DNA from: an unicellular cyanobacterium SU3
GTDB taxonomy: Bacteria; Cyanobacteriota; Cyanobacteriia; Cyanobacteriales; Microcystaceae
Reading direction: 5' to 3'
Assembly: GCA_002172675.1 (NCBI GenBank)
Contig: NETF01000166.1
Span: 1-58,582 of the forward strand
DNA length: 58,582 nucleotides
Part shown: positions 1 to 58,582 of the stretch, one piece after another
How the letters are laid out: each line of letters starts with the position of its first letter
How positions within the stretch are numbered: the first letter of the stretch is position 1
The notes under the pieces: generated by a model
What the model was told of the DNA's origin: nothing
What the model saw: only the letters and a program-made list of their open reading frames with translations
The model's database searches: none
Program-made: the position numbers and the translations under genes

Positions 1-526
1 TTAAGTCCAATCTTCTATTATATAAAACAAACTTATGTTTAAGGAGGTTTTTTGGGCTGTTTCAACGTAAATTGGCGATCGCAGATTAACGTTTCGCCTC
101 TCTGAAACTGAGTTTGTGATCTACTGAAACTAGCTAGTTTAAAAGGCAACAGGCAACAGAGATATTAAATTAGTCTATTTTTAAAAACGGATTTGGTTTA
201 ATATATCAAAAAACCTCAGATAAACTGAGGTTAAGTAGGAGAACCCAATAGTGTAAAAAAGCAAAACAATATAAGAGAGAAACTTAAGAGAATTAATATT
301 AAAGGAGTATTGAAAAAGCAAGTCTTTATCAAAGCTGACTTGTTGTAATCTATTCCTATTCTTCCCACATCTGAATCGTTTCATATCACTCATAAATAAT
401 TAATTTAACTGACCACTGATTACTGATTACTGTGAAAACAATTCTAAAATCTCGATTATGATTCTCTAATAACCCTCAACACTGTCGCTATAATAAAGTC
501 CCCAACAGATGAGGATAACAGCCATT
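1..526. other. Intergenic region at the left edge, no confident gene
   Basis: No convincing coding sequence lies before argF. There is one HIP1 octamer near 82 and a purine-rich AAGGAGG stretch near 40 without a usable downstream reading frame. A minus-strand terminator-like hairpin sits at 206-232 (separate entry). A minus-strand reading frame of about 70 codons crosses that hairpin, has no recognisable domain and is probably not a gene. Confidence 0.6.
206..232 (-). terminator. Minus-strand intrinsic terminator without an obvious gene
   Basis: An 8-bp perfect stem (AACCTCAG / CTGAGGTT) with a 5-base loop lies at 212-232. Read on the minus strand it is followed by a run of six T, the standard form of a Rho-independent terminator. 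No good minus-strand gene ends here, so it may close a small RNA or a short unrecognised gene transcribed from about 240-500. Confidence 0.5.
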
Positions 527-1444
527 ATGACAACCCTCCAAGGAAGAGATATCTTAGGAATTGGTGATCTCAGTGCAGAAGAAATGACCCAAGTGCTAGA
601 CTTAGGTGCAGCCTTAAAAAGTGGTCAGCGATCGCCCCGTTGTCAAAAAATCCTCGGACTATTGTTCGATAAGGCGTCTACCCGTACCCGTGTCTCCTTT
701 AGTGCTGCCATTTACCAACTGGGGGGACAAGTCATGGATCTCAACCCTAGTGTAACGCAAGTGGGCAGAGGAGAACCCACCAAAGACACCGCCAGAGTAT
801 TAGATCGCTATTTAGACATTTTAGCTATCCGTACTTTTGAACAATCAAAGTTAGAAACCTTTGCCGAATATGCCGAAATTCCCATTATTAATGCGCTGAC
901 AGATTTAGAACATCCTTGTCAAATTTTAGCCGATTTTATGACCATTAAAGAATGTTTTGGTGAGTTGGAAGGGAGTACCGTAACCTATTTAGGAGATGGT
1001 AATAATGTTGCCCATTCTCTCATTTTAGGGGGTGCTTTAATGGGGATGAAAATTAGAGTTGCTACCCCTCAAGATTATCAACCCTTACCGATGATTATTG
1101 AGCAAGCTAAACAGTTAGCAAAACCAGGTTTTGAAATTACTATAACCGATGATCCATTGGCTGCGGTTAAAGAGTCTAATGTTCTTTATACCGATGTTTG
1201 GGCAAGTATGGGACAAGAAAATTTAGCCGAGTCCAGAATTCCTATTTTTCAACCCTATCAAATCAATGATGAACTGTTAAATCAAGCAGATCAAGATGCC
1301 ATTGTTTTACACTGTTTACCGGCACACCGTGGGGAAGAAATAACCGACAGTGTAATGGAAGGAAAACAGTCAAGAGTATGGGATCAAGCTGAAAATAGAA
1401 TGCACGCCCAAAAAGCTTTAATGGTTAGTTTATTAGGAATTTAG
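527..1444 (+). CDS. argF: Ornithine carbamoyltransferase
   Basis: Catalyses carbamoyl phosphate + L-ornithine to citrulline in arginine synthesis; cytoplasmic, normally trimeric. The carbamoyl-phosphate loop STRTR is near residue 50, the HPCQ motif near 130 and the ornithine/catalytic HCLPAHRG motif near 270, so both domains are complete. I chose the ATG at 527 (305 residues, the usual family length), with GAGG about 12 nt upstream. An in-frame ATG at 509 would add six residues without a better ribosome site. The gene stands alone; no ARG-box could be identified by eye. Family assignment is secure, the exact start less so. Confidence 0.95.
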   Translation: MTTLQGRDILGIGDLSAEEMTQVLDLGAALKSGQRSPRCQKILGLLFDKASTRTRVSFSAAIYQLGGQVMDLNPSVTQVGRGEPTKDTARVLDRYLDILAIRTFEQSKLETFAEYAEIPIINALTDLEHPCQILADFMTIKECFGELEGSTVTYLGDGNNVAHSLILGGALMGMKIRVATPQDYQPLPMIIEQAKQLAKPGFEITITDDPLAAVKESNVLYTDVWASMGQENLAESRIPIFQPYQINDELLNQADQDAIVLHCLPAHRGEEITDSVMEGKQSRVWDQAENRMHAQKALMVSLLGI

Positions 1445-1746
1445 AATAATAATTTAATAATCAGTATAACCTGATTTAGATACAAAAAAGATAATAAATA
1501 ACTTATCAAACTTAGGAAGAGCAAACACTGATTATCTCATAAAAAACGATTAACACCGAACCCCAAACTCCTAAATCATAGTTGTAACTAAATCTTACAA
1601 ATATATAAACCTATCAATTAGTGAGGAGAAAACTGATACAATAAAAGTACAAAGTTAACAATAAAAAAGACTGAACCGTTGTAAAAATACTGTTCAAAAA
1701 ATCAGCATAAAACTAAGAATTAAATGATTAATTGAGGAGTCAAAAA
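1445..1746. other. AT-rich spacer between argF and the DHOD-like gene
   Basis: About 300 bases, strongly AT-rich, with no reading frame worth reporting. It must contain the promoter of the DHOD-like gene, but no clear -35/-10 pair or operator stands out. The GAGGAG at 1734-1739 is the ribosome binding site of the next gene. Confidence 0.5.
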
Positions 1747-2793
1747 ATGGATCTAACAACAACCTATCTAGGAATGACCTTAAAATCTCCATTAGTGGTA
1801 GGTTCTTGCGCCCCACTAACCGAAGAAATAGATAACATTAAAAGAATGGAAGATGCAGGGGCTGCCGCCGTTGTTTTACACTCATTTTTTGAAGAACAAT
1901 TACGACAAGAACAACTCGAATTACATCATCATTTAACCCACGGAACCGAAAGCTTTGCCGAAGCTTTAACTTATTTCCCAGAACCCGAAATATTTCATGT
2001 TGGATCAGACGAATATTTAGACCATATTCGCAAGGCAAAAGATATGGTAGATATGCCCATTATTGCCAGTATTAATGGTTCAACATTAGGGGGATGGTTA
2101 GACTATTCTAAACAAATAGAACAAGTCGGTGCCGATGCCCTAGAACTGAATATTTATTATGTTCCCACGGATTTAGATATTCCTGGGGGAGAAATTGAAC
2201 AGAACTATTTAGACATTTTAAAAGCAGTAAAATCAGAAATAAATATCCCTGTGGCTATTAAGTTAAGTCCTTATTTTAGCAACATGGCCAATATGGCCAA
2301 ACGCTTAGGAGAAAATGGGGCCGATGGCTTAGTTTTATTTAACCGTTTCTATCAACCGGATATCGATTTAAACAACTTGGAAGTCTATCCCAATGTCTTA
2401 TTAAGTACCCCCCAAGCCATGCGCTTACCCATGCGTTGGATCGCCATTTTGTACGGGAAAATTGATGCAGACTTAGCTGCTACCAGTGGCATTCATCACT
2501 CAACCGATGTCATTAAAATGGTTATGGCAGGGGCAAAAATAACCCAAGTCGTAAGTGCGTTATTACGTCATGGTATCCATTATTTAGGAACCCTAGAAGA
2601 AGGAATACGTAACTGGATGGAAGAAAACGAATATACCTCTATTCGACAGATGCAGGGGAGTTTCTCGCAACTCCATTGTCCCGATCCCACGGCCTTCGAG
2701 CGATCGCAGTATATGAAAGCTCTACAAACCTACGCACCCATCTGGCGATCGCTTCAAGATCCTTCTCTCAGTACCGTTAAACAAGAAAATTAA
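1747..2793 (+). CDS. Dihydroorotate dehydrogenase-like FMN-barrel protein
   Basis: Belongs to the DHOD-like TIM-barrel flavoprotein family (PRK07565 type). The opening MDLTTTYLGMTLKSPLVVGS matches DHOD barrels, and IKLSP near residue 175 with GADGLVLFNR near 200 marks the FMN and phosphate side. The motif that in class 1 DHODs reads N-x-S-C-P-N (active-site cysteine) is here ELNIYYVPTD, without cysteine or serine, so pyrimidine-synthesis activity is doubtful. The substrate is unknown. The start is the ATG at 1747 with a strong GAGGAG 7 nt upstream; 348 residues. A TTG at 1732 is in frame but would put the ribosome site inside the gene. Single gene, not visibly in an operon. Confidence 0.85.
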   Translation: MDLTTTYLGMTLKSPLVVGSCAPLTEEIDNIKRMEDAGAAAVVLHSFFEEQLRQEQLELHHHLTHGTESFAEALTYFPEPEIFHVGSDEYLDHIRKAKDMVDMPIIASINGSTLGGWLDYSKQIEQVGADALELNIYYVPTDLDIPGGEIEQNYLDILKAVKSEINIPVAIKLSPYFSNMANMAKRLGENGADGLVLFNRFYQPDIDLNNLEVYPNVLLSTPQAMRLPMRWIAILYGKIDADLAATSGIHHSTDVIKMVMAGAKITQVVSALLRHGIHYLGTLEEGIRNWMEENEYTSIRQMQGSFSQLHCPDPTAFERSQYMKALQTYAPIWRSLQDPSLSTVKQEN

Positions 2794-2815
2794 AGAGATA
2801 GGTAGGAAATAGTGG

Positions 2816-2857
2816 TTTTGGGTGTGGGGTTTTGGGTGTGGGGTTTTGGGTGTGGGG
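2816..2857. repeat. Three perfect 14-bp tandem repeats
   Basis: The 14-mer TTTTGGGTGTGGGG is repeated three times without mismatch, directly after the DHOD-like gene. 14 bp is twice the heptamer period of cyanobacterial STRR sequences, and the unit itself is two related 7-mers. No function is apparent. Confidence 0.9.
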
Positions 2858-2907
2858 AAGGTGAAAAATTTAATTAACATGGGAATTGAAGATATGTTTA
2901 AATAACA

Positions 2908-3807
2908 ATGTTAAATATTCCTGGGTTCCATAAACATTACCAGCCCACTAGCCTCGGAAACATGGTCTATTATACGGCCAACGGTTTACCTTGGTGTACC
3001 ACAGAAGAAACCATGTCAGATCGCCCTACATTGGTCTTTTTTCATGGGTTTGGGGGCGGTTCGAGTGCTTATGAATGGTCTAAGGTATATCCTGCCTTTG
3101 CTAGCGAATACCGCATTATTGCACCGGACTTAATTGGTTGGGGACAATCATCCCATTTAGAGAGAAACTATACCATCGAAGATTATTTGACCACCCTACC
3201 AGAATTTATTGAGGGAGTTGCTTCTGGTCCCGTAATAGCGATCGCCTCTTCTTTAACCGCAGCCTTTATGATTAGAGTAGCCATTACTCGGCCTGAGTTG
3301 TTTAAATCCTTAATTTTAACCACACCAGCCGGATTATCTGATTTTGGAGAAGATTATAGCCGAAGTTTCTTTGCTAAATTAGTCACTACTCCTGTTATTG
3401 ATCGCTTTATTTATGACTTTGGGGTGGCTAATGAAATGGGAATTCGTAACTTTTTAGAAAACCGTCAATTTGCCAATAGCGATCGTGTTTATCCTGAAAT
3501 TGTCTCCGCTTATTTAGACTCGGCCACTCAACCGTTAGCTGAATATACTGCTTTATCTTTTGTCAGGGGAGATTTATGTTTTGATCTCGCAGAATATATT
3601 GACAAATTAACCACACCTACGGCCATGATTTGGGGTAGAAAGTCGCAGTTTACTGGCCCTGAAATTGGTCTAAAATTAGCTCAAATGAATCCTAATTTTA
3701 TCAAAGCCTTTGAAATTATTGAAGAGGTTGGCTTAACGCCACAATTAGAACTACCTGGGGTAACGATTGGTTTAATTCGTCGCTTTTTAACTAAAGATTT
3801 AGCATGA
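2908..3807 (+). CDS. Alpha/beta-hydrolase-fold protein lacking part of the triad
   Basis: A 299-residue single-domain alpha/beta-hydrolase. The oxyanion region FFHGFGGGSSAYEW is near residue 44. The nucleophile-elbow position reads I-A-S-S-L-T, so a serine is kept but the usual GxSxG is not. The acid strand reads MIWGRKSQF where active enzymes have G-x-x-D, and the C-terminal motif reads EVGLTPQLELPG where active enzymes have G-H-x-P-x-x-E-x-P. Two of three triad residues are therefore missing at their usual places. It may be a non-catalytic member or use other residues. It lies 13 bp before the MFS gene and is probably co-transcribed with it. No signal peptide. Confidence 0.8.
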   Translation: MLNIPGFHKHYQPTSLGNMVYYTANGLPWCTTEETMSDRPTLVFFHGFGGGSSAYEWSKVYPAFASEYRIIAPDLIGWGQSSHLERNYTIEDYLTTLPEFIEGVASGPVIAIASSLTAAFMIRVAITRPELFKSLILTTPAGLSDFGEDYSRSFFAKLVTTPVIDRFIYDFGVANEMGIRNFLENRQFANSDRVYPEIVSAYLDSATQPLAEYTALSFVRGDLCFDLAEYIDKLTTPTAMIWGRKSQFTGPEIGLKLAQMNPNFIKAFEIIEEVGLTPQLELPGVTIGLIRRFLTKDLA

Positions 3808-3820
3808 TAACTCTTCTAAT

Positions 3821-5023
3821 ATGTCATTAAGTTCTAGAGTTGCTTTGCAAAGGAATCTTTCTAAACTTTTAATTTTAAAAGGATTATCCTTTGCTTGGTT
3901 TCCCATTCCCACGATCATGTTATTTTATGAATCTCGTGGGTTATCTATTGAGCAATCAATTTTCTTAAAAACAGTTCTTTCTATCTCCTTTTTTTTGTTA
4001 GAAATACCGTCAGGATATATTGCTGATCAATGGGGTAGAAAGTTTTGTCTTATTAGTGGTAGTGGTATTTGGGTTATTAGTTGGTTAATTTATTGTACTC
4101 AAGAGACGTTTTCCTGGTTTATTATAGCAGAAGCATTAACAGGAGTCGCTGGTAGTTTAATTTCTGGGGCAGATACAGCTATAACTTATGATACTTTATT
4201 AACCTTAAACCGCGCCCAAGAATACCGTAAATTTGAAGGAAAATTAATTGCAATTTCAGGAATTAGTGAGGCTGTTTGTGGTTTAATTGGAGCTTTTGTG
4301 GCTCAATATAATTTAGTTTATCCATTTTATTTACAAACTATTTGCTTAATTATTTATTGCTTGTTATCAACCCAATTAATTGAACCTGATAATGATAATT
4401 TAGAACTGTCTCAAGAGCCACAAAATTTATGGTCAATTGTCAAAAATGCTTTAATTATTAATGCTTCAATTCGCTGGTTTATTTTATTCAGTGGTACATT
4501 TTCAGTGGCTACTTTTTTAATTGTTTGGTTATCTCAAACGTATTTATCTAATTATAATGTACCGACAGCTTGGTTCGGGGTGGTTTGGGTTGGGTTTCAT
4601 GGGGTGATGAGTTTAGCTTCTTTATCGGCTAATAACCTAGAAGAAAAATTAGGATTGAAAAAAAGTTTATTATTTTTAATTACATTGCTGGCAAGTTCTT
4701 ATATCTTTTTAGGAATCATTCATCAAGCTTGGGGAATTATATTTGTAGCTGTTATTTATGCGGTTAGAGGTTGGATAACTCCTATTCTTAATGAAGCCAT
4801 TAATAAGTTAATTCCTTCTGTAACACGAGCCACTGTTTTCTCTATTAAAAGTTTTATTTTTCGTTTGGGTTTTGCTATTATTGGAACAGCATCAGGATGG
4901 TTAGCAGATCAAAAATCCTTAAATTTATCATTAACAATAATGGGTATAGTTTTTTTTAGTTTTGGTTTATTTTGTTGGCGAAACTTGTTTAATAATGGAC
5001 AATGGACAATGGACAATGGATAA
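3821..5023 (+). CDS. Major facilitator superfamily transporter
   Basis: A 400-residue polytopic membrane protein with about twelve hydrophobic segments. The MFS signature between helices 2 and 3 is present as G-Y-I-A-D-Q-W-G-R-K near residue 65, and a weaker repeat GWLADQ occurs near 370 in the second half. Substrate cannot be told from sequence; drug or metabolite efflux is usual for this type. It follows the alpha/beta-hydrolase-like gene closely. The last codons (NNGQWTMDNG) and the stop are encoded by a heptamer tandem repeat (4994-5028), so the natural C-terminus has been extended or replaced by repeat DNA. Confidence 0.85.
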   Translation: MSLSSRVALQRNLSKLLILKGLSFAWFPIPTIMLFYESRGLSIEQSIFLKTVLSISFFLLEIPSGYIADQWGRKFCLISGSGIWVISWLIYCTQETFSWFIIAEALTGVAGSLISGADTAITYDTLLTLNRAQEYRKFEGKLIAISGISEAVCGLIGAFVAQYNLVYPFYLQTICLIIYCLLSTQLIEPDNDNLELSQEPQNLWSIVKNALIINASIRWFILFSGTFSVATFLIVWLSQTYLSNYNVPTAWFGVVWVGFHGVMSLASLSANNLEEKLGLKKSLLFLITLLASSYIFLGIIHQAWGIIFVAVIYAVRGWITPILNEAINKLIPSVTRATVFSIKSFIFRLGFAIIGTASGWLADQKSLNLSLTIMGIVFFSFGLFCWRNLFNNGQWTMDNG

Positions 5024-5028
5024 TGGAT
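4994..5028. repeat. STRR heptamer array AATGGAC/T, five units
   Basis: Five 7-bp units, three AATGGAC followed by two AATGGAT. The array encodes the C-terminus of the MFS transporter and supplies its TAA stop (5021-5023). This is a typical cyanobacterial short tandemly repeated repetitive sequence. Confidence 0.9.
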
Positions 5029-5129
5029 AATGATTTCTCCTTAAAAGTGAACAGAAGTATCAACAAGGGATTCAACTAATATAACACTACGCATTATGGT
5101 GTTTGACATTCACAAAATTGCAAAGCCTT

Positions 5130-5154
5130 GTAGGGTGGGCAATGCCCACCTTAC
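5130..5154. repeat. Dispersed palindrome GTAGGGTGGGC...
   Basis: A 25-base near-perfect inverted repeat (GTAGGGTGGGC-AAT-GCCCACCTTAC) ten bases beyond the katG stop. Related palindromes occur at 41142-41210, 42417-42517 and 49108-49132. It could act as a transcript-end hairpin for katG but has no T-run. Confidence 0.8.
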
Positions 5155-5164
5155 AGTAATGTTC

Positions 5165-7432
5165 TTAAGCACCAACATCAAAGCGATCAAGCATCATCAC
5201 CTTATTCCAAGCTACGACAAAATCCTTTACCATACGCTCATGGCCATCATTGGCACCGTAAACTTCAGCCACTTGACGCAGTTCTGCGTTTGAGCCAAAG
5301 ATTAAATCACAGCGTGTGGCAGTAAACTTAGTTTCCCCTGTTCTGCGATCGCAGATATTAAAGAGCATCTCGGTTTCGTCGGTTGGCTTCCACTCGTAGT
5401 CCATACTGGTCAAGACACGGAAAAAGTCGTTAGTTAAAACTCCAGATCGGTCCGTAAAGATACCCTGTTTTGAACGATCCCAGTTCTGATCGAGGGCGCG
5501 AAGACCACCCACAAGAACAGTCCACTCAGGAGCAGTCAGTGTAAGAAGTTGTGCGCGATCAAGAAAAATACGCTCTGGTTTAACCTTATAACCTACCGCC
5601 TCGTTATGATAGTTCCTGAAACCATCTGAGACGGGTTTAAGCCATTGAAAGCTTTCAATATCGGTTAATTCTTGAGTGGTATCCATTCGGCCTGGGGTGA
5701 AGGGAACACTGACATCAACCCCAGCGTCTTTTGCCGCCTTCTCCACCGCCGCACAACCACCGAGAACAATAAGGTCAGCGATGGACACTTTTTTGTTAAA
5801 TTCTGACTGAATTTGTTCGAGAGTTGATAAAACCTGACTCAGTTCATCGGGGCGGTTCACTTCCCAGTTTTTCTGGGGATCGAGGCGAACTCGCGCACCA
5901 TTAGCCCCACCGCGCTTGTCGGAGTTGCGATAATTCGATGCTGATGCCCAAGCGGCCGACACCAGTGCCGAAACCGAAAGCCCACTGGTCAAAATTTTGT
6001 CTTTAAGGGAACGAATATCAGCATCATCGATGACATCGTGGTCAAGGGCTGGAATGGGATCTTGCCAAGGTAAATCTTCTTCTGGAACTTCTGGACCGAG
6101 ATAGCGGACTTTGGGTCCCATGTCTCGATGGGTCAGCTTATACCAAGCGCGTGCAAAGGTATCACTAAAATACTCGAAGTCATCAAGAAAGCGTTGACAA
6201 ACCTCATGATAGGCAGGATCTTCTTTAAGGGCAATGTCTGAAGTCATCATCATTAACGAATGCTCTACACCAGACTTATGAGCATCTGGGGTTTTCGGCG
6301 CATCAGAATCGACGGGTTGCCACTGAACGGCACCCACTGGGCTTTTTGTCTTTTCCCATTCGTATTTAAAGAGATTTTCTAGGTAACTGTTGTCCCATTG
6401 CGTCGGGTTGGGAGTCCATGAACCTTCGATGCCGTTGGTCATAGTAAATTCTGCGAATCCTGTGCCTTCAGGGTTTTGCCAACCCAAACCCATTGCCTGA
6501 ATGGGCGCACCTTCGGGGGCTGGTCCGATCTTGTCTGGCTCAACCATACCATGACTTTTTCCAAAGGCATGACCCCCGGCAATTAATGCTACTGTTTCCT
6601 CGTCGTTCATGGCCATCCGTGCAAAGCTTTCTCGTATGTCGCGGGCAGATGCGATCGGGTCACCGCTCCCGCCAGGGCCTTCGGGATCGACGTAGATTAA
6701 CGCCTGGTGGGAAGCTGCCAGAGGGTTTTCGAGGTCGTAGTATTCGTCCTTCGGTTCTCCTTCCCAGCGAATGGTTCGAGTGACCATCTCATCGGGATGA
6801 CCTTCGTGTTGCTTACCATTTTCTCCAAACGGTTCTCCGTTCCAAAATTCAGGGCCCCAATAGGTAGAGCGATCGGCTTCCCAAGCATCAATGCGACCTC
6901 CGCCGAAGCCGAAAGTTTTCAGACCCATAATTTCCAGGGCGCAGTTGCCTACTAGAATCATGAGATCGGCCCAACTCAGTGCTGCACCGTATTTTTGCTT
7001 GATTGGCCAAAGCAGTCGTCGTGATTTATCTGTATTGCCGTTATCCCACCAAGAATTGATCGGGGCGAAGCGTTGCATACCCTGGCCTGCTCCCCCACGA
7101 CCGTCTGCAATGCGGTAAGTTCCTGCTGAGTGCCATGCCATGCGGATCATCTGGGGTCCATAGTTGCCGTAGTCGGCTGGCCACCAGTCCTTGGAGTCGG
7201 TCAGCAGTGCTTTGATGTCCTTCTTTAACTGCTCAAAGTCGAGGTTTTGAAACGCTGTTTTGTAGTCAAAATCTTTTAACGGGTTGGCTTGGGGTGAATT
7301 TTGATGGAGCAACTCGACCTGCAGTCGATTTGGCCACCAATCATCTGTTTGCGGTCTAGAGCCGAGTGCGCCTCCGACGCGATTCCCCCGAAAGGGACAT
7401 TTTCCAGGAGTAGTAGGAGGGTTGTTGTTCAT
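5165..7432 (-). CDS. katG: Bifunctional catalase-peroxidase
   Basis: A heme enzyme that removes hydrogen peroxide, cytoplasmic. At 755 residues it has both the active N-terminal and the degenerate C-terminal peroxidase domain. The distal Arg-Trp-His motif is [11 protein letters not shown] (about residue 95), the tyrosine of the Met-Tyr-Trp adduct is in IYVDPEGP, and the proximal histidine is in [12 protein letters not shown]. The start [14 protein letters not shown] is typical. The gene is visibly richer in G+C than its neighbours (39 of 60 bases are G or C at 6661-6720), which may indicate acquisition by transfer. It is divergent from the glutathione-transferase gene; no Fur or PerR box was recognised by eye. 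Confidence 0.97.
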
Positions 7433-7884
7433 TGAGTTTGATCCTTTGTATCGTTTTTGTGACTATTTCTTTGAGGCGATCGCATTGGTTAAAGTTTGTG
7501 TCACAGAAATCCTTAATCAGATGCGAAAAAGCTTTCGGTATTGTCGACTTTACTGGATAAATAATCCTTTTGATGCAAGGGTTTACGAAAATTTTAATGT
7601 TTCAATAATGCTTTTTTTCAATTTAATTATAATACAAAATTAAACTATTTTACTTCACTCTTTCCTCATACCTGTAAGACCTATTCACAAGTCCAAATTT
7701 CTACCTATTCCTAAAGTCAGAGAATTGAATAAATAATGAAATCAAAATCTATTTAAAATTAGAAAAATATAATATTAACATTTAAGATTAATTATTCTCA
7801 TAATAATTTCAAAGTAGAGACATTAAATAAGTCAAATGGACTGCAATGTATAATTAAAGCTAAGTTTTTAACAGAAAAATCATC
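7433..7884. other. Divergent promoter region katG / GST
   Basis: About 450 bases, increasingly AT-rich toward the GST gene. It must carry the promoters of katG (leftward) and the GST gene (rightward). A short plus-strand reading frame starting inside katG (7422) has no domain and looks spurious. One HIP1-like site lies near 7477. No operator was recognised. Confidence 0.5.
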
Positions 7885-8889
7885 ATGTCTCTTCCCTCAA
7901 CCATCATTATTAAATTCGGTAAATTTGTCTGGACTACCATGTGGCATCAAATGATGTCTCAGTTAGCCCCTCGTAACGAATCTGGGGCTTATATACGACC
8001 CGAAAGCCAATTTCGTCATGACATCGATGATCAGCCTGAAAACCCCTATAAACCCGAATCTGGCCGTTATGCTTTATACGTCGGTATTGGTTGTCCTTGG
8101 GCCCATCGCACTTTAGTGGTTCGTGCCTTAAAAGGTCTAGAATCAGTCATTTCGGTGGTTTGGGTGAGGGGAGAAGCAACAGAAGGGGGTTGGATGTTAG
8201 AAACGCCAGAAGAAGGGTGTCAAAGCTTAAAAGACGTTTATCAACTGAGTCAACCTGGCTATCAAGGAAGGGCAACCGTGCCGGTTTTATGGGACACACA
8301 AACTCAAACCGTTGTTAATAATGAAAGTGCCGATATTATTGAAATTCTTAACCGAGAATTTAATGAATGGGCAGATCACACCGAACTTGATCTTTATCCC
8401 ACTTCACAAAAAGAAGAAATTGATAGTTTAAATGATCGCATTTATCATACTGTTAATAATGGAGTGTATCGCTGTGGTTTTGCTCAAACTCAATCTGCAT
8501 ATGAACAAGCGTGTAATGAATTATTTTTAACCCTTGATGACCTAGAAAAGATATTAACTAATCATCGTTATTTATGTGGGGAAAATATTACCCTGGCTGA
8601 TGTGAGACTTTTTACGACTTTATTTCGTTTTGATGCGGTTTACTATGGATTGTTTAAATGTAATAAGCGTCGCATTCGAGACTATAAAAATTTATACGGT
8701 TATTTACAAGATATTTATCAACTGCCTGGGGTGTCTTCCACTTGCGATTTAGAAAAAGTAAAACAAGATTACTATAGTAATTTATTTCCTCTTAATCCAG
8801 GGGGCATTATCCCATCAGGTCCCGACCAACAAGACCTATTATCGCCTCATAATCGAGAAAAGATTAAGCTTTCTGCTGTCAAAGAATAA
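7885..8889 (+). CDS. Xi-class glutathione transferase (glutathionyl-hydroquinone reductase family)
   Basis: A 334-residue protein of the YqjG/ECM4 family, which reduces glutathionyl-hydroquinones. The catalytic cysteine motif G-C-P-W-A-H-R is near residue 72 in a thioredoxin-like N-terminal domain, preceded by the long N-terminal extension typical of the class. The C-terminal helical GST domain contains ENITLADVRLFTTLFRFD near residue 235. Length matches the family (about 320-340). Cytoplasmic, with a probable role in quinone or oxidative-stress metabolism. It stands alone, divergent from katG. Substrate is inferred from family only. Confidence 0.9.
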   Translation: MSLPSTIIIKFGKFVWTTMWHQMMSQLAPRNESGAYIRPESQFRHDIDDQPENPYKPESGRYALYVGIGCPWAHRTLVVRALKGLESVISVVWVRGEATEGGWMLETPEEGCQSLKDVYQLSQPGYQGRATVPVLWDTQTQTVVNNESADIIEILNREFNEWADHTELDLYPTSQKEEIDSLNDRIYHTVNNGVYRCGFAQTQSAYEQACNELFLTLDDLEKILTNHRYLCGENITLADVRLFTTLFRFDAVYYGLFKCNKRRIRDYKNLYGYLQDIYQLPGVSSTCDLEKVKQDYYSNLFPLNPGGIIPSGPDQQDLLSPHNREKIKLSAVKE

Positions 8890-8973
8890 GTTGGTCAACT
8901 AAGCTAAAATCCATTATCATTCAATCATTAACATTCAAGGGAAAACTGAGGGGATGGGGAGAGACAATAACTT

Positions 8974-9753
8974 ATGGTTCAACGGGTGCAAAAAATTTTA
9001 TCTCAATGGGGAGTTGCTTCCCGTCGTCGTGCTGAAGATATGATTGTCGCCGGACGAGTTAAGTTAAATGGGGAAATTGTTACATTAGGAGATAAAGCTG
9101 ATCCCAGTTGCGATCGCTTAGAGATAGACGGTCGACTGATTCAACCTCATCAACGGCCTGAATTACTTTATATACTAATGAATAAACCTGTTGGAGTGGT
9201 TTGTACCTGCGATGATCCCCAAAATCGCTCCATTGTCTTAGATTTATTACCCAAAACAGTAAGTCAAGGGACAGGAATCCACCCCGTAGGAAGACTCGAT
9301 TTTAACTCATCTGGTGCTTTACTATTAACCAATGACGGAGAGTTAACCCTAAGATTGACCCATCCCCGTTACCATTTACCCAAAACCTATGAAGTCTGGG
9401 TTCAAGGACATCCTACAGAAGAAAGATTACAAAAATGGCGAGAAGGTGTTATGCTAATGGGCAAAAAGACTTTACCGGCTCAAGTAGAAGTGATTTGTCG
9501 TTATCGTCAAAATACTCGCTTGAAAGTGATTCTTATTGAAGGAAGAAATCGCCAAATTCGTCGTATCGTTCAACACCTTGGTTTCCATGTTCTTCGACTC
9601 CATCGCACTGCTATTGGTTCTCTTGTTCTATCTCCTCCTAACGAAAGCAGCTTACCTAGTGGCCACTATCGTTTACTTACCCCTTCAGAAATTCATTGTC
9701 TCAAGCGTAGCGCCAACCTTATCACTGAAACGGAAGGGAAGCTGATTGAATAG
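8974..9753 (+). CDS. RsuA/RluB-family rRNA pseudouridine synthase
   Basis: Converts a uridine in ribosomal RNA to pseudouridine; cytoplasmic. Residues 1-60 form an S4 RNA-binding domain ([20 protein letters not shown]). The catalytic motif [17 protein letters not shown] near residue 108 holds the essential aspartate, and the C-terminal [10 protein letters not shown] motif is intact. Length 259 fits RluB/RsuA-type enzymes. The gene ends two bases before the RodZ-like gene, so the pair is almost certainly one transcript. Which rRNA site is modified cannot be decided from sequence, so no symbol is given. Confidence 0.92.
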
Positions 9754-9755
9754 AT

Positions 9756-10763
9756 ATGTCCAGGAAACAATCGTCACTCAATTCTCCTTATCACGATACC
9801 AATCACAGCCAAGACTCTCAACGTCAGACTCCTGTGGTGACTGAAAATGGTCGATGGCAACAATTTTGGGATAAATTTATCTTAAATGGTTATAAAACCA
9901 GTGAGGAATCAAACGGAGAAAAACTACCCTCTCCACCGCCTAAAAAAACGGTTTATTTGAAACTATTGCTTAAGTTATTAGCTAAATTTCCTAAACGAAA
10001 TCAACATTATTTTGATCCTAAAAAATTACAAAAACAAATATTAGAAGATATTGGTAAACAGTTACATGAAGAGCGTCAAAAACAAGGATTGAGCCTTGAG
10101 GTTATTTCTAGTGAAACTCGGATTTCTCTGGGTTTACTAGAAGCCATTGAAAAAGCAAAATTAGAAGAATTACCCGAAGCTATATATACTCGCAGTTTTA
10201 TTAAAAAGTTTGCAGATTTTTTAGGGTTAGACGGAAAAAGTTTATCGGAAAGTTTTCCTCTAGATAGTAACCCTCAGTCTCAAAGTTCTTCGAGATTTCG
10301 TTTTTTATTTCCTGTTTTACAATTTCGTCCGTTACATCTTTATTTTTTGTATATAATTATTGTTGTTATTTCTGTGCAGAGTATTTCTAATACTTTAAAA
10401 CGAGCAGCTACGGAGGGAGCGATCGAAGAATTACCCGTTCCTGTGGTGGTTTCTCCCCCTCCACCTTTGATGAAAAAACCAGTCATTGTCAAAGTTCAGA
10501 GTAAAGGAAAATCAAGCTTAAAAGTCACAGTGGATGGTAAAATGACCTTTGAGGGAACACTAACGAAAGAAATACAAAAAACCTGGGAAGCCAATAAAAA
10601 TATTACCCTCGAAGCCAGTAACGCTGGTTTAATTTTAGTTACATTTAATAACCAAAATGCGAAACGATTAGGTAAATTAGGAGAAAGCAAAAAGGTAACT
10701 TATTCTATTCCTAATCTTTCTAATAATGTAAGGGAACAGGGAACAGTTAACCAGCAAGAGTAA
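9756..10763 (+). CDS. RodZ-like helix-turn-helix membrane protein
   Basis: A 335-residue protein with three parts. A basic, proline-rich N-terminus is followed by a Cro/Xre-type helix-turn-helix at about residues 93-160 (IGKQLHEERQKQGLSLEVIS). One transmembrane helix lies at about 190-212 (LHLYFLYIIIVVISV), and a periplasmic RodZ C-terminal domain at about 245-325 contains FEGTLTKEIQKTWEA. RodZ proteins link MreB to the membrane and help set cell shape; whether this one does is inferred. It follows the pseudouridine synthase gene by two bases, suggesting translational coupling. The N-terminal extension of about 90 residues is longer than in E. coli RodZ. Confidence 0.85.
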   Translation: MSRKQSSLNSPYHDTNHSQDSQRQTPVVTENGRWQQFWDKFILNGYKTSEESNGEKLPSPPPKKTVYLKLLLKLLAKFPKRNQHYFDPKKLQKQILEDIGKQLHEERQKQGLSLEVISSETRISLGLLEAIEKAKLEELPEAIYTRSFIKKFADFLGLDGKSLSESFPLDSNPQSQSSSRFRFLFPVLQFRPLHLYFLYIIIVVISVQSISNTLKRAATEGAIEELPVPVVVSPPPPLMKKPVIVKVQSKGKSSLKVTVDGKMTFEGTLTKEIQKTWEANKNITLEASNAGLILVTFNNQNAKRLGKLGESKKVTYSIPNLSNNVREQGTVNQQE

Positions 10764-10774
10764 TTATTAATTAT

Positions 10775-11335
10775 TTATGGTGCATCTTCCCATTCTGCCG
10801 TCAAAGTACGATAATTAAAATCTTTTACTCCTGGATGACAAACCACACAGTTTTGGGTAGTAATAGGTTCATTAAATTCAACACGGGGATGAAGAATTTT
10901 AAAATACTGGGATTGTTCAATATAGTAAGGAACTGGAGCATCTTTGAGCAAAATAGGACGAGAATTGCTTTTAAGATAATCCCACATTAATACTTGACTC
11001 AGACGAATGATGTTAGGAACTGAGGTTCCGTAGTGTTTTTGAGGATTTTCTAGCAGTTCTTGCCAGGTTTCTGTGGGTAACACTTCTGGAGGAATGGCAA
11101 TATGACACCCCGAACAAGTAGAGAGATAAATGTCTTTTCCAGCTTCTACCGTCGAACGATTTGGACCGAGAGGCCCGGTAGATTGAGATTGTGCTAGGGT
11201 ATGACTCGGTTTTGCTGCTAAAGCTTGGGTAAATGCAGAACCTACACTGATACACCATAGGAGAATAGCCAGAGCAATGACTAAATATAATAGATTTGAC
11301 CGTTTAAAATGAAAGAATTTTCGTAATTTCAGCAT
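10775..11335 (-). CDS. Membrane-anchored diheme c-type cytochrome
   Basis: A 186-residue protein with an N-terminal hydrophobic segment at about residues 14-40 (signal or anchor) and two heme c attachment motifs, CSGCH near residue 74 and CVVCH near 162, the second close to the C-terminus. The fold should be periplasmic or lumenal. Similar small diheme cytochromes occur in cyanobacteria without an established role; an electron-carrier function is inferred. It lies between the RodZ-like and shc genes, convergent with the former with only about 10 bp between stops. No axial methionine was assigned with confidence. Confidence 0.85.
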   Translation of the reverse strand: MLKLRKFFHFKRSNLLYLVIALAILLWCISVGSAFTQALAAKPSHTLAQSQSTGPLGPNRSTVEAGKDIYLSTCSGCHIAIPPEVLPTETWQELLENPQKHYGTSVPNIIRLSQVLMWDYLKSNSRPILLKDAPVPYYIEQSQYFKILHPRVEFNEPITTQNCVVCHPGVKDFNYRTLTAEWEDAP

Positions 11336-11460
11336 ATTCTATCGAACCTATTTTATAAAATACTAACTCATTAGTTAAGGGGTTAGCATGGCTAAACCCC
11401 TATCAGGAAAGAAAAATCTAATATTTCCTGTGTTCTCTTGTTATAAGAAAGAAAAGATAC

Positions 11461-13386
11461 TTATCTATTTCTCATTAATTTTTGATAACGTCCCAAAGCA
11501 ATCAATGGGAAATAATGACGATAGAAATGATAACGGATATAGAAATGACAAGGAAAACCAGTTCCAGTAAATTCTGATTCTTCCCAAGTTCCTTCTTCTG
11601 TTTGAGTGTTTAATAAGTAGTTAATTCCTCGTTTAATACTATCAGTTTCAAACTGATTTAAAGCTTCTCCTGCATCTAATAACCCAATAAGGGCCCAAGC
11701 AGTTTGGGATGCGGTACTAACCCCTTTTCCTTTGAGACTTGGGTCGTTATAACTCCAACAGGTTTCGCCCCATCCTCCGTCTTTATTTTGACAACTTAAT
11801 AACCAGTTAATTCCTTGTTCTATTTGGGTGCTATGTTTTTCAGGGTTAATAACAGCTAATGCAGATAATACGCCGCTGGTTCCATAAATATAATTGACAC
11901 CCCAACGACCAAACCAACTGCCATCTTTTTCTTGTTCTTTGTATAAATAATTAAGGGCTTTATTGAGGCGATCGCTTGACATTTCTAGATCGCAACTTCC
12001 TACCATTTCCACTACTCTAGCAGTAACATCGGCGGTGTTCGGATCAATCATCGCTTTTAAGTCACCGTAAGGGACTTCGTTCAACCAAGCTTGGTCATTA
12101 TCTACATCAAAAGCAGCCCAACCTCCTGCTTTACATTGCATAGTTTCTATCCATTTTAAACAGCGATCAATGGCTGCTTGTTTTCTAGCTTCATCGGGTA
12201 ATTTGATTCCATTTAAGGCCATAACAACCACCGCAGAATCATCAATATCTGGGTAAAAACGGTTAGTAAATTCAAACGCCCAGCCGCCAGGTTTACCTGT
12301 TTTATTTTTAACCGCCCAGTCTCCATATTCAAGACCTTGTTTATCTAACAACCACTTCCCGGCTTTAACTAAAGAAAAATGATCTTTTGGTAAACCTGAA
12401 TCCGTCAATGCGCGTATGCACCAAGCCGTATCCCAGATAGGAGAGACACAAGCTTGCACCCGATAAGTGTCATTTTCTTCGATAGAAAAGCGATCAATGG
12501 CTTCAAAACCCCGTTGAACAGAAGGATCGTTAACATCATAATTTAATACCCGAAATGCTAACAAAGAATTAACCATCGGGGGCATAATTCCACCCCAATC
12601 TCCTGTTTCTTGTTGATGGTTTAGCATCCATCTTTCGGCTGCTTGAAGTCCCTTTTTTCGGAAGGGAACTAAGTCAACTTGTTCGGCAAATTTGAAGACC
12701 TTATCTAACCCTAAAAAGATGTCGCCCCAATTATTATTTTTTGGTAATTTATACTTGACATTTTCAACACCTTCTGCATATAATTCATCCAGATTAAAGA
12801 TAGGATCAACAGAAAAAACTGGCTTATCGTTAAAGACAATAATGAGGGGAACTGTGCTTTCTCTTGCCCAACTTGCCATTTCATAGATAGTGAAGGGAAA
12901 ACTATTAGGAAATAACATGATCCACGGGGGAATAGAAGGAATTCCTTTCCAGCTATAACACCCAATTAAAGCTAGGTGAAACTTAGTAAAAATTCGAGTT
13001 TTACTAATACCTCCTTTACTAATAATAAAGTCTTTGGCACGAATTAAGGCCGGGTCATCTTGGGGGACTCCTAATAAACGCAAGGCCATATAAGCTTCTA
13101 CGGAGGTACTAATTTCTCCCCCGTCTCCATAGAAGAGTTCCCATCCTCCGTGTTCCCGTTGTTGCTGACGTAAATAAGCTTCAACTTTGTGAAGGGGACG
13201 GGTTTTATCGGTTCCCCAGATTTTATGAAGTAAGACTGTTTCGGCTGTTAGAGTAATGTTAGACTCTAATTCTGCCCACCAGTAGCCTTGAGGATATTGT
13301 AGGGATAATAAATAATTTTGGCTGGCGGTGATGGCATCATTGAGGGATAAAGCGGTTTTGTGGGTTTGTCTGTCTCGCGTTTGCAT
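11461..13386 (-). CDS. shc: Squalene-hopene cyclase
   Basis: Cyclises squalene to hopene or hopanol, the first committed step to hopanoid membrane lipids; a monotopic membrane enzyme. The catalytic D-x-D-D motif appears as PDIDDSAVV near residue 370, and many QW repeats (for example QYPQGYWWAEL, QNKDGGWGETC, QTEEGTWEES) are spread along both alpha-barrels. I chose the ATG at 13386 (641 residues, usual length), with AAGGAG some 16 bases upstream. A TTG at 13431 would add 15 residues. It is a single gene with no other hopanoid genes in the window. The C-terminus ITALGRY-type end is intact. Confidence 0.95.
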   Translation of the reverse strand: MQTRDRQTHKTALSLNDAITASQNYLLSLQYPQGYWWAELESNITLTAETVLLHKIWGTDKTRPLHKVEAYLRQQQREHGGWELFYGDGGEISTSVEAYMALRLLGVPQDDPALIRAKDFIISKGGISKTRIFTKFHLALIGCYSWKGIPSIPPWIMLFPNSFPFTIYEMASWARESTVPLIIVFNDKPVFSVDPIFNLDELYAEGVENVKYKLPKNNNWGDIFLGLDKVFKFAEQVDLVPFRKKGLQAAERWMLNHQQETGDWGGIMPPMVNSLLAFRVLNYDVNDPSVQRGFEAIDRFSIEENDTYRVQACVSPIWDTAWCIRALTDSGLPKDHFSLVKAGKWLLDKQGLEYGDWAVKNKTGKPGGWAFEFTNRFYPDIDDSAVVVMALNGIKLPDEARKQAAIDRCLKWIETMQCKAGGWAAFDVDNDQAWLNEVPYGDLKAMIDPNTADVTARVVEMVGSCDLEMSSDRLNKALNYLYKEQEKDGSWFGRWGVNYIYGTSGVLSALAVINPEKHSTQIEQGINWLLSCQNKDGGWGETCWSYNDPSLKGKGVSTASQTAWALIGLLDAGEALNQFETDSIKRGINYLLNTQTEEGTWEESEFTGTGFPCHFYIRYHFYRHYFPLIALGRYQKLMRNR

Positions 13387-13589
13387 CGCTAATTCCGTTA
13401 CACTCCTTCGATATTCTTTATAGGTTAGCAAGGAACTCAGCGATCGGGTGAATTTGTCGACAAATGATGATATTTATTATTTCTTTGTTTTGAAGTAATG
13501 AGAGATTTATGTTTATTTATTAATTGAGATTTTTTCATTATAATCTGAATGTTATTATTAAACAGAACTGTAAGATATTTTATTATTTT

Positions 13590-13972
13590 ATGTCAACCAA
13601 TTATATTAAGCAAATTAATCATATTTTGAAACCCAAACCTTTGAAATCTCATCTTGTTTTAGATTTATTTGCAGGATGTGGTGGTTTATCTTTGGGATTT
13701 GAAGCACAAGGATTTGAGACTTATGGATTTGAAAAAGATGAAGATTGTTGTCATAGTTATGAAAACAACTTATAGGGACAATGTGAGCAAATAGAGTTAA
13801 CCGTTAATAGTAAATTACCAACTGTCTCCGTTATTATAGGTGGGCCACCTTGCCAACCCTTTAGTGTTGGGTGAAAACTGAAAGGTTTAAGAGATTCAAG
13901 AGATGGCTTTCCCATTTTTATCAATACAATCAAACAAGTAAACCCTGATATTTTGATAGGTTTATTCCAATA
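13590..13972 (+). pseudogene. Decayed DNA (cytosine-5) methyltransferase
   Basis: The reading frame starts MSTNYIKQINHILKP and has motif I as LDLFAGCGGLSLGFEAQGF. It is broken by TAG at 13773, continues in the same frame to the catalytic motif IV GGPPCQPFS at about 13842, is broken again by TGA near 13872, passes the conserved DSRDGFP segment and then ends at a TAA with no later motifs. Only about the first third of a C5 methyltransferase remains. The two in-frame stops are point substitutions, so decay is recent enough for the frame to be fully readable. It is probably the relic of a restriction-modification system. Confidence 0.9.
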
Positions 13973-14003
13973 AATAATAACAAGAAAATTACGCTCACAA
14001 AGT

Positions 14004-14636
14004 TCAATCAAGACTTTCTTCTTGATTTGATACCCATTCAAATTCTTCGTGAACAATATTAATCGGAAAATTTAAACGATTACTAATCTCATCAACTAAC
14101 CAGTTCATTTCAGTTTCATCTAGATTAAATGAGGTTTGTTTACTAAGACTATATTCTTTTGTTTCAGTTTCAATAATGAGGTCATAGGCAAAAGTACGGT
14201 CGTTAATTGCCTGAAAATAGAGATTTTTAGCAATAAACCTCTTCATATATTTTAATGCTTTAAGCTCTTGTTTTGGGATAGAAATATTGACTTTTGGATC
14301 ATCTGAGAAAATAATATAGTCTACAATAATTATTTTTTCTGAATCAATAAGTAGATAACTTTTAGAAAAAAAGCCGTAAATAAAAATCCAGATACCAATA
14401 ACAATTACAGGGAACAAAACAAATAAGTAGGGAAGAAGAAAAACCTTGAGTATTGATTTAGAGGCAAAGAGAGCATAAATAAGGACAATAGCCTGTAATC
14501 CTCCCAGGATTATAAGACCTAGACCAGTAGTTGCTGTTACCATTCCCTGCTTATAAAATCCAGATATAGGGAATGAAATTTTTAAAGAATCGTTTACTTC
14601 CTGAGCAAATATTTTGTTAAATTTTAGATTTTTCAT
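14004..14636 (-). CDS. Hypothetical membrane protein with two TM helices
   Basis: A 210-residue protein from the ATG at 14636 (MKNLKFNKIFAQ); a further upstream in-frame start at 14714 adds 26 hydrophobic but poorly supported residues. Two transmembrane segments lie at about residues 35-85 (GLGLIILGGLQAIVLIYALF and FLLPYLFVLFPVIVIGIWIF). A soluble C-terminal half follows, rich in acidic residues and beta-strand-like stretches, resembling bacterial PH-like domains in pattern only. I do not recognise the family. It lies between relics of a methyltransferase and another gene on the opposite strand, so it may be part of a mobile or decaying region. Confidence 0.6.
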   Translation of the reverse strand: MKNLKFNKIFAQEVNDSLKISFPISGFYKQGMVTATTGLGLIILGGLQAIVLIYALFASKSILKVFLLPYLFVLFPVIVIGIWIFIYGFFSKSYLLIDSEKIIIVDYIIFSDDPKVNISIPKQELKALKYMKRFIAKNLYFQAINDRTFAYDLIIETETKEYSLSKQTSFNLDETEMNWLVDEISNRLNFPINIVHEEFEWVSNQEESLD

Positions 14637-14714
14637 AATATACAAAATTTTTAATAGTACATCTAAAAAAAGTTTTATAGTCTCAATTATTTCTTGAAGT
14701 AAAATAAATGACAA

Positions 14715-15192
14715 GTCAGTTGTTAAGCGAAGTTACCTTAAAAAGAGTTAAATAAAAGTAGATTTATTACTATAAACATTTAAACTATTTCTTCTCGTGA
14801 CAACTTCAATTAATTCATCTTCTATCTTATCACCCTTCAAAAATACAGCTTGATTATCACTATTGAACGAAGAAGCTAGGACGTAAACCTAAGTTAGTTA
14901 CCAAATCATTATTAATGGGATCATTCCTACCTTAAAATATTATCTAAGATTATTATTATCTGTCGAAAATTTTATTAATAACTACTCAAACTTAATAGAA
15001 TCAGATCCAGAATTACAAGCCATTCATAAGATACAATGGAACGAAATATTATCAAAATTAGAAAGATAATAAACGGCACGATATTGACTAATGTGAATAA
15101 AACTAAAACTTTGACCTATTCCGTTGTTAACTCAAATATAATAAATTGAGTTGTTTTATTATGTTCTTAATGTCATTATTCAATAGAACTAT
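14715..15192. other. Spacer with a decayed gene copy
   Basis: About 480 bases. Positions 14893-15095 hold remnant copy A (separate entry). A minus-strand frame at about 14751-14890 (ending in VYSNKSTFI) is readable but has no start codon and may be another fragment. An inverted repeat AACTCAA/TTGAGTT lies at 15129-15152, just beyond the devA stop, and may act as a weak terminator. Confidence 0.5.
14893..15069 (+). pseudogene. Gene remnant copy A (C-terminal end only)
   Basis: The plus-strand frame encodes a C-terminal piece containing FINNYSNLIESDPELQAIHK and ending NEILSKLER-stop, with no start codon. A close relative is at 24455-24733 (copy B), and similarity runs about 25 bases past both stops. 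The parent family is not recognised. Its position behind the dead methyltransferase makes a restriction-endonuclease origin possible, but that is inference only. Confidence 0.6.
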
Positions 15193-15909
15193 CTAAATCG
15201 GATTAGGAGTTAAACGGCCATCTTCCATGTAAATAATTCGATGAGCGATGTCAAGAATGCGATTATCATGAGTAACCATAAGGATAGTACAACCTTGTGC
15301 TTTAGCCAAATTCTGCATTAATTCTACTACATCTCTTCCAGATTTTTTATCAAGTGCAGCAGTCGGTTCGTCTGCCAAAATAATTTTAGGGTTACTGGCC
15401 AAAGCACGAGCGATCGCGACTCTTTGTTTTTGTCCACCGGATAAATTTTCTGGATAATAATCAACTCTATGGCCTAAACCAACTGCTTCTAATATAGATT
15501 GCGCTTGACTATCAAGATTTTGATCTAGCAAATGATCATGAAGTTCTAAAGATAGACGCACATTCTGTTTTGCTGTTAAAAACATCATTAAGTTATGAGC
15601 TTGAAAAATATAACCAAGTTGTTTACGAAGTTTGGTTAATTGTTTTTTGTTCGCTCCACGGATTTGCTCCCCCAAAATTTTTAGACTTCCTTCTTGAGCA
15701 GAACGTAACCCCCCCATTAAAGTGAGTAGAGTGGTTTTACCAGAACCAGAAGGACCAGTAAGGATGACAATTTCCCCTAGATGAATATTGAGATTAATAT
15801 CAAATAAGATTTGTTTACGAAGTTTTCCTTCACCAAAATAGTGATTAAGAGAAGCAATAGAGATAACAGGTTCTACTGAATTGATCAAGTTAGATGAAAG
15901 ACCTTGCAT
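15193..15909 (-). CDS. devA: DevA-type ABC exporter ATPase
   Basis: A 238-residue ATP-binding subunit of the MacB/LolD/DevA class that powers DevC. Walker A is TGPSGSGKTT near residue 54, the signature LSGGQKQRVAIARAL near 157 and Walker B IILADEPTAALD near 178, all intact. It is the last of seven minus-strand genes; the devC stop is 20 bases upstream. In Anabaena the related DevBCA/HgdBCA complex exports heterocyst glycolipids through a TolC-like pore. Here, with lipid-synthesis genes upstream, export of a lipid is inferred. Cytoplasmic face of the inner membrane. Confidence 0.9.
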   Translation of the reverse strand: MQGLSSNLINSVEPVISIASLNHYFGEGKLRKQILFDINLNIHLGEIVILTGPSGSGKTTLLTLMGGLRSAQEGSLKILGEQIRGANKKQLTKLRKQLGYIFQAHNLMMFLTAKQNVRLSLELHDHLLDQNLDSQAQSILEAVGLGHRVDYYPENLSGGQKQRVAIARALASNPKIILADEPTAALDKKSGRDVVELMQNLAKAQGCTILMVTHDNRILDIAHRIIYMEDGRLTPNPI

Positions 15910-15929
15910 AGATTAAACTATCCTTAAAA

Positions 15930-17093
15930 TTAAAAAATATCGGCTGGATCAGCTAATCGAAGTTTATTCATAGCGATTACCCCCGAAATAGCACACATAA
16001 TAATGGTTAAAATTAGCACAATAAAAGCGCGGCCAACTTTCATCATAATGGGTAATTGAGTAGAAACAGAACCTACTTGATATATGCCTAGAGATAATAC
16101 AAAACCGGGAATATAACCCAAAATTGCTAATAATAATGCAGATTTGATCAAGACACTCAATAAATAACCATCACTGTAACCCATTGCTTTGAGAGTAGCG
16201 TATTCTGGCAAGTGATCTGATACATCAGAATAAAGAATCTGATAAACAATTACAACACCCACAATAAAACCGACCATTACTCCTAATTCAAAGATAAAAC
16301 CAATCCCTTGACTAGACCAATAATTCACTTCATTTTGAGCTAACTCAGAGGGAGTAATGACTTTAACATCTTCAGGTAAATTAGCAATCATTTGTGCTTG
16401 AACTGCTTTAATATCTGTTCCGGGTTTAAGTTTAATTAATCCCAAAGAAATATCGTTAGGTTGCTGATTAGGAAAGAGGTTCAAAAAAGTAGAATCACTC
16501 ATAATTACGTTACCATCGGTAACAAAAGAAGCTCCTAAATTAAATAAACCAACTACATTTACAGTTTTCTCATTTATTTGAATATCTACTTTTTCTTGCT
16601 CTTTTACTAAGTGGAGTATTGGTCCATATTCAGGTCGAGATCCTTGATCAAATAATACATTATTGAGTAATTTTAATTGAGATTGATTATCTTTAATTTC
16701 AGGAAAAGAAAAAGGTGAGTTAACTGGATCAATTCCCCAAACTAAAATATTACGGCTAAGCTGAGTTTCAGGATTACGCCACTGAGCAAACTTGATATAG
16801 ACGCTTGATACTGATTCAACTCCCTCATAAGCTAAGGTTTGCTGTAGTCTTTCTCTAGGAAAATCTTTGACTAAAAATAATGTTTGGAATTGAGAGTTAG
16901 CTAATACGAGATCCCCTTGTAAAATCCGATGAGATTTAGCAGAGCCATCAAGAAGAGCGTCTAAGATTCCCAATTGAAAAAAAATCAGAATATCAGCAAA
17001 AGCAATCCCTGCTATTGCAACACTCAGACGTATTTTGTCTTTAATTAATTGATGCCATGCTATAGGAGTTTTCCGAAAAAATTTAGGAGACAT
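15930..17093 (-). CDS. devC: DevC-type ABC exporter permease
   Basis: A 387-residue FtsX-like permease of the DevC family. The first TM helix is at about residues 22-45, a large periplasmic domain of roughly 200 residues follows, and three TM helices lie near the C-terminus (GFIFELGVMVGFIVGVVIVY and two more). Length and layout match Anabaena DevC. It is expected to pair with the adjacent ATPase and membrane-fusion protein. It is 46 bases downstream of devB and 20 upstream of devA, consistent with one operon. No truncation or frameshift is seen. Confidence 0.9.
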   Translation of the reverse strand: MSPKFFRKTPIAWHQLIKDKIRLSVAIAGIAFADILIFFQLGILDALLDGSAKSHRILQGDLVLANSQFQTLFLVKDFPRERLQQTLAYEGVESVSSVYIKFAQWRNPETQLSRNILVWGIDPVNSPFSFPEIKDNQSQLKLLNNVLFDQGSRPEYGPILHLVKEQEKVDIQINEKTVNVVGLFNLGASFVTDGNVIMSDSTFLNLFPNQQPNDISLGLIKLKPGTDIKAVQAQMIANLPEDVKVITPSELAQNEVNYWSSQGIGFIFELGVMVGFIVGVVIVYQILYSDVSDHLPEYATLKAMGYSDGYLLSVLIKSALLLAILGYIPGFVLSLGIYQVGSVSTQLPIMMKVGRAFIVLILTIIMCAISGVIAMNKLRLADPADIF

Positions 17094-17139
17094 AAATAAT
17101 TAGCAATTTTGGGTATATAAATGGAAGATTCTAGGTCTT

Positions 17140-18438
17140 TTATTCTTGAAGATTAATCTCAATTTGAACTTGCAAATTAGTTAAACTAGCCACTTTTTGA
17201 GCATCTTGAGGATCAAGGCGTATTTTCACTTCTATCACTCGGCGATCGAGATTTTCTCCAGGTTGAGTGCTAAAAACATTTTGCTTGCTAACCTGTAAAC
17301 CAATTTGAGAAACAGTGCCTTTTAATTGACCCGAAAAAGCTTGTCCTGTAATAACAGCTTCTTGTCCTATTTTTACCTTTTCAATATCAGTTTGATAGAT
17401 TTCTGCCACAGCAATCATATCCTTAGTTTGTCCTAATTCTAGTAAACCAGCATCCCCAATTTTTTCGCCAACTCTTGTATGAATTTTAATAATTTGTCCA
17501 GTGATAGGACTTTTTATATAGACTTGATTTAAGTCGGTTTTTGCTTGTTGTAAATTAGCAAAAGCATTATCAACTTCAGCTTGAGCTACTTGTATATCGA
17601 CTGGACGAACTTCAGAAACTTGGTTAAGTGTAGCCTTTTCTTGTTGAATTTGTTGAGTTCCCGTTGCTAGAGTACGGTTTAAATTAGCTTGAGCTTGTTG
17701 GAGCTGTTTTTGATAAGTCGTGATGATACGATTGAGATTAGCTTGAGATTCATTTATACTTTCTTGAAGCGTTTTTTGTCTGAGACATTTACTCTCATAA
17801 TCAGAAAGAGAAACCACACCATTTTGATATAAAGTCTGATAACGTTGACACTCAGCTTCAGCATTTTCTAATTCTGCTTGTAAGCGAGAAATAGTTGCTT
17901 TTTCTGTTGCTGTTTCTCCCGATAACTGAGCTTCTAATTTAGCAAGATTGGCCTTTTGTTCTTTTATTTGCCCATCCAAATCAGCTTTAATTCTGGAAAT
18001 TATTGATTTTTGTGCATCAATTTCTCCAATTTTAGCACCAGCTTTAACTTGAGACAGACGCGCTTGAGCTATTTTTAACTGTTCTTGAGCTTGTGTTACT
18101 ACTGATTGTAAGCGACTACGAGAATCCAAAATAGCGATTACTTGATTAGCTGATACTTTTGATCCTTCTTGAACTAATAATTGTTCAACTCTGTCCCCTT
18201 GTAGAGGTAAAGGTACATCGAGACGAATGATCTCGTTTTCGGGTTCTAATCTTCCTAAAGCAGCAACTTGCGTAAGAGGAGGAATTGTTGCTTTGGACTC
18301 TTTGACCGGGGAACGACTTCCTTGGGAGGGCAGAAATTGATAAACAACAGCAGCACTGGCTATAGTTGTAGCAGCGACAGCAAGGGCTAAAATCCAGCGT
18401 CCATGATAAATATGCTTGGAGGATGAATCAGTTTTCAT
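17140..18438 (-). CDS. devB: DevB-type HlyD-family membrane-fusion protein
   Basis: A 432-residue periplasmic adaptor. One N-terminal TM helix (about residues 14-33) is followed by a lipoyl half (VEQLLVQEGSKVSANQVIAI near 85-105). A long alpha-helical hairpin rich in Gln, Ala and Glu spans about 110-300, then comes the second lipoyl half and a beta-barrel with KSPITGQIIKIHTRVGEKIG near 310. This is the canonical order for HlyD/DevB adaptors, which bridge the inner-membrane pump to a TolC-type outer-membrane channel. It is the first of the three exporter genes. No TolC homologue lies in the window, so the outer-membrane partner must be elsewhere. Confidence 0.9.
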   Translation of the reverse strand: MKTDSSSKHIYHGRWILALAVAATTIASAAVVYQFLPSQGSRSPVKESKATIPPLTQVAALGRLEPENEIIRLDVPLPLQGDRVEQLLVQEGSKVSANQVIAILDSRSRLQSVVTQAQEQLKIAQARLSQVKAGAKIGEIDAQKSIISRIKADLDGQIKEQKANLAKLEAQLSGETATEKATISRLQAELENAEAECQRYQTLYQNGVVSLSDYESKCLRQKTLQESINESQANLNRIITTYQKQLQQAQANLNRTLATGTQQIQQEKATLNQVSEVRPVDIQVAQAEVDNAFANLQQAKTDLNQVYIKSPITGQIIKIHTRVGEKIGDAGLLELGQTKDMIAVAEIYQTDIEKVKIGQEAVITGQAFSGQLKGTVSQIGLQVSKQNVFSTQPGENLDRRVIEVKIRLDPQDAQKVASLTNLQVQIEINLQE

Positions 18439-18536
18439 AGTGAGTTGAGTCTTTCCGTGTTGTTTTTTTTGGATAAGTGGTAATCATATTTTTATGGTGT
18501 GGACAAGAGACGATTTGTATCGTGTTTCAGTAAGCA

Positions 18537-19193
18537 CTAGGTAATCATATGAATAAGAGAATCAATAATCAAGATCAAACCAAAAATAATAGCAATAACT
18601 CGCATGATTTTAGGAATCCATCTGTTAACGAATCGATGAATAGAATCCAGTACAAAGGCAGATTTTTTCTGAAAAAAGAGATAGGTAAATAACAAGATAA
18701 TCAAAGGAAAGACAAACACAATATTATAAATAGTGAGACAACCTATTATTTGATAAGAAGAGAGATTTGCTTGTACAATTATTTCAATGGCAGCTAAATA
18801 TGGTAGTGCAGTAGGTGCTTCGGAAAAGGCAATCGTTCCTCCTAGTAAAAATGCCTGAGTTGGTTGAATCTGCTTAAGATTTTTAGTATTTTTTGACTTG
18901 CTAAAAACTTTAGGGAAATAACAACCAAGTAATACTAAGGCAATACCTAATAGAAACTTAAGCCAATAAATTATTTCAGTAAAACGGCTAAATATTTGAG
19001 AGATTACTTGAGTTAATCCAAAGGTAATTAGCAAACCAGCTATGAAAGTTGCCAGAAAATCCCCAACGATAAAAGCAAGAGAGCGCTTTATCGGTTTGGG
19101 TGTACTTAGCAAATAAATCTGTACCGCTACAGCATTGGGATTAATACTATCAATTAAGGCAATCATCACTATAGAAGTCAGTACAGTATTCAT
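18537..19193 (-). CDS. GAP-family six-helix membrane protein
   Basis: A 218-residue protein with six hydrophobic segments spread over its length. The opening ALIDSINPNAVAVQIYLLST followed by a K-P-rich turn is the mark of the GAP/Sap family. Mycobacterial members (Gap for glycopeptidolipid, Sap for sulfolipid-1) are needed to place complex lipids on the cell surface. It sits between the methyltransferase and the devBCA genes on the same strand. An inner-membrane role in delivering the cluster's lipid to the exporter is an inference from family and context. Confidence in the family is good, in the role moderate. Confidence 0.8.
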   Translation of the reverse strand: MNTVLTSIVMIALIDSINPNAVAVQIYLLSTPKPIKRSLAFIVGDFLATFIAGLLITFGLTQVISQIFSRFTEIIYWLKFLLGIALVLLGCYFPKVFSKSKNTKNLKQIQPTQAFLLGGTIAFSEAPTALPYLAAIEIIVQANLSSYQIIGCLTIYNIVFVFPLIILLFTYLFFQKKSAFVLDSIHRFVNRWIPKIMRVIAIIFGLILIIDSLIHMIT

Positions 19194-19276
19194 CTTTTTG
19201 ATCCAAATAAGGCTTCATGAAGGGTTTTTCCCATACTAATATCATGTTGGGATAATTGCCTATAATAAAACCTAAA

Positions 19277-20212
19277 TTATTTTTTTCTGATAAAGATCAG
19301 ATATTCAGAAAATGTTCCTTTTTTAATAAAATTCAATAAAGATAAACTTAATTTTCTTAGTATATAAGAAAAGGGATATAACATTAAGCTATCAATAATG
19401 GTTTTTTCTTCTATGAGCCTTTCTAAGCACATTTTAAAAGCGACTAAGGTGATATCTTTATATTCAACATCTACTTTTCCTGAATATTTACTGATAATAT
19501 TGTTAATATCATCAAAATTAGGTGCATAAGGTGCTACTAAAAGATTAGCCGCTAAACTTTCTTGCCAAGAAGAGGGTTTTTGATTGATGGTTTGAGTATG
19601 AACCACTAGAATCCCCTCATTATGCAAAGATTGAAAACAGTTTTCAAAGATATCACGAAATTGTTGAACAGTTAAATCTTGAGTAACATCAATAATATAT
19701 ACTTTATGAAATTTTCTCTTAACAATTTCCTGTAATTGATAATTTCTAGACTGTCTTAACCTTGTTGCATCCCCAACAAAAAAATTGGATTTTTCTTGAT
19801 TAAACGTATTTTGCTTAGCTTTTTTAATATGTTCTTTCAATAGATCAATTCCAGTTATAGAATTAATATCAGGATATTTTTTGAGGCAATAGGAGACTAA
19901 CCCCCCAAGACCACAACCTACGTCGAGAATATCTTGTCCTTCTTGAGGATTATCATAAGCAAATACATAATCTAGTATTCGTTTTGTTGGAGAAACTTTA
20001 GGGTATTGATCCCACATTCCTGGCATTATTTTTATATCCTGAGAGCCAGGAACAATATAGGGTAATACATAATCTAGCCAAGCATATATTTTGTCGTAAC
20101 TATCTTGATTTTGTTTTGGATTAATTAGAGCAATAATCAGTTGAATAAAAAGTAATGTCCCCTTAAAACGGTTCATTTTTTCTTCTTTTAATAATAGGGT
20201 TGTCGTCATCAT
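19277..20212 (-). CDS. SAM-dependent methyltransferase of the lipid cluster
   Basis: A 311-residue class I methyltransferase. Motif I is ILDVGCGLGGLVSYC near residue 97, the acidic end of strand 2 is ITGIDLLKEH near 122, and VGDATRLRQ follows. The first 35 residues include a hydrophobic stretch (GTLLFIQLIIALI) that may dip into the membrane, fitting a lipid substrate. AAGGAG lies 6-7 bases before the ATG at 20212 and decides this start over an internal Met at 20176. It is the third gene of the cluster. The methyl acceptor (hydroxyl, amine or carbon) cannot be read from sequence. Confidence 0.85.
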   Translation of the reverse strand: MMTTTLLLKEEKMNRFKGTLLFIQLIIALINPKQNQDSYDKIYAWLDYVLPYIVPGSQDIKIMPGMWDQYPKVSPTKRILDYVFAYDNPQEGQDILDVGCGLGGLVSYCLKKYPDINSITGIDLLKEHIKKAKQNTFNQEKSNFFVGDATRLRQSRNYQLQEIVKRKFHKVYIIDVTQDLTVQQFRDIFENCFQSLHNEGILVVHTQTINQKPSSWQESLAANLLVAPYAPNFDDINNIISKYSGKVDVEYKDITLVAFKMCLERLIEEKTIIDSLMLYPFSYILRKLSLSLLNFIKKGTFSEYLIFIRKK

Positions 20213-20471
20213 TATTCTCCTTAGTAAGCTTAGACAGATTTAGTGTGTATGATTCAATTAGCCACAGTAAGGGTTTAAGGTGTTGAAAAACGCAGGTTAA
20301 ATGCGTCTGAGCTTAAAACTTTTGTTTGGCTGGTTTGTTATAGCAATCCCAAATTACTTGTGAGAATCGGTTTAGCTCAGGAAGTCTAATCTTTTTATAC
20401 TTATTCTCACCATTCATCTAGGATTGCTAGAGTAAAGTATTGGTTTTGATGTAAAAAATGAATTTTAAGCC
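20213..20471. other. Spacer with a long hairpin inside the lipid cluster
   Basis: A 259-base gap between two co-oriented genes, unusually wide for this cluster. It holds an inverted repeat element at 20341-20429 (separate entry). No reading frame of note. It might contain an internal promoter for the methyltransferase-exporter part. Confidence 0.5.
20341..20429. repeat. 89-base imperfect hairpin element
   Basis: Outer arms TAGCAATCC (20341-20349) and GGATTGCTA (20421-20429) are perfect complements, and inner arms GTGAGAAT (20360-20367) and ATTCTCAC (20403-20410) also pair at matching distances. The whole can fold into one long stem. It resembles a MITE relic or an RNA-processing hairpin. No second copy was noticed in the window. 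Confidence 0.7.
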
Positions 20472-21794
20472 TTAAAATTGATAACGCTTGCGTACTTTTT
20501 TAAGGGCTTTAACAAAACCGTCGATGTCTGATTCTGTATGTTTATTGTTGATCATCAAGCGAATTAAAGCCTTACCTCGCTCAACAGCAGGATAGCGAAA
20601 TACAGGAATACAGTAACCCATTTCCAGTAAATCTCGACGCACCTGTTCGGCGATTTCATCCTCACCAATAACAATGGAAGTAATGTAAGAAGGTACATCA
20701 TTGAGATGGAAACCTAAATTAATTAGCGTTTCTCGCAATTTTGAACAGCGTTTTAGATAATTATCCATGATTTGGGGATTGTTCTCCAAGTGCTGTATAA
20801 TTTCGAGATTCGTAGCAGCCGTTGGGGGTTGCATGGTTGCTGTAAATAAGGAAGTACCCGAGAGAATCTCAAAAGATTTGACAAATTCTGCAGGTCCACT
20901 AATTGCACCCCCTTCGATTCCGACAGCTTTGGAGAAAGACACCATAATAAAAGTGGCTCTGCGTAAAGCTTGGTACTCTTGATAAAAAGGTCGATTAGGA
21001 GTGCCATAAATCATAAATCCGTTAGCATCATCAACATAAGATAACGCTCCATAACGCTCACAGATGTCGATTAATTCACCCACAGGTGCAACACTACCAT
21101 CAGAAGAATAGACGGTTTCAAAAACCACAATAATCTTCGATGATTTAATCTTCTTTAACACTTGCTCAAGAGAAGAAGGATCATTATGCTTAAAAGCAAA
21201 GACTTGAGAACCAAACTTTCGGTGAGCAAGAGGATTCCATAAACTCCAGTGACAATCGCGATCTAAAACAAAAATAACATCCTGATTATCGATGGTAACA
21301 CTTGCATCAAAGCCAAAAGCACTGGTCATCGCATTGATAAAACCAATATTAGCTAAAGCCCCTGTCCCAAAGGTTAAAGTATAATCTTTTTGCCAAATTT
21401 CGTTCATCTTTTGTTCAAGTAAAAGATGGGGACGGGAAACCCCTTGAGTCAGACGAGAGCCTCCTGTCGCTAAACCATATTGGCGAGTGTTTTGACAAAA
21501 ATACTCGAGGAATTGATCTTCTTGTTGGAGTCCGAGAAAATTAATTCCTGATAAATTAATCATTTCCCGACCATTCCGTTTGATGTGAGAACCACTCATC
21601 CCCTCCATAACCGGAATACCGTTATCAAGAAGAAATCCTGCGGCCTCAGCATCATCGAGAAATTTTTTGTGATCCCATTGACGAGGTTTCCCTGATAGAG
21701 ACAGAGAATCAGATTTTTCTGCCAGTAGTTGTTTCAAAAAATCACGCTTTTGAGCAGATGAAAACGAATTTAAAGTATTAAGATTGGTAGTCAT
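20472..21794 (-). CDS. PLP-dependent alpha-oxoamine synthase homologue
   Basis: A 440-residue fold-type I PLP enzyme of the BioF/KBL/SPT/ALAS family, which condenses an acyl thioester with an amino acid to give an aminoketone. GGSRLTQGVSRPHLLLE is near 111-127, a PLP-stacking His182 lies in DRDCHWSLWNP, and Lys289 in MVSFSKAVGIEGGA is the Schiff-base lysine. The PLP-binding motif normally D-E/D-A/S-H reads D255-D-A-N258, replacing the conserved histidine. Members start 18 bases after the acyl-AMP ligase/ACP gene, with AGGAG upstream of the ATG. With no other biotin gene nearby and an ACP next door, a lipid aminoketone is a better guess than biotin synthesis. Confidence 0.88.
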   Translation of the reverse strand: MTTNLNTLNSFSSAQKRDFLKQLLAEKSDSLSLSGKPRQWDHKKFLDDAEAAGFLLDNGIPVMEGMSGSHIKRNGREMINLSGINFLGLQQEDQFLEYFCQNTRQYGLATGGSRLTQGVSRPHLLLEQKMNEIWQKDYTLTFGTGALANIGFINAMTSAFGFDASVTIDNQDVIFVLDRDCHWSLWNPLAHRKFGSQVFAFKHNDPSSLEQVLKKIKSSKIIVVFETVYSSDGSVAPVGELIDICERYGALSYVDDANGFMIYGTPNRPFYQEYQALRRATFIMVSFSKAVGIEGGAISGPAEFVKSFEILSGTSLFTATMQPPTAATNLEIIQHLENNPQIMDNYLKRCSKLRETLINLGFHLNDVPSYITSIVIGEDEIAEQVRRDLLEMGYCIPVFRYPAVERGKALIRLMINNKHTESDIDGFVKALKKVRKRYQF

Positions 21795-21812
21795 AATTCA
21801 ATTGTCTCCTGT

Positions 21813-24110
21813 CTATTTAGATAAGATAGAACTGAGTAAAGCATCGACTTCTTCATCAGTAAGTTGGTCTATGTGTTCAGTCGATGCCAAACGAGTCTCT
21901 GAGATTTTTTCGGTCAAAAGTGCTGTTAAACCAGCAACACTAACACCTTCAATGAAATTCTCCATAGGGATTTCAACTCCCCAGTTGGTGTTAAACAGAT
22001 GATTTAATTCAGCAGCGATCAACGAATCAAACCCGACATTTTCTTGAATGTCTATGTTTTCACAAGCCGTTTCCTTGAGTTCTGCAAATTTAGCAATCAA
22101 CCATTGTTCAATATCTTCATAAGTCTGCAATAAGGATTGATTACCGTTATAATCAGACGATTCTGATGGTTGCGAAAAAGTTATGACCTTTTCTAACAAA
22201 GAATCAACATCTGATTCTAGTTCTCTGAATCCCTTTGTTTGAGAGGGAATTTTGCTCCAATCGGCAATAATATCAAGGGTTCGGGCTAGAAAACCAGCCC
22301 GACAAGCCGTGCGTTGAATCTTACCACTAGACGTTTTAGGGATACTGGCTGTTTTGAGAAGTGCCACAGCATAAATATCTAATTCATGTTCTTGGAGAAC
22401 AGCGTGAATCATTTGCTGAATGACTTCTTGAGAGTTTAATTTACGCAGATATCTCCGCTCCACTTCTTGAACAACCACTAGCCTCTCTTGACCAGCTATT
22501 TCAATGGAAAATGCAGCACCATAATCTTTGCGGAATGCGGGGTTGCTTTGTTGGACGGTGAATTCAATGTCTTGAGGTTGGTGGTTACGTCCTCGAATAA
22601 TAATTAAATCCTTCAGTCTGCCCGTAACAAATAACTGACCTTCAAGTAAAAATCCTAAATCTCCCGTTCTCAGAAATGGGCCAATCTGCTGATTTTCTGC
22701 TAAATAATAAGCCTTAAAGGTTTGTTCTGTCTGTTCGGGTCGATTCCAATAACCCCGAGCCACACTCTCATTAGATACCCAAATCTCTCCTACTTGTCCC
22801 TGTGGACATTTGGTTAAAGATTCAGGATTGACAATGACGATTTTTTCGTCTAACCAAGCCCAACCACAACTGACCACTAATTGAGCATCAGGGTGTTGAG
22901 AGTCAAGAGTAACAACCTTATTATCTAAAAGAGCGTTTTTATCAACCCCTTGGATAACAGGGGTTTTGTGTTTAGTTGCTCCTGATAAAAATAAAGTTGT
23001 CTCCGCCATTCCATAGCAAGGATAAAACGCTTTCGGATTAAAACCGCAATCAGCAAAAGTAGTGGCAAATTTTTCTAAGGTTGCGGCTCGAACGGGTTCT
23101 GCTCCGGTAAATGCCACATCCCAATGACTTAGATCTAGGGTTTCTCTCTCTTGAGGTGTGATTTTAGAAACACACAATTCATAAGCAAAATTAGGGCCAC
23201 CACTGGTGGTACCTTTGTAACGGGAAATCCCTTGCAACCATCGGATGGGCTTTTGGATAAATGCCTCGGGAGGCATAATTACACAGGGAAATCCTCGATA
23301 AATAGGTTGTAAAACATTGCCAATTAGTCCCATATCATGGAACAATGGCAACCAACCCACTCCAATTGTCTCTGTGCTATGACCAAAGGCCATCTTGATC
23401 AATTTGCTATTGTGCAGCAAATTTTGATGAGTGACCATAACGCCTTTAGGCGTACCTGTTGAGCCAGAGGTATATTGCAAAAAAGCAATGTCTTCTTTTG
23501 AGAGATCGGGTTTGTACCAGTTTAGTGCCTTTTCTTGAGTGATGTTATCAGTCCCTAATAGAGGCACTTTTTCTAATTCAGGTGAGCTAGAAAATTTCGC
23601 CTCAATACTACTTAATAAGGAATTAGTGGTTAAAGCAAGTTTAGCTTGAGCATCCTTAACAATCGCTTGTAGTCGAGAGAGCTTTTGATTACGTCGAGGA
23701 GGATAAACCGGAACTGGATTGACCCCCGCGTATAAACAGCCAAAGAAAGCAGTGATAAATTCTAAGCCCGATGGATACAGTAATAAAACCCTTTCTCCTT
23801 GAGAAAGATTTGATTGTAGTTGAGCTGCGATCGCTTTTGCTCGTTGCTCTAACTGTTGGTAACTCACTCTAGCTGATTCTGTTTCTCCATCTAGTAAAAA
23901 AATATAAGCTATTTGGTCTGGTTGATGTAAGGCTCGATACTCCAAAATATCAACAAAAGTAGCAATAGAGTTCAGATTTTCCAGAACTTCTCCTAAACTA
24001 TTCAAACCTAAAACAGGACTACTATCCTGATTATTTCCAAAGCACGATCGCCGATCATTACCTATAGAATAAGGTTTATGATCAGCAAATTCAAGAGATT
24101 GCTGCTTCAT
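21813..24110 (-). CDS. Fatty-acyl-AMP ligase fused to acyl carrier protein
   Basis: A 765-residue two-domain protein. Residues about 50-600 form an adenylating domain of FAAL type: the ATP loop LQYTSGSTGTPKGVMVTH near 212, GWLPLFHDMGLIG near 253, TSGGPNFAYELC near 307 and GAEPVR near 340. Residues about 660-745 form a carrier domain with GFDSL, in which Ser696 should carry phosphopantetheine. FAALs activate free fatty acids as acyl-adenylates and load them on an ACP, here in the same chain. It is the first gene of a seven-gene minus-strand set and most likely supplies the acyl thioester to the adjacent oxoamine synthase. Fatty-acid length is unknown. Confidence 0.93.
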   Translation of the reverse strand: MKQQSLEFADHKPYSIGNDRRSCFGNNQDSSPVLGLNSLGEVLENLNSIATFVDILEYRALHQPDQIAYIFLLDGETESARVSYQQLEQRAKAIAAQLQSNLSQGERVLLLYPSGLEFITAFFGCLYAGVNPVPVYPPRRNQKLSRLQAIVKDAQAKLALTTNSLLSSIEAKFSSSPELEKVPLLGTDNITQEKALNWYKPDLSKEDIAFLQYTSGSTGTPKGVMVTHQNLLHNSKLIKMAFGHSTETIGVGWLPLFHDMGLIGNVLQPIYRGFPCVIMPPEAFIQKPIRWLQGISRYKGTTSGGPNFAYELCVSKITPQERETLDLSHWDVAFTGAEPVRAATLEKFATTFADCGFNPKAFYPCYGMAETTLFLSGATKHKTPVIQGVDKNALLDNKVVTLDSQHPDAQLVVSCGWAWLDEKIVIVNPESLTKCPQGQVGEIWVSNESVARGYWNRPEQTEQTFKAYYLAENQQIGPFLRTGDLGFLLEGQLFVTGRLKDLIIIRGRNHQPQDIEFTVQQSNPAFRKDYGAAFSIEIAGQERLVVVQEVERRYLRKLNSQEVIQQMIHAVLQEHELDIYAVALLKTASIPKTSSGKIQRTACRAGFLARTLDIIADWSKIPSQTKGFRELESDVDSLLEKVITFSQPSESSDYNGNQSLLQTYEDIEQWLIAKFAELKETACENIDIQENVGFDSLIAAELNHLFNTNWGVEIPMENFIEGVSVAGLTALLTEKISETRLASTEHIDQLTDEEVDALLSSILSK

Positions 24111-24196
24111 ATTTTTCTTACTATTAAGACTAAGTAAAGAACTGAAATAAATAAGGTTAAGGAACTGAAACGAAACAAAATATTAAATTTGTAAAT

Positions 24197-24226
24197 ACTC
24201 TACAATCAGTATTATCTTTTTGTCAA
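24197..24226 (-). promoter_or_regulatory. Probable sigma-70 promoter of the lipid cluster
   Basis: On the minus strand TTGACA (24226-24221) is followed after 18 bases by TAGAGT (24202-24197), a consensus -35 and a fair -10. Transcription would begin near 24190, about 80 bases before the acyl-AMP ligase ATG. Spotted by eye only. Confidence 0.45.
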
Positions 24227-24454
24227 GTATTTTTTTTTCGAGTCTCTCGTTGGCTTTTGCTAAGGGTGACACAGTCCCCGATATACTCCTGTAACCCTTT
24301 CTTTCTAAGCGTTCTAGCCACTGCCACAAAAGATATATACAGAATTAAACTTCCCAATGGTAGAAGAAGACGGTTATCAATTCGAGAAGCATCTTGTTGA
24401 TAAAGTTTCGCCAATTGGCATGAATTTTCTGGAAGTGAAACAAGTTGTTATAAT

Positions 24455-24733
24455 TCAAGAATACTCGCCGTTACCGTATCTTTTTCTCTGCTAATATTAA
24501 AGTCGAACAATCAAAACTTATTCAACTATAAATCAAACAGATAAGAAAAACTCACGGCTACCAAGTTATTTTTAATGGTATTATTTCCACTTTAAAATAC
24601 TATCTTGCTTAGACGTTTAATATCCGTTGAAAAATTCATTAATAACTACTCAAACTTAGTTGAATCTGATCCAGAATTACAAGCCATTCATAAAATAAAA
24701 TGGAAGGAAATCTTATCTAAAGTAGAAAGATAA
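24455..24733 (+). pseudogene. Gene remnant copy B
   Basis: The plus strand reads SANIKVEQSKLIQL, a stop, then IRKTHGYQVIFNGIISTLKY, a frameshift near 24608, and finally a frame with FINNYSNLVESDPELQAIHK ending KEILSKVER-stop. It matches copy A at 14893-15069 closely in its last 45 codons and reaches further upstream. At least one stop and one frameshift show it is dead. Family not recognised. Confidence 0.6.
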
Positions 24734-24775
24734 TCAACCCCACGATATTAACTAATCCTAACAACCTAGAACTTT

Positions 24776-24812
24776 TTTCTGTTCCCTGTTCCCTATTCCC
24801 TATTCCCTTTCT
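24776..24812. repeat. STRR heptamer array TTCCCTG/A
   Basis: About five 7-bp units of TTCCCTG/TTCCCTA type in the spacer before lysC, with slightly degenerate edges. Typical cyanobacterial STRR; no function visible. Confidence 0.8.
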
Positions 24813-24904
24813 GACTCAAATATAAGAAAATGTTACAGATCCCCCATCACTCCTAAGTAATTTTGCTACATTAAATAATTGATATCTCTGCGTCTGTTTC
24901 AACT

Positions 24905-26704
24905 ATGGCTCTCATTGTCCAAAAATACGGGGGAACCTCCGTCGGGTCCGTCGAAAGAATTCAAACCGTTGCCCAACGCATTCAAAAAACGGTTCAACAG
25001 GGAAATACGGTGGTTGTGGTGGTGTCTGCAATGGGAAAAACCACCGACACTCTAGTTAACTTAGCTCAAGAAATCACCGCTAACCCCTCCCGACGGGAAA
25101 TGGATATGTTACTCTCTACAGGAGAACAGGTAACGATCGCCCTGATGACCATGGCCCTGCAAGAAAGAGGACAAGCCGCCATCTCCTTAACCGGGGCGCA
25201 AGTTGGAATTGTCACCGAAGCAGAATATAGTCGAGCCCGCATTCTCTCCATTAAACCCGATCGCATTAAACGCCATCTCGATAAAGCTGAAGTCGTTGTC
25301 GTCGCAGGGTTTCAAGGCATTAGTTCAAGGGAAAACCTAGAAATTACTACCTTGGGACGAGGAGGTTCCGACACCTCCGCAGTCGCCCTCGCAGTAGCCC
25401 TAAAAGCCAGTTTTTGCGAAATATATACCGATGTTCCAGGAATTTTAACCACAGACCCGCGGATCGTTCCAGAAGCAAGGTTAATGGACGAAATTACCTG
25501 CGATGAGATGCTAGAATTAGCCAGTTTAGGGGCGAAAGTATTGCACCCTAGGGCCGTAGAAATTGCCCGTAATTATGGGGTGAGGTTGGTGGTGCGATCA
25601 AGTTGGAGTGATGCACCAGGAACTAGCGTTATTTCCCCTATTCCTAAACCGAGATCCTTAGAAGGGTTAGAAATTGCTAAAGCAGTCGATGCAGTAGAAT
25701 TTGACGGAGAACAGGCGAAAATTGCCTTATTACGGGTTCCTGATCGCCCTGGCATTGCAGCCCGTCTATTCGGCGAAATTGCCCATCAACAGGTAGATGT
25801 AGACCTGATTATTCAATCCATCCACGAAGGAAATAGTAATGATATTGCCTTTACAGTCATCGAAAATGTCTTGACCAAAGCAGAAGCCGTTGCAGAAGCG
25901 ATCGCACCGGCCTTACGTAGTACCCCTTCTAACCCCACCGAAGCAGAAGTAATGGTAGAAACTGGCGTGGCTAAAATATCCATCGCTGGTGCCGGAATGA
26001 TTGGTCGGCCAGGCATTGCAGCGAAAATGTTTAAAACCTTAGCTGAGGCCAATATTAACATTGAGATGATTTCCACCTCAGAAGTTAAGGTCAGTTGTGT
26101 GGTAGCCAAAGAAGAAGGCGATCGCGCTATAAAAGCGTTATGTGAAGCCTTTGACGTGGAATTATCCCCCAACCCCGTGGCCTCCCAAGCAGTAGCGGTA
26201 TCTCCTCCAGTGCGTGGGGTAGCCCTAGATCAAAAACAAGCTCAAATTGCCATTCGTCACGTTAAGGATAAACCAGGGATGGCAGCCAGTATTTTCGGAG
26301 TTTTGGCAGAAAATAATATTAGTGTCGATACCATTATTCAGTCGCAACGCTGTCGTATTTTAGACGGAATGCCAACCCGTGATATTGCTTTTACCGTCTG
26401 TCAAGGAGATGCTAAAGCAGCGTGTCAGGTATTAAGTAGCTTATCCGATGGCTTTGATGAGGTGATTGTAGACGAAGATATCGCTAAAGTCAGTATTGTT
26501 GGTGCCGGTATGGTGGGACAACCTGGGGTGGCGGCTAAGTTTTTTGGTGCGTTAGCGACGGAAAACATTAATATTAAGATGATTGCTACGTCTGAGATTA
26601 AAATTAGTTGTGTGGTTCCCAAAGAAGAAGGGGTTAAGGCGTTAAAAGCGGTTCATCAAGCGTTTGAGTTAGCCGGTATTGAAAAAGTAGAAGTTTCAGC
26701 TTGA
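24905..26704 (+). CDS. lysC: Aspartate kinase with four ACT domains
   Basis: Phosphorylates aspartate at the entry to lysine, threonine and methionine synthesis; cytoplasmic. The kinase domain (residues 1-240) begins with QKYGGTSVGS and contains GRGGSDTSAVALA near 153. The C-terminal 330 residues are two homologous units of about 165 residues, each a pair of ACT domains, with recurring VSIVGAGMVGQPGVAAKFF-like and ENINIKMIATSEIKIS-like segments. This doubled regulatory region, 599 residues in all, is typical of cyanobacterial enzymes and indicates feedback control by lysine and/or threonine. It is a single gene; the start ATG is the only reasonable choice. Confidence 0.97.
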   Translation: MALIVQKYGGTSVGSVERIQTVAQRIQKTVQQGNTVVVVVSAMGKTTDTLVNLAQEITANPSRREMDMLLSTGEQVTIALMTMALQERGQAAISLTGAQVGIVTEAEYSRARILSIKPDRIKRHLDKAEVVVVAGFQGISSRENLEITTLGRGGSDTSAVALAVALKASFCEIYTDVPGILTTDPRIVPEARLMDEITCDEMLELASLGAKVLHPRAVEIARNYGVRLVVRSSWSDAPGTSVISPIPKPRSLEGLEIAKAVDAVEFDGEQAKIALLRVPDRPGIAARLFGEIAHQQVDVDLIIQSIHEGNSNDIAFTVIENVLTKAEAVAEAIAPALRSTPSNPTEAEVMVETGVAKISIAGAGMIGRPGIAAKMFKTLAEANINIEMISTSEVKVSCVVAKEEGDRAIKALCEAFDVELSPNPVASQAVAVSPPVRGVALDQKQAQIAIRHVKDKPGMAASIFGVLAENNISVDTIIQSQRCRILDGMPTRDIAFTVCQGDAKAACQVLSSLSDGFDEVIVDEDIAKVSIVGAGMVGQPGVAAKFFGALATENINIKMIATSEIKISCVVPKEEGVKALKAVHQAFELAGIEKVEVSA

Positions 26705-26819
26705 TCATGGGTTTAAATTGAGTGTATCAATATTCTAGTCAAGTTAAGTGTGGGGAGTGTACTTCGACAAGCTCAGCAACAGAGAAGAATTTGTATTTTC
26801 ATTGTTACTCTAATAATTT

Positions 26820-26847
26820 CCGAACCCCGAACCCCGAACTCCGAACC
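26820..26847. repeat. STRR heptamer array CCGAACC, four units
   Basis: Four units, CCGAACC x2, CCGAACT, CCGAACC, followed by a direct repeat of TTTCCACTTAT at 26851-26872. It lies between lysC and the 64-residue gene. Confidence 0.85.
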
Positions 26848-26981
26848 CATTTTTCCACTTATTTCCACTTATAGGGAAAAAGTAAAATAGCTAAATCCCT
26901 GAATTGATGGGCTTTTTGGGACTGACATCACCCCTTGTCACCTCATAAGATGAGGATAACAAGAGCAAAGAGGTCATCAAA

Positions 26982-27176
26982 ATGTTCACCAACACCAACA
27001 ACAACAACTTCATCCGTAACTACGTTATCCTTGCTGCAACTGTCATGATTACTTCTGTGGGTTTAACCGATGCTTTCTTATCCCCCACTCGTACCGGACA
27101 ACAAGAACGCCTCGATAGCTATGGACAAGTCGCAAAAGCTGGTTTAGTTGCTTACTCGCAAAAAATAGGTCGTTAA
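26982..27176 (+). CDS. Small single-helix membrane protein
   Basis: 64 residues, starting MFTNTNNNNFIRNYVILAA, with an asparagine-rich N-terminus, one hydrophobic helix at about residues 13-32 and a polar tail ending AYSQKIGR. GAGG lies about 9 bases before the ATG. The chlorophyll-binding ExxNGR motif of high-light-inducible proteins is absent, so it is not one of those. The stop codon lies inside a hairpin (27165-27186) shared with the convergent gene. Family and function not recognised; codon use looks like its neighbours and it appears real. Confidence 0.65.
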   Translation: MFTNTNNNNFIRNYVILAATVMITSVGLTDAFLSPTRTGQQERLDSYGQVAKAGLVAYSQKIGR

Positions 27177-27186
27177 AACGACCTAT
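27160..27186. terminator. Shared hairpin between two convergent small genes
   Basis: An 11-bp perfect palindrome ATAGGTCGTTA/AAACGACCTAT region at 27165-27186 covers the stop of the 64-residue gene. On the minus strand it is followed by six T, making it an intrinsic terminator for the 70-residue gene, whose stop is 32 bases away. On the plus strand the T-run is poor. Confidence 0.65.
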
Positions 27187-27217
27187 CATCAAAAATTCTT
27201 TAGTTATCGTCCTATCA

Positions 27218-27430
27218 CTAATTTTTCTTAAGACTTTGTAATTGCTGAAGTAACACATCAATTTCAGCTTGTAGATGTAAATATTTGACTTGTTGTACCA
27301 CTGGATAAGCTTTTTGTACTTTCATTATCTGATTATCTTTATCTTTCACCCCGAATGATTTCTTATTGGAACCGTTAGAGGTAATTTCAGAAGGTTCGGA
27401 AGATGAACGAGATAAAATTTGAGTTGTCAT
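27218..27430 (-). CDS. Conserved small cyanobacterial protein
   Basis: 70 residues. The N-terminal 40 residues are polar and low in complexity; the C-terminal part YPVVQQVKYLHLQAEIDVLLQQLQSLKKN is amphipathic and likely helical or coiled-coil. Small proteins with a similar C-terminus are common in cyanobacteria without known function (from memory, not searched). The ATG at 27430 is the only start. It is convergent with the 64-residue gene and ends with the shared terminator hairpin. Confidence 0.65.
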   Translation of the reverse strand: MTTQILSRSSSEPSEITSNGSNKKSFGVKDKDNQIMKVQKAYPVVQQVKYLHLQAEIDVLLQQLQSLKKN

Positions 27431-27544
27431 AAATTTATTAAGTATATTTACTTATCTTGGTTTGTTCTGCGATGCATATTATAACCAATCTTTGCGATCG
27501 TGTATAGTGCATTACGTTAAAATTTTGTCACTGCGATGACCTTC

Positions 27545-29578
27545 TTACTGTTGTCTATGATACACAGTCATTAAATTTCCTTGAGCATTATACACTTCGA
27601 TAGACTTACCAGTTTGATTACTAATTTTTTGTAAGCGATGTTCAAAGGTAGAAAGATGGTTTAATAGTTCGACTTGAATTTGCAAATTACCTTCTGCTTT
27701 TGCTTGCAAAGCTGTCATCCATACCTGTTCTAAATACTGAGATTCTAGTCTCATTTTTATTAATTCTTCTGTTATTTGATAATCACATATTTTTTGTTTC
27801 ATGGTACACATTGCATCTAATTCTGCATTGATGGTTTTTGATTGTGTTAGTTGTTTTAATTTATCAGTAGCTTGGTTTAAAGATAAATTATAGGTTGAAA
27901 TAAACGGTTGAATTTGATTCCCTTTGAAGGTATTTTGAGGAACTTTTTTAATATAAACCACAGCCATATTCCAGTAGTTGACAGCTTGCAACCATTGATT
28001 ATTTTTTTCCGCTTTTTGTGCTAAGTTAGCATAATTACTAGCTTTTTCATATAGTTTAACCGCTATTTCTTCTTGTTTTTTTCGTTTTTCTGCTCTTGTT
28101 GTATTAGATAGATAGGTTTTTAAAAGAGGACGAGAAGATTGATAAATTCTTGTATTAGGTTGTATTTCTTGTAACCGTTTTATTGCTGTAATCCAAGTAT
28201 TATAAACTGATTGCAAATCCGCTAATTGATCAGCAGTATTTTCCCTTTTTTGGGCTAAAAATGCTGCTTGTTCAGCTTGCTTTAAATTTGTTTGGGCTTG
28301 TTTTTCTAAGTGCATTTTATTATTAATGTTTTCAATAATATTTGAATATTTTTGATAATCTTGGTTTTCTATTTCCTCTAAAAAATTATTATTTTTCATT
28401 TTTTCAATAGTTTGAAGTCCTGTTTCAATTTCTTGTTTTGCTGTTTCTAGTTGTTTCAGAGATAAAGAGGATTTTTTATGTAAAGATACCACATTGTTTA
28501 ATTTATCTCTTGTAGAAGTTAATACTAAAATGTTATTGAGTTTATGTTGATATTCTTTTTTTAACGAAGAAGATTTTCGATAATAATTTGACCAAAAAGG
28601 AATAGTATTTAGTAATTTAATGGCTGACTCTAACTGTACTTTAGCCATATTTAAGTCAGAATTGGAAACATTATTTTTTAAGAAACTATTAGTTTTCTTA
28701 GAGAGTTTTTGAGCTTTTTTTAGTTCTGGACACTCATCAAAAATACAGGGACGAGTCAACCCATAGAAAATAGTTAACAGTATTAAAGTTCCTAAACTTC
28801 CGCTAATAACGAACCATGATAATTGATTTGACTTAAAATTGTGATTTAGAGAATTGATAAATTTTTGATACCAGTTCAGTATTAAATCTCTATGCTGTTT
28901 GATAAAAATTCTTCTATCCTTATCCAATAATCTCCAAGCTAAAATTTCTAATAAACTGGGTTGCTCACTTACATCTACAAAACAATATTCTCCATTGATA
29001 TAATAATAAATTTCAATGAAATAAGCATGAGATAAATTTTCTTGTTTTAAAATTTTGTATAAGAAAGCTTCAATTTTTTCTGGGTTGACAACATTAGCAT
29101 GAGAACAATCAACTAAAATTAGTAAAACTTCTCCTAACAAACAATTGATTGAAAAGGGAACAGACAAGAAAGCCGATTTTTCTAATTGCTTTTTTAATAG
29201 TCTTTCTAACGTCGTTAATCTTGTCGTATTAGAGATAATATTCTTACTTACTGTCATTTCTCTATCAGCAATTGCTTTATCTGATACATTGGGTTGCTCA
29301 CCTACATCGACAAAACAATATTCTCCGTTAATGTAATAATAAATTTCAATGAAATAAGCATGAGATAAATTTTCTTGTTTTAAAATTTTGTATAAGAAAG
29401 CTTCAATTTTTTCTGGGTTGACAACATTAGCATGAGAACAATCAACTAAAATTAGTAAAACTTCTCCTAAAAAGCAATTGACTGAAAACGGAACAGATAG
29501 TAAAGCCGATTTTTCTAATTGCTTTTTTAATAGTATTTCTAACGTCGTTAATCTTGTTGTATTAGGGATAGTATTCAT
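27545..29578 (-). CDS. Membrane protein with duplicated N-terminal domain and coiled-coil repeats
   Basis: About 678 residues from the ATG at 29578 (MNTIPNTTRLTTLE); upstream codons at 29590 are also in frame. Two near-identical domains of 111 residues occupy residues 1-222, each holding LLILVDCSHANVVNPEKIEA and ending FVDVxEQP. A TM helix follows at about 275-297 (FVISGSLGTLILLTIFYGL), then about 370 residues of helical, Lys/Gln/Glu-rich repeats (TPR- or coiled-coil-like), for example LAQKAEKNNQWLQAVNYWNMA. The duplicated domain is probably cytoplasmic. The family is not recognised by name; similar layouts occur in other cyanobacterial hypotheticals. No partner genes adjoin. Confidence 0.75.
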   Translation of the reverse strand: MNTIPNTTRLTTLEILLKKQLEKSALLSVPFSVNCFLGEVLLILVDCSHANVVNPEKIEAFLYKILKQENLSHAYFIEIYYYINGEYCFVDVGEQPNVSDKAIADREMTVSKNIISNTTRLTTLERLLKKQLEKSAFLSVPFSINCLLGEVLLILVDCSHANVVNPEKIEAFLYKILKQENLSHAYFIEIYYYINGEYCFVDVSEQPSLLEILAWRLLDKDRRIFIKQHRDLILNWYQKFINSLNHNFKSNQLSWFVISGSLGTLILLTIFYGLTRPCIFDECPELKKAQKLSKKTNSFLKNNVSNSDLNMAKVQLESAIKLLNTIPFWSNYYRKSSSLKKEYQHKLNNILVLTSTRDKLNNVVSLHKKSSLSLKQLETAKQEIETGLQTIEKMKNNNFLEEIENQDYQKYSNIIENINNKMHLEKQAQTNLKQAEQAAFLAQKRENTADQLADLQSVYNTWITAIKRLQEIQPNTRIYQSSRPLLKTYLSNTTRAEKRKKQEEIAVKLYEKASNYANLAQKAEKNNQWLQAVNYWNMAVVYIKKVPQNTFKGNQIQPFISTYNLSLNQATDKLKQLTQSKTINAELDAMCTMKQKICDYQITEELIKMRLESQYLEQVWMTALQAKAEGNLQIQVELLNHLSTFEHRLQKISNQTGKSIEVYNAQGNLMTVYHRQQ

Positions 29579-29581
29579 CAA
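28956..29581. repeat. Tandem 333-bp intragenic duplication
   Basis: Units at about 28956-29248 and 29289-29581 are almost identical with a constant offset of 333 bases (111 codons). The joining segment encodes part of the linker. Differences are few and scattered, suggesting a recent duplication or gene conversion. Confidence 0.9.
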
Positions 29582-29701
29582 AATTACCACTCCTCTGTCA
29601 TAGATTGTCCCATATTGCCATATTTATTGCCGTTATGAGTAAGGAACAAACAAGTCAAAATTTGTTCTAAATAACTATGAGTGACAAGGAGTAATCCAAA
29701 A

Positions 29702-30016
29702 ATGCTTTATCTTCTCGATTTTCAGGTAGAGTATGGACCGGCGATGACACAAAAGGATCTGTTTTCCGTGTGGTCACAAGAAGCAGAAGCAGCTTTAAAC
29801 GCGAAAAAAGCAGGTATTGTGGTGGATTTATGGAAATGTGTAGGAGAAAGACGGGTTATTGCCATTGTTAATGTAGAATCCCCCGATATGCTTGATCAAA
29901 TTCTTTTTACCTTACCCATTATGAAAGCGATGGGACAATACGTTAACGTTAAAGTCACTTCATTGCGTCGTTACGAAGACTTTGCTAACGATGTTAATCA
30001 ATGGTTACAAGAATAG
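29702..30016 (+). CDS. Muconolactone-isomerase-like small protein
   Basis: 104 residues, a single ferredoxin-like alpha/beta domain of the muconolactone delta-isomerase (MIase-like) superfamily. It opens MLYLLDFQVEYGPAM and contains ERRVIAIVNVESPDMLDQIL with the typical strand-helix pattern. No aromatic-degradation genes are near, so the literal isomerase reaction is unlikely; cyanobacterial members have no proven role. The start is the ATG at 29702 with AAGGAG nine bases upstream. A GTG at 29681 lies before the ribosome site and is rejected. It is followed by three AIM24-family genes on the same strand. Confidence 0.75.
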   Translation: MLYLLDFQVEYGPAMTQKDLFSVWSQEAEAALNAKKAGIVVDLWKCVGERRVIAIVNVESPDMLDQILFTLPIMKAMGQYVNVKVTSLRRYEDFANDVNQWLQE

Positions 30017-30104
30017 ATTAAATTGAGTTAGTTTTTCCTTTATTGGGATAAAATCAAAATGTATCTGAGTTAAATGATCTCAGTTGTTATTATCATTCAT
30101 TAAA

Positions 30105-30767
30105 ATGCAATATGAAATTCGGTATAAACCAGCTTTTGCTGCTATCTTTGTCACCTTGGCACCGGGTGAAAGTATCATAGCAGAAGCCGGAGCCATGGCC
30201 AGTATGGATGGTCGTTTATCCATGAAAACAAAACTATCTGGTGGGTTTTTTGCAGCCATATTACGAAAATTTTTGGGGGGAGAATCCCTGTTTGTTAATG
30301 TCTTCAAAAATGCAACGTCTCAACCCTTAACCCTCGTTTTAACCCAATCCATTATAGGCGACGTTGAATCCTTAGAATTAAGAGGCGATGAAATCTGTTT
30401 TCAACCCGGTGCATACATCGCCAGTAGTCCTAAAATTAACCTAGGCGTACGTTGGGCTGGTTTTGCCAGTTGGTTTGCAGGAGAAGGGTTATTTAAGTTA
30501 AAAGTGAGTGGTCACGGAACCGTCTTTTTCGGAGCTTATGGCGGTATCAGTCAACAAACGGTTACAGGGGAATTTATTGTCGATAATAGTCATTTAGTCG
30601 CCTATAGCCCCGGAATTAAGATGAGTATTGGCTTATCCGGCGGATTAATCGGTTCTATGACTTCTGGTGAAGGATTAGTCAACCGTTTAAAAGGAAATGG
30701 CGTGATTTATCTGCAATCTCGTAGTGTTAGCGGTTTAGTGGGATTTTTACGCCCTAAAGTGAAGTAA
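30105..30767 (+). CDS. AIM24 / TIGR00266 family protein, copy 1
   Basis: 220 residues, all beta-rich, of the AIM24 (TIGR00266) family, named from a yeast mitochondrial protein and of unclear biochemical role in bacteria. The family marks are present: E-A-G-A-M-A-S-M near residue 28, GGESLFVNVF near 58 and IVDNSHLVAYSPGIK near 160. The start ATG at 30105 (MQYEIRYKP) matches the other two copies in alignment; an upstream TTG is rejected. It is the first of three tandem paralogues and ends five bases before the second. Confidence 0.85.
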   Translation: MQYEIRYKPAFAAIFVTLAPGESIIAEAGAMASMDGRLSMKTKLSGGFFAAILRKFLGGESLFVNVFKNATSQPLTLVLTQSIIGDVESLELRGDEICFQPGAYIASSPKINLGVRWAGFASWFAGEGLFKLKVSGHGTVFFGAYGGISQQTVTGEFIVDNSHLVAYSPGIKMSIGLSGGLIGSMTSGEGLVNRLKGNGVIYLQSRSVSGLVGFLRPKVK

Positions 30768-30772
30768 TAATC

Positions 30773-31450
30773 ATGGATATTCAATTAATACATCAACCCG
30801 ATAGTGCGATCGCAAAAGTGATCTTAAATGCAGGTGAAGAAATTGTTGCTCAAGCTGGCGCAATGGTGGCCATGAGTGGCTTTATCAACACCAGTACCAC
30901 CCTCAGACAAGGAAAAGGTGGGGGCATTATGGGAGGATTTAAACGAATGTTAGGGGGAGAATCTCTCTTTTTAAGTGTATTTCGTTCCCCCACTGCAGAG
31001 GGAGAGGTATTTCTCGCCCCTAGATTGATGGGTGATATCTTAGTTTATGAGATGCAAGGTCAAGAATTAGTGGTACAAGCCGCTTCTTATTTAGCCTCTG
31101 CTAACGATGTAGACCTTGATTTAGGATTTCAAGGGATGAAATCTTTATTTTCTGGAGAATCCATTTTTTGGCTGAGTGTCACAGGATACGGCCCGGTTAT
31201 TTTAACCTCCTTTGGCGGTATTTACGAAATCGAAGTGGATGGGGATTATGTGGTAGATACCGGTCATATTGTCGCCTTTGAGAGAAGTTTAGATTTTCGC
31301 ATTGATAAAGCCAATACCAGTTGGTTAGGGGCATTTTTTGGAGGTGAAGGATTTATTTGTCGTTTTCATGGCAAGGGTAAAGTCTATTGTCAAACCCATA
31401 ACCCCGGCAGTTTTGGGTCTATTGTTGGTTCTCAATTACCACCTAAGTAA
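30773..31450 (+). CDS. AIM24 / TIGR00266 family protein, copy 2
   Basis: 225 residues, homologous over its length to its neighbours. It has AQAGAMVAMSGFINT near residue 26, RMLGGESLFLSVFRS near 58, FSGESIFWLSVTGYG near 120 and VVDTGHIVAFERSLD near 160. It sits 5 bp after copy 1, so both are surely on one transcript. Copies 2 and 3 share the MLGGESLF form, whereas copy 1 has FLGGESLF, so 2 and 3 seem closer. No signal peptide or TM helix. Function unknown; conserved gene triplets suggest a hetero-oligomer, an inference. Confidence 0.85.
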   Translation: MDIQLIHQPDSAIAKVILNAGEEIVAQAGAMVAMSGFINTSTTLRQGKGGGIMGGFKRMLGGESLFLSVFRSPTAEGEVFLAPRLMGDILVYEMQGQELVVQAASYLASANDVDLDLGFQGMKSLFSGESIFWLSVTGYGPVILTSFGGIYEIEVDGDYVVDTGHIVAFERSLDFRIDKANTSWLGAFFGGEGFICRFHGKGKVYCQTHNPGSFGSIVGSQLPPK

Positions 31451-31465
31451 CCTGAGCAGGGAGCA

Positions 31466-31566
31466 GAGGGAGTGGGGAAGCAGGGAGCGAGGAGAAGGGA
31501 GCAGAGGGAGCGGAGGAAGCAGAGGAAGATTAAAACTATTGCCTATTGCCTCTTGCCTCTTGCCTC
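31466..31566. repeat. Purine-rich and STRR repeats between AIM24 copies 2 and 3
   Basis: A degenerate G/A-rich run built on GGGAGCAG-like units (31455-31530) is followed by four TTGCCTA/TTGCCTC heptamers at 31539-31566. It separates copy 3 from the first two AIM24 genes. Confidence 0.8.
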
Positions 31567-31647
31567 TTGCACTTAGACATTGCTCAGTGTAAACCTTTTG
31601 CCTTTCGCGTAGCGGTATAGTTCTTTATTATTTCAGGTAAATTTTAG

Positions 31648-32346
31648 ATGTCAAACATTGCTTATCAAATCGAACATTCTCCGGCTTATGCTTCATTAAT
31701 TCTTGATTTGCGTCCTCAGCAAACGGTTTTAGTGGAAGCTTCGGCCATGGCTGCGATGGACACTTCTATAAAAATGAAATCTAAGGTGAAAGGCGGATTA
31801 ATGAAAGGGTTAGGCCGAATGTTAGGGGGAGAATCCCTTTTTATTAATCAATTTACCGCCGAAAATAATTCAGGAAGACTCTATATTTCCCCTGGCGTTC
31901 CTGGAGATATTCAACACTATTCTATGGAAAGTCGTTGCGGTTTATTAGTGCAATCATCGGGGTTTGTTGCTTGTAGCGATACGGTAGAAATGGATACCCA
32001 ATTTCAAGGATTTAAAGGGTTTTTTAGTGGAGAATCTTTATTCTTATTAAGAGCCACAGGACGGGGGGATTTGTGGTTTAGTTCTTATGGGGCTATTTTA
32101 GAAGTTCCTGTTAAGAATAACTATGTAGTTGATACCAGTTATGTGGTCGCTTTTGAAGATACTTTAAACTATAATGTAGAAATGATTGGCGGTTTATCCT
32201 TTAGAAATTTCAAAACAGGAATTTTGGGGGGTGAAGGGTTAGTTTGTCGCTTTAGTGGTCAAGGCCGTTTATGGATTCAAAGTCGTGCTATTTATCCTTT
32301 ACTCAACTTTTTACGTCCCTTTCGACCAACAAAAAGTAGTGATTAA
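31648..32346 (+). CDS. AIM24 / TIGR00266 family protein, copy 3
   Basis: 232 residues. It shares VEASAMAAMDTSIKM near residue 30, RMLGGESLFINQF near 58, FFSGESLFLLRATGRG near 118 and VVDTSYVVAFEDTLN near 160 with the two copies before it. It is parted from them by a 200-base repeat-filled gap and may have its own promoter, though none was recognised. No TM helices. As for the others, the beta-rich fold suggests a scaffold or lipid-associated role, unproven. Start is the ATG at 31648, in register with the paralogues. Confidence 0.85.
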   Translation: MSNIAYQIEHSPAYASLILDLRPQQTVLVEASAMAAMDTSIKMKSKVKGGLMKGLGRMLGGESLFINQFTAENNSGRLYISPGVPGDIQHYSMESRCGLLVQSSGFVACSDTVEMDTQFQGFKGFFSGESLFLLRATGRGDLWFSSYGAILEVPVKNNYVVDTSYVVAFEDTLNYNVEMIGGLSFRNFKTGILGGEGLVCRFSGQGRLWIQSRAIYPLLNFLRPFRPTKSSD

Positions 32347-32407
32347 ATTGACAATTTTATTCTTAACATATATCGTTGCAAACAGTCTTTTAAGGAGTCT
32401 ATTAATT

Positions 32408-32518
32408 ATGAACGCTACTAAAATGCGAAATCAGCTTAAGCAATATATTGATCAGCTTTCTCCCGAAAGTTTAGGAGTCGTCGCAGAATTAATAGCTGAT
32501 TTAGTTGCTGAAGTATGA
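32408..32518 (+). CDS. 36-residue peptide, possible shortened antitoxin-like protein
   Basis: MNATKMRNQLKQYIDQLSPE followed by LGVVAELIADLVAEV-type helix, 36 residues in all. AAGGAG lies 10-11 bases before the ATG, so translation is plausible. The pattern (a short helix, then L-S-P-E and a leucine-rich helix) is like the N-termini of small cyanobacterial proteins found beside toxins, which are usually longer, so this may be a truncated form. No toxin gene follows; the next gene is an M48 peptidase 25 bases on. Identification is tentative. Confidence 0.45.
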   Translation: MNATKMRNQLKQYIDQLSPESLGVVAELIADLVAEV

Positions 32519-32543
32519 TAATTGAACTTAGTATGACTTCATT

Positions 32544-33341
32544 ATGAGCGATCGCAATCCTCCCACGAATTTTCGTCAACTCTTAATTATATTAGGAATT
32601 TTTCTGATTATTATTATCCTTATTATTCAGTTAATCTCATTTTTAGTCGATTGGGGAATTACTTATATTCCCGTTAGTTGGGAACAAAAACTAGGCTCGA
32701 TTGTTGTTCCTATCTATGAAAAAAAAGCAGAAGATTCTCCTCAACAAGAAGTGTTAAATAAGCTTTTAGATCGTCTAGAATCACATATCGATGATGAATC
32801 CTTAGCCAAAAGAGATTATCGAGTCATTTATATCCCAGAAGATACCGTCAATGCTTTTGCCATTCCTGGAGACGTAATTGGGGTGTTTCAAGGTTTAGTA
32901 AAAGCAGTAAACTCAGAAAATGAGTTAATGATGATTTTAGGCCACGAATTAGGCCATTTTTCTCATCGAGATCATCTTCGTGGTTTAGGAAAAGCATTAA
33001 TCCTTCAAATAGCGATCGCAACGTTTACAGGAGATAATACTCTTTTATCTAATAGTATTGCAACTCTTACTGAAACTATCAGCAATAGTCACTATTCTCG
33101 CTCTCAAGAATATCAAGCGGATGAATTTGGTTTAATGTTATTAAATAAAACTTATGGTCATGTAGCAGGTGCAACAGATTTTTTCAAGAATCTTGATAAG
33201 AAAAAAGCATTAAATTGGGACTTTTTTGCTAGTCATCCCGCTTCAAAAAAACGAGTCAAAAGACTTAATCAATTAATAGAGCAACAACAATATGAAATCG
33301 GTTCTTACTCTAAGTTAGATCCTCGTTTAGTTAATCATTAA
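32544..33341 (+). CDS. M48-family membrane zinc metallopeptidase
   Basis: 265 residues. A hydrophobic helix at about 12-34 (LLIILGIFLIIIILIIQLIS) anchors it. The zinc motif HELGHFSHRDH is near residue 134 and the third zinc ligand is in SQEYQADEFGL near 194, so all catalytic parts are present. It resembles the BepA/Oma1-type branch of M48 without TPR repeats. A role in membrane-protein or envelope quality control is usual for the family. Start is the ATG at 32544; it may be co-transcribed with the short gene before it. Confidence 0.9.
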   Translation: MSDRNPPTNFRQLLIILGIFLIIIILIIQLISFLVDWGITYIPVSWEQKLGSIVVPIYEKKAEDSPQQEVLNKLLDRLESHIDDESLAKRDYRVIYIPEDTVNAFAIPGDVIGVFQGLVKAVNSENELMMILGHELGHFSHRDHLRGLGKALILQIAIATFTGDNTLLSNSIATLTETISNSHYSRSQEYQADEFGLMLLNKTYGHVAGATDFFKNLDKKKALNWDFFASHPASKKRVKRLNQLIEQQQYEIGSYSKLDPRLVNH

Positions 33342-33430
33342 TTCTAACTCTTGACTACTGTCTCCTGACTACTGACTCCTTACCCCAAAGGAGCGATAAA
33401 ATAGAATTCAAAGATAACAATTATTCCATA

Positions 33431-33934
33431 ATGCAGTTTCGTCTGTTTATACTTCCCATCGTATTAATGGGAATGTTCCTTACTAGCTGTCGTCATCCCC
33501 TGTTAACGACCCCAGAAATACCCACCGGCGGACTCAATACCAAGTCCCCGGAAGAATACCCAACCTATAGCGGAGACGGTCGTTATTTAGCCTTTGCCTC
33601 AGAACGTCAAGGTCATCGAGATATTTATCTGTTTGATTTAGAACAGAAGCGTCTTGTTTCTTTGCCTAATCTTAATCGTAGAGATTCTAGTCAAGATCAA
33701 CCTGCTTTAAGCTTTGATGGACGTTATTTAGTCTATGTTTCGACGGAACGAGGGAAACCCGATATTATGGTCTACGATCGCAATAAACAACGCTCTACGT
33801 TACTTTCAGCTAATGTTCGCGGTTCGGTTCGACAACCCACTATTACCGGAGATGGATCTCAAGTCGCGTTTCAAACCAGTCAACTCGGAGAATGGAATAT
33901 TGCGATCGTTAATCATCAAGTTTCTGGAGATTAA
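33431..33934 (+). CDS. TolB-like beta-propeller lipoprotein
   Basis: 167 residues. A lipoprotein signal peptide ends in the lipobox LTSC (Cys near residue 20). Three PD40/WD40-like TolB repeats follow: YPTYSGDGRYLAFASERQGH near 43, QPALSFDGRYLVYVSTERGK near 88 and QPTITGDGSQVAFQTSQLGE near 130. With only three blades it cannot form a full propeller alone, so it may be a shortened paralogue or oligomerise. It should be anchored to the outer or inner membrane on the periplasmic side. Neighbours give no functional hint. Confidence 0.85.
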   Translation: MQFRLFILPIVLMGMFLTSCRHPLLTTPEIPTGGLNTKSPEEYPTYSGDGRYLAFASERQGHRDIYLFDLEQKRLVSLPNLNRRDSSQDQPALSFDGRYLVYVSTERGKPDIMVYDRNKQRSTLLSANVRGSVRQPTITGDGSQVAFQTSQLGEWNIAIVNHQVSGD

Positions 33935-33979
33935 CATAAATTCCCCCTACACCCTACACCCTATCCTCCCTAATACGTT

Positions 33980-34999
33980 ATGACACAGGTACAAGATGTG
34001 AGTCAAAAACCGATTATTATTGCTCATCGGGGTGCAAGTGGTTATCGTCCTGAGCATACTATAGAAGCTTATCAGTTAGCTATTGAAATGGGGGCCGACT
34101 TTATTGAACCAGACTTAGTTTCGACTAAAGACGGGGTGTTAATTGCTCGTCATGAGGTTAATATTACTGATACTACTGATGTAACCCATCACTCAGAATT
34201 TGCATTTCGTCACACAACAAAAATTATTGATGGAAAAAAAGAAACCGGTTGGTTTGCTGATGATTTTACCTTGGCTGAAATTAAGACATTAAAAGCAATT
34301 CAACGTCTTAAGTTTCGGGATCAATCGTTTAATGGTTTATTTGAGATTCCTACGTTTCAAGAAATCATTAATTTAGTTAAACAAGTCAAAACTGATACTG
34401 GGAAAAAAGTTGGTATTTACCCAGAAACTAAACATCCGAGTTATCATGATTCGGTTGGATTATCGTTAGAAGAACCTTTAGTTAAACTGTTAAAAGATAA
34501 TCAATTTTGCGATCGCCATCGCCTTTTTATTCAGTCTTTTGAAGTGAGTAATTTACAAAAACTTCGTAGTCTTATTGATGTTCCTTTAGTCCAGCTTTTA
34601 AAAGCAGAAGGTATCGAAAAAGATGGTACGTTGATCGAAACACAACCTTATGATTTTGTCATTAGTGGTGATTCTCGCACTTATAAAGATTTAAGAACCC
34701 CAGCAGGGTTAGCTGATATTGCTACTTATGCTGATGCTATTGGCCCTTGGAAGCGGATGATTATTTCGGTTGATGAAACGAATAAAATTTTACTTCTCCC
34801 TACCTCACTCATTAATGATGCTCATGATGTGGGTTTGTTAGTGCATACTTTTACCTTTCGCAATGAAAATGCTTACTTAGCTACCAATTATAATGGCAAT
34901 CCTCACTTAGAATATCAACAATTTTTTGACTTAGGGGTTGATGGTGTCTTTAGTGATTTTCCTGACACAGCTATTCTCAGTAGATCACAAAGATCCTAG
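33980..34999 (+). CDS. Glycerophosphodiester phosphodiesterase, GlpQ type
   Basis: 339 residues. It hydrolyses glycerophosphodiesters to glycerol-3-phosphate and an alcohol. The N-terminal motif [15 protein letters not shown] (catalytic His, near residue 12) and [19 protein letters not shown] (metal-binding Glu/Asp and second His near 45-60) are intact, and [16 protein letters not shown] near the C-terminus completes the TIM barrel. It lacks a clear signal peptide, so the mature protein is probably cytoplasmic. The length and the TDTTDV insertion point to the long GlpQ group. It could supply phosphate from lipid turnover, but no Pho box was seen here. Confidence 0.92.
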
Positions 35000-35035
35000 T
35001 TGGGATTGCAAGGGAGCAGGGAGACGAGGGACCCC

Positions 35036-35052
35036 GGCGAATCGAATTCGCC
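35036..35052. repeat. Palindrome GGCGAATCGAATTCGCC
   Basis: A 17-base perfect inverted repeat, flanked by CCCC and TTGGG, within an otherwise G/A-rich repeat stretch (35010-35085). This looks like a dispersed repeat palindrome and could serve as a terminator-like hairpin after the phosphodiesterase gene. Confidence 0.6.
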
Positions 35053-35120
35053 TTGGGAACGCGCGAGTAAGGAGCAGGGGAGATAAAAATAGAAGTAAAT
35101 TGATTTAAAAGTCATTATCA

Positions 35121-35163
35121 TTAAAACCATCGATCAATGAATCATGATCCATTAATCGATGGT
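35121..35163 (-). terminator. Terminator of psbK
   Basis: A near-perfect 38-base palindrome, outer arms ACCATCGAT (35126-35134) and ATCGATGGT (35155-35163). On the minus strand it is followed by four T. It lies 27 bases beyond the psbK stop. Confidence 0.7.
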
Positions 35164-35189
35164 ATGATCAAGGTTTTCGCTGTTAAGCT

Positions 35190-35327
35190 TTACTTAAAAC
35201 CGACAGCAGCTTGCCAAACGAAGGCTAAAGCTAAGAAAAACACGGGGATCACTGGTAATACGTCTACCAGAGGATCGAAAATTTGATAAGCTTCTGGTAA
35301 TTTTGCTAAAAGGAATACTGTTTCCAT
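35190..35327 (-). CDS. psbK: Photosystem II reaction-centre protein K
   Basis: A 45-residue precursor, found by reading the minus strand. After an 8-residue leader (METVFLLA) the mature protein begins [17 protein letters not shown] and has one TM helix ([19 protein letters not shown]) ending in Lys. This is the standard PsbK sequence with the 37-residue mature form. It binds next to CP43 in the thylakoid photosystem II core and helps hold quinone and assembly factors. It is a single gene and is followed by a strong hairpin terminator. Confidence 0.96.
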
Positions 35328-35394
35328 ATGGTTATCTACCTTCGGAACTCTTTTATATTATGGATCACAAAATATCCTATCATAAACACGGTGA

Positions 35395-37059
35395 TTACTC
35401 ATCTTTTTGTTTGGGAAGGGGTTCATACACAGGACAATAACCCTCTGGTGTGACTTTAAAACCATAAAGAGGGGATTGAGAATTCCAACACCGTTGACCT
35501 CGATAATGACAACAGGTTAAACAACAATCGACATCATTGACTACCTTATCGGCATTGCTTTGATTGAGAAGTTCCCGTTGAGGAATGCCTCGCAATACCA
35601 ACTCATCCCCTTGCCATCGGGCCTCAACCAGTCCGGTATCAGCGAAATAACGCCAGTGAGGATCATCAATAATGTTGTGAGGCAACGTGATGGTGATATT
35701 TCTGTCTAAATCATTTAATTCTCCCTCATAAACCCCAGGAGACGGGGCTGCTGGTTGAATAAACTTATCGCCGATGGGTAGTTCGACTAATTTTCCCGTT
35801 GAAGGAAGATGAAGTTGATAACGATTTTGTAACTCTTCTAAACTGGTTAAATCCGTTAAATTGATAGGGGAACCATGAACAAAAATAATATGTTGAGGTC
35901 GTAAATTATGAATTAACTGAGTGGTGTTCCGGCCATCACTATGTTCAGCTAACACATAGGACTCCGTATGAACGGACACCTTTTCCATTAACTTAACAAT
36001 GTCTGGTGATTCTAGAGTTTGTCCTTCGTAGGGTAAAGCCGGAAATAACATCACCCACAACCCTGAGAGTAGATAACCTTCATCGTAAAGAGTTGGGATA
36101 TCATTGGTTAAGACAATGCAAGGGGTTTGTCCAATTTTTCCCCGTTGTTGAGGGGTTAAACGACGTAAACGGGGACAGATTCGCTCATCCCAAAACAGGG
36201 GTTGATGCTTGGCAAAATTTTGGACTGATATAGGAAATTCTGGCAGTAAATCTAAATAGCGATCGCAGGCGTTGCCCACTTCTTCATCAACCCAGATATC
36301 TAAGTCTCGGCCAGTAAACTGATGATGAGACCGCAACAATTTTAAAATTTCTTGTCCTAACCCCAAAGTAGGTACCGGTAACACAACGCTATAACCGTGG
36401 GTTAAACACTCATGAATACGCTGCATCAACTCTTTTTCTTGCTGACGACGATGGGGATGGCGCATGGTGCCATAAGTGCCTTCAATGATTAAAATATCAG
36501 GAGATAAGCCCCTTAATGCTTCGATGGAGAGTCCTTCGACCAATTGAAGATTGGATAAGGAAAAGTCTCCTGTGTACAGTAATTTATAGGCACGTTCGAC
36601 AGTACGATAGGTTAGGAGAATAGAAGCAGCCCCTGGTAAATGGCCGGACCGAAATAACTGCACTGTCAAATCATCAAACAACTCAAAGGGTTTTTCCCAG
36701 AATAGTCCCTGACAAAAGTTAGCGGTTTTGGAATTATTTTTGTCAGGCCAGTTTAGGGGTAGTAGTTGTTTAGTCACTTGACTGGCATAAATGGGGATAG
36801 TGGGAAAGGCTTCATGAAGGGCTTTTAGTCCTCTGGCATGGTCACTATGGGCATGACTACAGAAGACTGCGTCTACTGGCGGTTGGTTTTGATTAATTAA
36901 GGGGGTGAGATCCCTTAAACCACAATCGAGCAAGATGCGATAGGGACCTAATTGTAGCTCTAGACAGACCCCTTCATGATCATGACCAACCCCATAGGGT
37001 AAACAGGCGAAACGGGTTGGACGATGCTCAGTTTTGGGAGGAGATTGACTCATAGACAC
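35395..37059 (-). CDS. Metallo-beta-lactamase / beta-CASP hydrolase with Cys-rich tail
   Basis: 554 residues. Metal motif CSHAHSDHARG near residue 68, SGHLPGAASIL near 137, YTGDFS near 162 and EGTYGTMRHP near 190 mark an MBL-fold enzyme of the CPSF/beta-CASP nuclease type, and VHGSPINLTDL near 398 is the final histidine motif. After about residue 500 comes a compact cysteine cluster: CCLTCCHYRGQRCW, then GYCPVYEP, six cysteines in about 40 residues, likely a metal-binding knuckle. RNA processing is inferred from family. It is not adjacent to other RNA genes. Confidence 0.85.
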   Translation of the reverse strand: MSMSQSPPKTEHRPTRFACLPYGVGHDHEGVCLELQLGPYRILLDCGLRDLTPLINQNQPPVDAVFCSHAHSDHARGLKALHEAFPTIPIYASQVTKQLLPLNWPDKNNSKTANFCQGLFWEKPFELFDDLTVQLFRSGHLPGAASILLTYRTVERAYKLLYTGDFSLSNLQLVEGLSIEALRGLSPDILIIEGTYGTMRHPHRRQQEKELMQRIHECLTHGYSVVLPVPTLGLGQEILKLLRSHHQFTGRDLDIWVDEEVGNACDRYLDLLPEFPISVQNFAKHQPLFWDERICPRLRRLTPQQRGKIGQTPCIVLTNDIPTLYDEGYLLSGLWVMLFPALPYEGQTLESPDIVKLMEKVSVHTESYVLAEHSDGRNTTQLIHNLRPQHIIFVHGSPINLTDLTSLEELQNRYQLHLPSTGKLVELPIGDKFIQPAAPSPGVYEGELNDLDRNITITLPHNIIDDPHWRYFADTGLVEARWQGDELVLRGIPQRELLNQSNADKVVNDVDCCLTCCHYRGQRCWNSQSPLYGFKVTPEGYCPVYEPLPKQKDE

Positions 37060-37167
37060 TTGTTTTCAGCCCTTGAGAGAGCTTAATTAGTATCAAGGAT
37101 AACAAAGTTTTTTAATTCTATCGAAATCTCCATTATAAAGTTAATTATTTCTGCCAACTACCGACCC

Positions 37168-38466
37168 CTACTTATAATCTTCCCCTTCAATTAACCGTAA
37201 ATTCATCGTATCGGCGGTTCCTGGTAACCCTTCTGCTAAAGCTAAAATTTCTAAAGCATTGGCTAATTTTTTCAAAGCTGCAGGAGAATATTCAATGAGA
37301 TGAGAGGGTTTCAAGAAGGTTTCCACTCGCACAGAAGAGGCATAACGAATTAACCCGGAGGGTGGCAAAATTAAGCCTCCAGCCCCTAAATAGTCCCCAA
37401 CGGCTTTGGGGGTATTATGCCCAACGAAAAGGCTACCAACGGCACGAATTTTCTCTACGATGTCCCAGGGGTCAGCGAGGGCTAACATCAGGTAATGAGG
37501 GGCAAATTGATTGGTGATGTTAATGGCTTGTTCAAGGGAGTCTAAGACGATAATTAAGCTGTAGTGGGCGATCGCTTTTTCGGATAAAATGCCGTGGGCG
37601 TTATCTTGTAATTTTTCTTGTACTTTGGTTTGAATGGTTTGAGCTAAACTTAACTCTGTTGTCAGAACAATGACGGCACTACTGGGGTCTTGTTCAACTT
37701 GTGCCAATAAATCAGCAGCGATGTAGCTTGCTTTTGCGGTTGCGTCAGCAATAATAAATAATTCTGAGGCATCGACTGGGGTATCCAGGGTAACGGTCCC
37801 GTGAACCATGCGTTTAGCTAAGATAACATCTAATCCGCCGGTTCCGGTGATCACGTCTACTGGGGGAATGGTTTCGGTTCCATAAGCTAAAGCCGCGATC
37901 GCTTTTGCTCCTCCCATGCGATAAATTTGGTTAACGCCACTCACTTGAGCGGCCACTAAAATATCTGGAGGCACTTTCCCCGTTTCATCAGGAGGAGTAA
38001 CGAGGAGAATTTCAGGAACTTTAGCAATTTTTGCCGGTAGGGTTTGCATTAAGACCCGACTCATGGGGGAACCTTGATCCCCGGCCACATAAATGCCGGC
38101 CCGTTTGACGGGGGTGTACCGTTTGCCTACGACTACATCGTCGTCTTCAAATTTTACCCAGGGTTTGGGAAGTTGTTGTTTATAGAAGTTTTCTAGTTTT
38201 TGACTGACGGTTTGGATGGCATCGAGTAATTCTTTGGGAATCTTTTGATAGGCTGCGTCTAAGTCGGAACCGCTGACTTTGAGATGGGTAGGGGTGGTGA
38301 GGATATTAAAGGGTTCAAAAAGTCCTTGATCCCCTTGGTGTTTAATTCTTTCGAGAATTTCTCCCACAGCAACCTCTTTTGCTTGAATCTCGTCTCGATA
38401 AGGGCGATCGCGGATTCTTTGCAATTCTGTGTCTATCTCAGCTGACTGGGTGATGATTCGCAGCAT
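37168..38466 (-). CDS. Histidinol dehydrogenase homologue lacking catalytic residues
   Basis: 432 residues, aligned to HisD over its full length (TLDTPVDASELFIIADATAK, HNTPKAVGDYLGAGG and the ending AEGLPGTADTMNLRL). Key residues of E. coli HisD are altered: Glu326-His327 (APEH) reads APHY, zinc ligand His262 (QAEH) reads QVEQ, and His419 (the AH before the last strand) reads GT, while Asp360 is kept in GDY. It is therefore unlikely to oxidise histidinol with the normal mechanism. Cyanobacteria often carry two HisD-like genes, and this may be the non-canonical one. Its true role is unknown. No other his genes adjoin. Confidence 0.88.
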   Translation of the reverse strand: MLRIITQSAEIDTELQRIRDRPYRDEIQAKEVAVGEILERIKHQGDQGLFEPFNILTTPTHLKVSGSDLDAAYQKIPKELLDAIQTVSQKLENFYKQQLPKPWVKFEDDDVVVGKRYTPVKRAGIYVAGDQGSPMSRVLMQTLPAKIAKVPEILLVTPPDETGKVPPDILVAAQVSGVNQIYRMGGAKAIAALAYGTETIPPVDVITGTGGLDVILAKRMVHGTVTLDTPVDASELFIIADATAKASYIAADLLAQVEQDPSSAVIVLTTELSLAQTIQTKVQEKLQDNAHGILSEKAIAHYSLIIVLDSLEQAINITNQFAPHYLMLALADPWDIVEKIRAVGSLFVGHNTPKAVGDYLGAGGLILPPSGLIRYASSVRVETFLKPSHLIEYSPAALKKLANALEILALAEGLPGTADTMNLRLIEGEDYK

Positions 38467-38633
38467 GGAGTTTTATCACTTTGCTATAGTCGCTAAGCCA
38501 GAATTTACTGTCTTTCTCCACTTAAATTTAAGAAAGAAACTTACTTCTAACCTTTGACAGGACTGTTGTTAATCCTTTCCTTATCTAGCTTACCTTGTAT
38601 TTTTGAAATTGTAGTCATCTTGAGAACTTTCTC

Positions 38634-39371
38634 CTACAATTCTCCGTCAGATTCTTGATAGGCTGCCCCTAAATAGAGTTGTCCCACTTTGGGATCGTTG
38701 AGCAATTCTTCTCCTGTTCCTTCAAAGCGATCGCGCCCATTTTCTAGGACGTATCCGCGATCGGCCATCATTAGGGCTTTTTTGGCGTTTTGTTCGACTA
38801 AGACAATGGCTTTTCCGGTTTGATTAATGGCTTTGATTTGTTCAAAGACGCTATTGACCAAGATAGGGGACAAGGCGGCCGAGGGTTCATCTAATAGTAA
38901 TACGTCAGGGTCTAACATTAATGCTCGTCCCATGGCTAACATTTGTCTTTCTCCCCCGGATAGGGTTCCTGCTTTTTGACGGCGACGTTCGGCCAGTCGG
39001 GGAAACATGGTGTATATTTTATCTTTTTGTTGTTTTAATGAGCCATGAGTTATAAACGCGCCCATTTCTAAGTTTTCTTCTATGCTTAGGGTGGCGAACA
39101 CATTAGAAATCTGAGGCACATAACACATTCCTAATTTTACAATTTGATCTGATTTTAATCCTGTGATATTTTTGCCTTTAAACTTGATTTGACCTTGATT
39201 GGTTTTTAGTAGTCCGAAAATTGTTTTTACTAAGGTTGATTTTCCAGCACCATTGGGACCGATAACGGTTACTAATTCCCCTAAAGCAATCCGAAAGTTG
39301 ATGCCTTGTAAAATGTTTAAATCTTTGACGTATCCGGCATAAACATCCTTAACTTCTAAGATATTTTCCAT
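38634..39371 (-). CDS. LivF-type ABC transporter ATPase
   Basis: 245 residues. Walker A GPNGAGKST near residue 38, signature LSGGERQMLAMGRAL near 138, Walker B VLLLDEPSAAL near 160. The sequence VKDVYAGYVKDLNILQGINF at the start is typical of LivF, the second ATPase of branched-chain amino acid (HAAT) transporters. No permease or LivG gene is in the window, so it works with subunits coded elsewhere or is part of a dispersed set, as is common in cyanobacteria. It lies beside the ferredoxin gene but separated by 85 bases. Confidence 0.85.
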   Translation of the reverse strand: MENILEVKDVYAGYVKDLNILQGINFRIALGELVTVIGPNGAGKSTLVKTIFGLLKTNQGQIKFKGKNITGLKSDQIVKLGMCYVPQISNVFATLSIEENLEMGAFITHGSLKQQKDKIYTMFPRLAERRRQKAGTLSGGERQMLAMGRALMLDPDVLLLDEPSAALSPILVNSVFEQIKAINQTGKAIVLVEQNAKKALMMADRGYVLENGRDRFEGTGEELLNDPKVGQLYLGAAYQESDGEL

Positions 39372-39456
39372 TGTTTCAATCGTTGTTAACCCTATTTATT
39401 CATTTTGTTATTTTTTCTAGAAATTAAGTTTAACTCCGAACTCCGAACTCCGATTT

Positions 39457-39684
39457 CTAAGATGGCGTTTTTTGTTGGTCGGGTCTTTCTTCTGGTAATA
39501 TCGCTCCTTCAACTGGGCAAACTTGTAAGCAAATGCCACAATCAATACAGGTAGCAAAATCAATCCAGTACCAGTCTGTACCCTTGACGTTTTTTCCGGG
39601 ACCTTCGTGAATACAAGCAACAGGACAAGCGTCTACGCAATCGGCAACCCCTTCACAGGTTTCAGTTACAATGGTGTGTGGCAA
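39457..39684 (-). CDS. Seven-iron type bacterial ferredoxin
   Basis: 75 residues with eight cysteines at positions 10, 16, 20, 24, 46, 49, 52 and 56. The second cluster is canonical C-x2-C-x2-C-x3-C-P (CIDCGICLQVCP). The first is TETCEGVADCVDACPVACI, which matches Azotobacter-type FdI except that the Cys11 equivalent is missing. Since Cys8, Cys16 and Cys49 hold the [3Fe-4S] cluster there, this protein should carry one [3Fe-4S] and one [4Fe-4S] cluster. It is a cytoplasmic electron carrier, partner unknown. Start ATG (MPHTIVTETC) follows a clear AAGGAG. Confidence 0.9.
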   Translation of the reverse strand: MPHTIVTETCEGVADCVDACPVACIHEGPGKNVKGTDWYWIDFATCIDCGICLQVCPVEGAILPEERPDQQKTPS

Positions 39685-39971
39685 TGTTATTCTCCTTGTT
39701 AGGGTTAATTTGTTTCTTATTGTAAACTATATTGGTTCTAATGACACTTTAACAACTCTTATTCAAGACTATATTCTTGCTTGATAGCTGTTAAGAAAGT
39801 TATCAATAGATTATTGTTTTTTTATACGTCAAAATTTTTTTATAAATCACTGTCATTAGAGTGAATTTAGTGTTTTATATTTTCTATTTACTTAAAATCT
39901 AGGAACATTTTTAATATTTTTTTGTCAATTCACTTGACGATTTTCTATTTTTTAAAATTATTTAACTTAAA

Positions 39972-41114
39972 ATGTTCAGACCTAATCTAAATAAATTCTC
40001 TAGTAATCTGGTTAATATATTTCTTAGTACATTAATTGTTTTTTGTGTTACTTTATATTTTTATTTTTTCAAATTTGATAGTAATATTACGGGATTTTTT
40101 CGCATTGGTTCAATTTTGCCTCTTTCTCCTTTTTTGAATGCTGAAACGACTTTAATTTATCACGGAGAAATCGGTTATGATGGTCAACAATTTTTAAGTT
40201 TAGCCCTTGATCCTTTTTTACAAAATCCTGAAACGATTAATAGTTTAGATCATCCTATTTATCGTTATCGTCGTATTTTATATCCTTTAGTTAGTTATCT
40301 TTTAGCTTTAGGAAATAGAAGTTTAATTCCTTATATCATGGTAGCAATTAATGCTCTTTCTATTATCATTATTGTTGCTATTACAAACTTCTATTTTAAA
40401 TCTGATAACGTTTCAAAATTTCAATCTCTTTTTACCTTATGTATTCCTGGGGTTTGGATGGTATTATCTTTAGGTACTGCTGATTTATTTAGTAGTGTCT
40501 TTTTAATTGCTTCTTTTTATTGTTATCGTTACGAAAAATATAAATTGACTGCTTTATTTATTAGTCTCGGTTGTTTGACCAGGGAAACATTATTAATTAT
40601 TTGGGTTGCTTTATTTTTAAACAGTTTAATACAAAGAAGATTTAAACAGATTCAATATTTATTATATGGATTGATTCCACCCATTTTATGGACGGTTTAT
40701 ATTAGTTTTTTAGACTTACCTGGAAAAGTGAGGGTGAAAGATAATTTCGGTTTTCCTTTTCTGGGAATCATCAATAAACTAATTAATATTTTAACAGGAG
40801 GTTTAAATGGAAGAAACTTATTTGAAGCTTATATGTTCTTCCTTTTATTATTCAGTTTTGTTGCAATTTTTATCTTATATATTCAACATCGTCAACCCAA
40901 CCTATTAATGCAAATAGGTAATACTTTTTATAGTATAATGTTTGCTTTTAGCAGTATTACTATTTTAGGTTATTATCTTGATTATTCACGAGTGTTTATG
41001 GATGTTTATTTTTTATTATTACTGAGTATCAATTTAACTAAAATACCCTATAAAACTATCTTATTCTCAGCATCAGGTGTTGGAAGCTTAGCTTTCTTGA
41101 TTCTACATTCTTGA
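39972..41114 (+). CDS. Polytopic membrane protein, possible glycosyltransferase-like
   Basis: 380 residues with about nine to ten hydrophobic helices. A loop after the first helix contains LIYHGEIGYDGQQFLSLALD near residue 60, which is like the acidic first loop (G-Y-D-G-Q) of cell-surface polymer proteins with a GT-C or DUF2029-like fold. A Y-R-Y-R-R-I-L-Y-P motif follows near 97. These features hint at a lipid-linked sugar transferase, but catalytic residues are not proven. AT-rich coding with a start ATG at 39972. It stands alone, with a 290-base AT-rich spacer upstream in which no promoter was recognised. Confidence 0.7.
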   Translation: MFRPNLNKFSSNLVNIFLSTLIVFCVTLYFYFFKFDSNITGFFRIGSILPLSPFLNAETTLIYHGEIGYDGQQFLSLALDPFLQNPETINSLDHPIYRYRRILYPLVSYLLALGNRSLIPYIMVAINALSIIIIVAITNFYFKSDNVSKFQSLFTLCIPGVWMVLSLGTADLFSSVFLIASFYCYRYEKYKLTALFISLGCLTRETLLIIWVALFLNSLIQRRFKQIQYLLYGLIPPILWTVYISFLDLPGKVRVKDNFGFPFLGIINKLINILTGGLNGRNLFEAYMFFLLLFSFVAIFILYIQHRQPNLLMQIGNTFYSIMFAFSSITILGYYLDYSRVFMDVYFLLLLSINLTKIPYKTILFSASGVGSLAFLILHS

Positions 41115-41141
41115 ATTCTAAGTAGGTGATTATCAATAAGC

Positions 41142-41210
41142 GTAAGGTGAGCCATATCTAAAATAGTTTCTGTCTTATGGTTTATATTTTATTGGCATTG
41201 CTCACCCTAC
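41142..41210. repeat. Inverted repeat element GTAAGGTGAGC/GCTCACCCTAC
   Basis: Arms GTAAGGTGAGC (41142-41152) and GCTCACCCTAC (41200-41210) bracket about 47 bases. It belongs to the same GTAGGGTGRGY palindrome family as 5130-5154, 42417-42517 and 49108-49132. Confidence 0.7.
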
Positions 41211-41298
41211 AAGTTTAATCTATTTAATTATGCTTTCTTACTTTTGTCATCATCTGTGGTAAGATGCAAAGGCAAAAAATAAATTTTGATTGTAAATT

Positions 41299-42021
41299 AT
41301 GTCTTGGCAACGTCCTGATGGCCGTCAACCGAATGAACTTCGTCCCGTTAATTTTGAACTCAATTTTACTCGTTTTTCTGCCGGTTCTGTTTTAATTGAA
41401 TGTGGTGAAACAAAAGTGCTTTGTACTGCGAGTATTGAAGATAGAGTTCCTCGTTTTCTTTTAGGAAGTGGTCAAGGATGGTTGACAGCAGAATATAGAA
41501 TGTTACCTGGTGCAACTCAAGAACGTCAACGAAGAGAACTTTTAAAACTATCAGGAAGAACCCAAGAAATACAACGATTAATTGGTAGAAGTTTACGATC
41601 TTGTATTGATTTACAACAGTTAGGAGAAAGAAGTATTACTATTGATTGTGATGTTTTGCAAGCTGATGCAGGAACCCGAACTGCTTCTATTACAGGAGGA
41701 TATGTGGCCTTAGGGTTAGCCATCAATAAATTAATTAAACAAGGGGAATTAATTCAGTCTCCTTTACGGTTTCCTGTGGCAGCGATATCAGTGGGACTCA
41801 TTGAAGGAGAGGCATTTCTTGACTTGAATTATCCTGAAGATTCTAAAGCAGATATTGATTTTAATGTGGTTATGACGGAAAATTTAGACCTCATTGAAGT
41901 ACAAGGAACAGCCGAAGAAAATAGTTTTACCCGTTCCCAACTTAATGACATCTTAGATTTAGCAGAAATTGGTATTAAAGAGTTGGTTTCGTTGCAAAAT
42001 CAAGTTTTGAGTGGGGTGTAG
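41299..42021 (+). CDS. rph: Ribonuclease PH
   Basis: 240 residues. A phosphorolytic 3'-5' exoribonuclease that trims tRNA precursors; hexameric, cytoplasmic. [13 protein letters not shown] at the N-terminus, [20 protein letters not shown] near 52 and [15 protein letters not shown] near 130, with the [19 protein letters not shown] segment near 175, are all standard. The TAG stop (42019-42021) lies inside a GGGTGTA heptamer array, so the repeat overlaps the end of the gene. No operon partner. Confidence 0.96.
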
Positions 42022-42048
42022 GGTGTAGGGTGTAGGGTGTGGGGTGTA
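42014..42048. repeat. STRR heptamer array GGGTGTA, five units
   Basis: Units at 42014, 42021, 42028, 42035 (GGGTGTG) and 42042. It supplies the rph stop codon and runs into the following spacer. Confidence 0.9.
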
Positions 42049-42622
42049 GAAATTGTGGAAATTAAAGAGCACATATAACCTCGTTTTTGTCAAGAGCAAC
42101 ACTTTACAAAGTTTACATAGGTTAGTACAGATGCTCAAAACCGAACTGTAAATAAGAATAAAATTGCTTAAAATGTCATCATTTCTTTAATGACATAACG
42201 AAGTATTGGGATTAATTGAGGTTAAATCCTAAAGTTGACATACGTACTGTAGAGTTTCATCGTTACGAATATACCTCAAAGCCAGTAAATTCGTCAACTA
42301 TTGAGAAAGATTCCTACACATTACGAACTGTAAAGTTAGCAAAAATTTTTAATGTTTAATTAAAATAGGCTTTAAATATTAACCATGCTTATCAAACAGA
42401 CAAAAATAAGATAACTGTAGGGTGGGTTAAACAGCGATCGGTTATATTGTGGTTAGAATCATAAAATCTGTCGTAACCCATCATTTTAGTTGGGTTTTGT
42501 TCCTCAACCCAACCTACTTTGATCACTACGGACTTTTTATATTTAATTACACCTATCTACTTATAAGCAACTGATAACTGATGACTGATCACTGTTCACT
42601 GATAATTGATAACTGATGACTA
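42022..42622. other. 600-base repeat-rich spacer
   Basis: No gene. Contains the STRR ending at 42048, a small inverted repeat ATGTCAT/ATGACAT near 42174-42197, the palindrome-family element at 42417-42517, and the ACTGATA heptamer array (42570-42632) that runs into the NACHT gene. Confidence 0.6.
42417..42517. repeat. 101-base inverted repeat element
   Basis: Left arm GTAGGGTGGGTTAA (42417-42430) pairs with CAACCCAACCTAC (42505-42517). A second internal pair, GGGTT-like around 42478-42496, is present. It is the longest member of the GTAGGGTGGG family in the window. Confidence 0.7.
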
Positions 42623-42632
42623 ATGACTGATA
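42570..42632. repeat. STRR heptamer array ACTGATA, nine units
   Basis: Nine contiguous 7-bp units of ACTGATA/ACTGATG type. The ATG of the NACHT gene (42623-42625) is formed by the eighth unit, ACTAATG, so the array supplies the start codon and the first three codons. Confidence 0.9.
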
Positions 42633-44692
42633 AAGAAACATCCAGAAAAATTAATACAAATGAGTACCGAGAAGCGAATGTAAATGATGACGGTGCTTAT
42701 GTAGAAGGTGATTATCAAAATAGTTCGGGAGGTGGGGATAATGTGGGGGGAAATAAGACAGAATATCATTATTATGGAAACAGTAATCAACAAGAAACAG
42801 TTAAAAGAGAGAAAAATCAACAAACATTATTAGATTGGATTGAAACGGAAGTTAATAGTCGTTTAAATCAGTCGTTACATAATCGCATTAGTATTCTTTT
42901 AGATAAAGAAGAAGATCCGTTATCAGTATCTCCGTTTTGGGAAATGGAGTTAAAAGTTGATACGAGGAAACAAGAAAAATTGCCTTCAGAGACAACTATT
43001 TTTAGTATTTACAATCGAGAGGATATTAAAGGAAGACTTTTAATTTTAGGGGAACCCGGATCAGGAAAAACCACAACATTATTACAGTTAGCAAAGGTAT
43101 TGGTAGAAAGGGCAAAAAATGATCCTGATCAACCTATTCCCATATTGTTTAATTTGTCTGCTTGGAAAGAGGATAAACAGTCAATTCATGAGTGGATTAT
43201 TGAGAGTTTAAAAGCACCACCTTATGGCATAAAAAGAGAAATTAGTGATCAATGGTTACAAGAAGGAATTATTTTACCGTTATTAGATGGGTTGGATGAG
43301 TTGGCATCAGCTAGACAGAAACTTTGTATTGATAAACTAAATGAATATTTAGGGAAAGAAAGGGCGCAGTTACCGTTAGTGATTTGTAGTCGAGTGAAAG
43401 AGTTTAAGCATAATCAAACAGCATTGTTTTTAAATGGTTCAATTATTTTGCAAGCGTTACGAGAAGAACAAATTAAAGATTATGTTGAAAGAACTGAAGG
43501 AATAGCATTATGGGAAGACATAGAACAAGATTCGGAATTATTAGATTTATGTAAGATTCCTTTTTTTCTTAGTATTATTGTTATTGCTTATGAGAGAATA
43601 TCGTTAGAAAAATGGCAAACTTTAGCATCCGTAGAGGAAAAGAAAACCTATTTATTAGAAAGGTATATCCAACGAATGTTTGATCGCTCTTATCGTGATC
43701 TAGTAACTAAAAAAGAAATACCAAAGCCTTTTTATGATCAAAAGACAAGACATTGGTTAATATGGTTAGCTATTCAAATAACTAAAGAAAGCGAAACAGA
43801 GTTTTTTATTGAGCATATACAACCTTATTGGTTAAAATCGAAACAAGGAAAATTAATTTACGGGATGATTTCGGGGCTAATTTTCGGGTTAATTTTTGCG
43901 CTGATTTCTGGGATGATTTTAAAGTTGATCTCTGGACTTATTTTAGGATTTATATTGGGACTAATATTGGGACTAATTATCGGATTAATGATTGGTTTAG
44001 ATACCTGGTTGGGTTTAGAGTTGATGGGAAAGAATAAAGGAAACTGGACGAGATTAATGTTTTCTAAGGAAAATATGTTTATAAAACCAGTTGAAACAAT
44101 AGGATTATCTTTTACAAAAAAGAAAAAAGAGATAATTGATAGACTCACTAATCTATTGATTGCAATGGTTATGATAATGATAGCTTGGTGGATTCAGTCT
44201 GGTAATATGATGATAGCACTAGTCATATCACTAAACTTTATGTTACTCGGAGTTGTTTTTACAGTTTTAAGTATTGGTTTAGTTGGGAAACCCATTGATA
44301 TAAAGACATCTCCTAATCAAGGAATAAAAGAATCAGTAAAAAATAGCTTAAAAATATTTGCAATTGTTTTAATTATTATTTTAATCACTATAATTCCCAT
44401 TATTCATTTTTTTGTTACACCAGTAGCAAATTCTTGGGAATTTGATACTTTGGTTCAAGATTCATATTTTGTCGTGATAATAATGATGTTAGGTAGTATT
44501 ATCGGTGTTGGAAAACCAGCTATCCAACATTTCAGTTTAAGACTAATTCTTACCTTAAAAAATTATGCCCCTTGGAATTATGCTAAGTTTCTAGACTATG
44601 CAACTAACAGATTATTTCTGCAAAGAGTTGGGGGAGGATATCGGTTTATTCATCGGATGTTACAAGAACATTTTGCCAGTTATCATAAGTAG
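42623..44692 (+). CDS. Membrane-anchored NACHT NTPase
   Basis: 689 residues. An N-terminal polar region contains GGGDNVGGNKTEYHYYG (36-52), a motif common ahead of NACHT modules. NACHT follows with Walker A GEPGSGKTT at 143-151 and Walker B LPLLDGLDEL at 218-227. A glycine-rich hydrophobic stretch at about 412-460 (repeated G-L-I-x-G-L-I) and further helices near 515-640 make the C-terminal half membrane-bound. The end, RVGGGYRFIHRMLQEHFASY, is the typical STAND/NACHT terminus. Bacterial NACHT proteins can be anti-phage sensors; here a membrane-damaging effector is inferred. No signal peptide. Confidence 0.85.
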   Translation: MTDKETSRKINTNEYREANVNDDGAYVEGDYQNSSGGGDNVGGNKTEYHYYGNSNQQETVKREKNQQTLLDWIETEVNSRLNQSLHNRISILLDKEEDPLSVSPFWEMELKVDTRKQEKLPSETTIFSIYNREDIKGRLLILGEPGSGKTTTLLQLAKVLVERAKNDPDQPIPILFNLSAWKEDKQSIHEWIIESLKAPPYGIKREISDQWLQEGIILPLLDGLDELASARQKLCIDKLNEYLGKERAQLPLVICSRVKEFKHNQTALFLNGSIILQALREEQIKDYVERTEGIALWEDIEQDSELLDLCKIPFFLSIIVIAYERISLEKWQTLASVEEKKTYLLERYIQRMFDRSYRDLVTKKEIPKPFYDQKTRHWLIWLAIQITKESETEFFIEHIQPYWLKSKQGKLIYGMISGLIFGLIFALISGMILKLISGLILGFILGLILGLIIGLMIGLDTWLGLELMGKNKGNWTRLMFSKENMFIKPVETIGLSFTKKKKEIIDRLTNLLIAMVMIMIAWWIQSGNMMIALVISLNFMLLGVVFTVLSIGLVGKPIDIKTSPNQGIKESVKNSLKIFAIVLIIILITIIPIIHFFVTPVANSWEFDTLVQDSYFVVIIMMLGSIIGVGKPAIQHFSLRLILTLKNYAPWNYAKFLDYATNRLFLQRVGGGYRFIHRMLQEHFASYHK

Positions 44693-44816
44693 TCATTGCG
44701 AGGGGAAATATTCACATTAAACTTAATACCAGTTTTCAACAATAGATAGAAAGATTGCTTCGGAGTATTTTCAGCAAAGTTCAAAACTTACGGCTTAGAC
44801 TACCCCTCGCAATGAC
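44692..44816. repeat. 125-base inverted-repeat element after the NACHT gene
   Basis: Perfect 14-bp terminal arms GTCATTGCGAGGGG (44692-44705) and CCCCTCGCAATGAC (44803-44816) begin at the last base of the NACHT stop. The right half (44754-44816) resembles 47726-47788 after phnE. This is a MITE-like dispersed repeat. Confidence 0.85.
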
Positions 44817-45147
44817 CACTTAAGCGTTTAATCATTATATCAAGCTTCTAGATTTACAATAAATTGCAACAAGTTTGTAATACAAAAATTGGTAGAACCA
44901 TAATATATTATGCCCCTATACCCTATTCCATTAAGTCGAAAAGTGCTGTACCTAATTTAATCGAAGGTGCAAGCTATAATTTTAACCTTATAATAACCAA
45001 TACTTAACTTTAATTCTTGAAAAACAAGAGATTGTATTCTGCATTACCTATTTCTTGTTGGTTATCAAAAACAAGACAACTTTGCCCTTTACAAGTAGGA
45101 AAATTGCTATAAAATATTTTGAGATAAAAATCGTAGGTTATTAATTA
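44817..45147. other. Promoter region of the phn genes
   Basis: About 330 bases without a gene, holding a probable Pho box (44981-45010) 138 bases before phnD. An inverted pair AAACAAGAGATT / TTTCTTGTTGG near 45023-45060 is weak. Confidence 0.55.
44981..45010 (+). promoter_or_regulatory. Probable Pho box upstream of phnD
   Basis: Three 8-base elements at an exact 11-base spacing: TTTAACCT (44981), AATAACCA (44992) and CTTAACTT (45003). The known cyanobacterial Pho box is tandem 8-mers (Py-TTAA-Py-Py-T/A) separated by 3 bases. The outer two units fit fully, the middle one partly. Binding by the phosphate regulator PhoB/SphR is inferred. Confidence 0.6.
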
Positions 45148-46041
45148 ATGAAACGTCGTAATTTTTTTATATACTCATTATTATTTCTGGTAGCTTGTAA
45201 TAGTAATTCTCCCGATGTTGCGACTAACCCTAACGGAGAACCCGATACCTTACGTTTTGCCGTAACTGATGTACAAGGTTTAGAAGAGTTGCAACGAGAT
45301 TATGAACCCTTTCGAGACGCATTAACTGAAACATTGGGTAAAGAAATCGAATTTTTCCCCGTAGCCGATCGCACCGCCGCAGCCGTTGCTTTACAATCAG
45401 ATCAGGTTGATATTGTCTTAACCGGACCTGCCGAATATGTAGTAATGCAGGCTAAAACTGAGGCTGTCCCCTTTATTGCCATCACTCGTCCCAACTATCG
45501 ATCCGTCATTGCTGTCCATAAAAACAGTGGTATTAACTCCCTAGAGGAATTAAAAGGGAAAACCATTGCTATGTCCGATCTCGGTTCCACTAGCGGACAA
45601 CTGGGCCCTACTAAAATTTTAGTTGATGCCGAGTTACAACCTGAACAAGATATTGAGATAAAAATGTTAGGAGATGCCGATTTACAGGCGTTTCAAAACG
45701 AAGATGTAGAAGCGTGGGGAGGGGCTGCATTAGATTACGATCGCTTTATGGAAGCTAAAAAACTCAACGCTGAAGATTATCCCATTATTGAAAAAGGCAA
45801 TCTCTTACCCAGTGATGTGTTTATTGCTAGTAGCAAATTAAATCCCGAATATGTAGAAGAAATTAAACAACGAATGGTGGAAAATCAAGAAGAATTAATC
45901 GGGGCCATTGTTTCAGTTGATGCTAACGAAAAATATAAAGGTTCAACGTTAGTTGAAGCCAAAGACTCCGATTATGATCCCATTCGTGAAGCCTATCAAG
46001 CCATTGGAATTAATGATTTTACCGAATTTGTTGGAGATTAG
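45148..46041 (+). CDS. phnD: Phosphonate/phosphate ABC transporter binding lipoprotein
   Basis: 297 residues. A lipoprotein signal ends at LVAC (Cys near residue 16). The mature part is a PhnD-like type II binding protein: LRFAVTDVQGLEELQRDYEP near 35, VDIVLTGPAEYVVMQ near 92, GKTIAMSDLGSTSGQLGPTK near 136 (the phosphonate-pocket S-T-S-G region). It captures phosphonate, phosphite or phosphate in the periplasm for PhnC-PhnE. First gene of a three-gene set, 32 bases before phnC, and preceded by a probable Pho box. Substrate among the three oxyanions cannot be told apart here. Confidence 0.92.
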   Translation: MKRRNFFIYSLLFLVACNSNSPDVATNPNGEPDTLRFAVTDVQGLEELQRDYEPFRDALTETLGKEIEFFPVADRTAAAVALQSDQVDIVLTGPAEYVVMQAKTEAVPFIAITRPNYRSVIAVHKNSGINSLEELKGKTIAMSDLGSTSGQLGPTKILVDAELQPEQDIEIKMLGDADLQAFQNEDVEAWGGAALDYDRFMEAKKLNAEDYPIIEKGNLLPSDVFIASSKLNPEYVEEIKQRMVENQEELIGAIVSVDANEKYKGSTLVEAKDSDYDPIREAYQAIGINDFTEFVGD

Positions 46042-46073
46042 TTGCAGTTGCTGTTTATTTAATCACTAAAACT

Positions 46074-46832
46074 ATGTTATCGCTGAAAATTAGCGACCTT
46101 ACCAAGGTTTATCCTAACGGAACAACTGCCTTAGATCAGGTGAGTTTCTCAGCGCAATCCGGAGAAGGAATTGTACTGTTAGGGGCAAATGGTTCGGGAA
46201 AATCCACCCTATTACGTTGTATCTTAGGCTTAGAAACTGCCACCTCTGGAGACATTTGTATCGGTAATTGGCAATTATCACAGCTTAATACTAAACAATT
46301 ACGACAAATGCGATCGCAAGTGGGTATGGTGTTCCAAAAATTCCATCTCGTAGGCAGTTTATCGGCTTTCCATAACGTCCTACACGGGGCATTAGGACGC
46401 AGTAGCAGCCCTCGTTATTGGTTTCCGGCAACGGCCCCAGAAACAGAACGAAAACGCGCTATGGACTGTTTAGATCGGGTGAATTTAACCCATATCGCTC
46501 AACAACGGGCCGATACTCTATCCGGGGGACAACAGCAAAGAGTGGCGATCGCCCGAACTTTGATGCAACATCCCAAATTAATCTTAGTGGATGAACCTGT
46601 AGCCAGTCTTGATCCCCAAGCCGGTAGAGAGGTGATGGATTTATTATGGTCTATTGTCAAAGAACAACGATTAACCGTTATTTGTACCCTGCATCAACTG
46701 GAATTAGCCAAAGAATACGGCGATCGCGTTATTGGTTTACGGGATGGGAAAATGCAAATGGATACAACGGTAAACACCCTTGAGGATCAAGACTTAACCC
46801 TTCTCTATCAAGGCGATCAAAATTTAACCTAA
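46074..46832 (+). CDS. phnC: Phosphonate transporter ATP-binding protein
   Basis: 252 residues. Walker A LGANGSGKST near residue 34, signature LSGGQQQRVAIARTL near 144 and Walker B LILVDEPVASLDP near 167 are complete. It has the PhnC-typical FHNVLHGALGR and WFPATAPETERKRA segment between them. It energises import through PhnE. It lies between phnD and phnE with short gaps (32 and 37 bases), so the three form one operon. No anomalies. Confidence 0.94.
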   Translation: MLSLKISDLTKVYPNGTTALDQVSFSAQSGEGIVLLGANGSGKSTLLRCILGLETATSGDICIGNWQLSQLNTKQLRQMRSQVGMVFQKFHLVGSLSAFHNVLHGALGRSSSPRYWFPATAPETERKRAMDCLDRVNLTHIAQQRADTLSGGQQQRVAIARTLMQHPKLILVDEPVASLDPQAGREVMDLLWSIVKEQRLTVICTLHQLELAKEYGDRVIGLRDGKMQMDTTVNTLEDQDLTLLYQGDQNLT

Positions 46833-46869
46833 AAATTCTTCCCACATTCCCCACCCCTCCCACACCCCC

Positions 46870-47682
46870 ATGAAATTAAATACTTCTCAAAATCAATCAA
46901 AACATTCACCCCCTCCTCGTTTTCGTAAACCTCCTTTTACCATTTGGTTAGGGTTAGGTATTCTCTTGGCTTTTTTCTTACATGGTTTATATATTAGTAA
47001 TCTCACACCAGAAAGAATTTATAAAGGTATTTTTCGCTTAGGGGAATTTTTAGCCGATGCGTTTCCCCCGAAACCCGATCGCCTGATTAATATTATTAAA
47101 GCCACCATTGAAACCTTTGAAATGGCTTTGGTGGGGACAGTTTTTGGTGCGATATTCAGTTTACCTTTATCGTTTCTAGCTGCTAAAAATACGAGTCCTA
47201 ACGGGTTAATTTATCGCTTCAGTCGGGGTTTTATTACCTTGTTGCGAGTCATTCCGGATCTCGTTTGGGGTTTATTATTTATTGTGGTGGTGGGTTTGGG
47301 TGCCGGTGCTGGAATTTTAGCGATTATGGTTGATGTGATGGGTTTTTGTGGTAAATTTTTTGCTGAACGTATCGAAGAAATTGATCCTAAACCCGTCGAA
47401 GCGTTACGGGCGTTAGGTGCCTCTCAATGGGCTATTATTGTCGGGGCTATTCTTCCTGTAACTATGCCTTCTTTTGTCGCTTCTACTTTATATTCTTTAG
47501 AAGCATCCGTGCGTTCTGCGGTGGTTTTGGGTTTAGTTGGTGCAGGGGGTATCGGGGTAGAGTTAGCCACTTCAATGCAGTTGTTACGTTACGATGAAGC
47601 TTTAATGACTATTATTGTCATTTTTGTGGTGGTTTTATTGGTAGAACAAATATCAGCAGTTATTAGGAAAAGTATAATGTAA
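46870..47682 (+). CDS. phnE: Phosphonate transporter permease
   Basis: 270 residues with six TM helices and the binding-protein-dependent permease loop EALRALGASQWAIIVGAILP near residue 177, which docks on PhnC. The N-terminal FRKPPFTIWLGLG segment leads to the first helix. LVGAGGIGVELATSMQLLRYDEA near 225 is typical PhnE. Inner membrane. It ends the phnDCE operon; after it comes a hairpin repeat (47726-47788) and the oppositely directed phnM. Confidence 0.94.
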   Translation: MKLNTSQNQSKHSPPPRFRKPPFTIWLGLGILLAFFLHGLYISNLTPERIYKGIFRLGEFLADAFPPKPDRLINIIKATIETFEMALVGTVFGAIFSLPLSFLAAKNTSPNGLIYRFSRGFITLLRVIPDLVWGLLFIVVVGLGAGAGILAIMVDVMGFCGKFFAERIEEIDPKPVEALRALGASQWAIIVGAILPVTMPSFVASTLYSLEASVRSAVVLGLVGAGGIGVELATSMQLLRYDEALMTIIVIFVVVLLVEQISAVIRKSIM

Positions 47683-47725
47683 GGGAGGTAAACGATACAT
47701 TTCGTTGACTTTCATACATATAGAG

Positions 47726-47788
47726 ATTGCTTCGGGGTATTTTTAATGAAAATTAAGACTTGCTGTCTATATTTCCCCTCGCAATGAC
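47726..47788. repeat. Second copy of the TCATTGCGAGGGG element
   Basis: A 63-base stretch with ATTGCTTCGGGGTATTTT at its left and CCCCTCGCAATGAC at its right matches the right half of the element at 44692-44816. It lies between the convergent phnE and phnM genes. Confidence 0.75.
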
Positions 47789-47829
47789 TCAATAAAAAAG
47801 AGGCCGATGCACTCCTCATTCACTATTAA

Positions 47830-48975
47830 TTAATAATGTGCGACTTCTTTTCCTTTGACATAAATAGATTTAATACTATTAAGATGACTATTATCTTTTT
47901 CAATTAATAAAAAATCTGCATCTAACCCTTTAGCAATTTTACCTTTACTCTCTCCTATTCCGGCTGCTTCTGCTGGATAAGTGGAAACCAATTTCCAAGC
48001 ATTTTCAAAGGTCATAATTCCCATTTCTGCTAATTGAAAAGGGGCATAAAATAGAGAAGGATAATGATAATCAGAACACAAACAATCTACAACTCCCTCT
48101 TTTGTTGCCATTTCAACACTCATCCAACCCACATGAGAACCTCCTCTGATTAAATTAGGCGCACCCATTAACACTGACGCACCGTAATCTCTTGATTTAG
48201 CAGCAATATGGACATCAGACGGAAATTCTGCGATAGAAACGCCCCATTTTGCACTTAATTTAACTTTATCTTCTGTATCATCATCATGAGAAGCTAAAGG
48301 AATATGATGATCATGAGCTATTGTTACTAATTCTTCAATTTGTTGTGATCCTTTTTCTTGATTATTCAATGCAGTTTGTATCATATTTTGTAATTCTTGA
48401 TCACTCATTTTATGTCTGCGTCGCAAAGAATTAAGATGACGATTTAATTTGTAGTCATCACCCACAGGAGGAAGATGATCATTAATAGATAATAAATCAA
48501 TTTTTCCCTGTTTCAACCAATCACATAATTCATCATAATTATCAGTATTTGCTTGTTCATGACGAATGTGAATTTTACTATCTGCTTTTAAACTATTTTT
48601 TCCTTCTCCTAAGATGAAATTAATGATTTCTCTCGCTGTTTCTCGACTGCGTAAACCGGGTTCATAAGAATCAGTAATGGAGTAAAAAAATGTAGTAATT
48701 CCTGCTGCCATTAACTGGCGATCGTTTTCTAATATCCCCATTTTAAAAGGAAAATGTGATCCCGGACGAGGTGCGATCGCTCTTTCAAAGGCATCTCCAT
48801 GTATATCAACAATTCCCGGTAACATCAACATTCCTGTTGCTTCAATGATTGGTAATTGATCAATAGAAGATGTTTCTATGGATAAAAATTTTTCATTTTC
48901 AATTACTACGGTAGCATTTTTAATCCAACTGTCAGGGGTAAGAACATCAGTTCCTTTAATAGCAAACTTATTCAT
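47830..48975 (-). CDS. phnM: PhnM-like ribose 1-methylphosphonate 5-triphosphate diphosphohydrolase
   Basis: 381 residues of the amidohydrolase superfamily, PhnM branch. LPGIVDIHGDAFERAIAPRPG near residue 52 is the family's metal-binding signature; ASHDDDTEDKVKLSA near 227 and CLCSDYHYPSLFY near 298 hold further metal ligands. In C-P lyase pathways PhnM cleaves pyrophosphate from the alkylphosphonate ribose intermediate. Here no phnGHIJKL genes are in view, so it may be part of a split pathway or do another job. It is convergent with phnDCE, 150 bases apart, and has no visible Pho box of its own. Confidence 0.9.
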   Translation of the reverse strand: MNKFAIKGTDVLTPDSWIKNATVVIENEKFLSIETSSIDQLPIIEATGMLMLPGIVDIHGDAFERAIAPRPGSHFPFKMGILENDRQLMAAGITTFFYSITDSYEPGLRSRETAREIINFILGEGKNSLKADSKIHIRHEQANTDNYDELCDWLKQGKIDLLSINDHLPPVGDDYKLNRHLNSLRRRHKMSDQELQNMIQTALNNQEKGSQQIEELVTIAHDHHIPLASHDDDTEDKVKLSAKWGVSIAEFPSDVHIAAKSRDYGASVLMGAPNLIRGGSHVGWMSVEMATKEGVVDCLCSDYHYPSLFYAPFQLAEMGIMTFENAWKLVSTYPAEAAGIGESKGKIAKGLDADFLLIEKDNSHLNSIKSIYVKGKEVAHY

Positions 48976-49107
48976 CGCCGCTTATTTTAAATACTTATAG
49001 TAGTTTAACCGGAGTTCGGAGTTATAGTTCAAATAAAAATGAAACAAAACCTATCTCTCTTATTGTTATATTACATCGATCTTATTTTCATTAGCTTTAT
49101 TAATCCA

Positions 49108-49132
49108 GTAGGGTGGGTAATAGCCACCTTAC
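49108..49132. repeat. Palindrome GTAGGGTGGGTAATAGCCACCTTAC
   Basis: A 25-base near-palindrome, matching 5130-5154 at most positions. It lies between phnM and the hypothetical gene on the minus strand. Confidence 0.8.
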
Positions 49133-49172
49133 CGTAATTTTTTTACTGTTATCACTAATTATTAACTATTAA

Positions 49173-49934
49173 TTATTCATTATTTGCGTCTGGCATATTT
49201 TCTAACATACTTTGAATCAAATCGTATTGAGTAAAATATTTATTTCCTTGCCAATGTTCCCAAGCTTCAATATGTTTCATTCTTAAAGCCATTTCTAAAA
49301 TAGATAATCCTTCTTCGTGAATAGTAACAGCAATTTCTTCTACTTCGGGTAAGGGTTGTTTTGATTTTTCTTCCATATAAGCAGTGACTGCTTTATCTTT
49401 TTCTTCGTCGGTTTCGTGTTGACTAATAATATTATTTATTTCTTCTTCTAAGGCTTCGGGACTGTGCATAATAATATCATCCCGATCAAAAAATTCAGCA
49501 AAAGAATTAGGAGGTTGAGGGGTTTCTTCGGGGGGACAACCAAACAACTTATTAACAATGGCTAAGCGAACTGGTTCGGCTGCACGCCAATTTAGTCGAG
49601 TATTAAAAAATTTTACCCCTTCTACCACTCGTTGAAACGATCGCACTTCTAACATCATCAAATCATCATCAATAAATTGAAAATAACCTAAAGGAATGGG
49701 GCGATTTTCTTTCGGAATTTTATTATAAGATTGTTGAAAGCGGATTTTTTTTGCTTCTTCATCATATAACCAATACCAGCGATCGCTCTTTTCATAATAT
49801 TTCATACATTTCAGCTTCTCAAACACCCCTAACACCGTCTTTTTATTCGTCACATGATAATAAAGTCTAGCTGGTTGATAGGGTTCCCCTGTAATATTTG
49901 TGATGAGATTTAACTGGGTTTCTGTTGCTGTCAT
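49173..49934 (-). CDS. Conserved cyanobacterial hypothetical protein
   Basis: 253 residues, soluble and acidic. The N-terminal half contains LKCMKYYEKSDRWYWLYDEE near residue 42 and IPLGYFQFIDDDLMMLEVRS near 80, a beta-rich pattern with many aromatic residues. The C-terminal half is helical and acidic (PLPEVEEIAVTIHEEGLS near 195). No signal peptide, TM helix or catalytic motif is recognised. It appears to be a complete gene with a clear start (MTATETQLN). Function unknown; neighbours give no clue. Confidence 0.7.
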   Translation of the reverse strand: MTATETQLNLITNITGEPYQPARLYYHVTNKKTVLGVFEKLKCMKYYEKSDRWYWLYDEEAKKIRFQQSYNKIPKENRPIPLGYFQFIDDDLMMLEVRSFQRVVEGVKFFNTRLNWRAAEPVRLAIVNKLFGCPPEETPQPPNSFAEFFDRDDIIMHSPEALEEEINNIISQHETDEEKDKAVTAYMEEKSKQPLPEVEEIAVTIHEEGLSILEMALRMKHIEAWEHWQGNKYFTQYDLIQSMLENMPDANNE

Positions 49935-50163
49935 CTTTGCTAACTGTAATTAGATTTAAACCGATTATTTCTATCCTAATTCAAAGTTATCGTCTCTATC
50001 TTAAAAAAAGCTAAAATACGCATTTCTTAAGGTTATCTTTGTTAATCAAGTTTGATTCTAAAGAAAAACAAAAGATCCTTAAATCTGTTATAAAAAAACC
50101 AATCATTTTCAAAAGTTGGCCTTACCGTAATTAGATAGGTAATCGTCTAACCCATCAACCATT

Positions 50164-51111
50164 GTGAAGATTCCAAGTAACATTATCACCTTACTCGTTG
50201 GTATCGTTATTACATTAGCGAGTCTCTGGTATGGTCAAAACCATGGCCTAATGCCAGTGGCCGCCTCTGAAGATGCCAAACAGGTAGACAATATATTCAG
50301 CTTTATGATGACCATTGCAACGGGACTGTTTCTCTTGATAGAAGGAGTCTTAGTTTATACGGTCATTCGATTTCGTCGTCGTAAAGGAGACACCACCGAC
50401 GGGCCTCCCATTGAAGGAAATGTACCCTTAGAAATTCTTTGGACTGCTATTCCCACCATTATCGTCTTCATTCTTGCCCTTTATAGTTTTGAAGCCTATA
50501 ACAATATGGGAGGACTCGATCCGGTCATTTCTAGAGATCATTCTCCCCAACAAATCGCTATGGGTGGCCATAAGCATCAAATGGCTTTAGGAATAGGTAA
50601 TACTGCCAACGAAGCTAACCCGGCTGTAATGGTGGATGTCAAAGCCATTCAATACGCCTGGATTTTCACCTATCCTGAAACGGGCATTGTTTCGGGTGAA
50701 CTCCATGTACCCATTGATCGTCCTGTGCAACTCAACATCAATGCAGGGGATGTACTTCATGCCTTTTGGGTTCCCCAACTGCGCCTAAAACAGGATGCAA
50801 TTCCTGGCCGAGAAGCCACCTTAGCCTTTACTGCTAACCGTGAAGGAGATTATCCCATTATTTGCGCCGAACTTTGTGGGGCTTATCATGGAGGCATGAA
50901 ATCAGTGCTTCATGTTGATAGTGCAGATGCTTACGCCCAATGGGAAGAAACCAATAAACCCGTACAAGAAGCCCAAATGGGAGAAACTGCTATTGTTGAC
51001 CCCAAAGAAATGAGCGATCAAGAATTTCTTAACCGTTATGCCGAAGATATGGGCATGAATCACCAGATGGTGGCTGAATTAGCCAGTAATCATTCTGATC
51101 ACGCTTTTTAA
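50164..51111 (+). CDS. ctaC: Cytochrome c oxidase subunit II
   Basis: 315 residues from a GTG start (VKIPSNIITLL). Two TM helices (about 8-22 and 48-70), then a periplasmic or lumenal cupredoxin domain with the CuA site C-A-E-L-C-G-A-Y-H-G-G-M near residue 240, whose two Cys, His and Met are all present. QYAWIFTYP near 161 is the electron-entry tryptophan region. It passes electrons from cytochrome c6 or plastocyanin to subunit I. First gene of the ctaCDE cluster, followed by a 199-base gap with a hairpin. Confidence 0.96.
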   Translation: MKIPSNIITLLVGIVITLASLWYGQNHGLMPVAASEDAKQVDNIFSFMMTIATGLFLLIEGVLVYTVIRFRRRKGDTTDGPPIEGNVPLEILWTAIPTIIVFILALYSFEAYNNMGGLDPVISRDHSPQQIAMGGHKHQMALGIGNTANEANPAVMVDVKAIQYAWIFTYPETGIVSGELHVPIDRPVQLNINAGDVLHAFWVPQLRLKQDAIPGREATLAFTANREGDYPIICAELCGAYHGGMKSVLHVDSADAYAQWEETNKPVQEAQMGETAIVDPKEMSDQEFLNRYAEDMGMNHQMVAELASNHSDHAF

Positions 51112-51203
51112 ATCTGAGAGAAGTCGAATCTTAGAAGATCCAGAAACTGACCCTTTCTTGTCAAATTTAGAGAGAAAACCTTTTAACCTTCTGACTTCTG
51201 TAC

Positions 51204-51224
51204 GGGCTTAATAGTATTAAGCCC
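51204..51224. repeat. Hairpin in the ctaC-ctaD gap
   Basis: Perfect stem GGGCTTAATA/TATTAAGCCC, almost the same as the hairpin at 52994-53014. No T-run follows directly, so it may be an mRNA-processing or stability element or a dispersed repeat. Confidence 0.75.
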
Positions 51225-51310
51225 CTACTGACTTCCCCTTTAGACCCCTGACTCAATGTCTCCTCTGTACCTCTTTTGCCAAGTCTATCGTAATCATTGA
51301 TAAACCTTCT

Positions 51311-52978
51311 ATGACAATAACCGTCGAATCAACCCACATGGAACATCAACAAAGGAAATGGACGGACTATTTCACCTTTTGTACAGATCATAAGGTGATT
51401 GGTATTCAATACTTAGTCACGTCCTTCGCGTTCTATTTTATCGGTGGGGCGTTTGCTGAAGTGCTTCGCACAGAATTGGCCACCCCCGATCCCGATTTCG
51501 TTACCCCTGCCATGTATAACCAATTTATGACCCTACATGGCACCATTATGATCTTTTTATGGATCGTCCCAGCCGGGGCTGCTTTTGCCAATTATTTGAT
51601 CCCCCTGATGATTGGGGCTGATGATATGGCCTTTCCCACCCTCAACGCAGTGGCTTTTTGGTTAACCCCTCCTGGTGGTATCCTCCTCCTCCTCAGTTTC
51701 TTTGTGGATGGTGGGGCGGCCCAAGCTGGTTGGACTTCTTACCCTCCCCTCAGTTTAATTAGTGGGGTTTGGGGCCAGGAAATTTGGATTTTAAGCGTTC
51801 TATTGGTGGGGACTTCCTCTATTTTGGGGGCGATTAATTTTGTCACCACCATCTTTAAAATGCGCATTAAAGATATGGATTTGCACAGTATGCCTCTGTT
51901 TTGTTGGTCTATGCTGGCAACCTCTGCTTTAATTCTCTTATCGACCCCAGTTCTCGCTGCTGCTTTAGTTCTTTTATCCTTCGATTTAATCGCAGGAACC
52001 AGCTTCTTTAACCCCACAGGTGGAGGCGATCCGGTGGTTTACCAGCATATGTTCTGGTTTTACTCCCACCCTGCGGTTTACATCATGATTTTACCCTTCT
52101 TTGGTTTGATTTCTGATGTATTGCCAGTTCATGCCCGTAAACCAATTTTCGGTTATCGTGCGATCGCCTATTCCAGTTTAGCCATCAGTTTCCTCGGTTT
52201 AATTGTTTGGGCGCACCATATGTTTACCAGTGGTACCCCTGGCTGGTTAAGAATTTTCTTTATGGCTGCTACGATGCTCATTGCCGTTCCTACGGGTATT
52301 AAAATCTTTAGCTGGTGTGCCACCATTTGGGGCGGAAAAATTAACCTCAACACCGCCATGTGTTTCGGTGTCGGTTTCATTGCCACCTTTTTAGTCGGTG
52401 GGTTAACTGGGGTTATGTTATCCTCGGTTCCCTTTGATATCCATGTTCATGACACCTACTTTGTAGTCGGACACTTCCATTATGTTCTCTTTGGTGGGGC
52501 TGCCATGGGACTGTTTGCCGGGTTCTATCATTGGTTCCCAAAAATGACCGGCAGAATGATCAACGAACCCCTAGGAAAAGCCCATTTTATCCTACTGTTT
52601 ATCGGCTTAAATATCACCTTTTTACCCATGCACGAACTCGGGTTATTAGGGATGAACCGTCGTATTGCTTTATATGATATTGAGTTTCAACCCTTAAACC
52701 AACTTTGTACCATCGGTGCCTATTTATTGGCTGTGTCTGCGGTTCCCTTTGTCATTAACGTCTTCCTCAGTTTAGTCAAAGGAGAAAAAGCAGGACGTAA
52801 CCCCTGGCGTGCGTTTACTTTAGAATGGCAAACTTCCTCTCCTCCAGCTATTGAAAACTTCGATGAAGAACCCGTTTTATGGGCTGGTCCCTATGATTAC
52901 GGTACCGACTCCGAAGGGGTTGACTCTGAGGAAAGTATCGAAGATATGTTAGCCGAAGTGGGAGCTAATTCTAAGTAA
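51311..52978 (+). CDS. ctaD: Cytochrome c oxidase subunit I
   Basis: 555 residues, twelve TM helices. Heme a ligand in LHGTIMIFLW near residue 77, CuB/tyrosine motif WFYSHPAVYIMILPFFG near 250, the HH pair in VWAHHMFTSGTPG near 298 and heme ligands HDTYFVVGHFHYVLFG near 382 are all present. The YSHPAVY motif supplies the cross-linked tyrosine, typical of aa3 (A-family) oxidases. It forms the proton-pumping terminal oxidase of respiration with CtaC and CtaE. The C-terminal tail is acidic and extended. Confidence 0.98.
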   Translation: MTITVESTHMEHQQRKWTDYFTFCTDHKVIGIQYLVTSFAFYFIGGAFAEVLRTELATPDPDFVTPAMYNQFMTLHGTIMIFLWIVPAGAAFANYLIPLMIGADDMAFPTLNAVAFWLTPPGGILLLLSFFVDGGAAQAGWTSYPPLSLISGVWGQEIWILSVLLVGTSSILGAINFVTTIFKMRIKDMDLHSMPLFCWSMLATSALILLSTPVLAAALVLLSFDLIAGTSFFNPTGGGDPVVYQHMFWFYSHPAVYIMILPFFGLISDVLPVHARKPIFGYRAIAYSSLAISFLGLIVWAHHMFTSGTPGWLRIFFMAATMLIAVPTGIKIFSWCATIWGGKINLNTAMCFGVGFIATFLVGGLTGVMLSSVPFDIHVHDTYFVVGHFHYVLFGGAAMGLFAGFYHWFPKMTGRMINEPLGKAHFILLFIGLNITFLPMHELGLLGMNRRIALYDIEFQPLNQLCTIGAYLLAVSAVPFVINVFLSLVKGEKAGRNPWRAFTLEWQTSSPPAIENFDEEPVLWAGPYDYGTDSEGVDSEESIEDMLAEVGANSK

Positions 52979-52993
52979 GTTTTCTTGTCCTCT

Positions 52994-53014
52994 GGGCTTA
53001 ATATTTTTAAGCCC
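52994..53014. repeat. Hairpin in the ctaD-ctaE gap
   Basis: Stem GGGCTTAA/TTAAGCCC with a 5-base loop, matching the hairpin at 51204-51224. A seven-T run begins 10 bases after it, so partial transcription termination is possible. Confidence 0.75.
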
Positions 53015-53066
53015 CCACTGCTCTTTTTTTAACTGTCATTAAATCATTTCAACCTTTCAATTTCTT

Positions 53067-53684
53067 ATGCAAGGATCAGCGATTCAACAACCTCAAGGAA
53101 CGGTTCCCGAACAAAGTGGTCATCATGGTGGCCATGAGGGACATCCCGATCATCGACTGTTTGGTATTGCCCTATTTTTAGTGGCAGAAAGTTCCATTTT
53201 TCTAGGCTTATTTACAGCCTTTATCATTTATAAAACCATTATGCCGGTTTGGCCCCCGGAAGGTACCCCAGAACTAGAATTATTATTACCTGGAATTAAT
53301 ACTATCATCCTGGTTTCTAGTAGTTTTGTCATGCACAAAGGACAAACTGCCATTAAGAAAAATGATGTTTCCGGGTTACAGCTTTGGTTCGGTATTACTG
53401 CGGTGATGGGGATTATTTTCCTCGCTGGCCAAATGTATGAATACTTCCATTTAGAGATGGGGTTAACCACTAATTTATTCGCTAGTTCTTTCTACGCTTT
53501 AACGGGTTTTCATGGTCTTCATGTGACCTTTGGACTGTTATTAACCCTCGCTGTTTTATGGCGTTCTCGTAAAGCAGGACATTACACCAGTGAGTCCCAT
53601 TTTGGTGTAGAAGCAGCGGAACTTTACTGGCACTTTGTTGATGTCATTTGGATCATTCTTTTTATCTTGGTTTATTTACTATAA
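53067..53684 (+). CDS. ctaE: Cytochrome c oxidase subunit III
   Basis: 205 residues with five TM helices, the usual number for the short bacterial subunit III. A His-rich N-terminus (SGHHGGHEGHPDH) precedes them; FHGLHVTFGLLLTLAVLWRS near 152 and ELYWHFVDVIWIILFILVYLL at the end are family hallmarks. It helps stabilise subunit I. Last gene of ctaCDE, followed at 53711 by a strong terminator. The His-rich tail could bind metal, an inference. Confidence 0.96.
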   Translation: MQGSAIQQPQGTVPEQSGHHGGHEGHPDHRLFGIALFLVAESSIFLGLFTAFIIYKTIMPVWPPEGTPELELLLPGINTIILVSSSFVMHKGQTAIKKNDVSGLQLWFGITAVMGIIFLAGQMYEYFHLEMGLTTNLFASSFYALTGFHGLHVTFGLLLTLAVLWRSRKAGHYTSESHFGVEAAELYWHFVDVIWIILFILVYLL

Positions 53685-53710
53685 ACTTTGTTTGACAGAA
53701 TTGTGAATTG

Positions 53711-53740
53711 CCCCAACTGTAGAAGTTGGGGATTTTTTTA
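53711..53740 (+). terminator. Rho-independent terminator of ctaCDE
   Basis: Stem CCCCAAC/GTTGGGG (53711-53717, 53725-53731) with a 7-base loop, followed by A and seven T. It ends the cytochrome oxidase transcript 27 bases after the ctaE stop. Confidence 0.85.
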
Positions 53741-54158
53741 TATACTCATTTAATTTGTCAAGATAGTAGGGACTCCCAAGAGTCTCTTATGATTTTAGAC
53801 GGGATTACCCTCGAAATAGAATTGCTATTAGACTCGAAGCCTATTTATGAGTTCCCTTATTAAATTCTTAAATTCAGCAATTCTCATTAATCAGCATAAT
53901 TACTAAGCTCAAATAGAATGATCAAAATATAATATTATTGATCACCAAAATGAAAATTTACCTTGATATGTGTAGTTTACAGCGTCCACTTGATAGTAAA
54001 GTGCAAGTGAGAATTATTGTAGAAGCTGAAGCAATTTTAGGTGTAATTTCTCTAATCGAAACAGGAAATATTTTTCTTATGTCGTCTGATGTTTTGGTTT
54101 TTGAAGCTAAAAAAATTACAATTACTGAACGAAAAAATTATTGGGACTTTAGCTTATT

Positions 54159-55494
54159 TCAAGCCCAGATATAGCCCAAACTAGCTTTATACCTAGCAAA
54201 TACGTCAGCATTATTCTTTAACCAGTTATGAAAACGGTAAGAGATAGCTGTACGAAATGCCTCCAAAGCTTCAGGAAAAGTGTTCAAAGGTTTGTTTCCC
54301 CATCGTCGTCTTAAGCCTCCAGTTAGCTTATGCCAAAGAATAAAAGTATAAGCACAAAATACTAAGATAAAATGTCTCAGTAAGCTCCTTTTATGCCTAA
54401 CTTGGTATTCTTTTAATCCTAACCAGCCCTTAGCTTCTCGGTAGAATACTTCCACCCAATTTCTTTGGGAATAGGTTTCTACTATCCACTGTGGATTAAC
54501 TTTATTGGGGTCAACATTTGTGATAAAATAGTCGATATCTGTGGAATCTTCAAAAGTGGGAGCATTCATGACGATAGCCACACTTTTTATTCCTTCGAGT
54601 CTTGAGATTTCTACTTCTAATGTTTTTACCCAAACTTTTTTCGGCTTATCTAAAATTAAGTCGACTTTTGTAAAAGCCTCTTTAGGCAAGCTTTTTGCTA
54701 ATTCATCTATTCTTATCGGCAGATAATAATCTGCTTTATTTAAAGTTACTTTTCTGTTTTTAGCTATTCCTCCCAAATACTTCAAGTTTTTACTTTCTAA
54801 CTCTTTTAAAAATGACGTATTATTACCATACCCTGAATCGATAATCACAATTCCTGGTCGATAATTTCTCTCTATAGTTTTGTCTATTAAATTCAAAGCT
54901 ATCTCTGGCTTTTTTAGAAAGTCTGGGTCTTTTTTTCCCTCTGGTAATGAATTTGCGTGTTGATATAATTCTATATCTAATGGGAGGCTTTTTGTTCCAT
55001 CGTATAAATGGCTTGTTACGACCACTATTCCATTATCAGTTTTCCCAATTTCTCCAATATACTGTCGTCCCACCCCATCGGTAAAATTTCCACTTCTTGC
55101 TCCGTCCCTATGTCTGAGGAAACCTCAGACGGGGCGGTGCGCTTTTCCTATGTCCAGAGTCATCAATAATTAGAGAAAACCCTGTTGATGGTTTAGTTTG
55201 GCGGCAGCTTGTCATCACCTCCAAACGGCGATTATTGATTTCTTGTTCTCCCCATGATGCCCTGACTAAGAAATGACGTAAGCTATGGTAAGACACATCT
55301 ATAGTATCCTGTGCTATCTGAGACAAGTTTTTTCTCTCACTTTCTCCTAATAATCCTCCTAAATAGTGCCTAAATTCTTTTCTTTGGGCTTTAGTCTTAA
55401 AAATATCATCAAAACGTTTACACCATCTATCAAAGCAAGGAGGCATGGCCGTTGAAATTGTTTCTCTCATGGGAACAAGTATAATCGCTATCAA
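54159..55494 (-). pseudogene. IS701-type transposase, frameshifted by a 49-bp palindromic insert
   Basis: A DDE transposase read in two pieces. The first (55494-55142) ends LIIDDSGHRKS (first Asp); the second (about 55092-54159) starts SGNFTDGVGRQYIGEIGKTD and holds VIIDSGYGNN (second Asp) and VFYREAKGWLGLKEYQ (Glu). Together they give the standard order of IS701 transposases. Between them 49 bases (55093-55141) are extra; they interrupt the motif GHRKSGNFTDG and shift the frame. The start is probably the Met at 55470 (MRETISTAMPP). The element can no longer make its own transposase unless the insert leaves. Confidence 0.88.
55093..55141. repeat. 49-bp palindromic insert inside the transposase
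   Basis: An imperfect palindrome centred on a TTT loop, with arms TCTGAGG/CCTCAGA flanked by further pairs CCC/GGG, CCG/CGG and GC/GC. It has no counterpart in the transposase sequence on either side. It looks like a tiny mobile palindrome (MITE- or SDR-like) that has jumped into the IS. Confidence 0.8.
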
Positions 55495-55806
55495 CCTAAA
55501 AAGCCTATCCTGTCTATATTAGCGCATAATTCGATTTAGATTCTAGCTAAAGTCCCATTATGTATTCGAGGTTTTAAATAAAGCTTCTATTTATATCAAA
55601 AAAACAACCAAGATTGAAGACAAATCAAGAGAATTCGTGAAAAATGGAATTAAACCGATGGATGCTTTACATTTAGCTTCGGCAATTATCGCAGAAGCTG
55701 ATTATTTTTGTACTTGTGATGATCGTTTATTACGAAAGGCAACAAGTTTTGATACAATATCAACAAGTGTTGTGTCTCCAACTGAGTTAATTATGGAGTT
55801 ACAGTT

Positions 55807-56016
55807 ATGACAATTGAGAGTCAATCTTTACAAAAAATCACAGAAAAAGCAATTAAAATTTTATCAAAAGAGATGGGAATTGCAGATACAATTCGTTTTC
55901 TTAATCAATTTTCATCAGGTTATGGCAATTATACCGAAGAACGAAAACTAATGTTTCAAGATTTAACATTAGATGATATTTTGAAGGAGATGGATCAAGA
56001 ATTAGATGAGGATTAA
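55807..56016 (+). CDS. Small protein paired with the PIN toxin (putative antitoxin)
   Basis: 69 residues, acidic and helical: MTIESQSLQKITEKAIKIL at the start and LMFQDLTLDDILKEMDQELD at the end. Its ATG overlaps the stop of the PIN gene (ATGA), the hallmark of translational coupling, so it is likely the partner of that toxin, in the less common toxin-first order. No DNA-binding motif is obvious. With the PIN gene disrupted it may now be expressed only from promoters in or beside the IS. Identification rests on context. Confidence 0.6.
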   Translation: MTIESQSLQKITEKAIKILSKEMGIADTIRFLNQFSSGYGNYTEERKLMFQDLTLDDILKEMDQELDED

Positions 56017-56099
56017 TTGAAATATAAAGTATAGGATGGGCAATTGTAATCAATTATGGATATAATTATCATTTTTTACTAATAGAAGATTTATAAAAA

Positions 56100-56333
56100 T
56101 TAATCAAGAAATCGATCTGTTTCTTTTCTGTCTCGTTGTTTTTGATTATGTAATTCTTGATCAATATCTCGCCATAGGTTATCAGTTCCTTTAAGAACAT
56201 CACCCCAAAAACCTGTATGAAAATGAGGCAATTCCTGATTTAGTAATTTACATCTTTCTTGAATAAGTTTAATTAAATCCTTAGCATAATTTGTGTCTCT
56301 AATAGCTACCCCGTGAATAAAGTAAATGAGCAT
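56100..56333 (-). pseudogene. N-terminal fragment of an alpha/beta-hydrolase-like gene
   Basis: 77 codons reading MLIYFIHGVAIRDTNYAKDL, then ELPHFHTGFWGDVLKG and ending KETDRFLD-stop. The opening I-H-G-V-A and Y-A-K-D-L pattern is the start of a family of much longer cyanobacterial hydrolase-like proteins (from memory). The nucleophile elbow and the rest are absent, so this is most likely a truncated gene rather than a small protein. It is in a decay zone between an IS-hit toxin pair and tldD. Confidence 0.5.
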
Positions 56334-56490
56334 GATTACTAAGCCAAAATAGAATGTATTAATAATATGCCCAGAATTATTCGATAATTTAACAACACCT
56401 CTATATATAGCACTACAAATTTATGTCAGGGAGTTAATGAGATTTCTCGTTACCTCGGAATGACAATTAAAGATATTAACTGATAACTGT

Positions 56491-57882
56491 TCAAGCTTCT
56501 CCCCCAATTACAACATCTTTAATTCTTAAACTCGGTCCCCCACAACCCACAGCTAAACCACTTTGTCCCCCTTTACCACAACCCCCTGATTCATCCCAAT
56601 AAAAATCATCTCCAATACCTTCAATATTTACTAAAGTTTTAAACACATTTCCCGATAAAGTAACGTCTCTAACTGGTTCACAAATCTCACCATTTCTTAT
56701 CATCCAAGCTTCACCAGCACTAAAGGTAAACATCTCACCATTGGTCATTCCTCCTAACCAATTTTTAGCATAAACCCCTTCTTTTATTCCTGAAAATAAA
56801 TCCTTAACTGGCGTATTTCCTCGTTCAATCCATGTATTTGTCATACGAACAATTGGAGGATAATGATAATTTAGACAGCGAGCATTTCCTGTGGGTTTTT
56901 CCTCTAATTTTCCGGCGGTTTCACGGGAATGCAAACGCCCTACCATGACACCATCTTTGATCAATTGGGTCGTGGTTGCGGGTACGCCCTCATCATCATA
57001 ATAATAACTGCCTCGATGACCTTCTGGGGCAGCTCCGTCAAAAATTTGTAGGGTATCGGGGCCAAATTTTCGCCCAAAACTCATCACTTCCAAAAAATCA
57101 GGGTTTTCATACAACATATCTGCTTCTGAGAGGTGGCCAAATGCCTCATGGACGAACAACCCTGTTAAAATGGGGTCGATCACCACCGTATAGCGATCGC
57201 CTTTAACGGGGGGCAAAACCAAGGCATTGACGGCACGTTTGGCCGCCCCTTCCACCTGTTCATCCAGTCCCAAAAGATCATCATAACCTCGTCGTGATCC
57301 GGTGGTTTCTCGTCCTGTTTGTACCATGTCTCCGTTTCTCGCAGTGGCCGAAAAACGCATTTCGAGATCCGCCCAAGATTGTTCGATTAATGTGCCTTCA
57401 GAGGTGGCTAAAATGATGCTCTGGTTGCTGTCGCCATAGCGTACTACGGTGGTGGTGATTTGCTCGTTTAAACTCCGTAGAATCTTGTTATAGTGGTCAC
57501 ACAGTGCCTTTTTTTCGGCCAGGGTAACTTGTCTAGGATCGCGTCCCGTTAAGGGTAAATGACAACGGGTTTGGATAGGTGCAATGTCAGCTAAAATCGT
57601 CTCATCATCCCCAATAATTTTAGCTGAGGCGATCGCTTCATCAATGCGTTGGGGTAGGGTGGATAATTGGTTAAACGTAGCAAACCCCCATCCTCCTTTA
57701 TAACACGCTCTCACTTGTCCACCAGTTGATATGCCTTCGCTGAGGGTGTCTACTTTGTCTCCTCTTAGCATAATGCTGGTTCCTTGGGAGGTTTCTAGAC
57801 GAATGGCTAAATAGTCCACGCGATCGCGGTTTTTGGCGATTAAATCAGTCAAAATGTTTTTATACTCAGCAAGGTTAGTCAT
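56491..57882 (-). CDS. tldD: TldD-family metalloprotease
   Basis: 463 residues. The metal motif H-E-x-x-x-H is HEAFGHLSEAD near residue 250, with the glycine-rich C-terminus GGCGKGGQSGLAVGCGGPSL that completes the TldD active site. TldD with PmbA/TldE forms a hetero-dimeric peptidase that trims peptides such as microcin B17 leaders; the PmbA partner is not in the window. Complete length, single gene, start MTNLAEYKNILTD. Cytoplasmic. Its substrate in this organism is unknown. Confidence 0.93.
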   Translation of the reverse strand: MTNLAEYKNILTDLIAKNRDRVDYLAIRLETSQGTSIMLRGDKVDTLSEGISTGGQVRACYKGGWGFATFNQLSTLPQRIDEAIASAKIIGDDETILADIAPIQTRCHLPLTGRDPRQVTLAEKKALCDHYNKILRSLNEQITTTVVRYGDSNQSIILATSEGTLIEQSWADLEMRFSATARNGDMVQTGRETTGSRRGYDDLLGLDEQVEGAAKRAVNALVLPPVKGDRYTVVIDPILTGLFVHEAFGHLSEADMLYENPDFLEVMSFGRKFGPDTLQIFDGAAPEGHRGSYYYDDEGVPATTTQLIKDGVMVGRLHSRETAGKLEEKPTGNARCLNYHYPPIVRMTNTWIERGNTPVKDLFSGIKEGVYAKNWLGGMTNGEMFTFSAGEAWMIRNGEICEPVRDVTLSGNVFKTLVNIEGIGDDFYWDESGGCGKGGQSGLAVGCGGPSLRIKDVVIGGEA

Positions 57883-57932
57883 AAATTTAGAGATAGAAAT
57901 TTTATATTAGTTTTGACGCACCATCATCTATT

Positions 57933-58423
57933 TTAGAGTGCTTCTCTAACAATATGTAAAACTTCTTGATATAATTTTGCTTCTATCCAAAACCCTCTTT
58001 CTTGTCTTAAGTGATCGAGCAAGGGTTTAACAAACTCAATTAAGTTTCTTTGCTTGGCGGCGATTAAAATACCTAAAACTCCAATAATTGCAAGTCCTGA
58101 TTGAGTGGCGATTTTTCTTCCTAATCTTTCATCAATTATCAGCCGGTTTGCATTTAATTCAATGGCTAGAGCAATGGCTTCGGATTCTCCTTTATCTAAT
58201 TCTATTTTAGCTGATTCACTAATAATTGATTACTCACAGCTTGAGACTTTATCCATGACAAGGTAGGAACAATTTTGGCACTTTCATCAGTGTTACCAAT
58301 ATCCGTAATCTCATTAAAAACAGCTAGAGGAATGATTATTTCTCCATAGAGTTGATGCAGTAACTCTAATTGATTAATACTTGAAAGATAGAAAATAGGG
58401 GAAGTATTGCTAACAACGATCAT
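57933..58423 (-). pseudogene. Frameshifted DUF3368-type PIN-like gene
   Basis: The first 73 codons (58423-58202) read MIVVSNTSPIFYLSSINQLE and end at a TAG; in the next frame the protein continues IELDKGESEAIALAIELNAN, LIIDERLGRKIATQSGLAII and GVLGILIAAKQRNLIE and stops at 57933. The break lies at the A-run 58205-58208 and can be repaired by one base. Together about 163 residues, the usual size of DUF3368 proteins (PIN-like, often VapC-type toxins beside UPF0175 antitoxins). No antitoxin gene is readable upstream. A sequencing error at the A-run is an alternative. Confidence 0.75.
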
Positions 58424-58515
58424 CGCCAGTCAGAACTTTGTAAGGTTTGTAAATCTCAGTAGATCACAAAGTCAGCTTGAGACAAGCGATCGCCACCAAA
58501 ATTCATAAGTTTAAA

Positions 58516-58582
58516 TTATGTAGCAGGAGAAGGGAGAGGTAAAATATCATTGATGGGAATATAAACATCTTTTACTGTGCCA
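58516..58582 (-). CDS. Partial reading frame at the right edge (3' end only)
   Basis: The last 22 codons of a minus-strand frame that enters from beyond the window, reading VKDVYIPINDILPLPSPAT and ending at TAA. Its length is too short to name. It may be the end of a real gene because the composition is not biased, but that cannot be judged here. Confidence 0.2.
   Translation of the reverse strand, partial: GTVKDVYIPINDILPLPSPAT

What the first reader, a model, noticed from the sequence alone, without database searches (positions are those of the whole stretch)
15193..24110. Seven-gene cluster that looks like a lipid-aminoketone synthesis and export system
Seen: seven same-strand genes in the order FAAL-ACP, alpha-oxoamine synthase, SAM methyltransferase, GAP-family membrane protein, DevB, DevC, DevA, behind one likely promoter. 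Known: FAALs load fatty acids on ACPs, alpha-oxoamine synthases condense acyl thioesters with amino acids, GAP proteins place lipids on mycobacterial surfaces, and DevBCA exports heterocyst glycolipids. Inference: together they make and export a methylated long-chain aminoketone or sphingoid-like lipid. I know of no described pathway with this gene set in a non-heterocystous cyanobacterium.
Basis: partly seen in the sequence, partly recalled or inferred. Interest (0 to 1): 0.78.

Follow-up and report, generated by a model that had tools for sequence, protein, structure and literature searches.

The report
Cyanobacterial cluster for exported amino lipid
Seven neighbouring genes in a relative of the cyanobacterium Microcystis probably build a long-chain amine lipid from a fatty acid and an amino acid and ship it out of the cell, which a simple lipid analysis could test.

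Summary
In detail: seven same-strand genes fill 24110-15193 (FAAL-ACP, oxoamine synthase AOS, methyltransferase, SfLAP/GAP protein, DevB, DevC, DevA). The AOS is not BioF: the genome has another BioF above the curated cut-off. It belongs to a separate AOS subfamily.

Of 50 family genomes the AOS is in 3, and SfLAP passes its cut-off in exactly those 3, one or two genes from the AOS. FAAL-ACP adjoins AOS in 2 of 3; DevBCA shares the cluster in 2 of 3. Tailoring genes differ: a methyltransferase here, an SxtG-like amidinotransferase plus reductase in Microcystis wesenbergii, a reductase in the third. Same-genus relatives lack the block.

Best reading: acyl-ACP plus amino acid gives a long-chain 2-aminoketone, its head is modified, and SfLAP plus DevBCA export it. 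Amino acid, methyl site and product are unknown. This is a new variant of known AOS lipid pathways; it fails the sequence tests for serine palmitoyltransferase and lacks the saxitoxin-type amidinotransferase.

The parts
21813..24110 (-). FAAL-ACP fusion: fatty acyl-AMP ligase with C-terminal acyl carrier domain (765 aa)
   Evidence: PF00501 249 bits, PF23024, PP-binding; NCBIfam FAAL models FadD32/FadD21/FadD28 462/371/326 bits, all below their own cut-offs; PDB 7r7e ('Polyketide synthase') 658 bits, FadD32 351 bits
21915..22058 (-). acyl carrier domain of the FAAL-ACP (Pfam match, residues 685-732), serine of GFDSL at residue 696
20472..21794 (-). alpha-oxoamine synthase of a separate subfamily (440 aa); K289, H182-W183-S184, D255-D-A-N258-G
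19277..20212 (-). class I SAM methyltransferase (311 aa), substrate unknown
   Evidence: CMAS 47.5 bits and others; weak PDB hits to phosphoethanolamine N-methyltransferases, best 5.5e-7; matched only itself among 388 sampled order genomes
18537..19193 (-). SfLAP/'GAP' family membrane protein (218 aa)
   Evidence: PF11139 117 bits vs cut-off 35; over cut-off in 3 of 50 family genomes, the same 3 as AOS
17140..18438 (-). DevB-type membrane fusion protein
   Evidence: TIGR02971 339 vs 129 bits
15930..17093 (-). DevC-type ABC permease
   Evidence: TIGR01185 469 vs 290 bits; closest G018 copy is the one in its AOS cluster, 62% vs at most 49% for 6 others
15193..15909 (-). DevA-type ABC ATPase
   Evidence: TIGR02982 367 vs 296 bits
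14944..15092 (+). left direct repeat: resembles the 3' end of the DNA methyltransferase gene at this site in relative G004
24608..24756 (+). right direct repeat, 85% identical to the left copy, same orientation
13524..13953 (+). remnant of a cytosine DNA methyltransferase-like gene, cut short by a stop; a longer ORF lies there in G004 (family named from its motifs, recalled)
24197..24226 (-). promoter-like site upstream of FAAL-ACP, not better than chance

Best explanation
The block is an acquired pathway for an exported long-chain amino lipid. (1) FAAL activates a fatty acid as acyl-AMP and loads it on its own ACP domain. (2) The AOS, with PLP, condenses acyl-ACP with an amino acid and releases CO2, giving a long-chain 2-amino-3-ketone. 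(3) The methyltransferase methylates it, most likely on the new amine, because genes in its place in related clusters would also act on that head (amidinotransferase, reductase). (4) The SfLAP/GAP protein and the DevBCA pump, with a TolC-type outer channel presumably encoded elsewhere (not searched), move the lipid across the envelope. Shown here: the gene content, the separate AOS subfamily, the co-occurrence with SfLAP and in part with DevBCA, and the absence of the block in relatives. Inferred from family knowledge: all four chemical and transport steps. The amino acid is open.
For: Gene families and order. Not BioF: 227.5 bits vs cut-off 426, while G000:C4 carries one at 432.9. FAAL-ACP (74%) and AOS (89% over 307 residues) are adjacent in M. 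wesenbergii. AOS-SDR-ORF-SfLAP-TetR-DevB-DevC-TMEM175-DevA lie on one strand in G018. SfLAP over cut-off in 3 of 50 family genomes, the same 3 that have the AOS, one or two genes away. The amidinotransferase after the M. wesenbergii AOS is nearest to SxtG, 456 bits, which fits an amine-bearing core product. Acyl-ACP feeding an AOS is established for Caulobacter SPT (PMC9386255, passages). DevBCA exports a lipid in Anabaena (PMC8277102, passages).
Against: G018 has no FAAL in its cluster. M. wesenbergii has DevBCA at a separate locus, and its AOS is split over two contig ends. AOS relatives outside cyanobacteria sit with SMR or MFS exporters and GNATs, pointing to small or N-acylated products there. 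The methyltransferase has no relative in the sample and could act on something else. The SDRs of the two related loci score higher on general SDR models than on the ketosphinganine-reductase model. In G017 a decayed SfLAP lies between DevC and DevA without any AOS, so SfLAP may go with DevBCA rather than with AOS. Base composition does not set the block apart.
Confidence: 0.6

Rival explanations
1. It makes true sphingoid bases: the AOS is a serine palmitoyltransferase and the product feeds ceramides.
For: Foldseek's best match of the AOS model is SPT 2x8u; SDRs in two relatives hit the ketosphinganine-reductase model at 211 and 126 bits, cut-off 400; acyl-ACP-fed SPTs exist (PMC9386255, passages).
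Against: The three SPT models hit in NCBIfam are far below cut-off (198 vs 500, 155 vs 640, 147 vs 670); that reductase model ranks third and ninth among the SDR models hit; no GNAT or reductase in the window cluster; the AOS model is modest (pLDDT 66) and Foldseek ranks SPT, KBL, ALAS and BioF almost equally.
Confidence: 0.12
2. The AOS uses arginine or another cationic amino acid, as the saxitoxin starter enzyme is held to do, and the product is a guanidino-alkyl ketone amphiphile.
For: SxtG-like amidinotransferase beside the AOS in M. wesenbergii; SugE-like (1 of 1 Negativicutes SMR scanned with NCBIfam) and Qac-like (Eleftheria) exporters beside AOS relatives; arginine is a building block of saxitoxin (PMC4740887, passages).
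Against: No homologue of that amidinotransferase in the window; it can equally act on the amine made from any amino acid; I compared no SxtA sequence.
Confidence: 0.15
3. A short-range signal: an aminoketone or hydroxyketone autoinducer like CAI-1 or LAI-1, exported by the pump.
For: AOS similarity to CAI-1 synthase chains, best 2e-23; small-molecule exporters beside AOS relatives.
Against: 137 vs cut-off 428 on the autoinducer-synthase model; no sensor kinase among the seven genes; a lipid-type export set would be unusual for a signal.
Confidence: 0.08
4. Two unrelated units side by side: FAAL-AOS-MT for one product and SfLAP-DevBCA for another cargo.
For: SfLAP remnant with DevC/DevA but without AOS in G017; 259-bp gap between AOS and MT; DevBCA not beside AOS in M. 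wesenbergii.
Against: SfLAP is near the AOS in 3 of 3 loci, once without DevBCA beside it; SfLAP over cut-off only in the AOS genomes, 3 of 50; no minus-strand terminator-like site in the gaps.
Confidence: 0.15

Closest known systems
Caulobacter-type sphingolipid start: AasR acyl-ACP synthetase, AcpR, SPT (PMC9386255, passages)
   Same: A dedicated ligase charges a dedicated ACP, and a PLP oxoamine synthase uses the acyl-ACP.
   Different: Here ligase and ACP are one FAAL-type protein, the AOS is below the SPT cut-offs, and a methyltransferase, SfLAP and DevBCA follow.
Saxitoxin first steps (SxtA AOS domain, SxtG amidinotransferase; roles recalled; PMC4740887 passages, PDB 6u1r hit)
   Same: Acyl-ACP plus amino acid to aminoketone; in M. 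wesenbergii an SxtG-like amidinotransferase follows.
   Different: A FAAL-ACP supplies the acyl group, and no such amidinotransferase lies in the window. SxtA was not compared.
DevBCA-HgdD heterocyst glycolipid exporter (PMC8277102, passages)
   Same: DevB, DevC and DevA all above their curated cut-offs.
   Different: Other biosynthetic neighbours; DevBCA paralogues also export other cargo, so cargo cannot be read from the family.
Mycobacterial Gap/Sap (SfLAP, PF11139) lipid-addressing proteins
   Same: Pfam 117 bits vs cut-off 35.
   Different: The other six genes were not matched to a mycobacterial lipid cluster above any cut-off; the mycobacterial function is recalled.
Cyanobacterial BioF (Npun_R3567 and kin, PMC8895605, passages)
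   Same: Same AOS superfamily.
   Different: Window AOS falls outside the family's BioF rows with 100/100 support and the genome has a separate BioF.

Membership tests
BioF (biotin) | NCBIfam TIGR00858 cut-off 426.45 bits | tested here: not met
   227.5 bits; another gene in the genome scores 432.9
Serine palmitoyltransferase | NCBIfam SPT models over cut-off | tested here: not met
   198/500, 155/640, 147/670 bits
Serine palmitoyltransferase | uses L-serine and makes 3-ketosphinganine | not testable with these tools
   needs enzyme assay
alpha-oxoamine synthase superfamily | fold-type I PLP enzyme with catalytic Lys, PLP-binding Asp and stacking His | tested here: met
   K289, D255, H182 present in 11 of 11 subfamily rows; PDB ALAS/SPT hits to 1.5e-40; Foldseek 1e-25. 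Roles of these residues are recalled.
CAI-1/LAI-1 autoinducer synthase | NF005526 cut-off 428 bits | tested here: not met
   137 bits
FAAL | similarity over the ligase part to solved FAALs | tested here: met
   FadD32 351, FadD23 332, FadD28 235 bits; best 7r7e 658 bits, called 'Polyketide synthase' in the PDB
FAAL | NCBIfam FAAL models over cut-off | tested here: not met
   FadD32 462/975, FadD21 371/1100, FadD28 326/1100; these models are named for single FadD proteins
FAAL | FAAL-specific insertion and rejection of CoA | not tested
   not measured
DevBCA exporter | TIGR02971, TIGR01185, TIGR02982 over cut-off | tested here: met
   339/129, 469/290, 367/296 bits
DevBCA exporter | exports heterocyst glycolipid | not testable with these tools
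   cargo is not readable from sequence
SfLAP/GAP | PF11139 gathering score 35 | tested here: met
   117.1 bits
Saxitoxin start module | SxtG-type amidinotransferase in the cluster | tested here: not met
   no homologue of the M. wesenbergii amidinotransferase in the window at E <= 1e-3 (tblastn); present in the M. wesenbergii locus

The most novel reading that the evidence does not exclude
These loci are one family of cyanobacterial pathways for cationic long-chain lipids: a core (HWS-type AOS and SfLAP, usually with FAAL-ACP and DevBCA) that is fitted with swappable head-group enzymes (methyltransferase; SxtG-like amidinotransferase plus reductase; reductase plus an unknown membrane protein), so that different strains coat themselves with, or secrete, methylated-amino or guanidino lipids. 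It would be a lipid-scale cousin of the saxitoxin opening steps.
Probability: 0.35. Interest if true: 0.8.

Novelty: new variant of a known kind. Interest (0 to 1): 0.58.

Why it matters
Sphingolipid-like amines in cyanobacteria are an open matter: PMC8895605 (passages) reports none in Nostoc punctiforme and no AOS there besides BioF. This cluster names a concrete second AOS, its likely acyl donor and its likely exporter in Microcystis and relatives, and gives a simple test by LC-MS. It also links SfLAP proteins, known to me from mycobacteria, to a DevBCA pump, which suggests that the two work as one lipid-export unit. The exchange of tailoring genes shows how a cationic lipid head could be varied between strains.

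Tried and rejected
BioF was rejected. Promoter: the number of promoter-like hits equals shuffles, so none is claimed. The methyltransferase fold from a single sequence failed (pLDDT 35) and was not searched. The 430-aa ORF of the G018 cluster looks to me, by eye, like an arginase/deacetylase-type protein, but Pfam and NCBIfam gave no family and the PDB search nothing better than E 0.27, so it carries no weight. I looked for the amino acid from residues around S113, H182 and N258 and could not decide it. I had expected an ACP before the AOS in Negativicutes; of the 5 loci scanned there 4 have an SMR exporter and 1 a regulator.

Literature (10 searches): 10, 54, 55 and 78 (FAAL or AOS combinations) returned 0 papers. 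14 (6 papers), 28 (8), 56 (20 listed of 65), 66 (1), (10 of 16; 10 of 16) listed none that, by title and start of abstract, describes this gene set. Only the open-licence library was searched; four papers were opened, passages only.

That G018 is a Gloeothece/Cyanothece-type strain is a guess from genome size.

Dropped rows: L026, L032 and L033 (similar to L025, L023 and L029 in layout) were left out of alignment A2 and the tree, and their neighbours were not scanned; the M. wesenbergii AOS piece was in A2 but not in the tree. The genome-contig scan used two peptide patterns, so it is not exhaustive.
Full report
Observation. The seven genes are present at exactly the stated coordinates, all on the minus strand, in the order FAAL-ACP, AOS, methyltransferase, SfLAP, DevB, DevC, DevA, with gaps of 18, 259, 83, 98, 46 and 20 bp. 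Pfam and NCBIfam support each name. The three Dev proteins pass their curated cut-offs and SfLAP passes Pfam's; the ACP domain passes only just (21.3 vs 20.8 bits) but has a GFDSL motif. Of the models it hits, the AOS passes only Pfam's general aminotransferase one. The promoter claim is weak: 34 promoter-like hits against 35.8 in shuffles; none of the 6 minus-strand terminator-like hits lies in a gap.

Is the AOS BioF? No. It scores 227.5 bits where the BioF cut-off is 426, and the same genome has a gene at 432.9 bits on contig C4. Among 27 AOS rows (25 different) the window protein falls in an 11-row group with 100/100 support, apart from the 16 other rows, which include the family's BioFs. 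The group has HWS at 182-184 and D-x-ANG at 255-259; none of the 16 others has HWS, and all 16 have His at the Asn258 position. A structure model of modest quality (pLDDT 66) matches SPT, KBL, ALAS and BioF about equally, so it confirms the superfamily and not the substrate.

Where else is it? At E <= 1e-50 the AOS is in 3 of 50 family genomes and 1 of 388 sampled class genomes (itself); at E <= 1e-60 in 3 of 388 sampled order genomes (the same three). It has no such match in the 8 other species of its genus. One two-pattern scan of species genomes gave 12 loci: M. wesenbergii (89%) and 11 of 48-57% identity from Pseudomonas, Cupriavidus, Ktedonosporobacter and Negativicutes. A plasmid search added Eleftheria terrae at 53% and a weak Agrobacterium hit at 27%.

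The three cyanobacterial loci. (a) Window: FAAL-ACP, AOS, MT, SfLAP, DevBCA. (b) G018, same family: AOS, SDR, a 430-aa ORF without Pfam match, SfLAP, TetR, DevB, DevC, TMEM175-like, DevA, one strand; no FAAL beside it, its best FAALs lying elsewhere at 56%. (c) M. wesenbergii FACHB-1317: FAAL-ACP (74%) and the first 307-312 residues of AOS (88-89%) at the end of one contig; the rest of AOS at the start of another, followed by an amidinotransferase (nearest solved protein SxtG, 456 bits), SfLAP and an SDR. The split may be an inserted repeat or an assembly break; that is not settled. Its nearest DevBCA is a separate TetR-DevBCA locus.

The reductases. The SDR of G018 scores 211 bits and that of M. 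wesenbergii 126 bits on the 3-ketodihydrosphingosine reductase model (cut-off 400). Two and eight other SDR models score higher, so the name is a hint only.

Strength of the link. SfLAP over cut-off occurs in 3 of 50 family genomes, exactly the AOS genomes, once each and one or two genes from the AOS; Fisher p = 5e-5, relatedness ignored. A fourth genome, G017, has a sub-threshold SfLAP (25 bits). I looked at it: fragments of an SfLAP gene, 50-62% identical to the window's over 32-60 residues, lie between DevC and DevA; no AOS and no DevB matched in that 19-kb stretch. This tells against AOS as the only partner of SfLAP, and for SfLAP and DevBCA as one export unit. DevC of the window is closest to the G018 cluster copy (62%) rather than to the 6 other G018 DevC matches (at most 49%).

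Neighbours outside cyanobacteria. Pseudomonas L023 and Cupriavidus: AOS, GNAT-type acyltransferase, MFS exporter. Negativicutes: an SMR exporter just before AOS in 4 of the 5 loci scanned (of 7 held); the fifth, Megasphaera, has a sensor kinase and regulator instead. The one SMR of these scanned with NCBIfam is SugE-like (124.1 vs cut-off 126). Eleftheria: AOS, methyltransferase, GNAT fused to an NAD/FAD-binding domain, SMR. Ktedonosporobacter: aromatic lyase, ACP, AOS, KAS III-like protein, AMP-binding ligase, then a P450. So an exporter is common next to this AOS, but the acyl donor varies, and a long chain is argued only from the FAAL-ACP of two cyanobacterial loci.

Origin of the block. 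In relative G004 the region between shc and lysC holds a 276-aa ORF with DNA methyltransferase motifs (named by eye) and a 729-aa protein with a C5 cytosine methylase domain (304 bits). Of 8 relatives fetched, 4 show the left flank and the lysC flank only 1.4-2.4 kb apart, against 10.5-11 kb in the window: G004 and G005 with shc itself, G006 and G008 with only the 0.4-kb methyltransferase piece. The other 4 show only the lysC flank in the stretch read. The window keeps a truncated piece of the first gene and two direct copies (149 bp, 85%) of the 3' end of the second, one on each side of the seven genes. The block is therefore most likely an insertion or replacement at a restriction-modification-type site; the mechanism is not shown, and base composition does not set the block apart.

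Mechanism. Shown: genes, co-occurrence, absence in relatives. Inferred from family knowledge: FAAL charges the ACP; AOS condenses acyl-ACP with an amino acid; MT modifies the product; SfLAP and DevBCA export it. Acyl-ACP as AOS substrate is documented for Caulobacter SPT (PMC9386255, passages), lipid export by DevBCA for Anabaena (PMC8277102, passages), with the caution that DevBCA paralogues there carry other cargo. N-methylation is my guess from the swapped tailoring genes and from weak similarity to phosphoethanolamine N-methyltransferases (5.5e-7).

Known or new. No paper in the searched library joins a fatty acyl-AMP ligase and an oxoamine synthase with the terms used (0 papers); the other searches listed none that describes this set by title and start of abstract. 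PMC8895605 (passages) found only BioF in Nostoc. I file it as a new variant of AOS-based lipid pathways.

Noticed in passing
window 13524-15092 and 24608-24756; L070 14522-17553: The site between shc and lysC looks like a restriction-modification hot spot: relative G004 carries DNA methyltransferase genes where the window carries the lipid block and their remnants.
   Followed up: yes
L022 4560-4742 and L036 1-110 (M. wesenbergii FACHB-1317): The AOS gene is split over two contig ends, perhaps by an insertion element; described only.
   Followed up: partly
L036 613-1734: An amidinotransferase closest to SxtG among solved proteins sits directly after the AOS in M. wesenbergii.
   Followed up: partly
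L093 9192-9649 (G017): A decayed SfLAP gene lies between DevC and DevA in a genome without the AOS; DevB was not found beside them.
   Followed up: partly
L020 16653-17945 (G018): A 430-aa protein with a hydrophobic N-terminal part (by eye) and no Pfam or NCBIfam match sits between the SDR and SfLAP genes.
   Followed up: partly
L038 14084-16522 (Eleftheria terrae): A GNAT domain fused to an NAD/FAD-binding domain follows the AOS and a methyltransferase.
   Followed up: no
L027 7995-16169 (Ktedonosporobacter rubrisoli): Aromatic amino acid lyase, ACP, AOS, KAS III-like protein, AMP-binding ligase and P450 genes lie close together: a possible aromatic aminoketone pathway.
   Followed up: no
window 14004-14714: A 236-aa ORF without Pfam or NCBIfam match, membrane-type by eye, lies downstream of DevA between the methyltransferase remnant and the left repeat.
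   Followed up: no
window 30084-32346: Two AIM24-family genes lie close together, upstream of an M48 peptidase gene.
   Followed up: no
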